This document shows, piece after piece, positions 1-64,000 of a stretch of DNA of 64,000 nucleotides; the first letter of the stretch is position 1; every line of letters begins with the position of its first letter. Position numbers and translations under genes: made by a program. The stretch is taken from contig NC_058337.1 in the NCBI RefSeq assembly GCF_905475395.1, positions 30,032,983-30,096,982 on the forward strand, written 5' to 3'. The stretch is from Chrysoperla carnea. Its lineage: Eukaryota > Arthropoda > Insecta > Neuroptera > Chrysopidae. The notes under the pieces are model-generated. The model worked only from the letters and a program-made list of their open reading frames with translations. It was not told the DNA's origin and did not search any database.

Positions 1-870
1 AAAGGATGTCACGCTTTAAGGCATTTATGACAGTTTTGATAGTGTCGGGAGGATAGGGGGTTGTTGCAATGTGACGTCCCATTTATTTAATATTCGCTTT
101 TTTGGAGTACCTATACTTTTTTATCTATAATTGAAATCTTTATTTATTTTAGTTTGTTTGTGTTGAATTATCAATTAGCAAAATTGAATCTTGTCTTTTT
201 GGATATATTATATTTTGAAAATAACAAATATGTGGTCACAATTACCGATCCATAACTTCCTAAAATTGAAAGAATTAAAATCTACCTGACCAGCCATACA
301 ACTGTGAATGTTCCTTATTTTTAATTTTTTTTAAATTTGTCTTGATGATGAATGCAAGTTTTATTTATTTTGAATTTGTGACGTCACATGAGGGGAGAGG
401 TCTTTGCTGCTGTGACCATTTTGACAATGGCCAGAAAAAGCGTGACGTCCTTTATGGACAACCCCATATCGCTAATGTCGGACCTAAATTTTGGTTTCGG
501 CATGTTTTAGTTAAATAATTCTCAATTCCTATTTACGAAACCGAAACTATATTTGTAGACCTTCGGAATCGATCAGGGTAGTGGAGAGTATGTGGCCGAC
601 TAAACATGCTAGGTATCTACCTAACCCCATCCCATTTGAGTCATAAGTAGAATAATTTGTGTTTTCAGATCAACTAAACTATTAATTTATAAAATAACTG
701 CTTCTGTGAACACCACCACATATTTTCCACTAACTAGAATGGCTAGAAACTTAAAAATATACAAACAAAGGCCTTAATATGAAGTTTTGGTTCGGCCAAA
801 CCTGAATTAGATACCGAAATTCTCTTTTGTTTTAGCTGTAGAGTTTTGTTTTGGTTGGACACTAGATAGA
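1..870. other. Gene-free AT-rich stretch
   Basis: No exon-like open frame with splice sites and no recognisable repeat boundary was seen. The short open frames are what AT-rich noncoding DNA gives by chance. Confidence 0.5.
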
Positions 871-927
871 GTGTTATGTCCCTAGGGACATAACACAAAC
901 ATACTGTACTAGTACAGTATGTTTGTG
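871..927. repeat. Two overlapping perfect palindromes
   Basis: A perfect 26-bp palindrome (871-896, centre CCTAGG) overlaps by three bases a perfect 34-bp palindrome (894-927, centre ACTAGT). A short direct repeat containing GTTTGTG follows to about 960. No flanking transposon is recognised. Confidence 0.85.
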
Positions 928-1495
928 ATTGTATAATGTTTGTGTATAATGTTTGTGATTGGTCATTTTCAACACATGTTGAAGAAAAATTAATCTTACA
1001 TATAACCGTTTTCAAACAAAATTTTTACCAAAAATTATCCTAATGCAGGTACAAGGTGCTCATTTTACCTCCTGTCAATAATTTATAAAAAGAATACTTG
1101 TTTATTTTTTATATTCAATGTTGATTGCATGCAGAGTTTATATAATCATTTCTTTGGATCATTGTTTATTTAGTTTATTATACAGGCAGCACTTTTTAAA
1201 ATTACATATACAGCTTATCGCTTTGAAATTATTTCTAATGAATTTGCGTATATTTCATATAAGCAATGGCAAAAAATACAAACACAGAAAATTTACCGCA
1301 TTCACCACTTTTGAAATTTTTTTAATAGTATTTTAATATTAATTAATGTTTTTACACATAGAAGAAAAGCCTCGATTATATAGTTTTCATACAATTCTAA
1401 ACCATACAATATGTAACTAAAGTTTTACTTATAGAGTAAGGAATATTTATGTTATTAGTCCTGTAGGAAACACACTTAATTTTCCCAAATACATT
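928..1495. other. Gene-free stretch
   Basis: Apart from GTTTGTG repeats just after 928, nothing recognisable is seen. There are short chance open frames only. Confidence 0.4.
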
Positions 1496-1596
1496 ATTAC
1501 ACTACAAAGGCAGAAAGTTTGAGATTCCTGCACTGAATGCCATGATGCATATCACGCAATGCAGGAATCTCAAACTTTCTGCGGTTGTAGTGTAAT
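1496..1596. repeat. Hairpin with 37-nt arms
   Basis: Arms 1496-1532 and 1560-1596 are reverse complements at 35 of 37 positions, with a 27-nt loop. The two mismatches are adjacent. The size and near-perfect stem resemble either a microRNA-type precursor or a very small palindromic element; the sequence alone does not decide. Confidence 0.8.
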
Positions 1597-2467
1597 ATAT
1601 ATTATTTCGTATCTTATTCCAGACAGAGTGGCATTCAATATTTGCTTTTAAAAAGACTTTTTAAAAGAAATAACTTTATTATTTTGGCAATCTTCTGGCT
1701 CTTTTAATTTACGAACATTAGGCTGAAACCAAAGATCTTTATATTTTTTATCATGTACGGTGCAAAACACTTTTTTTAATTACTTCGACTTCCTATTTTA
1801 TTTCACTCGTCGATCACCAAATTTTAAAATAAATTTTTTTACTTCTTGTAGAGCCGCAAAACTAGTCGGAGTATGCGTTATATGAGTTGAATTAAATGTC
1901 AGTAATTATTGTCTGATGTTATTTAATTTGATGAGAATTTTCAATTATTTATCGTATATTTGATCTTAGAAAAATCTGTTACATATTTGACCTTGGAAAA
2001 CCCTTATAAGTCAAAAAGACTACCGATTGTTTAGTGGCTTCTATTAAAAAAATTATTATCATTATTTGACATTTTAATAGCTGTGTTTTCCGACTTTATT
2101 CTATTTTTTATTCATTTAATAAGGGTTATACTTTAGATCATTCGTTTTTTTACTTATTTTTATAGACGATAAGATCGAATATATTACTAATTGTAAAATG
2201 TTCTATTTCACTACTGAAAAGTCAAATCACTTAGCTATTTTATGTTGACATTGCCAATTCTTCCATATGTACAAGGTGTTAATTGCTAGCGGGCGGTCAA
2301 AATATAGGGAAGCCAAATGTGCCAAAGTACATTTCAAAGTACTTGGCAGCCAAAGTATATTCGACATTTTGATCCACACTCTCTGTCATTGAAGTGAGCC
2401 ATTTGAAGTAAGCAAGTACTTTATTTTGGTAATATATATCTATATATTTTTTTAATTTATTTAATAC
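1597..2467. other. Gene-free stretch
   Basis: No coding exon, RNA gene or element boundary was recognised in this AT-rich stretch. Confidence 0.4.
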
Positions 2468-3240
2468 GGGTTGTCCCAAAAAATTGTATGCATACTTTAA
2501 TACTTTATTTTTTCTATTTTAAAAACATACACTTATTTTAAAGTGCTACCATAAATGTGAGAAAGTTGTGCAAGTGCAAAGATGGTTTAGAAGGGAGTTT
2601 CAGATAGATCTACCGACGGGTCACAATCGGCTCGATCAATCACCACAATTGCAGCTACTGGGCACCAGAAAATTCTCACGTTACAGAAGAACATCATTTG
2701 AATTTACCAGGAACTACAGAGTAATGTGGACTGTCAGCGCTGGGTTTAGTTGGTCATCCTTTTTAAATAACACTGTGACTGAATAACACTGTTTACTTGA
2801 ATTTGTTGCAGGAAAATATCTTGTCAAATATTCGTGAGCAATTTTAGGATGAAGAGGACTATTATTTTCAGTAAAAGGAAGCACCTCCCCACTATCATCG
2901 TAATGCGAGAGCTTGTCACAATGGAAATCGGATTGAGCGCCGAAGTTTCATCGAATGGGCCTCGCCCTCCCTAGTCATTGAATGGCCCTCGACAATCGAT
3001 CAATTGAAGTCGGCAACTGATAGAGAATGCAATAAAATTCTTAATGAAATGATTCGCCACGTTTGCGATTCCATTACTTCGAATTATCAATAATGTTTGG
3101 ATCAAAATGGGCATGAATTTGAACATTTTCGCTGACTAAACAAATTCTACAACTGTCTTCTTTAATTTGTATTTTTAATCTGTAATCCATCTAAATATAT
3201 AATCATGCAAAAAATTTATTAAATTTTTTGGAACACTTCT
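2468..3240 (+). mobile_element. Decayed mariner/IS630-like DNA transposon
   Basis: The stretch begins near TTGTCCCAAAAAATTG and ends near AATTTTTTGGAACA. These are imperfect inverted copies of each other and act as candidate terminal inverted repeats. Between them lie recognisable but broken pieces of a DDE transposase on the plus strand. The element is far shorter than an intact one and cannot code for an active transposase. Confidence 0.6.
2568..3093 (+). pseudogene. Mariner/IS630-type transposase remnant
   Basis: The 5' piece reads [15 protein letters not shown], typical of the N-terminal DNA-binding region in insect mariner/IS630-like transposases. The 3' piece contains KEAPPHYHRNARA, matching the FQQDGAPPHYHRNVR region before the second catalytic aspartate; the reading frame has a stop just before it (FQ*KEAPP). 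It ends with SITSNYQ and a stop at 3091-3093. The middle of the protein is missing or scrambled. Family placement follows these motifs; the exact clade is not determined. Confidence 0.65.
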
Positions 3241-4554
3241 TATGTATATTTTATAGGGGTGGCCAAATAAAAATTGTACACGGTACCTACGTTTCAGGGC
3301 TGGCCATACGGATGTTCTATCTCTGATATAGGAATAATAAATTTACGATATATTTAGAAAGCTTAAATTCGTTAATTAAACTTTATCCGTATATATTCGT
3401 TCAACATTGGAAACGATTTTAAACATAAACATTAGTCAGTACAAAAGTACCTACTGGTTATTAATAAGTACTTGTTAGTTACACTCATACCTGTGATTAG
3501 GAATGAATTTTCGTTATTTTCGTTATTTAGCAGAAGACAGGGTGATCGAGCACATTTTTTAAACGTTTATAAGAAAAAATTTCTTAGAATAATTTTTTAT
3601 ATCCATATACCAATCGATTTTCATGACAAAATTAGTATTTTTAATTTTCAAATGCTTATCGAAAACGGTAAGGTTTGGTAAAAATTGTCAAAGTCAAAAA
3701 ATCATTAAAAGCGTTCAAAATCTAATATCTAACGGCTTTCAAATTTCAAGCTGGAACCACAAAATAATCTTTATTTTCGTCAATATCGAGTAATTTATGC
3801 AATTTCTTTTCAAATACCTTTATCTTCCAAGTATTAAGGTCAAGAAAAAAGTTCCAGAGATCAAGAAATACTTTTAAAAATATTAAATGAAGTGGTGCCT
3901 GGAAGTAGGATACTTCTGTCCCACTTTATGGACGTAAATCTAAAATGCACAATCACATGGAGTTTTTTCTTTGATCAGACTGTTTTTTTGGTTTTATTTC
4001 CTCGATTACAATAATTGAGAATAGACTAAATTGCTTAGCTATTCTATGAATCGAATCAGATGTATATCAACGCTTAGATTGTGAAGATTTAATTGGTAAG
4101 TTTACAAATCATAAAGTTAGACTCGTTTACCACTGATAATATGAATTTTATATTGCAATTTATGAGTAATCATATTTCTGAGTATAAAAAAAAGACTATT
4201 TACAATAAATTTTCTGCTATGAATGACTCATTATATTTATTTTAAAATTGTATATCGAAACATTATGAATTGTATGAAAAATTTTGGTAATGGAGTGGCA
4301 TTTTTCACTTTTCCCAAAGCTAATTTTATATCTGGCCTTGAGCGCAGGCACTTTTTTAGACTAATCACAGTCTAAACAGTGTTGAGCATTGTGAAAGGTG
4401 AGATTGGTAATAAAGCAATTCAAGTTTTTAATTGTGGTATATGTTTCAACTTTATGGAAATAAAATTTTTCGATTTTCATGTTTTTCGATGACTTTTTTG
4501 TCTGACTACCGTATATGTAGGCAAATGAATATTAAAAGAAAGTTTCATTCATGT
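3241..4554. other. Gene-free stretch
   Basis: AT-rich with no supported exon or bounded repeat. A stretch near 3255-3310 starting with GGGGTGGCCAAAT may be another transposon edge but has no recognisable partner. Confidence 0.35.
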
Positions 4555-4888
4555 ATATATGTACAGAATGTTCGTTTTACATCTAGGCATATAAATACCA
4601 CGAGTATGACAGAGTACATGCGTTGAGCAATGCATCTAAGTAAGAGCTATTATAGGTGTTATATGAAATTGCAAAAGTGACTTGAAACGTAGCTTATATG
4701 TTGTAGTTCGTCTATTCAACTAAGAAACTCCCACTCTCCAAGCGTCTTACAACTATCTCAACGCATATCGAAGCTTAACACATGTATATAATGCCTCTCA
4801 CTTAGATGCATTGCTTACTGCATGTATTCTGTCATACTCGTGAAATTTATATGTCTAGATGTAAATCGAACATTCTGTATATGTATTT
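4555..4888. repeat. Foldback element, arms about 95 bp
   Basis: Arms 4555-4653 and 4794-4888 are diverged reverse complements sharing blocks such as ACAGAATGTTCG and GAGTATGACAGA. The spacer is about 140 bp and non-coding. It is probably a non-autonomous inverted-repeat element. Confidence 0.7.
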
Positions 4889-5299
4889 GGTATACTAAAA
4901 GAACATTAATTTCAAACAAAGTATAACTAGCTATAATATTAATTTATTAATATGTATAAGTTTATTAAAATTTTTCATTTCACAATAAAATAAAAAAACT
5001 TATTTAGATTAATTTTTATTTCTGCTAGAAAACTTTTACACGTTTCAATTGAATTAATTATATATGAAAGTAAATAATTTTAATTGAAAATAAATACCTT
5101 TTTTTTTACAACAAATAGATAGAATTGGAAAAATTACACAGAAGCCGGGGCTTGAATCCCTGTTGTCTAGATATGTTTAGTGGTATAATGCGTTGAGATA
5201 TGAAAGTTATTAAAAGTATCATGTATGAGGGACCTTGAATTATATACAGTACACAAAAAAATTGATTTAAATGTAAAATTTAGTTTAAGGAAGCTCCCT
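4889..5299. other. Gene-free stretch
   Basis: Nothing supported. A short T-arm-like string at 5144-5163 is discussed among the rejected items. Confidence 0.35.
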
Positions 5300-5708
5300 C
5301 GGCAATAATAGAAAAAATAAATTAGTAGATAAGGATCCGAATTTTTAGTATGTTATAGTTCACGAAATATTGTATAAAACAAAAATTTGGGTACCTTACC
5401 GTTCAATTAAGAGAGTTTTTATTAATTAAAAATACACTAAATAACATAACCTGTTATGAGGATGGTTAAGAGAGTTTGAGATTTTAGGATGAATTAAGAG
5501 AGTTTTTATTAATTAAAAATACACTAAATAACATAACCTGTTATGAGGATGGTTATGTTATTTAGTGTATTTTTAATTAATAAAAACTCTCTTAATTGAA
5601 CGGTAAGGTACCCAAATTTATGTTTTATACAATAATATATTTCGTGAACTATAACATACTAAAAATTCGGATCATTATCTACTAATTTATTTTTTTCTAT
5701 TACTGGCG
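5300..5708. repeat. Foldback element with internal 64-bp duplication
   Basis: Arms of about 155 bp (5300-5454 and 5550-5708) are nearly perfect reverse complements. The loop contains an exact 64-bp direct copy (5492-5555) of part of the left arm (5405-5468), so the right arm can pair with either copy. No open frame is present. Confidence 0.85.
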
Positions 5709-6137
5709 AGTCACCCTGCTTAATAATAAAAATTGGTAATTTGTATCAGTTATATGGTAGTGTGATTATTTTGTGTTCTGTATATACAAGCATAGTAATA
5801 GACACGAATATTTAAGCCTTTAAATACGTATTTTTGAAGGCTTTTAGCACAATGTATAAAAAATTTCAAAGCTAGTTTTATAATCATCAAGTGTTTTTCT
5901 CTGAAAATTCTTTATCATTATTAGTAAATGTTAAGTTTTTTTGGTTCCCCTTTAAATCTTATTAATTCGAACTATAAATCGTCAATCTTAATAGTTAATC
6001 AGGCTGGTAATTCAGCCTTTGTAATAACCAACTCAAAATGCTCAAATCATTTTTCAAAGATATGCTAATAAGTATTGAAAGCTAGTCATCTTAGTAAAAT
6101 CTAACCATTAATTCAAATAACTTAACTTATACCGAAA
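5709..6137. other. Gene-free stretch
   Basis: Nothing recognisable between the foldback and the next dispersed repeat. Confidence 0.35.
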
Positions 6138-6724
6138 CAAGTTAAAACAAACAATTGACTGAGTTAATTGTTGAAATTATCACGCATAAACAGTGTTGAT
6201 TACTCTATCACATTACACATACATACATGTGACACATACATAACTAATAAAGGTGATATGCCCATATAATACATAATATACAATTTATACTTAATTTACG
6301 CCGTCACGGATAAAGAGTGATGTGTACGAAAAATGTATCGAACAAAAGTTGTTTTGTTTTTTATGAGGAACATTTTTTACATTTAAACTTTTGTTCTATC
6401 TCTAATGGTTTAAAAGATGGGTCCTACGGGCCGAAGACCCAATTGACCTATGTTGCTCATTTACGAACTTGACCTCACTTTTTACGTCCTGAGTACGCTG
6501 TAAAAATTTCACCTTGATATGTTTTTTCGTTTTTGAGTTATCGTGTTGGCAGACAGACGGATAGACGGAAAGACGGGCAGACGGACAGACAACCGCAAAT
6601 GGACTAATTAGTTGATTCTTAACACCTATATCAAATTTTTTTCCTAGCATCAATATTTTTAAGCGGTACAAACTTTGGACTAAACTTAGTATACCTTGCA
6701 TATTACATATATGCATGGTATAAA
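6138..6724 (+). repeat. Dispersed repeat family R1, copy A
   Basis: One of six copies in the window (A 6138-6724, B 7482-8036, C 39725-40360, D 44774-45333, E 46388-46786, F 63259-63924). Shared blocks in order are CAATTGACTGAGTTAATTG, a CACATACATAAC block, TTTACATTTAAACTTTTGTT, GGGTCCTACGGACCCA, GAGTACGCTGT, a GACG run, and a TATACATGGTATA-like end. Copy A is diverged and its GACG run is imperfect. The family is non-coding and its transposon class is not determined. Confidence 0.8.
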
Positions 6725-7023
6725 AAGTGAGAAATCATCGATAAAAAGTAAAAAATCGTTTTAATCATATTGGCATTCTGAAGTTCCCATGAACAGTGCA
6801 AGAGTGCTTTGCTTTACGCATCATAGTAAAGATTGCAGGAAATAAAGTATTTTCGCACAATTTATTTTATGTAAAATTACAAAGTATATTTACCAAAACT
6901 AAAGTAGGATACGATATTATAAAGTATTGTTGGCAACCCTATTATATGAGGGACTTTGACTCACATAAAGTACACAAAAATTTGAAATAAATGAAGTAAA
7001 TTTCGTTTCATAATAAAAATATG

Positions 7024-7266
7024 TGATGCCGGTTTTCCACTAAACGGGTAAACAAAAACAAAACACAGACTTAAATAATAACTTAACTTTTCGCAAACTT
7101 TTTGTAGGCTGGCAAGTTTTGGGGCAGTTGGATAATAATAATCAAATTTGGGTTTTTTAAATTATTATTTTTGGTTTGTTTCAGTTTTATATTTGTTTTC
7201 CAGGTTCTAGAAAATACAAAACCCAACATAAACTTAACTGTCCGTTTAGTGTAAAACCGCCTTAAG
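7024..7266. mobile_element. Small MITE-like element with ~20-bp inverted termini
   Basis: The left end near 7028 reads GCCGGTTTTCCACTAAACGG and the right end near 7260 is its imperfect reverse complement (CCGTTTAGTGTAAAACCGCC). The interior is AT-rich and non-coding. It lies between the two inverted R1 copies A and B. Confidence 0.6.
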
Positions 7267-7481
7267 ACGTTGTTTTTAAATTACGCACTACAGTACAAAA
7301 AAAACTCAATTTAAACGGTTGAAAAATTATTTTAAAAATACAAGAATTATCACGAAAGTTATTTATTTTTAAATTAATTCCCAAATCAAAATTATTGTTT
7401 AATTTAAATGTAACTACAAATTTCTAAATTTAAAAAGTAACACAATTTATTGAAAACCTAAAAACAGTGGCGTTTTTATTT

Positions 7482-8036
7482 TTATACCATGTATATATGA
7501 AATATACATAGTATATTAAGTTTAGTCCCAAGTTTGTAACGCTTAAAAAAAATGATTCTAGGGAAAAAATTTAATCATAGGCGTTCATAAAATCGCCTAA
7601 TTAGTCCATTTCCGGTTGTCCGTCCGTCCATCTGTCTGTGGACACGATAACTCAAAAACGAAAAAAGATATCGAGCTGAAATTTTTACAGCGTACTCAGG
7701 ACGTAAAAAGTGAGGTCAAGTTCGTAAATGAGCATCATAGGTCAATTGGGTCTTGGGTCCGTAGGACCCATCTTGTAAACCGTTAGAGATAGAACGAAGT
7801 TTAAATGTAAAAAATGTTCCTTATCAAACTTTTGTTGCAAACATTTTTTCGTAAACATCACTGTTTACCCGTGAGGGCGCCAATAAGGCGGAAGTTTTAT
7901 AGCACGTACTATACTTGATTATCAGTTATGTATGTGTCACATGTTTGTATGTGTAATGTGATAAAGAAATCAACACTGACTATGCATGGTATTTCAACAA
8001 TTAACTCAGTCAATTGTTTGTTTTCACTTGTTACTA
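7482..8036 (-). repeat. Dispersed repeat family R1, copy B (inverted)
   Basis: This is the same repeat as copy A but in opposite orientation: it starts at TTATACCATG and ends in CAATTGTTTGTTTTCACTTG. Together with copy A it forms an inverted pair with arms of about 560 bp and a spacer of about 760 bp. Confidence 0.8.
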
Positions 8037-10304
8037 TTAAGTTTGCTAATAAATCCACTTCTCGCAGAGCGGTGACACTATTTAGCGATGCTAATATGAC
8101 AGTGAATGTTGAAGTAAACAGGTATCGCAAATTCAATTGAATTTTCTTAAAACATTATTCTCTACAGGCAACAACATTTGGATTTAGGAAAACAAGACCG
8201 GAAAAATTAGACTGTCTCTATTCTCTGAAATAGTGTCCCTTTGAACGCAAGGGCTAAAAACTCCAGAAGCCAACCAACTCCTCTATGGTCGACAAACTCA
8301 ACCCAACCAATTCGTAATTACAACAATACTCGGAGTCTATCAAAATTTCTGTCTATTTTTTCCGATTACTACAACATTCTGTACATCTAATGTCATAGTT
8401 AGTTGTGTAACTTCACCCCATATTTACTTCTGACACACAAACACTTAAAAGTATAAATGTAAAATTGGTCAAAGTACAAGCCATAAAAATACAGTCGAAT
8501 GAATTCTATTTTATGATAAATTCCTGAATGTATTACATAAAATATGAGTAAAAATCAGTTAAATAATATATTTTTATATAACATGAACAAATTATCTAAA
8601 ACAATAAGGAAAAGTGTTGTTTTGTTGCGTGTTTAATGTAAAAGTAATTTAATAATAACTTAAATTGATAAATTCTGATGTATCGTACCCACGAATGCAA
8701 AATGGATTAATGAAATGGAATTTAGGAAAAAATAGAACGGAAAAACAAACCTGGGAAAAAATAGACCCAAAAAAGAGATCCGAATTTTTATTCATATACA
8801 AATAAATAGATTCGGAAAATTATATTTTTAAAAAACGGACGAAATCAAGTTAAACGTGTTGAAAAAACTAGTTTCGAGGAAAATGCGTTTAAATTTTGAG
8901 TAAAAATTCATTTACACTTACATTTAATTAATCGGTGGTTCCTGATTCATCTGCTCTATACAATAGTTCTTCTTCTTCTAATTAAAAATATAGATTTTCA
9001 GAAGTTCGTCCTGCTAGAGTGCTAGACGAGCAGTTCTAGTTACTAAAAAGGCATCAGAAAAATAATTATTGTTCATAATTCTAGACTACAATACATCCTT
9101 AAGAAGTCATATTTTGAGTACTTAAATCTGCAGCATTTTATAAAACACACATTTTTTAACACATTCATAAAACCGATTTGTCCATTAAATTTGATAAAAC
9201 ATTTTTATTTTTAAATTAACCAGAAAATGTATACATACTTTAATTTTATTAGTAATATTTATCGTCAAATTTGATAATTTCCTCATAAGACTTAAATTTC
9301 TATTTAATTCTATCAAAGGACGGTTTTACTTAGACAATGAAAATGGTTCAAGTAATTGGCAACACAAAATCTATTACGGTAATTACAAGTCATAGCCTGG
9401 TCATTTAACTTTTGGTTGTTGTAAAACTTTCTTAAAATATTGTAAAATAGTTTCGGATAATCTACACGGTAAAAGTATATAAGGTTGTAAAAAAATAATG
9501 CGTAATTTTTATCTCTACTGTGTCACTCAACTGTTTATTATATAAATATAAAGTTACTAAGAGTTGTTTAAAATTATGTTACCTCACGTAATATAGTTAT
9601 CTCTCTTCACTTTCAATAGTACTGTAACTAATTCAATTCTGTTCAACAATAAAATTGATTAGCTTTGCGTTATTATATCTCAACAATGAATTTTTAACTC
9701 AATTTAACTCAACAAATATATCAATTTTTAGATAGTTTTTTTGAAATTCTGTGACAGTTAGTTTTTTTTCTATAATAATTAAGAAATTTTTCTATATTCA
9801 AAAACAAAACCTCTTCGTGTAAATGATCCGAACTTTAATTAAGTTTATCTCGAGTTAGAAATGGTCAATCGACTTCAAGTTTTTATGGTAATTGTATTAT
9901 AATAAAAAAAATCAGAATTTTCTGTTATAAGCGATACAACAACCTTAAACATGCTTTCATTAGCTTAAGCTGTACATTACATGTATTCGAAATTTTCAAT
10001 TCCATTTAAATTTACTTCTGGGCTTCTTGATAATTTTGTAAACGATTATGAACCGATGACAATTCTTATTTACCATTAATGTTTTTTTTATCGTCGATAT
10101 TTATACCGCAAGAAACTCGGAGAAAATGATTCCGCGAGGTCACTAAAGTATCCCTTCAGTATTTAGGGTGTCCCAGGATCAACGCACGCCCTTGTTACAT
10201 CAGAGAGAAAATAAAATTCTAAGACGAAAGTCCTCATATCTTTATGTTTCATGGTCAGCCAAATGTATTAACACCATTTTTGCATTGATAACTGTGTACA
10301 CATT

Positions 10305-10335
<31 letters not shown>

Positions 10336-11238
10336 TTGAGGATTTTTATTCGTTCACGATTTTTCGTCAGTTAAAAGTGATAGCGGTGTCGAATTTGCAC
10401 CAATCCGCCAAATTGAAGCATGGAGAGAGGTTTGTTTGAGAAAAATAAAACTCAAAGTTTTTCTGTTAATATTAAGATTGATTTTATGAATTTGTACAAC
10501 ATTAAAATGAATTTTTTCTTTAACATAGAAAGCGAGTATTTAAGCTCTTCTTCTTTTAACATCTCTGTTGAAGTACAATAATTATTTATAATTAATATTG
10601 AAGTGTTAAAAACAGTTATAGAAAACTATTTTCATCATCCATGAAGCTGAATGTGTGAATCGTAAGGATCCCACTCACACTCATGAACAGCTTGTTTACG
10701 ATACCCTCAGGTCAATTGTTGGTCAGTATTTGCCATCTTTAATAACATAATGATTTATCTGGCATTGAAATTGATACTTGTCATAATAAAACTGCTTAAT
10801 TATGTCGTCTCCACCATAGTTTCTCTTAAATATCATTAAAAATATAAATAGGTAATACCTTTATTAAAAGAGTCACAAGTCAGTTATTATCCTTAACAAT
10901 TGTTTTAAGTGTGAATTCCATCATTTTCTTTAAAATTAATAACATTGTTTCTAATATAATAATAAATTGTTACATTGTTCAATGGAGAATAATAAATAAT
11001 ATCGAATACCATTTTGTTTAGAATTTTTGTAATAGATACATCAACAATTTGCTTTTTATAATACAGATTATAATAATACAATATTCTAGGTAAGTTTCAT
11101 GCTCTACTAATAAAATTAAGAATTATATTATTATTGTATTTTGTTGTATTCATTATAAAATAATTATTAATTATATGTTGATTATTATGACTGTATAGCA
11201 CTAATAAGTACAATGTGACTTAAAAGTAATTCTACTAG
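8037..11238. other. Gene-free stretch with a GT microsatellite
   Basis: No exon or transposon could be recognised in 3.2 kb. A (TG)n run of about 13 units lies at 10310-10335. Confidence 0.4.
10310..10335. repeat. (TG)n microsatellite
   Basis: An uninterrupted TG dinucleotide run of 26 nt. Confidence 0.95.
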
Positions 11239-11648
11239 TCCTAATAATTTTATAAATGTGAAAGTTTAAACGTTTGTATGTTTATTACTCAATCACAAAA
11301 AATTAGTTGAATGAATTTGGATGAAATTTGGCAGATAGTTAATTATCTGGATTTACACATAAATTACGATACTTTTTAAAATGAAAAATGTTTGTGAATA
11401 AAGTCTTATGTCTTATTTTCGAACAAAAATTAGCTAGGTTTCATTTTTAGCAAATTTCGTTTTATCCGTGTTTTCAGGAAAAACTGAAACAAATTGCAAA
11501 ATGCGACTTTTCCTGACATCTATTGGTGTTTATCGTAGTTAACGAAATAAAGTAAATTGGAGACATTTTAAACGGTTCTTATATATGTGATAACTAAAAA
11601 AATCTCTTTTCAACTAAAAAATACCGGGCAAAGCTCGGTCATCCAGGT
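11239..11648 (+). mobile_element. Non-autonomous Helitron-like element
   Basis: The 5' end begins TCCTAATAATTTTATAAATG, followed by AATTTGGATGAAATTTGGCA, the start seen in many short insect Helitron-like elements. The 3' end carries a 7-bp hairpin at 11623-11639 (ACCGGGC, loop AAA, GCTCGGT, one G-T pair) about 10 nt before the end. The terminal CTAG expected of Helitrons is mutated here. There is no coding capacity. Confidence 0.6.
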
Positions 11649-12662
11649 AATAATCAAATTAAGGGATACGATTATAGCTTATATCTCCTATATGTTTTAA
11701 ATAAAACCCCCAGTTTAATTTGGCGTACACGATATCACTGCATGTTTTTTATGGATATCAATGTTTTATATGGATACCAATCAATTTAAAATTTATATCT
11801 ATAAAACGGTGTTATGTCTATTCACCTTAAGGCAATTCACCAGCAACAAGTCGTCCGACGATAATATACTGGCCAATTTCAATATACTGGCAAATTTAAA
11901 AAGTCAAAAATTAACCGTTTTCAATTTTCCAGTCTCTGATTTACTCTTTAATCCGCGGGTTGGCAAGCCTCTTATGGAGTCCAGTTAGACTTTGGCTCTT
12001 TTTTCCGTTGACCCTTTCTCTCTGATCCACGGGTAAGCCTTCCTTCTAATAGGGTCAAGGTTTGAATTTTTGGTGTATAGTAACTTTTGATTCTGTCTGA
12101 GGATGATATATCTGGTGAAACAGTTTGGGGGAAAATTGTCTTAAGGTAATTTGTTACGCAGACCTATAAAAACAATTTATCATGCGAAAATATCATTTTC
12201 AAACTGAAATTAAACTAGTTGTTGTTTTATCACAGCAAATTTCTGATAAAATTAAGTAAATTATTTGGGCTTTTCCACCGACCGTCATACGTTACAAAAA
12301 ATACACCACGCATAAACACATTCCGTTGAATTTAATACAAACTTAATTTAAAATGTGTAAAACACTTTGACAGGAAGGCGGAAATCCTGTCTTCACCATT
12401 TTGTACACTTATAATAAAAACGCCAAAGTACTGCAAAATAATTAATTGAACAAAAAATGTAACAACTGAATTATTTATGTAAATATCTGTTGATCAATAA
12501 TAGGTATCTGAAAGTCCCATAGGTGTCTGAAAAATATTAATTCGAATATACTCATACAAGTTTATATTGTATTATATTTAACCACGCGTTTATTAGCACA
12601 TTCTTGCCTGTCTATTTGAGTTCAAAATTAAAGATTTCCCGATGAAAGACAAAAATATTTAT
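11649..12662. other. Gene-free stretch
   Basis: A short open frame at 11761-11988 (plus) has no recognisable domain or splice context. Nothing else was seen. Confidence 0.35.
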
Positions 12663-12861
12663 AAATGATTTTATTATCTATGAGCTACTCATACCCGACT
12701 ATTTGTAAAAGCTTGAGGCGCTCAATTTAAAATATCAAAAAAGAATCGGAACACCTCATCTACTCCACATGCCTAATTATTTTTCGATTCATTCTTGATA
12801 TTAAGCGCTTCAAGCTTTTACAAATAGTGGATATGAGTGACTCATAGATAAAATTATTTTC
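12663..12861. repeat. Foldback element, ~200 bp
   Basis: Arms 12663-12750 and 12782-12861 are diverged reverse complements sharing ACTATTTGTAAAAGCTTGA and ATCTATGAG blocks. The loop is about 30 bp. Confidence 0.7.
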
Positions 12862-15800
12862 TACTTTTTAGTACAATAAAAGCTTGCCACTTAAAAAGTA
12901 TTTTTTGTTAAAATTTGAGAGACCTGCATTTTTCGCCAATTTGCTCTGTTTAGTTCTCGTAATGCTTTGAAGGTAGTTTTAAATGATAAATCATCCACAA
13001 TATTCCGGAAGCGAATCACAAAGTAACTTGTCTTATCGGTAATAGAGGTGCTGTGGGGCACACGGTAGGAACTATGTTTCTTTCGTTTTAAATTATGTAT
13101 TATTTAATTTTCGTAGCAATTTTCTTATATTTTAAAAACTTATAGAAAATATTTTCTAAAAAAACGCCTAGTATCGGACCTATCTTGAATATCTCACTTC
13201 CTGTCGAGATTTCGGTGGGGCAACCAGCATATTCGGACTCATCAGGGTCGAAATACGGGGAAAAGACTTTTTTCCCAAAAGTAATGTGAAGTGCTTCAAA
13301 AAGTTCGATTTTCTGAAATTCTTACTAGTCTAATACGCTAATTAAAATTTTTTTAAATATTTATTTTTTCCCTTTTTTTAATTTTTTGTGTTTTTTTAAC
13401 TTTACTTACGATAATATTTTAAGTTCTACATTTTAAGTTAAATATATAGTCTAGTTACAAACAAAATGAAGAAAATTGAATCAATTGAAAATAATTGACA
13501 TTTATCATTGTCAGTGTAATTATTAATAATTGAATACATCACATCATTCTAATAAGTCCGTATTATATGTATATACATATAAGAAATTATTTTATATTCA
13601 TTGGATATGCTTGAGAATATTATGAGAAATCAGTGCTGAAATTATCAGTAGGCCGAGTAGGCCCGTGCCTACAATGACTTATTTAGGGTACGATTTAGGG
13701 TATAGAATTTGTAGTATATAAATCAGAGTTACGTTAAAAACTAAACAGGCAAATGTTTTTTAACTTTTAATATGCTAAACTTTTTATCCGACTACGCGAC
13801 GAGTATACTTAAAGCAACACTTCGAGTATTTTGGAGTACCGCATCTTCATGTCCACTTCTTTATATTTATAATGAGCCCTAGTAGAACCATGGATGTTAG
13901 GTCGGGTTTTTTCTGCTTCGGTAAGGTACTTTATCATCAAGATACGCTACTCTATTCTGTAGTTACAAATGAATTATTAGGTCTCTAAACATCTCCACAC
14001 ATTTGTGAACATTTGCATGAGCATGCATACGAGTATCCTCGCAAACATTTTGGCAAACTTGACTGCCAATGTTTGGAAAACCGAGATATGTGGAAAGCTG
14101 ACTTAATTGTTGATTTTATTTCATAAAAAAATTTTAATTACGCAGTCTCGGTAATTGTACATTACATAGTTTTTTACAATGCTCTACATTAATAGTGGAA
14201 GTGACTCTATATTTTTGTTTGTATAAGCTATAAAGTCCGATACACAACGCTCGACAAAAATAATTCTGGCGAGTGACTAATAACGCATAATAGATAGTTG
14301 TTATACTATTTTTTTTTATACAATAAGCCAGAAGGGGAAGTCAATATATGAGCAACTCCGAATCGAGATTGATTAACTATCACTTTGTGGATTAATTTCT
14401 GGCCTAAACAATTAAAAGTTGAGTGTGACATCGAAATGAGGGCTCATTAGTTCAAGTTTGCTCATGTTCAGTTTTAAATAAACAATTCTGTCCTTAACTT
14501 TTTGAAGCGAAAACTTCTTTTAAAAGAAGCCAATTGGCACGTTGAGCACTTTTTGGATGAACAAAAATCATGGAACTAGCGTCATCGGTGTTTGTAATTG
14601 AACTTCTCCTAAACGAATAGACCGATTTTGATGAAATTTTGTATGTGTGTTCAAGTTGATGCGAGAATGGATTAGATTCGAATTGGGTCCGCAACAAAAT
14701 GGTTTTGAAGGCTCCGCACCAAAAAATTAAAACCAATAAAATAAATGTTGGAAACGCAAATAAATAATATATTACATTACATTTCACTATTTAATTAATA
14801 TTCAGGTATTGTGCATAGCGAGTTGCACTTCCGAAGGCTTCAGCCAGGCCAAAGGCCAGTTATTCCAAAGTTTTAAGTTTTCACCTCCGTCGAAAGTTTC
14901 TATGGTTGACTATCTTTTTTTATAACGTTATTATTGAAGAATTTGGAAATATTCGTTTATATTTTCTAAACTCGACACTGATTGAAATTACAAATTGAAA
15001 TTTCCAACAGCAATACACTTTTGAAATTAGTAACATGTGTTTTAATATTTAAATACACGTGTTATAAAAATAATTAATAATGTGACACCTGTTTTCTCAA
15101 TAATTTCAGGTAATATAAATAAAATAAAAACAATTCAAATAAAAATAAAATTCAAATTATTTTTTACCATCTTAAAATACATAAAAAATCGTGCGAATCT
15201 TGCATAAATTGAATTTTTAATTAATCTGTAAACAGTATTTTTAACTAAATAAAATTAATTAAGAGTAATTATAAATTATTCGGATCTCATGACTCTTTCT
15301 TGGGAGTTTACCCAAAAAGAAGAGAGCTCTGCTACGCTAGCCACGCAAAGTACGGAAATCGATTAGGTTATAGTTTGCTAATTAGGAACCAAATTCAGAA
15401 ATTAGGTGTTCTGTATCTTACACTACAACTTAATACTGAAAGTTGCGTTGCTAGCATTCTGTGATGCTAGTAACGAAATGAAAATAATATTGAAATAATG
15501 AATGTTAAGGAATCACAATTATAGGAGCTTATTGAATGCTAAACGATCAAGATCGTGAAATTGGCTAGTTAAAAAACAAAAGCCTCGATTAAGCACACCA
15601 GCGGATCTAAAAATCAGGTCTCTATAAAACTAGGAATGCTTATTCAGGTATAAACTAAGCGTGATAATTAATTGCCAAGAAATTAAGAAGAAAACGATTA
15701 TAAATAATCGGAAAAAAAAACCTTATTTTATTTTTGGATAACAATTGTATTGTTTTAATTACAAGTTGGTTGGGTTGAATTTGTCGATTTCCGTACTTTG

Positions 15801-16290
15801 TGTCGCTGAGAGAACACGTACCAGAATAACCGACCACCAACGATTGAAGCACTTTAATAAACCGCCAATAATTGATTCGAATTCTGTGACATGTGAATGT
15901 TAAGAAGGACATATCCGCTTAATTGTATGCCACCCTCTACTGGAGTTTTGTTTTAGATCAGTTACATTTAATTAATTTTCTTTATTGATTTTTGAATGTA
16001 ATTTAACAATTAAAATTAAAAATACTGTTTACTTAATATAGTTAAAATCCAGATTTCTCGACTTTTACCGAGCGTTATGTACGTTCAATGTTTGATCAGT
16101 AATTAAAAAATGTTATATACACGAAACAATTCTTAAGAATCATCAAACTCTTGATCTATTTCATCCAAATGAAAGTTCATTTTATTTGACTTTTAAAATC
16201 TATTTAATTAATTCATGAAACAAAAATATGTGTGATATATAAGTTTATGTGTTACAATTTTGTCTTCATTAATTAGAGCGTTGTTCAATT

Positions 16291-16340
<50 letters not shown>

Positions 16341-17741
16341 TTACATGAAATGATGTCATCTGAAATAAAATAAAACAATATCCACATGTTTGTAGGAAAC
16401 GGGATATTATTTAAAAAATATGTTTTGGACAACCTATATAAAGTGTTTCTAAATTACACGGAACTATTTGTAATAACACTGGTCAACACAAATTTTGTCA
16501 CAGAAGCATGACTTTACTTTTTGAAGAAAAGTTTTTGACGTGCTGAATATGAATCTGATTGCAAAATTGCTTCAGCACGTCACGTTATCGAGAAATTCGT
16601 CCCTTAACATGAAAAAAACTTGTTTTTCTTCTTAATTCGAGGTCATATTTCACCAGTGAATATTTTTTCCTCACGAAAACATTTACGTCATCAGAAAATA
16701 CCATTAATTTCCCCTCAAAAGCCTTTTTGAATTTTTCCAAAATCTTCTTCTAAGAAATAGACTAGGTAATATATAAATATATAAGTATACAATTAATTAA
16801 TTATACATAAATATTTATATTAGTAGTAATACAATGTATAGGTATTTTAACTATAATAAATGTGATATGATTTCTCGAAGAGCAAAATGGATATCGGAAT
16901 GATTCAAAAAGTATTTTAAAGGAAGAGGGAAAGAAAAGGAAGTCTTTCAAATTTTCATATGAAAAAAGAAATATATAGTGGTGTTACGGAATTTCGAATA
17001 TAACAAAAAAATGAATTTTTTCCTCTTTTAGCTAAAAATATTTTGAAAACCTTACGTATTAGAGAAATTCTGAATTTGAATTCGAATTCAGCATCCTCAA
17101 AAACTATAAGAAATGTCTCTCGCATCAATGTGACAAAAAAAAAACAAATTTTGTTGACCAGTGTAATTTATTACCCAGATATTGGAACAAAAAGATATAT
17201 ATTGAGCAATACAATATTTTATTAGCAATACAAGAAATAGGCTTTTGTACACTAAGAATAAATCGATTGGATAAAATTTTCTAATGATTAACCATGATAA
17301 GTAGATAACAAAACACAAAATTGTTTTTTAAAAATAAATTAAAAATAAGGATTTTATTATTTAAAAAAAATAATATCATTAAAATTATGCATCCGGTCAT
17401 GTGCCAGCAAACACCAATCAGATGTATTGTGAAAATATTACGGCATGCCATTTGAAAGATTGTGTTACCCGATCATCTTAGTCAAAATAAATGGTCAACC
17501 TCGGAATCTGTCAGAATAAGCTGAATTTTTGTACAAACCTTTATTTTGATTTTACAAATGTTGTCTCAAAAGTCACATATGATCACGCCAAAGTCAAAGG
17601 TCTCAAAAATCAGTTTGTTGTGGATACCTGGTTTCTTTTGCCTTCAATCGTATTAACATTTATTATAAAAGTTGCAAAGGATAAAATTTTCTACAAATTT
17701 TGTTTGAAACTTTTTTCTGTACGTTGAATTGTTTTTGAAAT
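12862..17741. other. Gene-free stretch with degraded repeats
   Basis: No host exon was recognised. Around 14560-14700, on the minus strand, a TTCATCAAAATCGGTC block resembles a conserved segment of common insect Helitron-like repeats, but no termini were found. A (TA)n run lies at 16296-16339. Confidence 0.35.
16296..16339. repeat. (TA)22 microsatellite
   Basis: 44 nt of uninterrupted TA dinucleotide. Confidence 0.95.
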
Positions 17742-17900
17742 AGAGGGCGCAGAATATTTATAAGTATAAGGTATTAAAACCGCATAATAGACTGGGATTC
17801 ACGATTGAAATGTCTATTATATGTTTTTTTCACTTAATTATCGATTAAATACTACTTAAAATACCTTAAATTTATAAATATTGATCCTGCGCTAAGGTAC
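17742..17900. repeat. Foldback element T1 (first of an adjacent pair)
   Basis: A short palindromic element: AATATTTATAAGTATAAGG on the left and its diverged reverse complement on the right, with central CCGCATAATAGACTGGGATT. It is closely related to the element at 17970-18191. Confidence 0.7.
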
Positions 17901-17969
17901 GTATAGCTCAGCAGTCCATCTTCTGCATATAAAAAAAGCTTTCATACAAACAGTATCTCTGCAATACCG

Positions 17970-18191
17970 ACCTTAATGCAGAGTCAACATTTATAAATAT
18001 AAGGTATTAAACAATTATTTAAGTAGTATTTAATGAATCATTAAGGAAAAAAAAACCGCATAATAGACTGGGATTCATGGTTGACCCTGTCTATTATACG
18101 GTTTTTTCACTTAATTATCGATTAAATACTACTTAAATAATTAATTATTTAATACCTTATATTTATAAATATTGACCCTGCACTAAGGTAC
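17970..18191. repeat. Foldback element T2 (second of an adjacent pair)
   Basis: The left arm 17972-18070 and right arm 18087-18190 pair from ACCTTAATGCAG inwards to AATAGAC. The loop is about 16 nt. It shares its centre and termini with T1, about 70 bp upstream. Confidence 0.8.
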
Positions 18192-18219
18192 TAATGCCTA
18201 TAAGTACCTATCTCTGTCC

Positions 18220-18241
18220 AAAAAAAAAAAAAAAAAAAAAA
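18220..18241. repeat. Poly(A) run
   Basis: 22 consecutive A residues about 30 bp after element T2. Confidence 0.9.
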
Positions 18242-18960
18242 CTACAGGTGTAAATGCAAAAACCACTAAAAATCTATATTTTGGATTTTTGTTATGTTTG
18301 TTTCAACTGTTAAGGAATAAAATTTTTTTTTTTTTGAAAATACCATTCTAATGGGCTTGCTTTTTCAGCCCTATCTCCAATTTCCTCTAATTTAATAGCA
18401 CTTTGCGGTTATTCCTTCGTTAATAACCTAACAAACGATTCTTACAATAAAAACTCCTGAATGTCTGAGTTCCTTATTGCACTGTCCCTACTAAGGTAGT
18501 TTGTCCCATGATCAACACAATAGCCATTATTATATTATTGATAATAATTTCACAGTTCCTGATAGTATTTGATCGATTAGTATTAATTTTTAACCGATAA
18601 TTATCGCTTGATATTTATCAAGATATAAATATCATGATAATTATCAACGAACCCTGATTCAGAACGATGAGACAATGCTTCTTTAACACTGTACAGTGCA
18701 GTATCAGGACGAATTTTTATGTTTTTGCAGCTTCCAAGGATCCAATTTTGAAAATCAGATTATTGAAATAACAAAACGTCGACTAAAGGGCGTCGGAAGA
18801 TGATCTCGCACTACATTGATTAAGGACTAGAGCCGGCGTCGAGTAACGTTGTAAAATACACATAAAGATGACGTCACGTCCAAAACATTACTCAATCTAT
18901 ATATATTATGGATGCAAATTTAAGAATGCATTACAGAATTTTTCTATTTTTTAATTATTA

Positions 18961-18966
18961 TTTATT
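18961..18966 (-). terminator. Candidate poly(A) signal for TPK1
   Basis: AATAAA on the minus strand, about 80 nt downstream of the TPK1 stop codon at 19046-19048. The position suits a normal 3' untranslated region. Confidence 0.5.
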
Positions 18967-19045
18967 TATAAACTATATAACAAATTAAGTAGGTACCAAC
19001 TACAATATTATATTATGACGTACATATTCGCTTCAAATATTCTAT

Positions 19046-22000
19046 TTAATCCTTCATTGTTCCCATTGCCCACAATAAATGCTTTGATGTTTGTACTGTG
19101 ACCACTGATTCTGAACCATATGAATTTGACGTGCTTACCAATGATCCAAATTCCATTACACCATTATCTGTAAAACAATAATAAACCATTGTGGCGTAAT
19201 CTTTTTATACGACGAACGGGGGATATAGTGTTTCACATGTCTGTATCTGATCTTTTAGTTGTTCTGTTGCATATCAATAAATCCTGAACTGATTTAAACA
19301 ATTGTGGTATCATTCGAATCGTGACAATTGTCCGGAGTATATAGGATAGATTCTTGTCTTAACTTATCCTAACATAATATATACAGAGTTGGTCATTTTA
19401 ATCTATGCATGTAAATATCTCGCTAGAGGCGCCACCTCAAAAAAATGACCTCAAATTGACAGACAAATTTTAGGGTTTGATGAGGGGACATCAAGTTCTG
19501 ACATCAGATTAGATCTAGTTCTTCGGATTGCTTTAATAACCGATTTAGATTTAAACGGTAAGAGGTAGAATAACACTTTAAATAAGAAAGTTGATCCTCA
19601 TAAAAAAAAAACGAACAATTTTTGTTTGAAACATTTTTTCGAAAAATGTTAGCTGTCGGAGAAAATGCTACTTTAAAATAAGTCATTATTGCATTTAAAC
19701 GAAAGAAAACACGCTTAAAGTTTATCGATAATTGTAAGTCGAAGTCATGGACACAGGCGAATGTCCTATTGCCCTTGACAAGTTTTGGCTAAAGTATTTT
19801 TCCATAATTAGCGTTTTTTCTTTCGATTGAATGCAATAATGACATAATTTTAAGTCGCATTGCTTCCGAAAGATGACGTTTATCGAAAAAAATTGTTTAG
19901 ATGAAAAATGTTAGTTATTTTATGAGGATCAATTTTCTAATTTAAAATATTATTCTATCTCTTACCGTTTAGGAAGTGCCTATATGAGAAACCCGAAGAA
20001 CTACTAATTGCAAGAAATGAGTACCATTAGAAAAATGGCAAAGGTCCGCTTAACATAAGATAAGTTAATTTCAAAAAAAAAAAAAAAAAAACGAACATTG
20101 AGATACCCATCACATCGTTACACCTCTATTATACCGCTATTATATCTCTACTAACTCGAATCTGTTTAATAAAAATATCTTTCATTTCCATCTACGAGTT
20201 TGTTTTATTTTGAATATTTCAGAATAAAACTCTAGATATGACGAATTTTTTAGTTTTGGGAAACCGTAGAAGTTATCTATGGTCTAGTAGAACCTCATTT
20301 AATCGAACTTTTTTTTCACGTAAAACTTGAAATGTGGATATTTTATTCATTTATAAATATTCAGTTAAATGTGCAATTTAACTGAATATCTGAGATAGGT
20401 CTACGTTCCTTCTACCAAGAACTTAAAATCTATAGATTTGTAGCAGGTTTATCTAAAGACTTTGTAAAAGCAACTTATTGGATATATACTATAAAAAATA
20501 ATTTCATTGATTACAATTCATGTACTAAAATAAGATATAAACTCGTCTGCGTAAAGTTGATAGCCTCCAATCAATACCTTTAATACAATATACTTAATAC
20601 AAAAATGTCTATTTTAATAATAATTTGTAATATTTATTATAGTATTAAACTCAACACCTTAGTCTAGCCGACGACAAATTCAAATTGGTGAAATGTAGAA
20701 ATACTGGTTGTAAAAATACGTGTGATAGCTCGCTGGAGCCGAAATGATGTCTAGAAAAAAGTGCCAGAAGCGTTTTTCAGCACACAAAAAATTGCAAAAA
20801 CATTTTTTTAGTTTACAATGAAAACGAAATTGAAAAATTAACTTTAAGATAAATTTCCAACGGTAATAAATTCTTTAAAGTATTTCAAATAAACCATAAT
20901 TTTTTCAAATTTTTTAATTAATGTTTAAAATTGTTTAGTGTGACGATTTTGACGATATTACAACAACATAAAATGACGCAAAAATCCCTATTTTCAACGT
21001 TAAATTCATTTTATGAAATATTGGCGAAAAACCAAATACCTTTTTTTTCATCTTTAATTGTTTATAACTTTTGCAATTTTTTCGTGCTGAAAAACTTTTC
21101 TGTCACATTATTCTAGACATCATTTCGGAACGAACTATCACACGTATTTTATGACCAGTATTTCGAAATTTCACCAATTTGAACTTGTCGACTAGACTAC
21201 ATGCTTGAAAACATTTCCTTTTGTGCTCCATAAAATTATTTTTAATTAAAACTTGACCTTAAAAAATCGCATAAATCATAAAGTCATTTAATAAATACAC
21301 ACTCAGTAAAACAATTTGAAGTTTACGTATTACCTACTACCCTAAATTAAATATACAAATTTTTAACTTTTACCATACCGAAAGTCCGAAAATGACACTC
21401 ACTTCTAAGAGAGGACGCAAGAATAAACACCAACTGAATGTGGTGAAGTCAACTAACGTTAATTTTTGAATAAAAAACGTTAACGAATTGTCATTACCCT
21501 CTGCGAGGACTTTCAGCATCAAAAACTGAGATCAGGTAGCGAAATACAAAGGAATGTATCCATTTTGCGATAGTGATCACAAACAGGCTACAGAGCCGCA
21601 ACTAGGCGCAACATAATTTGATTCGCAAAACTGTAGTTTAATTATTTGGTACTCGCAAGTGTTTTACTCACAGGCATAAAAAAAGTTATTTGTATATAAT
21701 ATGTTGGAGATAGAGAAGACAAAATCTGTTTTGCACGCGACCCCTAAAAAAGATAACGGCGCATTTGCAAAAAGTATGTAGTGTATGTAAAATAAAATGC
21801 TAATGACATAACTTTTTAATTTACAAACTTCCTACAACTTGAACTTTAAACTTTTTTTTTTTAAATCAATATTTTTGAAGTTAATACGCGTTTTATTGCA
21901 CTAAATTACAGGAGTCATTTCTTTATAAAAATAGGTTTATTATCATATATTTAATGTAAATGCACAAAATCCTTACAAAAGAGAGCGAAAGTGATGTCAT

Positions 22001-25000
22001 TTTGAGAAAAGTCGTTTCGGCCTATATCTGCGTAACCGTGCTTTGTCAAAAATGGTAATAAAGATAGTTAAACTTTTTTATCCAATTTTTTTTCGTAAAA
22101 AAATTTTCAACGTGGGTTGCTGCTTTTGCAGATAAGAAGGCAAATTATTTATGCTAATTTATTTTTCAAACCACCCCCCAAAATTTTCTTCGGATCCTTC
22201 TGATATAAAGCTCTCACGGCCACAAAAATAGTTTTAAGCAAAAAAGTACTCTTTCCCTAGACGCTTAGTTTTCGAAATACAAATTCTTGGAAAACTAAAA
22301 AGGATGTGTTATTTTTTTCAATCTCTGAGCCATTTCTCTTAGCTAACGCAGCTACAAATTTCTTTTTAAAAAGTTTATTAGTGAAATATTAACAGTATTA
22401 TCAATGACGCCGTGGTTTTGTATTTATTTTCATTTCATGTTATACGAGTTTCGTCAGAACTATACGATGAGGATATGTGCCCTTGAGTTTTTTGGAATAT
22501 TTTCCGTAATCAAATAAATAATATTTTGAATTTCTGCTTTAACCCCCACTCTTTCTTCACGCCCAAAAAAAAACCAAAATTGTTTGTTAATTTAGTTTCA
22601 AAATAAAATATAGCACAAATGTGTCGATATCAACTTTTTTTGCCATACAGACAAGCTCAATAATTATTTAAAACAGTTTGTCAAAAAACTTTGTGTAGGT
22701 TGATGCATAGTTTTATCTACAAATAAAATCAATAGGTCATTTTAATATCATACACATAATATTTTACTTTATACCTGAAAAATAAATATTGTCCTTGTCG
22801 TTTTAAAAAGAAAAATGAATTGCAAATATGGAAATATATTAATAAAAATACAATATTGTCAATGTCACAAACATCAACTTGTCTCAGTATTTATTATAGT
22901 AAGTAGGTATAGTGTGATGGTTAATGGTTTGATATACTTATCCGCCTTGAGCCTTGGGCGATGTAAAATTTACAGGTAGGCATATTAGTTTGATTTAAAT
23001 ATAGGAATGGCTCCCGGAAATTTAATGTTTAAAATATTTGTGATGGTAACAAATTGACATTGACGATTTGACTTTAATGAAGAAAACTTTCAGTTACAAG
23101 TCGGCATTAATCCAATATACACGAAAGGTCCACTTATATTTAAAATCTAAGCAAGCTTAATAACTTTTCTTTCAAAATCAGATTAACTCTTTCACAGATT
23201 CAGCAGTTCTACTTGGTGGAATAGAAGAGTTTAGTGGGTCAAATTTGATGTTTTAATAGGGTATTTCCATAACTATACGAGATACAAAAACATGGATAGT
23301 ATTCTCTCGATTTCTTTTTTTGAGAAAAGTTCATGAGTGCCAACAAAAACTGACTCGCATTTTTTTGTTTTCGAGCTATAAGCAAAAGTTTGATTTTTCA
23401 CTTATGTGAATAACGCCGTTGTTTGAAAAGTTAAGAGAATATAACTTTAACATCCTAAAGTCTTTTTTGTTTGTAGTGGCGTCATTAAAATTTAAATAAA
23501 AGGATTGGTTTTCGAGTTATGACCCAAAGTTGTGTTTTTTTAAACGGGAAGCATAGTTGGTTATGACTTAGTTAAAGCATATTTTGTTTCCTCTTTTTAA
23601 CCATGTATTACTTGCTGGGTCGCTTTTCGTTCAAAATTCGTCAAAAATCATCTATACACTGGTTCTATGAACAAACGGCGAAGAGGTCACAGCTATTATT
23701 TTCTATTTTCATGCTTTAGATCTGATTGATAAATAACTCCAGTAAATTGATAAAAAAAAAAGGCCTGATTGAAGAACAACTTCAGCTATCGATCATCGAA
23801 AACTTCTTTAGCGATTTTTTTAAATAAAATCTTTTGGGCACACCTTGTACCTTGAAATAATAACACCAATTTGAGATTTCTCAGAGATATCAGTGTTTGA
23901 AAAGTATGCATACTACCATCCTACAAGGACTACAGTCTATCGGAAAGTTCTCGGATTTATGTCTGAATTACTAACAATACAACTTTGGTATATATATGAT
24001 CATGCCATTTTTTACTTGGAAATGATCATCATTAACACCAGACAAACATTGGTAGATAATATAATAGATATAGAAGTGTGTATAAAATACTAGTTAAGTT
24101 GGTATCCTTGACATACAATAGTTAAATCAATAATTTACGGGTGTAATGTGAAAAATCATTAATATAAGTATAACATGCACAACACCAGAGAATTTATAAT
24201 ATTAGCATAAAGCCGCTGTATGGCGAGAATACTCACTTTTAATTCTTTTAAATTAATTTATTACATATTTAACTGATTAATTTATATGTTCCAGCAAGGG
24301 ATTTATATTTATGCTATTATTTATCTGATTAATCTGTAATTGTATCATGTCAATAGACTCTAATCAATAGTTCTGAGATTCATGATCTATTAAAGGTTCC
24401 GCGATTCATTCAAGGCTATAAAAAATAACTTTTTGACTGAATATAACACAAAGTTAGTTTGCACTAGGAAGTTAATTTTGTAGATTCCCAAATAAGCCCA
24501 AACAAAATATATAAAATTACACAACCAGTAAACCTAACCACGTTACAGTCCTCTCTCGGCTTGTGTAGTTCTCGAACGTAATAGTTCGAACTGAGCGAAC
24601 TAGTTCATCGATGAATTAGCTCTCAGTTCCTTAGATCTTATAAACATTTTTTTTAAATAGTTTGGTATACTAGCGGCCTAAAACTAAAAAAATTATTCTA
24701 TTTTCATGATAAAATTTTATGGTACCCAAGTTTATCTCTAATTTCCAAAAGAGCAAAGGAACTAGGAGAGCGAACTAGTTCACAGCAAATGAATGATCTA
24801 AGATTAGCGATCGCAGAAGTTAAATTATAATTCCCAAGACTAGTCCTTTCATTAATACATAATATTTGGCTGAAGTGAGATCAGACTGAGATCTATGCGA
24901 ACGTAGTATGAGAATGTGAGCTATACCTTAATATTAAAATAACTAGTTTCGAGGAAATGAAGTTCCAAACTACATTAAATAGTAAACACGTTCATTTATA

Positions 25001-28000
25001 TATAAACACTCATTTTTCTCACTTGTTCCATCATGGTGTGAATTTTTAATTCGCATTTGGTTTTTATTTTATCACCATGCACTCAGAAATAATTTTCGAA
25101 AATTCAAATTTTTTAGAAATATTTTCAAAATTAAATGATTTATAATCGTATTTTCTAGGGCAATTATTAAAAATATAATGAAACGTTTGAAATATCTTTT
25201 AAACGTTTATAGTAATCTCATAAACAAAAGATGCCATTTTTGTAGATCAGTTAATTTTCCTCAAAATGTGTATTACCCATTTTATGAGTTTCATTAATTA
25301 GCGAAATATAAAATTAAGAAGAAAAATTTTTTCTGTCTCCTTTTCTAGAGCGTTTAACTTTCTACAAAAATATGTGCTGAGATTTGCTGTAAGTTCAATA
25401 AATGGCAGGATATGCTTTTTTTCAAAATGGATTGAAATAAAAATGAAAACTTTGATGGAGAGGACCTTTCTATTATTATTAATATCTCATATTTGTATAT
25501 ATAAATTTTCTAGGTGCATAGCAATCATTTTCGGTATCGAAAGCAAAAGAAAATATATTCGAATGTTTTGACTAACCCAGGTATATGATTAATTCTTATG
25601 ACTCCTAGAGCATTGATTTCTTACCTGAGAAATCAAATATACAAGGGATGACACTATTACTAGGTGTTGCGTAAATAGTATCATAATTGTCTCCCAGTGA
25701 TGAATAAGAGTAATATCGATGAATAAGAGTGCTAATTAATAAAACCGAATCATTTTAAAATTTATGCTAAAGAAATAAAATAATTGTATTTTAATCACTA
25801 CTACCCCCCCCCACCCTCTTTGGTCGAATCCTTTAAATAACATTAGTAAACACAGATAAATAAAACCTTGACAATACCCCAATAATTCTCACAATTAACT
25901 CGTAATTATCTCATCTCAAAGACATGGCCGTCAAAATTTGTAATCTAATGATCTAATGAAAATCATAATTAAATGTTGTTGTTTTTTTTTTATATAATGA
26001 AATAAATACCTTGAACAACGTGTTGACTAAAATCTATTAATCAATTAATTCGTCAACCGAGTCCAATCAATATTAGTGTTATAAGTTAGAATTTGCAACC
26101 AGTTGAATACAATATATACATTCACCTCAAGGTTACCTTTAAAATGTCTACTACCTAATTTTAAATATATAAATAAAATAAAATTTGTATTGATTTTATT
26201 AAGAAAGGCGTGTGGAGAAAAGTAGTTCAAGAGCTTAGGTTCGAAATATGTTTTCAAATCCACTTGGAGACAATGGATTTTAGATACGCCAGTAGATTTT
26301 TGCATTTTTAATAAGCTGGAAGAATTTTGAGGTTTAAACTCCTTAAAAAGAAAAACCAATTACCTTGGTCAAATAAAAATAATAAACTGAATCTTTCAGA
26401 AATATTGGATCCGAATTGAATAGTCACAGATACTTAATTTCCCATTTCTACACATGTTGGCACTGCAGGCAGAATAATTCCTTCGTGTGCAGCTCTAACT
26501 GATCCTGTACTCTTATTCAAAATGAAAGAAACTCAACTTATATTAAACACATATTGCCTATTTAAAAGGAAAGCAAATATTAACTAACCGGTAATAATAA
26601 TGAGCAAATTTTAATAAACTAATATAGTGGCAAATTTCTGTCCTTTGCTCTTAGTCTAAAATATATTTTGTATTATAAAATATATGAAAAATTATGGATG
26701 TTAAGATTTACTATGATATAAATATTAAATAGCTGAATATTGTCTCATAATTCACTTTAAGCTGTCATGAACCTAAATTATACTTATAATTCTGCTTTCA
26801 CTCGTGTCATTTCACTATGGAAAACTACGAAAATAATTTTTCAATTCTGGAGGGGGGGATGTTCCATTTGGCTACGAGAAGCGAGTCGTTGTTCGATCAA
26901 ACAAAATTTACTCAAATAAAATCAATATTTTACATTGAAATATTTTGGTTTAAAAATATTTATAAAAAAGAAAACTTGACTATTGGCACAATCAAAACTT
27001 CAACACAAGGAAAACAAAAAATTTACTGGACCACTATGGAAGAAGCAACTTTTTTTTAAAAAAGTAGAAAAAGGTAAAAAATTAAGTCCATCTTGTTTAG
27101 AACTGACGTCCCATATTGGGGACACGTATTAATATCTATATAACGAAAATTATCGAAGAGAGGAGTTTTATCATTTTACATAAAATATTTAAAGTATAAA
27201 TCTGTTCATAATTTAAGCTCTTATTAAAAATTAGCAACAGAAGAAGTTTATTTAAGTTAACCTACGTTATTTTACTTTTATATAGACTTTTGGGCAAACG
27301 TAAAATTTATAATTTGAAAATTTGTAATTAGGGTTCAGTTTAAGTTTTGAACAGGTTCAATTTAAATTTTGAACTGATATTGACACTTATTCCCGGTCTG
27401 AGATGGCTATTCTAAAAACGAGGAGCATTATCATTACATTTTTGTACCTTTCTACAAAAAAAATTTTTGTTTCAAAATGCTCAGAGATTGCTCACCACAT
27501 TTTTCGAGAAATTTCAAAGCCCATATAATTTATTTGAGGATCACCTAATTCACCTAGTAACGCTTTAAGAAACGATAAAGATAATATATTTGATGAATTT
27601 AGAACTTTTAGAAAAACTAAGCAAATTTAAATAATCAAATAATATAATGTATAACTACCTAAATTCCATTTTAACCCAGTTGTAGAAATATTTTCAGTTC
27701 GCCCACATAGTGGTATTAAACTCGTCCAATAACCACGAAGTTTTTCTGGTATTTCAATTATGTGTTTTATGTTAGCTTTTAATAGCCATGCTATTGAATT
27801 ATGTGCCAATAAAAATACGGGAATATTTCCTAAGATATTTTCAACTTTATGTAACGTATTTACATTTCCAAAAATATGATCAATTCTACCACAACTCTCC
27901 GCAACTACTAAGACTCCATCAATAGTTAAATTTCCTTTACTAATTATTTTACTTATTTCTAGTAAACTTTTTGTAAAATCAGTTTCATTTTGATCAGGCG

Positions 28001-28624
28001 TACTTAACATTCTATCTTTTGATATTAAATTTTGTTCGATAAATGTGCGCGTTTCAGCACGAATAGAATCAAAATCGCCTGTTACATAATCAGGTATAGG
28101 TGGTTTATCTTTTATAAAATAGGCATGTTGTTTTGCCCAATTAAGCCATCGATCTGTTCCACCATCAACTGTAACACGCAATTGTGCTAAAACGAAATAA
28201 GTAAATTTTTAGCATATATACACGCAATTATGAAAATATCAATGAACTCCATTTACCTTTTTCCCATAGTTGTTTTAAATAATTTTCATTTAATAGTATA
28301 GGTGTATTTAATATTACAATTGCATATCTGAATGTATCAGAAATTTCCAAAATATTTGTTGGTTTCCATTCTTTATTGCCATTACAATTATTTGTGCCAT
28401 TTTGTTTCATTATCTAAAATAAAAGAAACTATACATTAACATTACATTAATTGTTGATTTTATTAAAATTTCACATGATTTAATTTTAAGGTTTAAAATT
28501 TGAAATTTTGTACGAAGAATATTCAGTGCCATCTTTTATTGCATTTCCTAACTAAAATGTAAAGTAACCAATAATACCATCCAAAACAGTATTGATTAAT
28601 TTAACTTACTTCCATACATTCCAT
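19046..28624 (-). CDS. TPK1: Thiamin pyrophosphokinase, complete three- or four-exon gene
   Basis: Transfers pyrophosphate from ATP to thiamine, giving thiamine diphosphate in the cytosol. Coding exons (minus): 28257-28410, 27659-28186, 19046-19167; all junctions are GT-AG and in phase. From the ATG at 28410 the product is 267 residues; vertebrate TPK1 is about 243. Visible motifs: VDGGTDRW (58-65), GDFDSI (88-93), STPDQNETDF (113-122), CGRIDH (151-155), TTGLKWNL (220-227), and in the last exon FGSLVSTSNSY and LLWAM, the family C-terminus. The GG usually preceding GRxDH is ES-C here. A splice acceptor at 28414-28415 lies just before the ATG, and a good donor after 28610 would add an in-frame leader (ATG at 28622-28624, giving MECMEI), so the true start may be 28624. 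The last intron is 8.5 kb and contains two foldbacks. The neighbouring M1 gene lies upstream on the same strand; no functional link is implied. Confidence 0.95.
19514..20006. repeat. Foldback element in the TPK1 intron
   Basis: Arms about 19514-19600 and 19905-20006 pair through blocks such as AACGGTAAGAG and TTGATCCTCATAAAA. Internal blocks, including GAAACATTTTTTCG at 19629, also have inverted partners. Non-coding. Confidence 0.7.
20659..21202. repeat. Foldback element in the TPK1 intron, arms ~150 bp
   Basis: Left arm from 20659 (TTAGTCTAG, TTCAAATTGGTGAAAT, AATGATGTCTAGA) and right arm ending about 21202 are reverse complements with moderate divergence. The loop is about 200 bp and AT-rich. 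Confidence 0.75.
21203..27658. other. TPK1 large intron, remaining part
   Basis: 6.4 kb with no recognised gene. A C-rich tract lies near 25804-25815. A short in-phase terminal-exon-like segment on the minus strand at 26434-26513 is discussed in the findings. No transposon boundary was identified. Confidence 0.4.
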
Positions 28625-29663
28625 ATTACTGATTAGAATGGATTTTATCAATTTTATAGATGTAAAATTATAAAAGATAATAAAAGCATGGTCTACTAAT
28701 TTCGTAAAACCATTTTGTGATTTTATCGGTGGTTAATTATGGTATAATTGAAGGAATAGACAAACTAATTGCACGAGTAATTTGACATGTTAATTTCTAA
28801 ATCAAATCAAATACATCATGCATGTTACTTACGTCTGTGGATTGTGTACTATGTTTTGTGGTTATATTATTTTACGTTTTATTTTGAATGAAACAATTTT
28901 TCAGTCAAAAAGAATTTTTCACTATTAATCAGCACTTTTTAAACATGAATGTGTGTATGTTTTATCGTTTTCTTTCCTCTGAGTTCTCTAGAAGAGGTTG
29001 TATAGAGATTATAAAATGTAATGGATATTTGGGTGATTTAGGATTCAGTATCAAATATTTTAACAAACAATAACCATGATGATTGTTCTTAATATTATTC
29101 TTTTTTTTATAAATTAATCCAAACGCTCTACAAAATACGAATCTTACTTTAATAGCCAACAGCAGTTTATTTGAAAAAGAAGGTGCCGCTTTTTTATTTC
29201 ACTTGATTCAAAATTTTAGTTTGATATTGTATTTAACCAGCGGAGAATTTGTTCCTAAAAACTACCTTGAAAAAAATTTAGCGCATTGAATCGCTGGCGG
29301 TCAGAATCCTTGACACATGATTTTGAATATAATTTTATGTTTATATTTTACAATTATTAAACTTAAACCAAATTAGTTTAACTTTCATCACACATAAAGA
29401 AACAAGTATACTATTATATTTTATTGGAAAACGAGATTAGACCAAAAAATTTTGGAAAATGGAATAATTTTGCTCTAAAAGCATAACATTTATCAAACAG
29501 GTCGCAACAATACCTACCCAATACAGAGAATTCTCATATTGATGATATCCAGAGTATTTATAATTTTTTTATTTTAACTCTATTATATAAAATAAAGTTT
29601 TAGAAAATTAGCTTTATGATCTGCTCAAAATAATGCTTTTACGTGAACTTATTCAAAGACACA
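28625..29663. other. Upstream region of TPK1
   Basis: AT-rich, with no exon or repeat recognised. It must contain the TPK1 promoter, but no core element stands out. Confidence 0.35.
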
Positions 29664-30290
29664 AAAAAAGGAATGTTTCGGCATTTAGCTTAGGACCCTA
29701 CTAACGCGCAGTCTCGGAAGTGCTGGGGTTGCGATAATTAACGCTATAATAAATGAAAAACAATTTTTGGCCAATATCTCGGAAACCATCATCTTTATGA
29801 AAAGATCTAAATAGAAATTGTCGGAATTTTGTTTTTCTGAGAAAAATACGGAATCAAAAATTGTGATATCTTCAGCTATTTTCCCGGAAATCGGGAAAAA
29901 CGGCCAAATATATATAGTTATATGCTAATTAAACATATCTTGAAACTATTGATTTTATAACTTTTTTCAAACAAAAGTTGGAAATTTTTTTTTTCTAAAA
30001 AAAATGTAAAGTGAACAATTTTGATTCGTTAGTATATATGCGTTATATATATATTTGGTCGTTTTTCCCGATTTTCAGGAAAATGGCTGAATATATCACA
30101 ATTTTGGATTCTACGTTTAGGAAACAAAATTTCCAACAATTTTTGTTTATAACTTTTTTTGAAAAAGTTGATGGTTTCCGAGATATTGGCCAAAAGTCTT
30201 TTTTTTATGTGTATATGTGTAGCGTTAATTATCGCCACCCCAAACTGCGCGCTAGTAGAGTCTTAAACTAGATGCCGAAATTTTCCTTTT
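29664..30290. repeat. Foldback element, ~630 bp, arms ~240 bp
   Basis: Ends read AAAAGGAATGTTTCGGCAT and its diverged reverse complement near 30275-30290. Pairing continues through CTAACGCGCAG, TTTTTGGCCAATATCTCGGA and CGGAAATCGGGAAAAACGGC. The loop contains an inner AACAAAAGTT-type core. It lies between TPK1 and the inactive M1 gene and has no coding capacity. Confidence 0.8.
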
Positions 30291-31227
30291 CTTTTGCTCT
30301 TGAATAAATTCATAAAATCGCTTTTTTCAGTTATTTTGAGCGGCCTATTAGGTGAAAGTCTCCTAATTAATAGAGAAATTCCCATGATGGTGTTTAAAGC
30401 TTACTTTTTCATATATTAGCTTCCCTCTCAGTAACTTTAAAAAGGCATCAACGCATCTGCTAAATTCAAATTTAGAAACCAAATAGAAATTATCTCGAAA
30501 TTCTAATGAGGGCTGTTAACAGGGAAATAAATATGAATCCTATGGTTCATAACCCTTGGTCATCAATATCCAACAGGTTGATTGTGACTACACTGCGGAC
30601 AGTATAAAAACCCTCATAAAGCCTCTTTAAAACATAAAACGGAAAATACTAGCTTGGTAATGTAATACGTTGATGATTAACTGATTAACTTAACTGAAAG
30701 ATACTAATAAGTCTTACTAGTAAGAATAGATAAAAAGATATAATTTTTAAAAGAATAACAGAAAGAATGAAGAATTAAAAGATTAGGCAGAGGAAGAGAC
30801 AATTTTAAAAGATCTTACAGAATAATAACTATTGCTAAGAAAATAAAGTGACACATACGTTTTTGTTAACTAGAATTACACTTTTGAAATGTTTTAAGAG
30901 CCAAAAGAATAAAACCAAATACAAATAAAACTTATATCTCTATTTATTGTTTTAATTCGAGTTTTGTACAGCAAAAACGGTTATGAAAATTCAAAATTAA
31001 ATTTAAACGAAATAATAACAATCTTGTTTCTTTATCTTTTTACAAACCATAAGAAAATAAATAAATATTCTATACAAAGTAATTTTTGTAGTATTCAGTG
31101 GCGGATTTGTAGTTTTGGCCGAATAAGCTTTTAAAGCATATCGATGTTCTTTTATGCAATCAAGGTAATATCTCTAAAGTTAGCGTTTGCAAATCCGTCA
31201 CTGATTTAAATATAATATCGTTAAAAA
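30291..31227. other. Intergenic region 3' of the inactive M1 gene
   Basis: AT-rich, with no exon or repeat recognised. An alternative minus-strand AATAAA occurs near 30942-30947. Confidence 0.4.
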
Positions 31228-31233
31228 TTTTAT
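31228..31233 (-). terminator. Poly(A) signal overlapping the stop codon
   Basis: On the minus strand the last codons of the inactive M1 gene read CGT AAA TAA AAT, so an AATAAA hexamer (31228-31233) contains the TAA stop. If it is used, the 3' untranslated region would be only about 10-30 nt. Confidence 0.5.
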
Positions 31234-34200
31234 TTACGTAAAAATTTAACTTTTTCTTCAGAATTTTGTTGTTCTAAATAATTATCAACCCATTTTTCGA
31301 TAACTGGCAAATTCTCATCACTCCATTTAGTCTCCTCTTTTATATTTCTTAATGCTTTTTCAATAATGTATTCAGCTGTACCAAATTCACCCTGTCGTTG
31401 CACATATAATTCCGATACCATATCAAGACCTTCTTGTGTTGTAAACACATTCGTGGCTGATGTTATAATACTGTCCCATAAATGTGGTTTGTTTTCAAAT
31501 CGTACTTTTATTATCTCCCAGTTATTTTTCAAAAAGTGGAATAATGTTGTATATCCACTAGCACCACCGGTCAACATACTAAATATCAAATATATGTCGG
31601 TCTCTGTGAAATTTCCGTTATCTTCTAATATTGTAATGTTTAAAATACGATCAATTTTCCACGATTCTATTGGACATCCAACCAATGTTTTCAATAAATA
31701 TGTTCGTTCACTTTGCTTACGCGATGGGGGGAAATTTATCACACGTTGTAAACCAAATTCCCATTCTTCACGTGTCCCCCACTTGAATACTGGACATATA
31801 AATTGATTTGCCACTCTAAAATTACAAAAAAATTCAATAAATAACCTTTTTCCCAGAAGCAGTAAATATTTTATGCTCAGTGCATCTCTTCAACTTTCTA
31901 GCGGAAGTACAATGATTTGTTGGCGAGATTATGTGAAAGTAAAATCATTCCAAATTTCTCAGGTATTCATGCATCTCTGTAGGCTCCTCAAGGGGAGTTA
32001 ACATTTTGGTAAAGAAATTAAATAGGTTTTGACAGGTGAATTCTACACAAGAGGCCAGCAAAAGACAATGATCCAGCAAAACCAGCCTTAAATTCTCTCT
32101 ACGCTGGGTTATCAAAATTTATAGCAGCAGAATAATAAGATATGCACTTTCTAGAAGAACTGAGAAATGTTAATTCTGCCATAAAGAAAAAAGAAATCAA
32201 AATCGATTTTGGATAGAGAAAATTGGACATAACTTACTACGTCAAACATAGATATTATCAACGATCGCTGGAAAGACATATAATCTCACCAACTGCATGA
32301 GGAATTTGAAATCGTTAAAAAAGCACAATACAACTTTCAAAACGCAGTACCGAACATTATTAGCCAAATTTTTCTACTGCAATGTTGTTATATCTTATTT
32401 AACAAAACTTACGGATTTCCTTCATCTGGATCCTCACTTTCCATCCATTTTTTGTAAACGGCCTGAGCTTCTTCAATGCAAGGTTTATAGCCAGCTCGAC
32501 ATAAGAACACTTTAGCCAAACCACGCAAATGTGTTTGACTTCGATCTTCGTCAGGTTTTGGTTCACTTCCTAACTCTTCGTACAATGGCGTTAAAAGCAT
32601 TCGGACATATGTCTCAAATTTCTTATGAACCTCAGAACTATCAATATGACGGCCAATGTGGTCAATCATTGTAAACACTGGATCCCAAGCCAGATGATCT
32701 CGTTCATATTTCAAAAATAGTGTCATATTTAAAGCTGTAGCAAAACTCAAATCACCAGCATATGCTAAGTTCCAAGCATCATGTAATAATTTTGCTCTAG
32801 TATAAACTGGAATTCGTGATCGACCTTCTTGATTATTTAATAGATATTGTGCCAACATGTTCCAATTTTGAATATCGTAATTTACTGGGAATGGTCCTGA
32901 AATTTATAAACTTATCATTAAATATTCCTAAACTATTTTGAAAAAAATGCATACCAATTTCTTCAGGATTTACAATAATAAACTGATTTTCTTTTGGTAA
33001 ATCTTTAATTTCAATTTCACGTTCTTTTTTCATCCAGACACGAGGAGTGTAGTTATGAAAGTCTAATTTTTCTTCATCCACTAACACGATTGGAATCCAC
33101 CATAACATTTTATCTTGATCGGGGACATCATGTGGACGATCTCGCAAATAAACTCTCTAATGGGAAAAATAATGTTAATGAAAATTGAAAAATAAATATT
33201 CGAGAATGATTACCTGTTTAAGTACGGCAGAATTTTTTTTATAATCCCTAGTTACAGTTACAACTGGTAATCGATCTTTTGTAATCCATGATCCTGCAAT
33301 TTCGTTAACGCTAACTTGCCGGCATAGTACACGATTCGTATGTGCCTGTTCAGTTAATGCACTCCAAATATCATCCCCAAAGAATGTCTTGTATTCCCTA
33401 GAAATTAAAAAAAGTAATTAAAAGTAGTTATAAGATTGATTCAAATTCCCTATAATTAACTTACTTTTCACGAATAAATTTGCGTAAAGCTTGGCGGAAA
33501 GTTGTTTCACCAAGTGTATAGTTAAACATACGGAAAATTAATTCAGTTTTGGATGCAGTTGTCTCATATTTCATTCCTGTGATACGGGCATGTGGGTATC
33601 TTTTGCTGAATTCGTAATATAAAGAATATAGGATTGTCATTGGCCATTTCCCTTGTAACTCAGCGCCATTATCAATCTGAAAGAAATTTCTCAGTTTTGA
33701 AAATAGCTCAAAAATAAATAAGTTACGATTCAACTAGTAATACCTTGAAAGCAGTCCATGCAGCCATATAACTTGCTAAAGCCTTATTAATATGGGCATC
33801 ACTCCACCAGTATGGTGTAGCTAAGGCCCCTAACCATTGATAAGTGATTTCTTGAGCAATTTGCCAAACTCCTGTTCGACTTAATTCACTTTCCCTAGAA
33901 GCATAACAAAATGGATAATGGTTCCCAAAAATATTTTTATTGAAAGTTGATTTCTTACTTGAAAAATATTAACCCCCAATTGTCAGCAGGACGTACAGCA
34001 TAATAATTGGGTAACGCAACAATATCTAATTTTTTCAATGGAAAATCTAATCCCCAGTATGATTGTAGCTCTTTAACAACACGTCGAGTTCGATTTGGAA
34101 CATCCTTAAGTGGTTCTAAATAGTCACGCCGTCCATAAATCTTTACATTAACTCCATTGTCTACAGCACCGCTTTCTATGTTATGTAATTCACCAATTAC

Positions 34201-36901
34201 AAAACCAAGAGTGAATGTAGACATTGGAGGGGTAGTTTGGAAAGTATCCCAAACCCATCCTTCACGATTTTCCCTGGAAATATTGTATTTAGTTAAATTT
34301 AATATCAAGAAAACCATTATTTTGAAACTTACATATCAGTAGTTTTAGATAAAGGCATGTTTGATAGTGCCATCATACTTTTAGGTCTGGCAAGTTTCAA
34401 TTCGAATGGTGTTTTAAATGATGGTTCATCGAAGCATGGAAATACTCGACGAGCATTATTTGGTCGCATGTGTGTTGCTACAAACCATTTGCATTCATTA
34501 CTCGTTTTGTCTGCAAAACTTGTTCGAAATACGCCTTCACTAGTTTCATTCGACAATTGGCCAGAAAATGATAATTGTAATTGACAATCTGTGCCTTTTT
34601 CAACACTTTTCTCTAAATGCAAAACATACAATGGTTTTTTGGGTATACGTTCAGTACGTACAATACGAACATTTTCCGTTTTTAATTTGGGTTCACTGTA
34701 AATTAATAGAAATAAAAATATTAAAAAACATTTTATATAGATAATCACATTTTTAGATATAATATATTTATTCATCTTCATACAATAAAATCTACCATCA
34801 GCATCTGTAGTATGAATCTACTCTTGGTGAATTAATTTGTTGCTACATCTCATTTATAAAGCAGTATTAGTGTCATAAGAACCTATATTTGGAATAACTG
34901 AGAGGCTTCTCAAGAATTTCAAAGTTTCTTAGTCCATACAACAAAAAAATATGTAATATGGACGTAAAACTTGAGTGAAGAGAGTAGCAGGAAAAAAGGT
35001 ACCTATCTGGTCCAAATCTAGCCCTCGGGCATTGCGTACTTTGTACCGCGCATCAGGCGATCTTTCTTCTGTTTTCGATTATTATTAGTCTTATATTTTC
35101 TATTATTATTAGAAAAGATAAAATGAAATAATTTATTATACATATACACCACACAAACAAAATCACAGGAAAGACAGCTTGATGCGTAGTACAAATTACG
35201 CAATGACCGATGAATATCAACGCGAAGATAGGCCATTTTACCATAACAAAAGTCTTAAAATTCCCCCATTATACTACGGTAGAGAGAATTATTGGATTGT
35301 TCTTGCGCAGATAGATGACTACTCTATGCTACTTTTATTATTGTACTTAATGATATTCCCAACCAGATCTTGCCATCTTGCTTGTAATTTTTTTTTTTTT
35401 TTTAAATAAACTAAATGTATAACTAAGTAAACATTACAATCTAAACAAGAATTTGGAAAATATCGATATTTAAACTGATCGTTATATTGGCGCAGATTGT
35501 TGTGACTTGATAGAAAACGGTTTGGATTGGCAGTTTGTTTATTTACTTGCAGATGACATCACAAGCAAGTAGTGTATTCCTCATAATACAAGTTCATGCG
35601 TTAAGGTTCTAGCGTCAAATTTGATCACATGATACCCTAGAGGAGAGTGGGCAAAATTTGAATGGAACAACGTGATTCCTTGCAAAATCGTCCAACGAAG
35701 CGGGCGGGTAGCCGCTAGTAATTATTAAAATTTTACACATTGCCACTATACCTATTTTAATTAACCTACTTGTTTTCAACAGAATAGATACTCAACATTG
35801 CAACCGCTTGTGTTACTTGTAAATCCTGATGTACATGTAATTTAATTTCATCACTTGGTTCCAGCCATGTTACATTAATCCAAACAACACCATTAAATTT
35901 ACCCTCTTCTGGTTCGGCTGTAAATTCTAGTTTATATGCTGTGGGAATTACCGCTTTATCTAAGCGAGCATCAGATATCAACATGTGCGCTGCATTTAAA
36001 TCTATGCTACGACGGTTTCGTTGTTGCATCAAAGCACTCGCATTTATCTAAATACATACAGAAAATTATATTAAAAAATGTATCGCGACTAAATGTCGAA
36101 AAATATCATATTCAATGATATTCTACCACAAAAATATCCCCCGATAGTAAGTATGAGAAAATAGAGAACTTGCATTAACTTTTTTTTACCACAAATTCAT
36201 ATATAAATGAAAGATTGATTCATCTAAAGTGTATTTTAGTAATTTTTTTTAAAATTAGTAATTCCATTTAGTTACTAATTATTAATAAAAAAGAGTTATA
36301 TTTTTGAATTAAAAACGTATTTACACCCGCGGAGGCTGTGAGCCAATCGGAATCACGCTAAATTTACATTTTTCAGTTTGTTTCTATGGAAAATTCATTT
36401 AATTAGACAAAGCATTTTCCACATTGCATGTTATTTTATCATTTCTCCGTGCGATGGCGTTGCTAAAAGGATGTATTGACGCCACTGGCGTTTGAATTTA
36501 TAGTTTAGAAAAACTATTTTCAATTGTAAAATTACATGAAAAATCAATTTAAAAAAATTTTTCTTAGTAGTTTATAGTAAACTTCCGAAAAAAACAAATT
36601 AAAAAACATGCAACTTCTCTATTCTAAACAACTGTATTCAATTTACCTTGGTTGAGTTATCTAGAATTCACCTTTTTTCGCATATCATGACTGTTGATTG
36701 AGTAAAACGAAGTACTCAGACATTAAGAGAGGATATTTTTGTATAAGGATATTATTGAACAGAATATTTTTCGATAGAATGTTTAATCGTAAATCCAAAA
36801 AAATAAATAAAAAGAAATGTAAGGTATTTTAGAAAAATTACCTGATGATATCCAATACATGCTAATATTAATATCGCAATCGTTGTGGATTGCCACGACA
36901 T
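31230..36901 (-). CDS. Secreted M1 aminopeptidase-like protein lacking the zinc site
   Basis: Ten exons (minus): 36842-36901, 35770-36047, 34333-34695, 33959-34273, 33744-33894, 33465-33676, 33214-33397, 32955-33156, 32413-32896, 31230-31815. All are GT-AG and in phase, giving 944 residues without internal stops. Residues 1-20 are a signal peptide (WQSTTIAILILACIGY); there is no C-terminal hydrophobic tail for a GPI anchor, so it is probably secreted. M1 landmarks are present: RRVFPCFDEPSFKTPF, STFTLGFVIGEL, DNWGLI, WW-D, NYDIQNW, and a full C-terminal helical domain. Catalytic residues are lost: GAMEN is RPADN (328-332), HExxH is QEITY (353-357), the third zinc ligand Glu is Lys376, and the catalytic Tyr aligns with Ala430; only Glu354 remains. 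Intact exons suggest a retained non-enzymatic role such as binding or decoy; the role is inference. Its catalytic relative lies divergently at 53 kb. Confidence 0.93.
35650..35718 (+). mobile_element. Helitron-like 3' end inside intron 2
   Basis: The sequence GCGGGCGGGTAGCCGCTAG ends at 35718 and is followed by T. A GC-rich hairpin directly before CTAG is the usual Helitron 3' terminus. The 5' end within intron 2 (34696-35769) was not located. Confidence 0.5.
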
Positions 36902-36968
36902 TTTTAATAAAATTATTTTAAATTATTCTGAAATATTAAGAAAATTATTCAGAAAATTAAAAACAACT

Positions 36969-36978
36969 CTTTTATATA
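36969..36978 (-). promoter_or_regulatory. Candidate TATA box of the inactive M1 gene
   Basis: TATATAAAAG on the minus strand, 68 nt upstream of the start codon at 36901. This is a plausible distance for a short 5' untranslated region. A possible acceptor (TTTCAG) between the two leaves room for a leader intron. Confidence 0.45.
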
Positions 36979-37788
36979 AAAAACTTAGTTTATGTTCACC
37001 TGTCGTCATGAAGATGGAACGATATATCTTTGGAATGTTCACACCACGACTAATTTAAAATCTTCATCATTTACTAAACGTTTCATATATTAAATTACCA
37101 AATGAAAAATGGCATCTTTGATTAAATAATATAATATAATTCGTTCTTCATACGACCCCTTGTTTTATCATTATATCAGTAGCGGTTTTATATGCATTGA
37201 TTTGTTGGAACAAGGACAAAGAGGATAATTCGAAATTCGGTATTCGTTTATTATTCCTTATGAAAAGTTTTATTTAACCTTAAGGCTGTTGTCTCGCTAT
37301 GGGTATGTCGACAGAAAATTATAAATTTGTGTATACTTATTAAGAATGAGATAATACATTTACCATAAAAATTTGAAGTTGGATTGACCGTCTCTGACTC
37401 GAGATAAATTCAATTAAAGTTTTAGCAAGTTTTTTAATTCTAGAAAAAAAACTAGATTTAAGATATTTTCAAAAAACTAACTGAACATTCATGTATATAT
37501 TCTGAGTTTAAAAAAAAAAAAAAAACAAAAAAAAAAATCATAATTATTGACCGCTTCATTCTTGAGATATAATTACTAAAAATTATTTAAATTTATTGTA
37601 TAACTAAAACAATTATATTTAGAGTATAAGTAGTGTAAGAGAGATGTCTAATATATACAGAATACCTGATGTATGTACATTAGAGTCAAAAATAACACTA
37701 TATTTGAATATGCATGTGTACTAAGCACGTGTATACATACATATCATTGCTGTATGATGTCGTACAAAACATTTTTACAATATTGTAC
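36979..37788. other. Intergenic region 5' of the inactive M1 gene
   Basis: AT-rich, with an A-rich run near 37510-37535. No exon or bounded element was seen. Confidence 0.4.
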
Positions 37789-37847
37789 GGAGACAAAAGC
37801 CTTAAGAGTGGAGACAAAAGCCTTAAGAGTGGAGACAAAAGCCTTAT
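37789..37847. repeat. 21-bp tandem repeat, 2.8 copies
   Basis: The unit GGAGACAAAAGCCTTAAGAG plus T starts at 37789, 37810 and 37831; the third copy is partial. The copies are identical. Confidence 0.9.
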
Positions 37848-38149
37848 GAAATAATTATAATTTAGGAATGCGCATAAAAATGGCCATAATACCCATAAAA
37901 ATGTAAAATCAAACTTGATACCATAACAAAATTTCAAAGTGAAACTAAAATTGATTTCAAAACGTAGAAGTTACAAAGATTGTTTGTTGCCCATCCCCAT
38001 TTAGCAAAAGTTATATATGCAATCTCTTATGGTGATACAGTGAAATGACGTTACTAAACTATATCTTTAGAAGGATAGAATATTTTCAAGTATAGACAAA
38101 TGGGATATCAAATAAATGAACGTGACGTGTACATTAAAAAACTATAAGT

Positions 38150-38650
38150 GGGGGATATCGGAATTCTGATTTCGGAAACGTCATCAGCGACTCCAAAAAC
38201 CCTCGAGTATACTTTTTGGGCCCATTTTGTTGAATATTTACAGAATATTGCTGTGTTGAGCCAGCGAAGAGCGAATAACCGCAAGACGGGGAAGTATATC
38301 GCCATTTTAACTTCAGAATCGTGATCAGTGATCCAAAAAACCCCGAGTATACTTTTTTGGCCCATTTTTTCGAATATTTACAGAATACTGCTGTTTTGGA
38401 CGAGAAGGGGCGAATCACTCCAGGAGGGGGAAGTATATCCTCATTCTTACTTCGGAATCGTGATCAGTGATCAGTCAGATACTTTTTTAGTCCTTTTTGT
38501 TTAATATTTACAGAATATTGCAATTTTGTACTAGTGAGGCGAGTTACCTCAAGAAGGGGAAAGTATATAGAAATTTTGACTTCGTAATAATAATCAGTAA
38601 CCCCGAAAATCCCCGAGTACACGTTTCTGACCCATTTGTTTTTTGAGGTT
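38150..38650. repeat. Diverged ~137-bp tandem array, about 3.5 units
   Basis: The block CCCCGAGTATACTTTTTTGG or a variant recurs at about 38205, 38345, 38477 and 38615, each followed in three units by AATATTTACAGAATA and a GGGGAAGTATAT block. Spacing is 132-140 bp. On the minus strand several units stay open in one frame with a repeated VYSGxFG-like peptide; this is taken as a by-product of the repeat, not as a gene. Confidence 0.75.
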
Positions 38651-39724
38651 TTAAAATTTTCAAAAATCACCTCAGAATTGGATTCTAATATTTGGCCTAT
38701 TTGATCCATGGCAATGACTAAAATTTCTAGCGGCAAAAAGTTAGATGTAGATTTTTTTACATGGACCTTCCTAGGCATTTAAAAAAAAATTGGCCCGATA
38801 GGTTGAGGTACAGAAAAATTCTCATTGAAATGCTAAAATGACACGAATATAAAGATTTAAAAAAATCAACTTCATTTTTGAGCTCGTTCAGTGAGAATTT
38901 TTTCGAATAATAGTTGTTTGTTACTTTATATAGAAGAACGTTGACCCTTCGCTATGTAAGACCTACAAGCGCATAAAATTTGGCATTTCATATTAAGAAC
39001 TACTTACGTCTATTTTGAGTATTCAAAAGCGCAGGCTGTAATAATATATTCATTTATTATCTTTCCATATCTAACAATTAAAAGCAATCATAAAACTGTT
39101 CTCCAAAGTTAAAGAAAATGAGATTAAAGTAGATGAATCTAACATACGCCACGTTACAAAACGAAGTTATCAATTTTTTGCAAAAAATATACGCCACTGA
39201 GCGCATTAAAAAATTAAATAAACAAGTTGATTAACACAGAAAAAAATTCATTCAACAAAATTTAACTAACAACATAATTGGTAATTATTCAATTGAATCT
39301 TTTTATTGGTCAACAATTCCTAACAATTGTTATTGTTTTCTATGTATCATATACTTCGAAAAAGATATTGCACAACAAAATAAAACAAGCCAATTTAAAA
39401 AGGATTTTTGTGCTTTTGTTCTGAATCCTACCCTATATATACGTCAGCAAATAAAATAGAATTAATAAATTATAAGAGATTTTATTTTGTGCACTAAATA
39501 AGTGATTACTAATAACAGTTAAATATGACTACAGTTAAACTTGTGAAATAGAGCACACCGCATTGTAAACTGTCGTAATAATAGGATTTGACATCCATTT
39601 TTTGGATTTTTTGGAAGAATTTTAACAGAGACCACCGGCATAATTAGTTTTCAACCTTTATTAACACTCGCTCACTTTTTGCCCAAACCGGGTGAATGTG
39701 TTTCTTGGTTGTCAATGTTAATAA

Positions 39725-40360
39725 ACAACAAGTGAAAAAGAAACAATTGACTGAGTTAATTGTTGAAATACCATGCATATTCAGTGTTGATTTCTTTATC
39801 ACATAACACATACAAAAATGTATAGACAGTGTTGATGCGCAATCGTTTGTTTTTTTGACGTCACGTAAATAACAAAAGATATTCACTTTTAAATAGCCAC
39901 ACACACATAACTGATATTCCTATATTAATACATATTATAAAATTTGCACTTAATTAACGCCCTCGTGGGTAAACAGTGATGTTTACAAAAGAATGTTTCA
40001 AACAAAAGTTTTTTATTTTTTTATAAGGAACATTTTTTACATTTAAACTTTTGTTCTATCTCTAACGGTTTACAAGATGGGTCCTACGGACCCAAGACCC
40101 AATTGACCAATGATGCTCATTTACGAACTTGACCTCACTTTTTACGTCCTGAGTACGCTGTTTCAGCTCGATATCTTTTTTCGTTTTTGAGTTATCGTGT
40201 CCACAGACGGACGGACGGACGGACAACCGGAAATGGACTAATTAGGTGATTTTATGAACACCTATGACAAAATTTTTTTCCTAGCATCATTATTTTTAAG
40301 CGTTACAAACTTGGGACTAAACTTAATATACTATGTATATTTCATATATGCATGGTATAA
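39725..40360 (+). repeat. Dispersed repeat family R1, copy C
   Basis: A near-complete copy with a perfect GACG run of about 4.75 units (40206-40224). It carries an extra ~60-bp segment at about 39828-39890 containing GATGCGCAATCGTTTG and TGACGTCACG, also present in copies E and F. Confidence 0.85.
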
Positions 40361-40386
40361 TAAATTGTTAAGTAAATGAAACAGTC

Positions 40387-40545
40387 AATGTAAAACTGGT
40401 TTACAAAAATTATAAATAGGCAACTTGTATTGCGTACATGTTATGCACGTATAATAGTTTCTCGATTATTTGACAAACACTCACATATATGTAATATAAG
40501 TTGCCTATTTAGTAATTTTTTAAGGCAAGTTTTACATTTTACATT
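40387..40545. repeat. Short foldback element
   Basis: Arms share TGTAAAACTGGTTTACAAA and AATAGGCAACTT with their diverged reverse complements ending about 40545. The loop is about 75 bp. Confidence 0.65.
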
Positions 40546-43500
40546 TACTGTAGGTACTAATTGTAGATTTATCTATATTTTTTCATTATTTGAGTGGGGT
40601 GTGTAAACTTTATGGAAAACTGAACTTAATATCTGGCTATAATCTTTTTGATACCTTCTATTTCTTGGTGTTATAAACAAAAGTCTTCACAAAGCCATTT
40701 ATTCTTAACAAAATCTCTATTTTGTTACGTCAATTTTCGTTTTTGCTACGTCAATTTTTTTATTGATTTGGAAAACTTTGCAAATTAAACTAGCGAAAAA
40801 AGTTGTAATTATTGCTGTTAACAAAGACATTTGTTGAAAATGTTAAGAGAAATTTCTTGAAAATGTTCACGCGAACAAAAAGTGATAGGTATCGACTTCG
40901 TTGAGGTGTCGTTCGAAGTGTATAATGGCAATATGATCCAAAAAGAATTTCGTAACATTTGGCCGATTCGTTTCGAGTCGGTTCTGTTTTTATTTTTTTA
41001 AATTAAAAAAAAATTTGTAGTACTATTTTTATGCTGAGAAGTTATTCGCGTGAACCTCAAAGGTCGCATCAGACCCTACCCACGGCTTATTTTTAAAAAT
41101 TTCCAACCACATGCTTTGTTTAAGGAAATATAAATTCAACCTCCCAGATTGAAAACTTTGACCCGATAAAAACGAATCGCTAGAACTTGAACTAGTGAAA
41201 TCCTCAAGAAGTATCCCACTAGTTCAAGTTTTACTGTATCTTTTGTGACACATATATTCAATACAATAAAGAAATCGGTAGTTTCCTTTTCGGATGGAAA
41301 ACGATTTCAGTTAATAAATCATATACGTCATGTTTCAGTTGATTATTCTTTTTGCTTACTGGTTTAATTCTTATTTTGTATTTGTTATCAATTAACCACT
41401 CCTTCATTGTTTTGTCAAATTATAATATCGCCTAAGTATTTCCAGAATTGAGAAATTTCAATTAAGGTTAAAATTAAGGCATTTCGATACCAAAACGAAA
41501 GTGTGACCAAAAAACTGAAATTTTGTGTGTGAATTAATGAGTATTTAATACGCCTTCTGTATCCAAGTCGATTCACTGTATGGTTTACGATAAATTAATT
41601 ATTAACAACAGTCCTTTTACATGGCGTTATATGAAGAAGTAATAACAGTTGGTTTATTAATCAATAAGTGCTTTTAAAAATGTTACCATTTACATTTTTT
41701 TTAAAATATTTAAGAATATTCCTCAAATTTTAAGCTTTAAAAAAAATCATACCAAAATTTAGAACTATACTAAAATAAGAAAATCTTTTGTTGGTAAAAA
41801 CACTGACTTTGATAGTTATTTTCTCCTAATCCGTACAGAGATTCGAAATACCTTAAAGAGTTGAAATGAAATTAATAACAAAAATTGAATGCGTGTAAAA
41901 ATCCCCCCGTAAAATTACGACACATTCCTTCCAAAATCAGGTTAACTTCTGAAACTTATGGTTAGGGGAGCTAGAATGACAACCTTACAAAACTCAATCT
42001 GTTTTTTAATTTTCCAATAATTTGAAATTTTATTAATCATCCTTTTATACGTCTTTTGTGAAAAATTCCTATCGATTCACTGAACGATGTATCTATAACA
42101 AATATGCCCTTTATTCATAAAACACTGACTTTGACAGTTAATTTCTAATATGCCGTTGAGAAAAAGAATGATTAATTGATTAATAAAATTTCAAATTATT
42201 GGGATCATTTTAATTTTTTTCGGAAAATCTGATAGTTTAATCAGAATGGTGTATGAAAGAGCGTGTCTAATATACAAAGAACTTATTCATGTTATTGGTC
42301 AGAGAAATTTATGGCACACAAAAAAATCAAAATGAATGGTATTACACGGTCCTACGGTCGACAATGCTGACACTTTTTTTTGGCGTTCATAAATCTACCC
42401 TTTACTCAAAAATTTGTCTACTTCCTTCTGCTTTCCTTCTATTTCTGTACTTTTCTTTTTTTTTAAGCATTCTAAATCTACCTGGGGCTCCACACGGAAG
42501 CCTTTAGGCCAAAAATAAATTTCTCTCTTCTTTTTACCTGCCGCCCCTATGGCATGGCGTAAGCCATGGCTCGACCTAATCATTACCTAGGTAAAACAAA
42601 GTATCTGGTCCATTTACATAAATTATTAGAATACACACGCACCTTCCACTTGCCTCAAAAGAAATATTAATAGCCTACTCCGATAATTCTTATTGACGTT
42701 TACTTTAAAATTTGCAATTTTGATCTTGATGTCGTTTATATTATCGATAAAAGATGCAAAATTGATTTAGGATAAAAAAAATGCAAGACCGGCTAGGATT
42801 ACCCTTTATCAAATCCATTTTACATTCAAATATTGCCCCTAAAAATTTCTAACCCATATGTGATTTATCAAGCACTTTCAGTTTTTTATTGACCTAACTT
42901 GCGCTCAGATTTAAGTGAAAATTTTTTAAATCGTTATAATTCTAAGTTAACATGAATAAACATGATTGAGTTGGCTAGAAATAACTTTTGGAAAATTCTA
43001 ACAATTGATATGAGTGGCGTCCAGATTAGAGTTCCCACTTATTTTTAGGGATAGAGACTAGTCTACTTGAGACAGAAAAGAAATATTTTACAAATATATT
43101 GATTAATGTTATAATGGGAAGGATCACTATAATTTGTTAAAATTTAATATTTTAATTTTTTAATCTAATGATCATAATAATCATATCATATTTAATAAAT
43201 TTATAAATTACTTTTTGTCAGGCCTGTGGCAGTTCTTTTTAATGGCAGAAGGCCAACCCTCCCTCATTGAGAGTTTTTTCACATAAATTTTAATTACCAA
43301 TATATTCCTTACTCCTCATTCTTTTAAAGTGGAAATTTATACTTTGTTATCAATTTTGCTTTAAGGCGGTCAATTTTCTCGATCCGACGCACTTTTCTTT
43401 TGAATTTTCGCGCCTTTTCCACCTTCTATCGTGTGTCAGTGGGTACGTTCCAAAATCCAACTCGTATACGATTTTTCATGCCACTGAAATCATGCACAAT

Positions 43501-43579
43501 TAGTTAATTAACTTTTTGATTCTGAAATGGTTGACCATGAATATTCGTCGCTTTTTTTTTTTGTAAAAAACATGAAAAA
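40546..43579. other. Gene-free stretch
   Basis: No host exon was seen. It contains a small foldback at 42009-42206 and a segment sharing AAAACACTGACTTTGA at both 41797 and 42118. Open frames here are short and lack domains. Confidence 0.4.
42009..42206. repeat. Short foldback element
   Basis: AATAATTTGAAATTTTATTA at about 42013 pairs with its reverse complement at about 42180-42200. The loop is about 130 bp. Confidence 0.6.
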
Positions 43580-44290
43580 TTTTCGAAACCATAAGTAAAA
43601 TCTGCGATGAATACGACATGAAACTACGGAAGATAAGGCTCGCGTTAAAACAGACTCAAGGCTAGAATACACAGACTGATTCAATTGAAGATTATTTACG
43701 GATCACAATCTGCATACGGTACATCAATTTGTTCCTGACACATTTACAGTATCGATTTTTGAATCATCGCAATATTTTATCAAATTTTGCTTCTCTCTTT
43801 TCTAATAAAACGAAAAATGTTGATGAAAACTCTTGCTCTCAACTTTTTAAACCATACTATTCAAGTTTGCAAGTTGATTCCTGTGACGGTTGAGTCGGCA
43901 AAGTTCAACATTGGCGAAAACGCATTGTCAGGCAGAACTTTAAAAATTCACTCGAAGGGCTCGATATTTGTAAAGCGTTTCCAAATGTCTGCCAAATGTT
44001 TCGCGTTCTAATAGTTTTGTCTGAGACCATAGATCGGCAATATCTGAAGATCGGCTAAACGGTTTAACCTCACTCATTATACCACGCGATTTAGACATCG
44101 ATGCGCACAGAGTTTTGGAAAAGTTTTTTCTGTGCCTCGCAGAATTGACTGAATATCACATTTTGACAAAATAAAATGTTCTCTTCCTCGAAAAAATAGT
44201 TTCTTAAACTTATAGACTTTATAACCTAACAGGATCGTCAAAAGTTTAAACCTCCTTTTGGATGATTCCTGCACACGAACCGGTATTTTT
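43580..44290 (+). mobile_element. hAT-like transposase fragment, copy 1
   Basis: In one plus frame the segment reads DYLRITICIRYINLFLTHLQ then YRFLNHRNIL. This matches the region before the C-terminal dimerisation domain of ZMYM1/THAP12-like hAT proteins (pattern ..YYRISIxxPxLDxxIxxLxxRF). Stops and frameshifts surround it. The same DNA family recurs at 49090-49615 (plus) and 59935-60640 (minus). Confidence 0.55.
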
Positions 44291-44773
44291 GTGTAAAGAA
44301 AATTTAAGAACCGAGGCTGTTTAGTTATAATAGGTACGATATCTTATAAAAATAAGAAATAAGAAGGCCATATTTTATAAAATTTTCTTCATAATGGGTA
44401 GGTATATTGTTAGAAATAGTTATAATACTTACTCTTTTATTTAGTGCCTGCAAATATCAAAATATAATAAATTCAATCTTTTGTTTTCATAAATTAATGT
44501 ATGTTTCAATTTGATAAAAAAATAGTAGGTAGTTTAAAAAGTTTAAAAAAAATCGTACCATACCGTTCGTATAATTAAGACAAAACAATCATACAACCAG
44601 GTTCGTAATGTTTTGATTTATATTATTTTATTGATAATTTTGTTGTTTGAACAATTTTAGATATATTTATAAACTTATGTTATTTATATAACAATTTTCC
44701 CAAGTCAGGAGTCCGCCAAGTGCAGTCCGCTCTAAGCTTTTATGCGGCACCCAACCCAGTAAAATTTAAATTA

Positions 44774-45333
44774 ACAACAAGTGAAAACAAACAATTGACT
44801 GAGTTAATTGTTGAAATACCATGCATAGTCAGTGTTGATTTCTTTATCACATTACACATACAAACATGTGACACATACATAACTGATAATTAAGTATAGT
44901 ACACATTATAAAATTTCCGCCTAATTGGCGCTCTCACGGGTAAACAGTGATGTTTACGAAAAAATGTTTCAAACAAAAGTTGTTTAATTTTTGATTAGGC
45001 ACATTTTTTACATTTAAACTTTTGTTCTATCTCTAACGGTTTACAAGATGGGTCCTACGGACTCAAGACCCAATTGACCTATGATGCTCATTTACGAACT
45101 TGACCTCACTTTTTACGTCCTGAGTACGCTGTAAAATTCGATATCTTTTTTTGTTTTTGAGTTATCGTGTCCACAGACGGACGGACGGACGGACGGACAA
45201 CCGGAACTGGGCTAATTAGGTGATTTTATGAACACCTATGCCAAAATTTTTTTCCTAGCATCATTATTTTAAAGCGTTACAAACTTGGGACTAAACTTAA
45301 TATACTATGTATATTTCATGTATACATGGTATA
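44774..45333 (+). repeat. Dispersed repeat family R1, copy D
   Basis: A near-complete copy with a perfect GACG run of about 5.75 units (near 45176-45198). It lacks the TGACGTCA-containing insert found in C, E and F. Confidence 0.85.
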
Positions 45334-46387
45334 AAAAGGCAATGTCGTAGGTTTTAGAAATATGCTTACTTTATAACTCTTGTAGGAAATACGTATTTTA
45401 TAGAAATATGCCTTAAAATAAATCCATGAATGATTTCACATTCAGCACATGCAATACAAGTGTCGGCATTTTAGAAAATAATTTTCGTTTCTAATTTCAA
45501 GGCATGTATTTTGTAACTTAAAAATATTGGTTTTTGTATAAGGAAAAAACTTTCAAATTTAAAGCGGAACTTCATGCCCTACTAGTAACGAAAATGATTT
45601 GATCTTTAATTGATTTTGAAGTTCAAGGCTCAATTCAAGGTACCTATGAGCAAGTTATCTTTTCCCTCACGAGGCTCGTGTTCGATTCCCGGTATCGAAG
45701 CCAATTTTGTAAGGTCATGTCCTTACATATGATGATGAATCGTGTGGAATAAAATAAAGCAGCCAACATATTATGTAATCTTGTCCACATTATGAGATTA
45801 ACGGTTGTTAGCGTAACCGAAGTTATATTTCAATGGATCTGCTTAATCTTGAATAAGGTCAATGAGAAATGAGAATCGCCAGGTCGTTAAAATATACTAA
45901 CATCTTCTATCTGATTTGCGTTTAAAGAAAGATCTCATAATAGGATGGCTAAGGACTATTAATTCGACAATGGAAACATATGGTCGATGTAATCTAGAGA
46001 AATATAATTAGAAAATGAAATTAGATTTTTCAATAGGGGTGATTTCATATGTGATTGACACTACATTTGACCCAAAATACGTTTTATTTTGCGTCATATT
46101 ATGATTACTATTATGTTAGCGGTTTTCGTTTTGGTATGGTTTTATGGTTGATTCTACATTTATCCTTCTTTAGTAAAAAATGTATTGAACAAAATTCAAA
46201 TGTGACAGACACTACATCCAAAAGAAAGTCGCGTTAGAGAGTATTTTTAAACTTCGCTATCTTCCTCTATGCAGGATTTATGATTTAAAAATTGTATCTG
46301 GGGCCAAATTACATAAAAAAAAATTATTGGAAAATAAGGATCCTTAGTATTTTAGGATCAAATTTATTAGAATAAGTTTCAATAGAC
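45334..46387. other. Gene-free stretch
   Basis: Nothing supported. A T-arm-like string near 45680-45697 is discussed among the rejected items. Confidence 0.35.
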
Positions 46388-46786
46388 CAAACAATTGACA
46401 GAGTTAATTATTGAAATACAGACACTGTTGATCACGCAATCGTTTGTATTTTTACGTCATGTAAGTAAAGAAAGATAACCACTCTTAGATTCACACATAT
46501 ATACATACATGTCACATACATAACTGATATTCCCATATAGCACATACTATATAATTTGCGCTCTCACGAGTAAACAGTGATGTTTACCAAAAAATATTTC
46601 TAACAAAAGTTTATTTTTTTCTAAGAAACATTTTTACATTCAAATTTTTCGTCTTTTTCTAACGGTTTATAAGATGGGTCCTACGAACCCAAAATTTTGT
46701 TCGTAGCATCAATATTTTTAGGTAGCATCAATATAACTTGAGACTAAACTTAGTATACTTTGATGTAATTCATATATATATGGTAT
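46388..46786 (+). repeat. Dispersed repeat family R1, copy E (internally deleted)
   Basis: Both ends of the family are present, but the segment holding the GAGTACGCTGT block and the GACG run is deleted, between about 46685 and 46700. It carries the insert with ACGCAATCGTTTGT. Confidence 0.75.
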
Positions 46787-47185
46787 AAAAAAAATCTTGA
46801 CTGACACTACAGAACAAAACGTGACTGTCACTACCGTCTCTTTGAATTGCAAATTGTATTTTAAAAGAAATTTTAGAAATTAATATTAGAGGACACAATT
46901 ATAATAACTTGAACCATTTTAAAGATAAAAAATGTACTAAAATTCTATTTTTGAGTACAACTAACAAAAATCAAAAAGTCAATAATAAAATTTAAAATAA
47001 TTGGAAATTTAACGTTCATATAAACATAAATAATAAAATTTTAATGAAAACTTAACATTTACGAAGAAAAAATATTATTTAAGATACTGAATAAAAGCTA
47101 AAACTACTAAAGTCTTTTTACCATCAAACAGAGCAATATTTTTTTCCATACATGGCGCATTTTTTTATGGAATCACCAATATTTA
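46787..47185. other. Gene-free stretch
   Basis: AT-rich spacer between R1 copy E and the Helitron; nothing recognised. Confidence 0.35.
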
Positions 47186-47737
47186 TCTATAAAACAAGAT
47201 CGTGTTTGTTAATCCACTTATAACTCAAGAACGGCTGAACCGATTTAGCTGAAAATTGGCAGGGAGGTAGTTTAGAGCCAGGAGAAGGACATAGGATACT
47301 TTTATTTGACGATTTTTATGACGTCATTAAGTTAAAAAAATCGATTTTTTGGGTAAAACAGCCAAAATTTATACGATCGGAATGGAATTTTTTAAAAACT
47401 TTAAACAAAACTTAAAACTGTATCTAAAATGTACTGATATAATACATTAACACCCTTATCTTTGTGGAGCACCCTGAGATGGCAGTTGAGTTTAAAAGTT
47501 TTTTTAATTATGTCAAGAATTTTCGAAACAAAATATTTCTGGGCTAGTTAGAGGTGATATTCAAATTGAATTTTTGATTAAAACTTAAATTGGCACAGTT
47601 TTACTGAACGTTTGTATAACATTCTATTATTTAATTTAAATTAAACAACATACATTTTCATTCTTATACAACCTCGCGATAGAAGTATGTTGAAACTTGT
47701 CTCATAAATAAATGTTTAATCAATGGATTGAGATAAC

Positions 47738-47844
47738 AAAAACCCTGGTGGGGGTCTCCACATCAAATTTGAAGAATTAGTGTTGATTTTTTTATCAACA
47801 TTATTTTTTCAAAAATATTTGTGGAGGCCTCCACCAGGGTTTTT
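47738..47844. repeat. Hairpin inside the Helitron, 25-bp arms
   Basis: Arms 47738-47762 and 47820-47844 match as reverse complements at 23 of 25 positions, centred on AACCCTGGTGG and CCACCAGGGTT. A second small stem (GTTGAT/ATCAAC) lies in the loop. Confidence 0.8.
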
Positions 47845-48204
47845 AAAATAAAACATATATAATTATAAATACATAATATCTCCTTCTATTGCTGAACTTG
47901 TACAGAAGAGTGTTAGATAAGATGGAGTAGACATTTCCTCCTGCCTTTGATGAACTTGTGCAAGTAAGTGTTGGATTACGATTAAGATATTGGGTTAAAA
48001 TAATTCCAGGTGGTGTGTGTCATCCACGTAAATTTAGAAAGAGCCCTGTTCTAGGTCATCATTATGGTCATTAATGGGCCCTCTTATTTTAACTCCAAAA
48101 GAAATAATAAAAATTCGACATTTGTTTCTGTACGTTTGTCATTTAACTCTACAACTTTACGCGTTAAGTTACTTTGTACTTGATTTATCAAAATTGGATA
48201 AATA

Positions 48205-48340
48205 TTGCTGTTTCGGTGGTGGTGCCATCTATAGTAAACATATTGAACTAACATTTATTTCGATGGTTGCGCCATCTATGGTAAACTTATCGAACTAACA
48301 TTTATTTCGGCGGTGGTGTCATCTATGATGAACTTATTGG
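48205..48340. repeat. 47-bp tandem repeat, ~2.6 copies
   Basis: GCCATCTATAGTAAAC and variants recur at 48224, 48271 and 48318. The repeat lies within the Helitron. Confidence 0.7.
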
Positions 48341-48362
48341 CCAATCCTTATCCTTAAACAAT

Positions 48363-48523
48363 GGCCAATCCTTAAAAGTTTGTGGTTTAAATCTAGAACA
48401 TTCATGTTTTTCCCATGGTCAATTATACGTGGCATGTTCACGGGTCGGAAGACCATCTGCGTTGTTTGTTTTTCGCCTGATAATAAAACAAAAAATGTCG
48501 TGTATCACAAGGTACTTAAATGA
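48363..48523 (+). pseudogene. Helitron helicase C-terminal remnant
   Basis: The frame from 48363 reads GQSLKVCGLNLEHSCF, then SHGQLYVACSRVGRPSALF, the conserved last motifs of the Pif1-type helicase in Helitron Rep/helicase proteins. Around 48470-48476 a one-base frameshift in a T run interrupts it. The other frame continues with SPDNKTKNVVYHKVLK to a TGA at 48521-48523. Only this tail survives; the Rep domain and most helicase motifs are absent. Confidence 0.8.
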
Positions 48524-48671
48524 AGAGCAACCTATGTACTAAAATACAGAAATAATTATGAATGATTAGTGTATTTTTTTATTTTTATTTTTTTGTATTT
48601 TTTCCAATTAAAAAAAAAAAACTGCTTATTTATTGCCATTACGGCGGAACAAAGTTCGTCGGGTCAGCTAG

Positions 48672-49089
48672 TTAAATATATAAGAGGCAGTGAAACATGT
48701 CAACTAAATTTAAATAATTTTAAATAAAAAGTGGAATTGCAAACTTAAAACAAAAAGTTGTAAAATTAATTTATTTTACCTTTAAACAAAATAACGATTA
48801 TAAGAGGCAGTGTTTACATTTTTCATTTATTACGAAAGATTAATAATTAAATAATATTTTAAATTGCCATCAAACGATCATTGAGTCAATTTAACTCAAC
48901 GTCTCCATCGGCGTCAAGATTTTCCCATTCAAAGTTGAATGAATCACGTGTACACAGGCTCTACGCAAGGGAGGATGTTTCCACATAAAATTTGAACTGT
49001 CAATATAGTCTTGTAAATGCACCCATTTATGAGGCGCATTTTGAGTCGAGTACTTTAAACATAAAACCTGGATCTTGGCAAGGTTATCG
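48672..49089. other. Gene-free stretch
   Basis: A short repeated TATAAGAGGCAGTG occurs at about 48678 and 48798. No exon was seen. Part of the 3' end may belong to the following hAT-like repeat. Confidence 0.35.
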
Positions 49090-49615
49090 AACTAGGTCCT
49101 GTTGCGAAACATATTTTGATTGAAAGAAGTAGAAACGCTGGAGAAAATCTAGATATCTGCGATGAATACGACATAGAAGTGTGGAAGCTAATGTTCGTGT
49201 CAAAACAGATCCAACATTCGAATATACAGACTGATTTAGTTGAAGATTATGGAGTAAATTTTGAATCATCGCAATATTTTATCAAATTTAGTTTGTCTCT
49301 ATCTGAATAAAATGAAAAATTTTGATAAAAACTCTTGCTCGACTTTTTGAAGTAAAATATTCAATTTTGAACGATGATTCTCGTGACATTCGAATGTCTA
49401 CTAAATGCTTGCATCGTCGTCTCAAAACACACCTTACATCGATAATATCTGAAGATTGACTAAACGGTTTAGTACTCGCTCAATATACATTGCGGTCGAT
49501 GCATATTTGGAAAACGTTTTTTCTGTATTGTTTTTATTGAATTTATGACCTAATATGGCGAACAAAAGTTTGAACCCCTTCCTTGGATAATTCCTGCACA
49601 CTGGCCTGCATTTAC
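49090..49615 (+). mobile_element. hAT-like transposase fragment, copy 2
   Basis: Shares long blocks with copy 1 (ATCTGCGATGAATACGACAT, GAATCATCGCAATATTTTAT, GATGAATCC-type tail). A 64-codon open frame at 49116-49310 holds the diverged equivalent of the hAT segment, with QTDLVEDYG and SSQYFIKF. It is not functional. Confidence 0.5.
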
Positions 49616-52600
49616 AAATTCTTGAACTTTATGCTGTTACATTAATTATGAAACCAAAATTAATATTACGTCCCTGTATTTCAAAAAAAAGCGAAAATAA
49701 AAATAATATTAATCCAATAATATTTTCATATCTATAATATTGTTATGTTCATATAACTGATTTCTTACGATGAAGAAGGTTATTTCAATTCGCACACACT
49801 AATAATCATTTTAAAAAATAAAGTTTTCCTATTTATTTAAATTAACATACTAATAATAATTAAATGCATATACTTAAATTACATAAAACTACCAGTTTTT
49901 ACGAAAATCAATTTTATTGTTTTTTAAACAAAGTTTTAAAAAAATAAAGCAAATAAATAAGGGATCAATAATAACTAAACGTGTTTTTTTAATTAAACAA
50001 AAAAAGAAAGCTAAATTAAATTTTATTCGTGGTAAGTGTGAAAATTTTCTAACTAATTTTTTAGTTGTTTTAATTATAAAAACTTCTGAGTGATCATTTT
50101 TGGCATATGTAGTGATTTTTAATAAAAGACAAGCTTTTTTAATGATAGAATGATAAACAAAGTATTGTTTACCTAAGTACAATTTAGAAATTAATTGTAG
50201 ATACAACATCTAATCACATGGCTTTCGAATTAGTCGCGGAAACGAGGCTCTGTAATTCGAAAAATATGAACAGTAAGACGGATTTCAATGCGGTTTTGTG
50301 CATTCGATTTATTAGAAATACAAATATACAATTCGATTATAAAAAATTAAAAATATGTAATTAGCATAAATAATACGCATTTTATAATTGCATTTTAAAT
50401 TAGCCGTAAATAGTAAATTCGCAATTCGGTTAATAGTGATGAACATGATTCCAAACTCGTTACACGGAGGTTTCTGGGGTCGCTGAACACAAAAATAGCG
50501 CGACAGAATCGATCTCCAAGTACCTGGTGCTCAGAATAAATGGTATCTTCGTTGTCCTCGAGAATTAGTGTAATTATTACGTGTTTTTTATCATACATTT
50601 TTGTACATGCTTCTTAAATATTAATTTCCTTATTATAAGAAAGGTGTACATTCGAACAATGCGTCGAATAGTATGTTTTGATAACTTACAAGTTGATTTG
50701 TTTGTACAGTTTATATTCAAAACCATGTTTAAAGAGTAATATTATTAAAAATTAGTTTTTCTAAAAATAGATACATTAGTATCAATTTAGTAGATTATTT
50801 AGCATTAGTTCCGAGCATATAATATTTCAGAATTCAAAATAATAAAGGATATAACATTGTAAAACCATAATTGCATAGTCCGAAAGTGAAAACAGAAAAT
50901 AAGGAATATATTTTAAAGCCATCCATTCATATATGCACTACAAACAAATCTGAGTATACCACAAATACTGTGATTTGTTCGTAGATTTATCCACCAACAA
51001 ATGTGGCTGTGAATGATGACACATACCTACACTCATACACTTATACACGCATATTGAATTAGTTTCTATTAGTATATAATTATGCAATCAACATAACTTC
51101 TAATCCGAAAAAACTCGGTACGTCATTCACTATCAGATTTGAATCTAAAACTATGAATCTGAGTGATTTGCATACGTACAAATCACATGTGTGATATCTT
51201 CTGCGAGGCTTGCATAGAATAAATTTAAATTAAAGGGAGATGAAGATAATTTTCATAGTTTCGAAATGAAATGCATTGATTTCTCATTTATTTTGGTACT
51301 TCCAAAATTTCATCATATCAAGAAATGCTTTCACAGGTGAAAAATTTCATCATCATCTCCGTGGATCGATTGATCTTTTAGGTACTTCAACCTTCAAACA
51401 AAAAATGTAGGCTGTGTAGGCGCACATCTCACGTAGGCATTAAACGTGATCTAGATTTTCAAGCTCACTGTACTCCATAAATGGTAATCAATAGATGATA
51501 GATTAAATAAGAAAGTTGTTTGAAAAGTTTTACCCAAAATTGTTTTTTCGTATCAAAATTGTTATTTCATATAATTGTTTCTGCGAAATCTATAGGCACT
51601 CTTCGAAAAAATATTTCCAATGAATTAAATCAAAGTGAATTGTTTTTCTATAAAGACCATTTTAGTTCAAATTGAATGAACAAGCTAAATTTTTGCTATC
51701 AATTACTGTCTAAACTATTCCGTTTATAAAAAAATGTTTCAAACAAAAACTGTTTAAAAACTGTGTATTTTTAAATAAAAACTTTCTAATTTAAAGCGCT
51801 CGTCTAATGTTTGCCAGTTATGAATCAGAGAGAGAGAGAGGTTTTAATTGAACCTGGAAACTTAGAACGAATTCGATGCCGGTATAAGATGTGTCTCTTT
51901 CAAACTAATATTTTTTGTTTGAAGCATTTTCCTCGATTGAATTTATTTGTCGAGTTTCAAGCATATGTCATCTTAAAAAAACACCCTGTATATGGTAAAG
52001 GGCGATAAATATAATTTTTGCCCAGAGCGGCCAAATAGTTAGATCGGCCCCTGATACCATACCAATTCAATTATCTTGTAGAATTGTTGTACCTTATTCC
52101 TGCGTAGTACAATAAAATTTATTCTCTGCTTCAACTACGTATTGTACAGAATGTTACCCAATTTCATACGCACTCAAAATGCTTTAGTTTTATTCAAAAT
52201 AGCAGATATAAATACTGCAATACTATAAATAATTTGTTAACTAATAAATTTAGTGAGAATTTTAAAAATTTTTCCCAAATTAGCTCATAAAATCAGAATT
52301 TGTATATGACTATTAATTTTATATGTCCAATGTCCGCGATTAGTCACCTAATTCTATAATGAACCGAATTTCAACTTTTATATTCGGGGGAAAAAGCTTT
52401 ATTAGACGGGTATACAGATAAACCGATAAAAGTGATCCCATAAGAACTCTACTTGCCCAAATGATTGAATGCCCAATTGTGATTATTTAGATTGCCCGAT
52501 TATTTTAAATAAATAAATGACTTCAAAAGTAGGCATATTGGAAAATGTGAAATGGATGATATGTTTTCATAGATTTCTCCAAAACTATTCGGTGGAAATT

Positions 52601-53202
52601 AAACCAAAAATAACTATTAAAATTATAGGTAAAACCGTAATAAACTATTGAAAAAAAAAAAAAACCCGTTGTGGCCGAAGGTAAATTATGTTATATTTTG
52701 AAGGTAAATTATGTTATAACTTGACAATATAAGACGAAAAGTAAGAATAAAATTTTCCATATCTGAAGTAATTTTCAAAATATCAAAAATTAAAAATTTC
52801 TTTTAATTATTAAGCTTTCGATATTTCGAAAACCAAGGTAGATATCGAAAAATACTTATTTTTCTTCTACAATCATGAAGTTATAACAAAATTCATCATC
52901 AAAGTTGAAAATACGATACAAATAATTTCAACCACAAGTCTAAACTTACTTTGGCGCTCGTACTAAACTTAAGAAACAGTTTGGATAGAGAAACCTTTTT
53001 TGGTATTTACGCTTGTTTTGATTTGTAAACAAAATGAAAAAAAAAACTTTTTAAAATTTTTGAGTACAAAAGAAAAAAAAGGTGTAGGTGTGGACATCCG
53101 ATATATTTCCTTATCAACCAATTATTGAATTACATTACCTGAATTTTTGCAGGTAATTAATTTAAATTAGTTTTCTAAAAATAACATTTCTTTTCATTAC
53201 AG
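49616..53202. other. Gene-free region upstream of the active M1 gene
   Basis: No host exon was recognised. A GC-richer segment at 50395-50598 keeps an open minus frame of 67 codons without a known domain and may be a repeat edge. The promoter and first leader exon of the aminopeptidase must lie here or further away but could not be placed. Confidence 0.35.
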
Positions 53203-53237
53203 CAATTATAGTGATCCAAGTATAATTGATAATAAAA

Positions 53238-56200
53238 ATGCCGCCGTTAGCGCGTGCAGAGTTTGAAATTGATAGTGCAAATTATCGTAGCAGTGATAAT
53301 GATACACATTTACGAATATCGCGAGATGGTGGATTTTTTGTGTCTTACGTAAAAGCATGCCTTTTTGCAATTATAATTATTGCATGTTTAATGGCTGTTG
53401 GATTGTTAACATACTACTTATCACCTGGTTATAGATTTTTAAGTAGAACTGAAGTAAGTTTAACATAATTTTATCTATGCATGCATCCTTCGTAATAAAG
53501 GTTTCATGATATTACAGTGTGTATGATTTCAAGGAGGTTCGGTCCTCAATTTCTTGATATAAATATAATTTAAAATTTTCCATATCTAACCAAATAAATC
53601 AATAAATAAACAAATTCCTTTTCTCTGAAGAAGGTTATAATGAGAAATAAATCAATTCAACATTGAAAAATCTCCCAGACTTGCACTTAAAAGATCTAAC
53701 ATAAAAAAATTAAAATTCAATAAATTTGTTAAAAGTTATTCCAATTTAAAAGTGATGGGTATATTTATGAACCACCATATGGTATACTCTCATCATATTA
53801 AGTGAAATTTACTGAAATTTTGGAGGCAGCATACCACCTGTAACAAGCCTTAGCTTTTTACTTACAAGTGAAATTTACAAAATTTAAAAAACCCTCAACA
53901 AATTTTCGGGTATGGAACCCTAAACTCACACTTGAAACATATCTAAGAACACTCTCCATTAAATTACCTTTCAAACGAAACCAAAAAAATCAAAATCGAT
54001 TCATCCGTTTAGGCACTTCGATGTCACAGACAGACACACACACACATAGCGGTCAAACTTATGAAATACCCCTTTTTTTAGTTCGGGGGTTAAAGAATAA
54101 AAATTTTCATATGCACGGAAAAAAAAAAGTGATTTCAAAAAATCAACGATTTTCCACTTTTTTTTACAGTTTACTCAAAAAATATACATTTTAGAGAGAA
54201 AATTAATATTTCCAAAGTTTTTGGGCGTAAAATTTTCGATCGAAATGTATATAATTTTTTCTTATCGTTCACATTTCCGGAAAAATCGATATTTAAATAA
54301 TATTTTCCGCATTTTTCCGCAGATTTTTAGCATTTATTTGAAAACTATGCATTTTAAAATCATCCCAGTTAAAAGTTATACTGTTTTATATTTAATTATT
54401 TGTATATATATAATTTTCACCACTAGACGGAAGAAAATAAACATAATTGTATGAACTGAATTTATATTAGGTTTTCGGTAGTACATACTATATTGCAATA
54501 AATAATTAAAAATAATAAATAATTTTATTATTGGTGTATGACTACAAGTTTTATTATATTTTCTCAAAACTTTTCGTTCATTCCCAAGATATACAATTGA
54601 ATTGAATTTTATCTCTTGAAAAATATAATACACCAATAATAAAATTACTTTATTATTTTTAACTATTTATTGTTATATAGTATGTACTACCGAAAACCTA
54701 ATATAAATTCAATTCATACAATATGCTTATTTTCTTCCGCCTAGTGGTGAAAATTATATAATCGTATATATGACTTGTAGGATAATATATTATAAAAACA
54801 TTAATACAGTATTTATACAAACATAAGTATGTATGGCTCGTATATATTTATTTGAACATCGATTTTTTCGAAAAAGCGAAAAATTGGGAACAATCAAGAT
54901 AAAATGCACAGTTTTAAGAAATATAAAGCCCAAAAACATGGAAAATTGTGGTTTTGATGTTTCAGAAAATATGAAAGATAAGATTAAAAAAAGTTTATGG
55001 ATGGACAAATCAATCGGAAATTTTACGTATAACTTTGAACTTATCTATTTCTTCTCTAAAATGTATAGTTTTCAACAAAATTGCAAAAGAATTCTAAAAA
55101 AACGTGGAAAATCGTTGATTTCTCGAAATTACCCTTTTCATTCTTCTGCCCATATGAAAATTTTTATTCTATATATAAAAAGTTAAAACTTGACATAGGT
55201 GGTATTTCTGATCTCCAAAGCTTTAGTAAATATCATATTAGGTACATTTTATATAATTTTATGAGAGGAGTAGTATAGGGAAAAAAATTTGTTGCTGATT
55301 AAACATTTTACTTTTCTTTTTATTTTAGGCAGCAATTGAAGAAGACGTAGATTTAGCCATATTAGATTTGGATTCACATCATTCATCACAAAATGAAAAA
55401 TTATACAGATTATCAAATAAAATAATTCCACAACATTATCGATTAAAATTTCATCCGATTTTTGATGAAGATCCAGATAATAAATTTACATTTACCGGTG
55501 ATGTAAAAATTACAATTTTAGTAAACGATTCCAACATCAATACTATTGAGTTTCATTCACAAGGTTTAGATATCAAACAGGACGGTGTTAAAGTTGCTAT
55601 GCTTATACGACAATCAGCACCATTAACGCCCATTTCACAAATAAAAGCTGAAAATAATACTACCAATGAAACTGATTTTATATTTGAGAATACTCGCATT
55701 GGGAATGATACTAAAACAGAAAACAATGAAATTGCAACAGAAACAATAACACCAGAAAATGATTCAATAGTTGAAAATAATTCGTCAAGACAAGTGACAA
55801 ATGAGAACAAAGAATTTGATTTAATATTTGCTTCGTCGACAAATATTAAAATTGTAAAACAAGAATATCAAAATGAATCTCAAAAATATATTCTACATTT
55901 GGAAACTGCGTTAAAAAAAGGCCGAAATTATACAATTTTTATACCTTTCAGTGGAGAGTTTGGTGAAACATTAGAAGGTTTTTATCGTGTTACATTACAA
56001 GATGAAGAGGGGAACACAAAGTAAGTGTTGTTTGATTTATTAGCGCATTTCTGAGAACAATAACTGTTCTTATAACGTCCCAAATGAACTAAAGTTTGAA
56101 TTTTCTAAATTATTAAATATATAATAATATATGCTACGATATTAAATCATGGTGGAAGCGACAAGAAAAATATTATAAATGGTGGAGGCATTTGGAAATA

Positions 56201-59200
56201 CTGTTTATCTAATATCTTAAATCTTAAAAATAAATTTGAGTAAAATATATTTCTTTAAAGCATACCACTCAATTTTACTTAACGGAAAATGCAAGCTCTT
56301 GCGTATTTCCAAATTTCATTTTGACGCCAAAACTTTACAAAATATCTTTTACTTCAAATTTTTTACAAAAATTCATAACACTAGCAATTACTGGACTTTG
56401 TTTACCCTGTTATGCCGAAATATCTTTAATTCTTCAACTAAATGTCGAACTTTTTCTTTGATGTCTCAAATCTATACACATAAAAAGCTTTGTCCCGAAT
56501 GACCGACTGACGGATCAACACACAGCTTAAACCGGTTATCTTAGAGACTGGAAACTAGGAGGGCGTTTTCTTTGCATGACGTAGGCATTCGATAAGAAAC
56601 TCTACGTCTAAGGGGGTAAAAAACGAGGGTAAAATTTGTTTGGGACAACATCCCTGGTGGAAAAATATAAGAAACCCTGAAAAAGTCTTAGGAACTCTAA
56701 ATAACTCTGAATTTCTCAACGCTTTTGTACTGTCTAATTCAGAGTCATTAGACAGTCCAAAACGTTGAGAAAGTCAGAGTTATTCAGGGTTCTTAAGACT
56801 TTTTAAGAGTTTCTAAGACTTTTCAGAGTTTCTAAGACTTAATAAGACTTATTCTTTCATCGAATATTTTTTCCACCAGGTATGATTCCTTCAAATTCAA
56901 GGGTCCAATCTACTTCAAATTTGGTATAAAGATTCTTTAACAAATTGATTGAAATATTTACATATAAACTGCTATAGTTTCTTATTAAAGTTCTTAATTG
57001 TTTGTGACATAAAGTTTGTCCATATAACTAAATCGGCACCATATGGAAAAAAATTTTTATTACTTTTTTATGAAGAAAAGTTAATCTTGATAAAAAGAAC
57101 TGCGTGGTCTAGAACGCAACATGTAATAATCAGATGTCAATTTTTTGCATTCGTATACGATATTTCTCAAAAAGTTAAAATTTTGCTCAAGAGTAAAGTA
57201 CCTTTAGTTTTTACAATATCGACAATATATTTATTGAGAGAAGTTGATTCTAATTGAAAACTACGGTCAGATAACCTACGTCATCCATATACCATGAAAA
57301 AACAGATTTCGTTATTTTTCTCTGTAATAGCATTGATTATTTATGTCTACTCGAAGTTTAATCTAGGATGTACTGAAATATTTTTGTATCTATATACCGG
57401 TATACCTTTAAATTATCAAAGCGAATACAGAAAGTTATTTACTAAATATAACAAAATCTATTTTTTCATGATAACATTGAATAAATAATAATAGATAATA
57501 TTGGATATCTGACCGTAGTTTCCAATTAGGATCAACTTTTATAAAAAAATTTTATCGAAAGTAACAAAATAAAAGCATTTAACTCTTTCTCGTAATACGA
57601 ATGCAAAAACTTGATATCTGATTATTTCATATTTCTAGGCCATGCAAGACCTTTTATCAAGAATAACTCTTTTTCATAAAACAAATAATTAAAAAAGTTT
57701 TCCATATGGAGGAATTAATTGGCCAAACTGCATTAAAGAATTAGATGACGAAGCCTAATACGAATATTCTAAAATTCACTCATTAACGCGTCGCAGTTAC
57801 TTTCTTTTCTAATAAAACTATGTTGAAAGCGTAGAGAAGAATAAATCATGAAAAGGTCAGGTTCCAGTCTTTTTTCCATTCTTCAAAAAATTTTAATAAA
57901 TTTTCTCTCAATTTTAATTAACCGATACGAATAATAGTTTATATTAATTATTGCGAATTTCTTACGAAGTGTTTGTTTACAATCTGATAATTAATATTAA
58001 ACAAATTTTTTATTGAATTCAAGGTTTCACATTCATATTTTTTTTTTAATGTTTTAATTAGATATTATGCAGTTACTCAATTCGAACCAACATTTGCTCG
58101 TACTGCATTTCCATGTTTTGATGAGCCAAAATTTAAGAGTACATTTGATATAAGTATTGGTCGACGTGAAGATATGGTATCATTATCAAATACTGATAAG
58201 AAAGCACAGGAACCAATGTAAGTAATTCATGTAATGAGCTGTTGCTACATTAGACTGAGACATATTGATGCACTTTTTCGCTATATTTTATTTTATTAAG
58301 TTCTATTGAATCTTTTAAATAGGCTCACTTTTACACACTCAGATTCTATTTTTAAGTTTCAATCCGTAACAGAGATAATAGGATCAAAATTGTAGGCCAA
58401 AAATGGAATGAGTAAGGCTATCAGATTCTAGATTTGTAAAACAAAATGTTACAAAAGGAAACAAACTCAGCATTCTATCTGATGATTAGGTGACATTTCG
58501 AGTACTTATAGGTTCAAGATTCCAATGTAAGAGTATCCTTGAATCGTGCTACGCACTCGTTGTGCAAATTTCGCAGACGTACATTAATAATGCTGTTATC
58601 CCACTAGTATCGTAAATAACTATTTCCATACGAGTGCAGCTTTATGCCGCCTACTAAGAGACAAAAAGGTACTAATTCAACAATTCGTAGACACTCATAT
58701 TCGTTAAATTGATCTTTTTTGCGATAGCGAATCTTTTAACGCCTTTATTTTGTCACACAGTGGAAAAAATAAGTTCAGTCCAACAAAAGTCCAAGTGATA
58801 TTCGTATATGAAATAACTAATTATAAATTTACATTTTACTAGGACTGATAAACCAACATACATTTGGGATCATTATGAAACAACTCCGGTAATGTCTACA
58901 TATTTAGTGGCATTTGCTGTTGGAGACTTTTTAAGTCACAATTTCACATCAAAATCAAAACAAGGTGTAATAATTACAGTATCGGCCGAGCGAAGTATTT
59001 TACCAAAAGAGAAAACATTTATAGAATATATTGCGGCACCTATTTTTGATTATTACATGGATTTATTTCAAGCTGATTATCCATTCAAGAAATTGGATAT
59101 CCTTATGTGTTCAATAGCTGGTGGAGGAATGGAAAATTGGGGTTTGATAACATTAAGGTAAATTACTCTGTGTGTTTTTAAACTGTGTGAATTCTAGAAT

Positions 59201-61129
59201 ATATACAAGCGAGATTATTAGATGCCAAATGTGAAATATTCACATATTATCTAATTCTTACTGCGGAAACTAATCAGTTCAGTGCAAAATTGTTTTAATA
59301 AAAAGCTTTTGGAAAAAATGATAATATGTGAAATAAAACAACTAAAAGTTGTTCTACTCGGAGGAGAGCATGTCATAAATTTAAGGTCTTAAATGTATAG
59401 TTGATAACCGATAAGAGATAGAAAAAGTTTCAATTAAAATGTTATTCTGTATAATATAAACAACTTTTGTTGGAAACTTTTTTTCGTCAACCTCGTAATT
59501 TCAGCGTAAGTCGATTGCAAAAATTTATCGACACTAGTTTTTTCATTCAATTACTACGAAAACTAATCAACTTTCAAATAAATTTTCCCAACAAAGTTTT
59601 TCTCTATCTCTGATTATTTTCAAAAATTGACCAACACACTATATCATATAAATGCAGACATACACAATTTCCTTTCGATTTGCGCTGTATTTATTAGATT
59701 TACGAAAAAAAGAGGTTATTTTATAAAGAAAAACTTTCTAATTTAAAGTTTCCTTGAATCTCCTATCAGTTCAGAGTATGAGTTGATTTTTAAATGACCT
59801 TAAAAGTCAAGGTCAAATTTATGACTTCTAAGGGGTGTTGTCTCCAAGTAGAACAACTTTCAATTGGAGCATTTTTTCCAAAAACCATTCGTTCGTTGAA
59901 GAAATTTTTAGCTGGGTTGTTTAAAATGAGACACCTCATATCAGGCCCGTGCGCAGGAATGATCCAAGGGGATGTTCAAACTTTGGTTCATCATTTTAGG
60001 TCATAAAGTCAATAAAAACTAGCAACTCTTTTTTCTAGTAAGAAAACATTTTATTATTTCAAAATGTGATATTCAGTTGCTATTTTCAAGTTAATTTTGC
60101 GAGATACAGAAAAAAAACTTTTCCCTAAACGCCAGAAAAAGAAGCATTCGGTAGACATTTGGAAACGCATCTTCATTGCAAATATATCGAGTGCTTTGAG
60201 TGAATTTTTGACGTCTCGCCCAGTTTCGTTGACCCAGATGTCAAGGGAATCATCGTACAAACTTGAAGAGCGTGGATCAAAACTTGTTGGATGTAACTTG
60301 CTGGGAAAGAGACATGAATTTGATAAAATATTGAGTTGGATTCAAAAATCGATCCTGTAATTGGGTCAAAATCAAATCGATGTACGGTATGTAGATTGTG
60401 GCCCGGAAATTATCTTCAGTTGAATCATTCTGTACATTCGAACGTTGACATTGTCGCGGGTCTTGGGTTCCACCATTCCCTATTGTATTCATCGCAGATT
60501 TTGAAAACGGTTTTGAAAATTTTTCTGAACTCTTCTTCAGCATTTCTTCTACTTTCAAACAAAATCTATTTCGCTGCATCGTTCAGCTCGATAGCCTTGC
60601 TAAGATTTTGGTTTCATTTTGAAGTACTCGACTCAAAGAGAAAAATATGCATGGATATTTTTAACAGCTAATCAGTGGAAATGCGTTTCATAAATGGCGT
60701 CATTAACAGAGCAAATTTATGTAAAGAGAACCTCAAAAGCCTCCCAAGCGCACGGGCTTGCCTGGTATAATACGACAACTAATGGAATAGTTCGTATCTT
60801 AACAATAGAAGGTAATAACATACGCATTTTTCTTTGGATTCATCCACCTATTATTCAGATACATTTGGGACTATCATGAGTTAGGGATGTACCCACAGTT
60901 TCAAACTGGATATCTAAATTTATTTACCGATATTTATATATTTAGCGATGACTTCTTAGTTGTCAATGATAGTTCTACCAATCAAAAAGTATTGGAACCA
61001 ATATTTACAGTGGTTTCACATGAAATTGTCCACCAATGGATTGGAAATTTAGTTTCAATAAAATGGTGGGCTGATGCTTGGCTAAAAGAAGGCTTAGCTT
61101 CATACTTCGAAATGTATGCTATGCAGGAA
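53238..61129 (+). CDS. Type II membrane M1 zinc aminopeptidase, 5' part (521 residues)
   Basis: A cell-surface metallopeptidase that should remove N-terminal residues from extracellular peptides. Exons (plus): 53203-53453 (ATG at 53238), 55329-56020, 58062-58217, 58843-59157, 60946-61129; junctions are GT-AG and in phase. An in-frame TAA four codons before the ATG fixes the start, and an acceptor at 53201-53202 implies an upstream leader exon. Residues 1-38 are cytosolic, about 39-62 a membrane anchor (ACLFAIIIIACLMAVGLLTY), and the rest extracellular. Motifs: FARTAFPCFDEP, GGMEN (449-453, for GAMEN), HEIVHQW (485-491) and Glu508, correctly spaced 18 residues after the second His. Residues about 167-240 are an unusual Asn/Thr/Glu-rich insertion with about seven N-glycosylation sequons. 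The remaining 400 or so residues, including the catalytic Tyr, are not found before the window end. It resembles aminopeptidase N, glutamyl aminopeptidase or TRHDE; specificity cannot be assigned. Confidence 0.93.
54395..54775. repeat. Foldback element in aminopeptidase intron 1, arms ~150 bp
   Basis: Left arm about 54395-54542 and right arm about 54629-54775 pair through ATAATTTTCACCACTAGACG, TTTATATTAGGTTTTCGGTA and AATAATTTTATTATTGGTGT. The loop is about 85 bp. The ends look like terminal inverted repeats of a MITE. Confidence 0.85.
56646..56887. repeat. Foldback element in aminopeptidase intron 2
   Basis: The ends are CATCCCTGGTGGAAAAATAT and its diverged reverse complement; inner pairing runs to TCTAAT/ATTAGA. 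The right arm has gained tandem AGTTTCTAAGACTTTTCAG units, making the arms unequal. Confidence 0.75.
57008..57733. repeat. Large foldback element in aminopeptidase intron 2, arms ~250 bp
   Basis: Left arm about 57008-57275 and right arm 57503-57733 pair from CCATATGGAAAA inwards; the innermost GAAAACTACGGTCAGATA pairs perfectly with TATCTGACCGTAGTTT. The loop of about 230 bp contains a 64-codon open frame (57294-57488, plus) with a hydrophobic N-terminus but no recognised family; it is probably chance. Confidence 0.8.
58218..58842. other. Aminopeptidase intron 3
   Basis: 625-nt intron with nothing recognised in it. Confidence 0.6.
59158..60945. other. Aminopeptidase intron 4
   Basis: 1.8 kb intron. 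The 3' part is occupied by the antisense hAT-like fragment. Around 59460 a CAACTTTTGTTGGAAAC core resembles the shared motif of the R1 family. Confidence 0.6.
59935..60640 (-). mobile_element. hAT-like transposase fragment, copy 3
   Basis: The minus frame at 60277-60579 contains EDNFRATIYIPYIDLILTQL then QDRFLNP, the best-preserved version of the hAT-type segment also seen in copies 1 and 2. After a frameshift the next frame (60054-60260) continues with DDSLDIWVNE. It sits in aminopeptidase intron 4 in antisense. Frameshifts show it is not active. Confidence 0.6.
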
Positions 61130-61314
61130 GTAAGTATTCTTTTAATTTTATCTGTGAAATGATGGTATTTATGGTTTTTTTCTTAGTAACATCTTCTAGC
61201 GAAAATTTTTTCTAAATGATAGTTTTTGAGTTAAATGTTTTGTCGTTTTAGGTCTTCAAGCTTGTAGAAGGCTTTAATGAAACAGTTGGTTGAATCAAAT
61301 AAAGTAAATTATCT

Positions 61315-62166
61315 TGATTCAATCAAATTAAACATGAAGGGGGTGAATGTTGCATCAAATCAGGTTTTTATATGTTTTTTGGAATGTTAAGGCAATGTTA
61401 AATCTAAGTTTTTGACCTCGGCAACGGACCGGATAATGCCGAAAAAAAAAATAAAAACCTCAAAAATTTTGACCTTATTTTAGTTTGTGCCAATATTGAT
61501 GGAAGGACTGGCATTTCGTCAAAAACTGTAGTGCGCATATTTTTTAAAGAAGATTTAATTTACAACATTTTGAGATCAAGCCGGTTTTTATAGGACCGAT
61601 AGTTTCGGAGATACAGCTTTTCAACCTTTGTCAATTTTTTCAAATTTACAATTTTTCGCAAAATTTTATCCTGTTCCTTAATCAAAAATAAATAACTTTT
61701 GTTTGAAACATTTTTTCGTCAATATCACTGTTTATCCGTGAAGGCGCAAATTAGGATAAAATTTGGGTGTCCATTTTCTCCAAAGCTATAGAGATAGGGA
61801 GTTGAAAATTTGCAGGTAGCTTCAACTAATCTTGTGTTCCAACCAAAAGTTTTTTTTTTTTTTTATAAAAAACAATTTTTACATTTAAATTTTTGTTTAA
61901 GTTTTTGTTTACAAGATGATATTTTAAAATCGTGTAACTTGCAAAAATAGACATTTTGAGAAAAAATAAGTCCTTCTGGATCAAAATCGGCAAAAAGGTC
62001 AAAATTTTCGAGGTTTTTTTTATTTTTCAAACATTTTGGCATGATCCGGTCGTCTGCCGAAGTCGAAAACTTGGATTTAACAATGCCTCTATATTGCAAA
62101 AATATATATAAAAAAAACAAAACTATCTGATTTGATGCAGCGTTCATTGTTTAATTTGATTAGCAT
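61315..62166. repeat. Large foldback element after the last visible aminopeptidase exon
   Basis: Arms 61315-61507 and 61973-62166 pair through TCAAATTAAACATGAA, GTTGCATCAAATCAG, CGGACCGGATAATGCC and AAAATTTTGACCTT. The loop holds two oppositely oriented pieces resembling R1 (about 61690-61750 minus, 61865-61918 plus). Confidence 0.8.
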
Positions 62167-63014
62167 ATCTACTTTATTTATAATTATGATTTTACAAAGT
62201 CTTTGATACACTAAACCACTACAGGATATTTCAATCTTTATTAAAATTTCTATTGAGCTAGACATAATAATAGAGTAACATATATTGAATAATTTAGAAT
62301 ATAAACATCTGTTTACGTTCCTTTCATTAAAAATTGATTTCATTTTTAAAATGTACAGATTGTCTCTTAGAGATCACGAGCAACTACTAAAGGGTATGCA
62401 ATTTAAGGTAAAAATGTTATTGGAAATTTATTCGATCCGGTCCATTAGCAAGTTGCTTAGAGTATTGTTTTTTATTTCAAAATTTCTCAGTTAATACAAT
62501 TTTGTAAAAAAAAGGATCCCACACTAAACTTATGGAGATTGAGTCTAGGTTAAATTTGCTCATACTAGAAGAGAAAGAAATTTATATCTTGGCTTCCTGA
62601 TCAAAAGTCGCAATGGGAACGACGATCACATCGCAAACGTTTCTGAGTCATGGGTGTTGGAATGTCAATAATCACTGTATAAAGAAGGTATATACGTTTT
62701 TGAAAAATATTTTTAAGTGTGATTGTGGGTGATTTTGTGACTGTGTGATTTTGTGACACTCCAATACAAAAAAAGTTTGTTTTTTAAGTATTTTTGAAAA
62801 ACGCATATACAATGTGCTCTTTAATTGACTGCAGAAGTCTTGATTTCCTAAATATGCTTATAAAGTCAAACGAAAAAGCTCTTTACCAAATTTCGATCTG
62901 AGAGTTAATTTCCGAAATAAATAACCAAATAAATTAATATATTTATACAATGACAGAGCACTTAGAAATAGAAGGATGTCTTTAATCTTTATCGTGACTG
63001 AGTGGGTATTAATA
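62167..63014. other. Aminopeptidase downstream intron, no exon found
   Basis: No segment encoding the next part of an M1 protein was found, so this is probably still intron. A GTGATTTTGTGACTGTGTG tandem-like run lies near 62725-62758. Confidence 0.4.
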
Positions 63015-63190
63015 AAAATTTTTAAAAATGAAATAGATAATTTGATAATTAAATGCAACGGTAAAGATAACAATTTTTGTTGTCAATAATACAATAAAAA
63101 TTGCATGTCTTTTATTTAATTATCAAGTTGCATTTAATTATCAATTGCAATTCATTATCAAATTATCTATCTCACTTTTTTAAATTTTTA
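63015..63190. repeat. Short foldback element
   Basis: AAATAGATAATTTGATAATT near 63032 and AAATGCAAC pair with the diverged reverse complement ending near 63190. A related GAGATAGATAATAG string follows R1 copy F at 63935. Confidence 0.6.
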
Positions 63191-63258
63191 TTAAACCCAT
63201 CCAGTAATTACCATGGCAAGTAATAATTCACACAGGATACTGGGGTTGGATTTAAAAA

Positions 63259-63924
63259 AAAACAAGTGAAAACAAACAATTGACTGAGTTAATTGTTGAA
63301 ATTCCATGTATAGGCAGTTTTGATAACTGTCACATTTCACATACATACATATCTGACATATTTAACTGAAATTCTCATATAATGCGCAAGTGTCGATGCG
63401 CAATCGTTTGTTTTTTTGACGTCACGTAAATAACAAAAGATATTCACTTTGATATTCCTATATTAATACATACTATAAAATTTGCACCTAATTAACGCCC
63501 TCGTGGGTAAACAGTGATGTTTACAAAAAAAATGTTTCAAACAAAAGTTTTTTATTTTTTTATAAGCAACATTTTTTACATTTAAACTTTTGTTCTATCT
63601 CTAACGGTTTACAAGATGGGTCCTACGGACCCAAGACCCAATTGACCTATGATGCTCATTTACGAACTTGACCTGAATTTTTACGTCCTGAGTACGCTGT
63701 AAAAATTTCAGATCGATATCTTTTTTCGTTTTTGAGTTATCGTGTCCACAGACGGACGGACGGACGGACGGACGGACGGACGGACGGACAACCGGAAATG
63801 GATTAATTAGGTGATTCTATGAACACCTATACCAAAATTTTGTTCGTAGCATCAATATTTTTAAGCGTTACAAACTTGGGACGAAACTTAATATACTATG
63901 TATATTTCATATATACATGGTATA
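63259..63924 (+). repeat. Dispersed repeat family R1, copy F
   Basis: The most complete copy. It carries the TGACGTCACG insert (about 63388-63450) and the longest GACG run. Confidence 0.85.
63751..63789. repeat. (GACG)n microsatellite, ~9.75 units
   Basis: 39 nt of uninterrupted GACG, inside R1 copy F. Confidence 0.95.
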
Positions 63925-64000
63925 ATTAAAAATTGAGATAGATAATAGTTGCATGCAACGATAATTAGGTATATGCAACCATAAAGACATGTACTCTGTC

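Follow-up and report, generated by a model that had tools for sequence, protein, structure and literature searches.

The locus examined here, a gene on the minus strand of a 64,000-nucleotide stretch of Chrysoperla carnea DNA (hereafter 'the window'), raises the question of whether an aminopeptidase-like gene of peptidase family M1 with a replaced active site is a copy awaiting decay, or whether it has been retained for a function other than catalysis. We consider it likely that this window gene arose long ago by tandem duplication of a gene for a secreted insect aminopeptidase N (APN), has lost zinc binding and catalysis, and has been kept as a folded extracellular glycoprotein; its product has probably been retained for binding and not for enzymatic activity. 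The proposed course of events would begin with the duplication, in tandem and as DNA, of an active, secreted APN gene, and would continue with the loss of zinc binding and catalysis from a duplicate that retained its extracellular, glycosylated fold. The resulting protein, presumably expressed and secreted without a membrane anchor, would act by binding; its pocket would persist as a remnant devoid of zinc ligands and of the elements that hold the substrate N-terminus, and its N-terminal domain and domain IV would stay family-like.

Gene model and predicted protein

The spliced model of the window gene (minus strand, window positions 36901..31230; Table 1) consists of ten exons separated by GT-AG introns and encodes 944 residues with zero stops or frameshifts, the stop codon ending at 31230, which bears out the in-phase joining of ten exons described in an earlier, sequence-only reading of this DNA. 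Exon boundaries were read by eye, after which donors and acceptors were tried within ~14 bases; alternative splice sites yielded eight stop-free transcripts of 938-947 aa, among which the 944-aa version was picked for its plainest splice sites. A spliced aligner written for the analysis recovered the identical exons from the protein and DNA sequences, a result that checks the aligner only. Intron lengths fall between 57 and 67 bases in six of nine cases, and the GC content of the coding sequence is 0.36 versus 0.19-0.33 for the introns. Neither Rfam nor a tRNA scan gave a match in the window; an NCBIfam search gave two matches, both far below the curated cut-offs.

Table 1. Exons of the window gene in window coordinates, with the protein features that they encode
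Feature	Position	Strand	Encoded features
Exon 1	36842..36901	-	Residues 1-20: start codon and a hydrophobic segment that resembles a signal peptide (hydropathy)
Exon 2	35770..36047	-	Residues 21-112; RNRR at 30-33; M1 N-terminal domain begins
Exon 3	34333..34695	-	M1 N-terminal domain; H188, which is Gln in most active paralogues
Exon 4	33959..34273	-	Catalytic domain begins; RPADN (328-332) replaces GAMEN
Exon 5	33744..33894	-	QEITY (353-357) replaces HExxH; K376 replaces zinc Glu; in-frame shortening before HExxH
Exon 6	33465..33676	-	A430 replaces catalytic Tyr
Exon 7	33214..33397	-	Catalytic domain ends, domain III begins (borders approximate)
Exon 8	32955..33156	-	Domain III (borders approximate)
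Exon 9	32413..32896	-	Domain IV (ERAP1_C-like); Cys721, Cys728
Exon 10	31230..31815	-	Remaining domain IV; Cys757, Cys797; stop; no hydrophobic GPI-type tail

By its predicted fold the window protein is a member of peptidase family M1, all three M1 parts scoring above their Pfam cut-offs, i.e., the N-terminal domain with 129.4 bits (cut-off 25.8), the catalytic domain with 65.3 bits (cut-off 27.7) and ERAP1_C with 213 bits (cut-off 38.2), the latter being the top-scoring part and also the longest profile. An active M1 neighbour at 55-61 kb of the window reaches 146 bits for the N-terminal and 195 bits for the catalytic domain. Among the 60 matches listed of 88, the best matches to solved structures are APN chains (best E value 9.3e-82), which we take from their entry codes to be mammalian. 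All four of the cysteines at 721, 728, 757 and 797 align with cysteines of these chains in domain IV.

The hydropathy maximum of the entire protein lies at residues 7-21, as read from a hydropathy profile and not from a signal-peptide program, and the RNRR at residues 30-33 presumably resembles a proprotein-convertase site. There are nine N-glycosylation sequons, the first of which (residue 22) is located in or beside the signal region. The C-terminal end encoded by this 3' exon is hydrophilic (best 15-residue mean -0.55) and is devoid of a hydrophobic anchor signal of the GPI type. On the basis of the hydrophobic start, the RNRR motif, the sequons, the absence of a hydrophobic tail and the aligned domain IV cysteines, we infer the window protein to be secreted, glycosylated and soluble, without a membrane anchor. 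The gene may also possess an alternative 3' exon. Anchor loss was considered as a special trait of the window gene and dropped, as an anchor is equally missing from the model of an active paralogue at 29.878 Mb (paralogue 29.878).

Replacement of the active site

The active site was inspected in an alignment of 19 rows, comprising the query, 14 active-type paralogue models, two catalytically dead paralogues, a distant active M1 gene and TAF2, with all paralogues originating from the same genome; segments at 29.623 and 29.712 Mb, which carry only parts outside the site, were omitted. HExxH and the zinc Glu are kept in all 15 active rows, while the catalytic Tyr is out of view in three short ones (29.638, 29.658 and 29.827) and, for the neighbour in the window, is visible only in its better model. 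In the window protein the GAMEN position reads RPADN, the zinc-His positions are Q353 and Y357 (QEITY for HExxH), the zinc-Glu position of HExxH-x18-E is K376 and the catalytic-Tyr position is A430, and the substitutions reported in the sequence-only reading therefore stand when compared with the 14 active-type models. Its further statement that every residue needed for catalysis is replaced holds for eight of the ten conserved site positions, but not for the general-base Glu of HExxH (E354) or for Asn332, both of which are retained. The retention of E354 and N332, and a shortening of the protein described below, are absent from that reading.

Relative to paralogue 29.878, the window protein is 11 residues short between GAMEN and HExxH, the frame being maintained. 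Residue 188, a position that we take to belong to the substrate pocket, is a His in the window protein, while it is Gln in seven of the nine active rows bearing a letter. We assume that the elements holding the substrate N-terminus have been lost through the change of the GAMEN Glu to Asp (D331), that of the pocket Gln to H188 and the shortening before HExxH. Family-conserved residues adjacent to the site, e.g., W333, G334, W359 and G361, are kept. Judged from its residues, the window protein lacks all three hallmarks of an active M1 aminopeptidase, i.e., GAMEN, HExxH-x18-E and the catalytic Tyr, and corresponds to an M1 nonpeptidase homologue, i.e., a protein with M1 homology in which the catalytic residues are lacking.

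Origin and pattern of conservation

The window gene is situated in an M1 gene cluster at C1:29.62-30.10 Mb of the 559 Mb genome. This genome yields at least 140 matches to PF00379, a cuticle chitin-binding family characteristic of arthropods, versus zero in 14 prokaryotic control genomes. Between residues 182 and 700 the window gene has six introns, each with a counterpart, identical in site and phase, in one or more active paralogues, and the gene is therefore taken to be an old DNA duplicate of an active M1 gene and not a retrocopy. Its protein is at best 32.5% identical to any paralogue model over the compared columns (34% when realigned with paralogue 29.878 alone), and no close copy is present among the 49 matches listed in its genome. 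Domains, intron positions and fold are therefore shared with active insect APN, as represented by the 14 active-type models, whereas the window gene differs by the loss of eight of ten site positions, the shortened stretch and the absence of an anchor tail, the last being also a feature of paralogue 29.878.

Conservation was scored over the 96 columns that reached a conservation of 85% or more in no fewer than six active paralogues; site positions account for ten of them (328-332, 353, 354, 357, 376 and 430), and 85 are non-site columns in which the window gene has a residue. The window gene keeps 2/10 of the former versus 53/85 (62%) of the latter (Fisher one-sided p 0.013). When each of the 14 active paralogues was scored in the same way by leave-one-out, between 8/10 and 9/9 of the site was kept along with 80-100% of positions elsewhere (short models offering fewer columns), so that the non-site retention of the window gene falls below that of every active control. 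These comparisons indicate that the loss of residues is concentrated in the site, yet that the whole protein evolves faster than its active relatives. A domain-wise comparison, with borders set by the analyst, gave 115/219 identities for the catalytic domain between two active genes, where it is the best-conserved part, versus 61/190 for the window gene, in which it drops to the level of the other domains. The corresponding values for the window gene and for the two active genes are 24/85 and 27/79 in domain III, and 44/149 and 59/148 in domain IVa. As far as this comparison reaches, ordinary family conservation is retained outside the catalytic domain.

Binding functions, drift and error as explanations

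If the window protein acts by binding, this could take the form of a partner subunit, of a trap for soluble ligands or of peptide capture in the old cleft, which are sub-modes of the main explanation with overlapping confidences. Because zinc ligands and presumed N-terminus holders are gone from the cleft while the outer domains persist, protein-protein binding via the outer domains, be it to an active M1 partner or in competition for a soluble ligand, appears likelier than peptide capture. Mammalian APN dimerises through domain IV, and the window protein might, as a tentative possibility, pair through this domain with an active secreted M1 paralogue that it would regulate or stabilise. The top Pfam score of domain IV (for what is also the longest profile), its four aligned cysteines out of four, the presence of 14 active-type paralogue models in the genome and the equally anchorless model of paralogue 29.878 are all consistent with such pairing, although a conserved domain IV would equally keep a monomer folded. 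A model for an arrangement of this kind is the inactive alpha subunit of the mitochondrial processing peptidase, as outlined in a section of a review on inactive metallopeptidases (PMC11266112).

Somewhat doubtful, yet in keeping with the signal-like start, the nine sequons and the lack of an anchor, is a role as a soluble trap or decoy that would take up ligands of active APN, such as gut peptides, lectins or, as in moths and mosquitoes, Cry toxins. Insect APNs are receptors for Cry toxins, viruses and lectins, as stated in PMC13127027, and the membrane APN toxin receptor could face competition from a dead paralogue in soluble form. A case comparable in principle is Gone early, an M13 protein of Drosophila in which, according to the same review section, all key active-site positions are substituted and which perhaps traps EGF ligands (PMC11266112).

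The faster evolution of the entire protein and the long terminal branch of the window gene (1.44 and 1.86 in two trees, versus medians of 0.63 and 0.70) would also be expected of a pseudogene that is intact by luck, its constraint being over and its stops yet to come. Neutral drift was simulated in 200 runs starting from the window gene's own coding sequence, with ~10% indels and with the ten site codons being watched. By the time that three of ten site codons had changed, the runs had a median stop count of 20 and a median indel count of 38; the former rose to 26.5 at four changes and to 47.5 (minimum 20) at eight, while the window gene itself has no stops. Stop-free runs numbered 0/200 at each of the three end points, and the intact frame consequently speaks against long neutral drift. 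Taken with the in-frame nature of the shortening before HExxH and a stop-free GT-AG model spanning all ten exons, this makes a lucky pseudogene unlikely. The same picture would be expected if catalysis had been lost under another function and constraint had ended only recently. The earlier proposal of selection for a non-enzymatic function thus gains from the intact frame, the lost site and the disfavoured drift, and is weakened by the raised divergence outside the site (62% kept, versus 80-100% in active genes); overall, constraint without catalysis is supported for the window gene by these sequence comparisons.

The retained W333, G334, W359 and G361 beside the site would suit a protein that binds peptides in the old cleft, in the manner of yeast Tma108, itself an M1 protein. 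Since D331 and H188 alter N-terminus-binding elements and residues are missing ahead of HExxH, and since Tma108 retains all active-site residues but one in the account of the same review (PMC11266112), we regard this mode as improbable. That a sequencing or assembly error masks an active enzyme is hardly credible, given eight of ten differing site positions and an in-frame shortening within an otherwise flawless frame.

Relation to known inactive M1 proteins

Dead M1 homologues are already known, while the window gene itself looks new: a literature search, conducted mainly by titles, found neither the window protein nor a named insect M1 protein with such a site. Three transcript clusters of the Lucilia sericata transcriptome are entered in Table 5 of PMC4826915 as 'Family M1 nonpeptidase homologues' (MEROPS M01.UNW); at the level of class, these resemble the window gene in belonging to family M1 and being entered as devoid of peptidase function, and the Lucilia ones are transcribed. 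Table 1 of the above review holds one M1 pseudopeptidase, yeast Tma108, for which a non-enzymatic role with nascent chains at the ribosome is proposed (PMC11266112); it shares M1 membership and such a role with the window protein, but differs in its nearly complete active site. The FlyBase pseudoenzyme group, in the figures given in PMC12869072, includes 180 pseudopeptidase genes of D. melanogaster.

TAF2 likewise has an M1 fold without a zinc site, but is a subunit of TFIID. It is encoded by a separate gene at C3:61117401-61118600 (E 1.4e-94 to TFIID subunit 2), and the possibility that the window gene is TAF2 was rejected, its best PDB matches being APN with no TAF2 among the 60 listed of 88. 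If the preferred explanation of a retained binding protein is true, a secreted M1 shell without a site would allow the non-catalytic capacities of the APN fold to be tested cleanly; the window gene is a lead in this regard, pending expression and conservation.

Two further dead genes in the cluster

Approximately 0.2 Mb from the window gene, two additional dead M1 genes are located at C1:29849151-29855891 and C1:29866001-29871104, for which 381 and 384 residues were modelled with zero stops. Both carry GVGS in place of AMEN and a broken HExxH in which the general-base Glu has become Lys, and both have lost the Tyr and kept the zinc Glu. They were used for dN/dS because the window gene and its nearest paralogues are ~32% identical, with synonymous sites near the shuffled level (pS 0.668 versus 0.691 shuffled). 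The pair is 47% identical with a dN of 0.45 and a dS of 1.1 (rough values, dS being near saturation); pS is 0.577 versus 0.673 shuffled, and pN 0.338 versus 0.710 shuffled, which suggests that the two genes have been constrained since a shared loss.

The pair resembles the window gene in its genome and cluster and in lacking GAMEN, HExxH and the catalytic Tyr, whereas it retains the zinc Glu and has lost the general base, the reverse of the window gene. Its introns include one at query residue 433, which is missing in the window gene, and lack the latter's intron at 390. Since residues were lost in opposite fashion and the introns differ as well, it is conceivable that the insect M1 cluster has repeatedly yielded secreted pseudo-aminopeptidases, which would constitute a non-enzymatic APN layer regulating active paralogues or buffering their ligands. 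The window gene and the pair were grouped in 64% of bootstrap trees with site columns included and in 2% with active-site columns masked and fewer rows, while one clade of dead genes was not rejected by the AU test (p 0.27). The catalytic domains of the pair score 97 and 87 bits in Pfam, i.e., above that of the window gene and below that of its active neighbour.

Related M1 genes and other genes of the window

Two further dead M1 paralogues lie within the M1 cluster that holds the ten-exon window gene, and the modelled part of each retains an open reading frame. The pattern of residue loss in this pair is unlike that of the window gene, and their sequences carry signs of constraint relative to each other. 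Two other M1 genes, each with a single altered GAMEN residue, look active in sequence apart from that change. The genome's own TAF2 has the M1 fold but lacks a zinc site.

The active-type M1 neighbour in the window, encoded on the strand opposite to the window gene, displays branches of 1.43 and 1.49 in two trees of M1 paralogues (medians 0.63 and 0.70), which is long for an active gene. Thiamin pyrophosphokinase was the sole non-M1 gene identified among seven scanned open frames.

Features in the window and elsewhere in the Chrysoperla carnea genome (C1, C3 and C6, contigs)
Feature	Position	Strand	Locus label	Motif or source
Active-type M1 neighbour	window 55362-61129, running beyond window end	+	L047 (beyond window end)	GGMEN, HEIVH
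Thiamin pyrophosphokinase exon	window 27630-28208	-		scan of open frames
M1 gene	C6:32617830-32621231		L006	GAMDN
M1 gene	C1:2224901-2227000		L044	GAMET
Dead M1 paralogue	C1:29849151-29855891		L029, L035, L046, L050	
Dead M1 paralogue	C1:29866001-29871104		L033, L045	
TAF2	C3:61117401-61118600		L043
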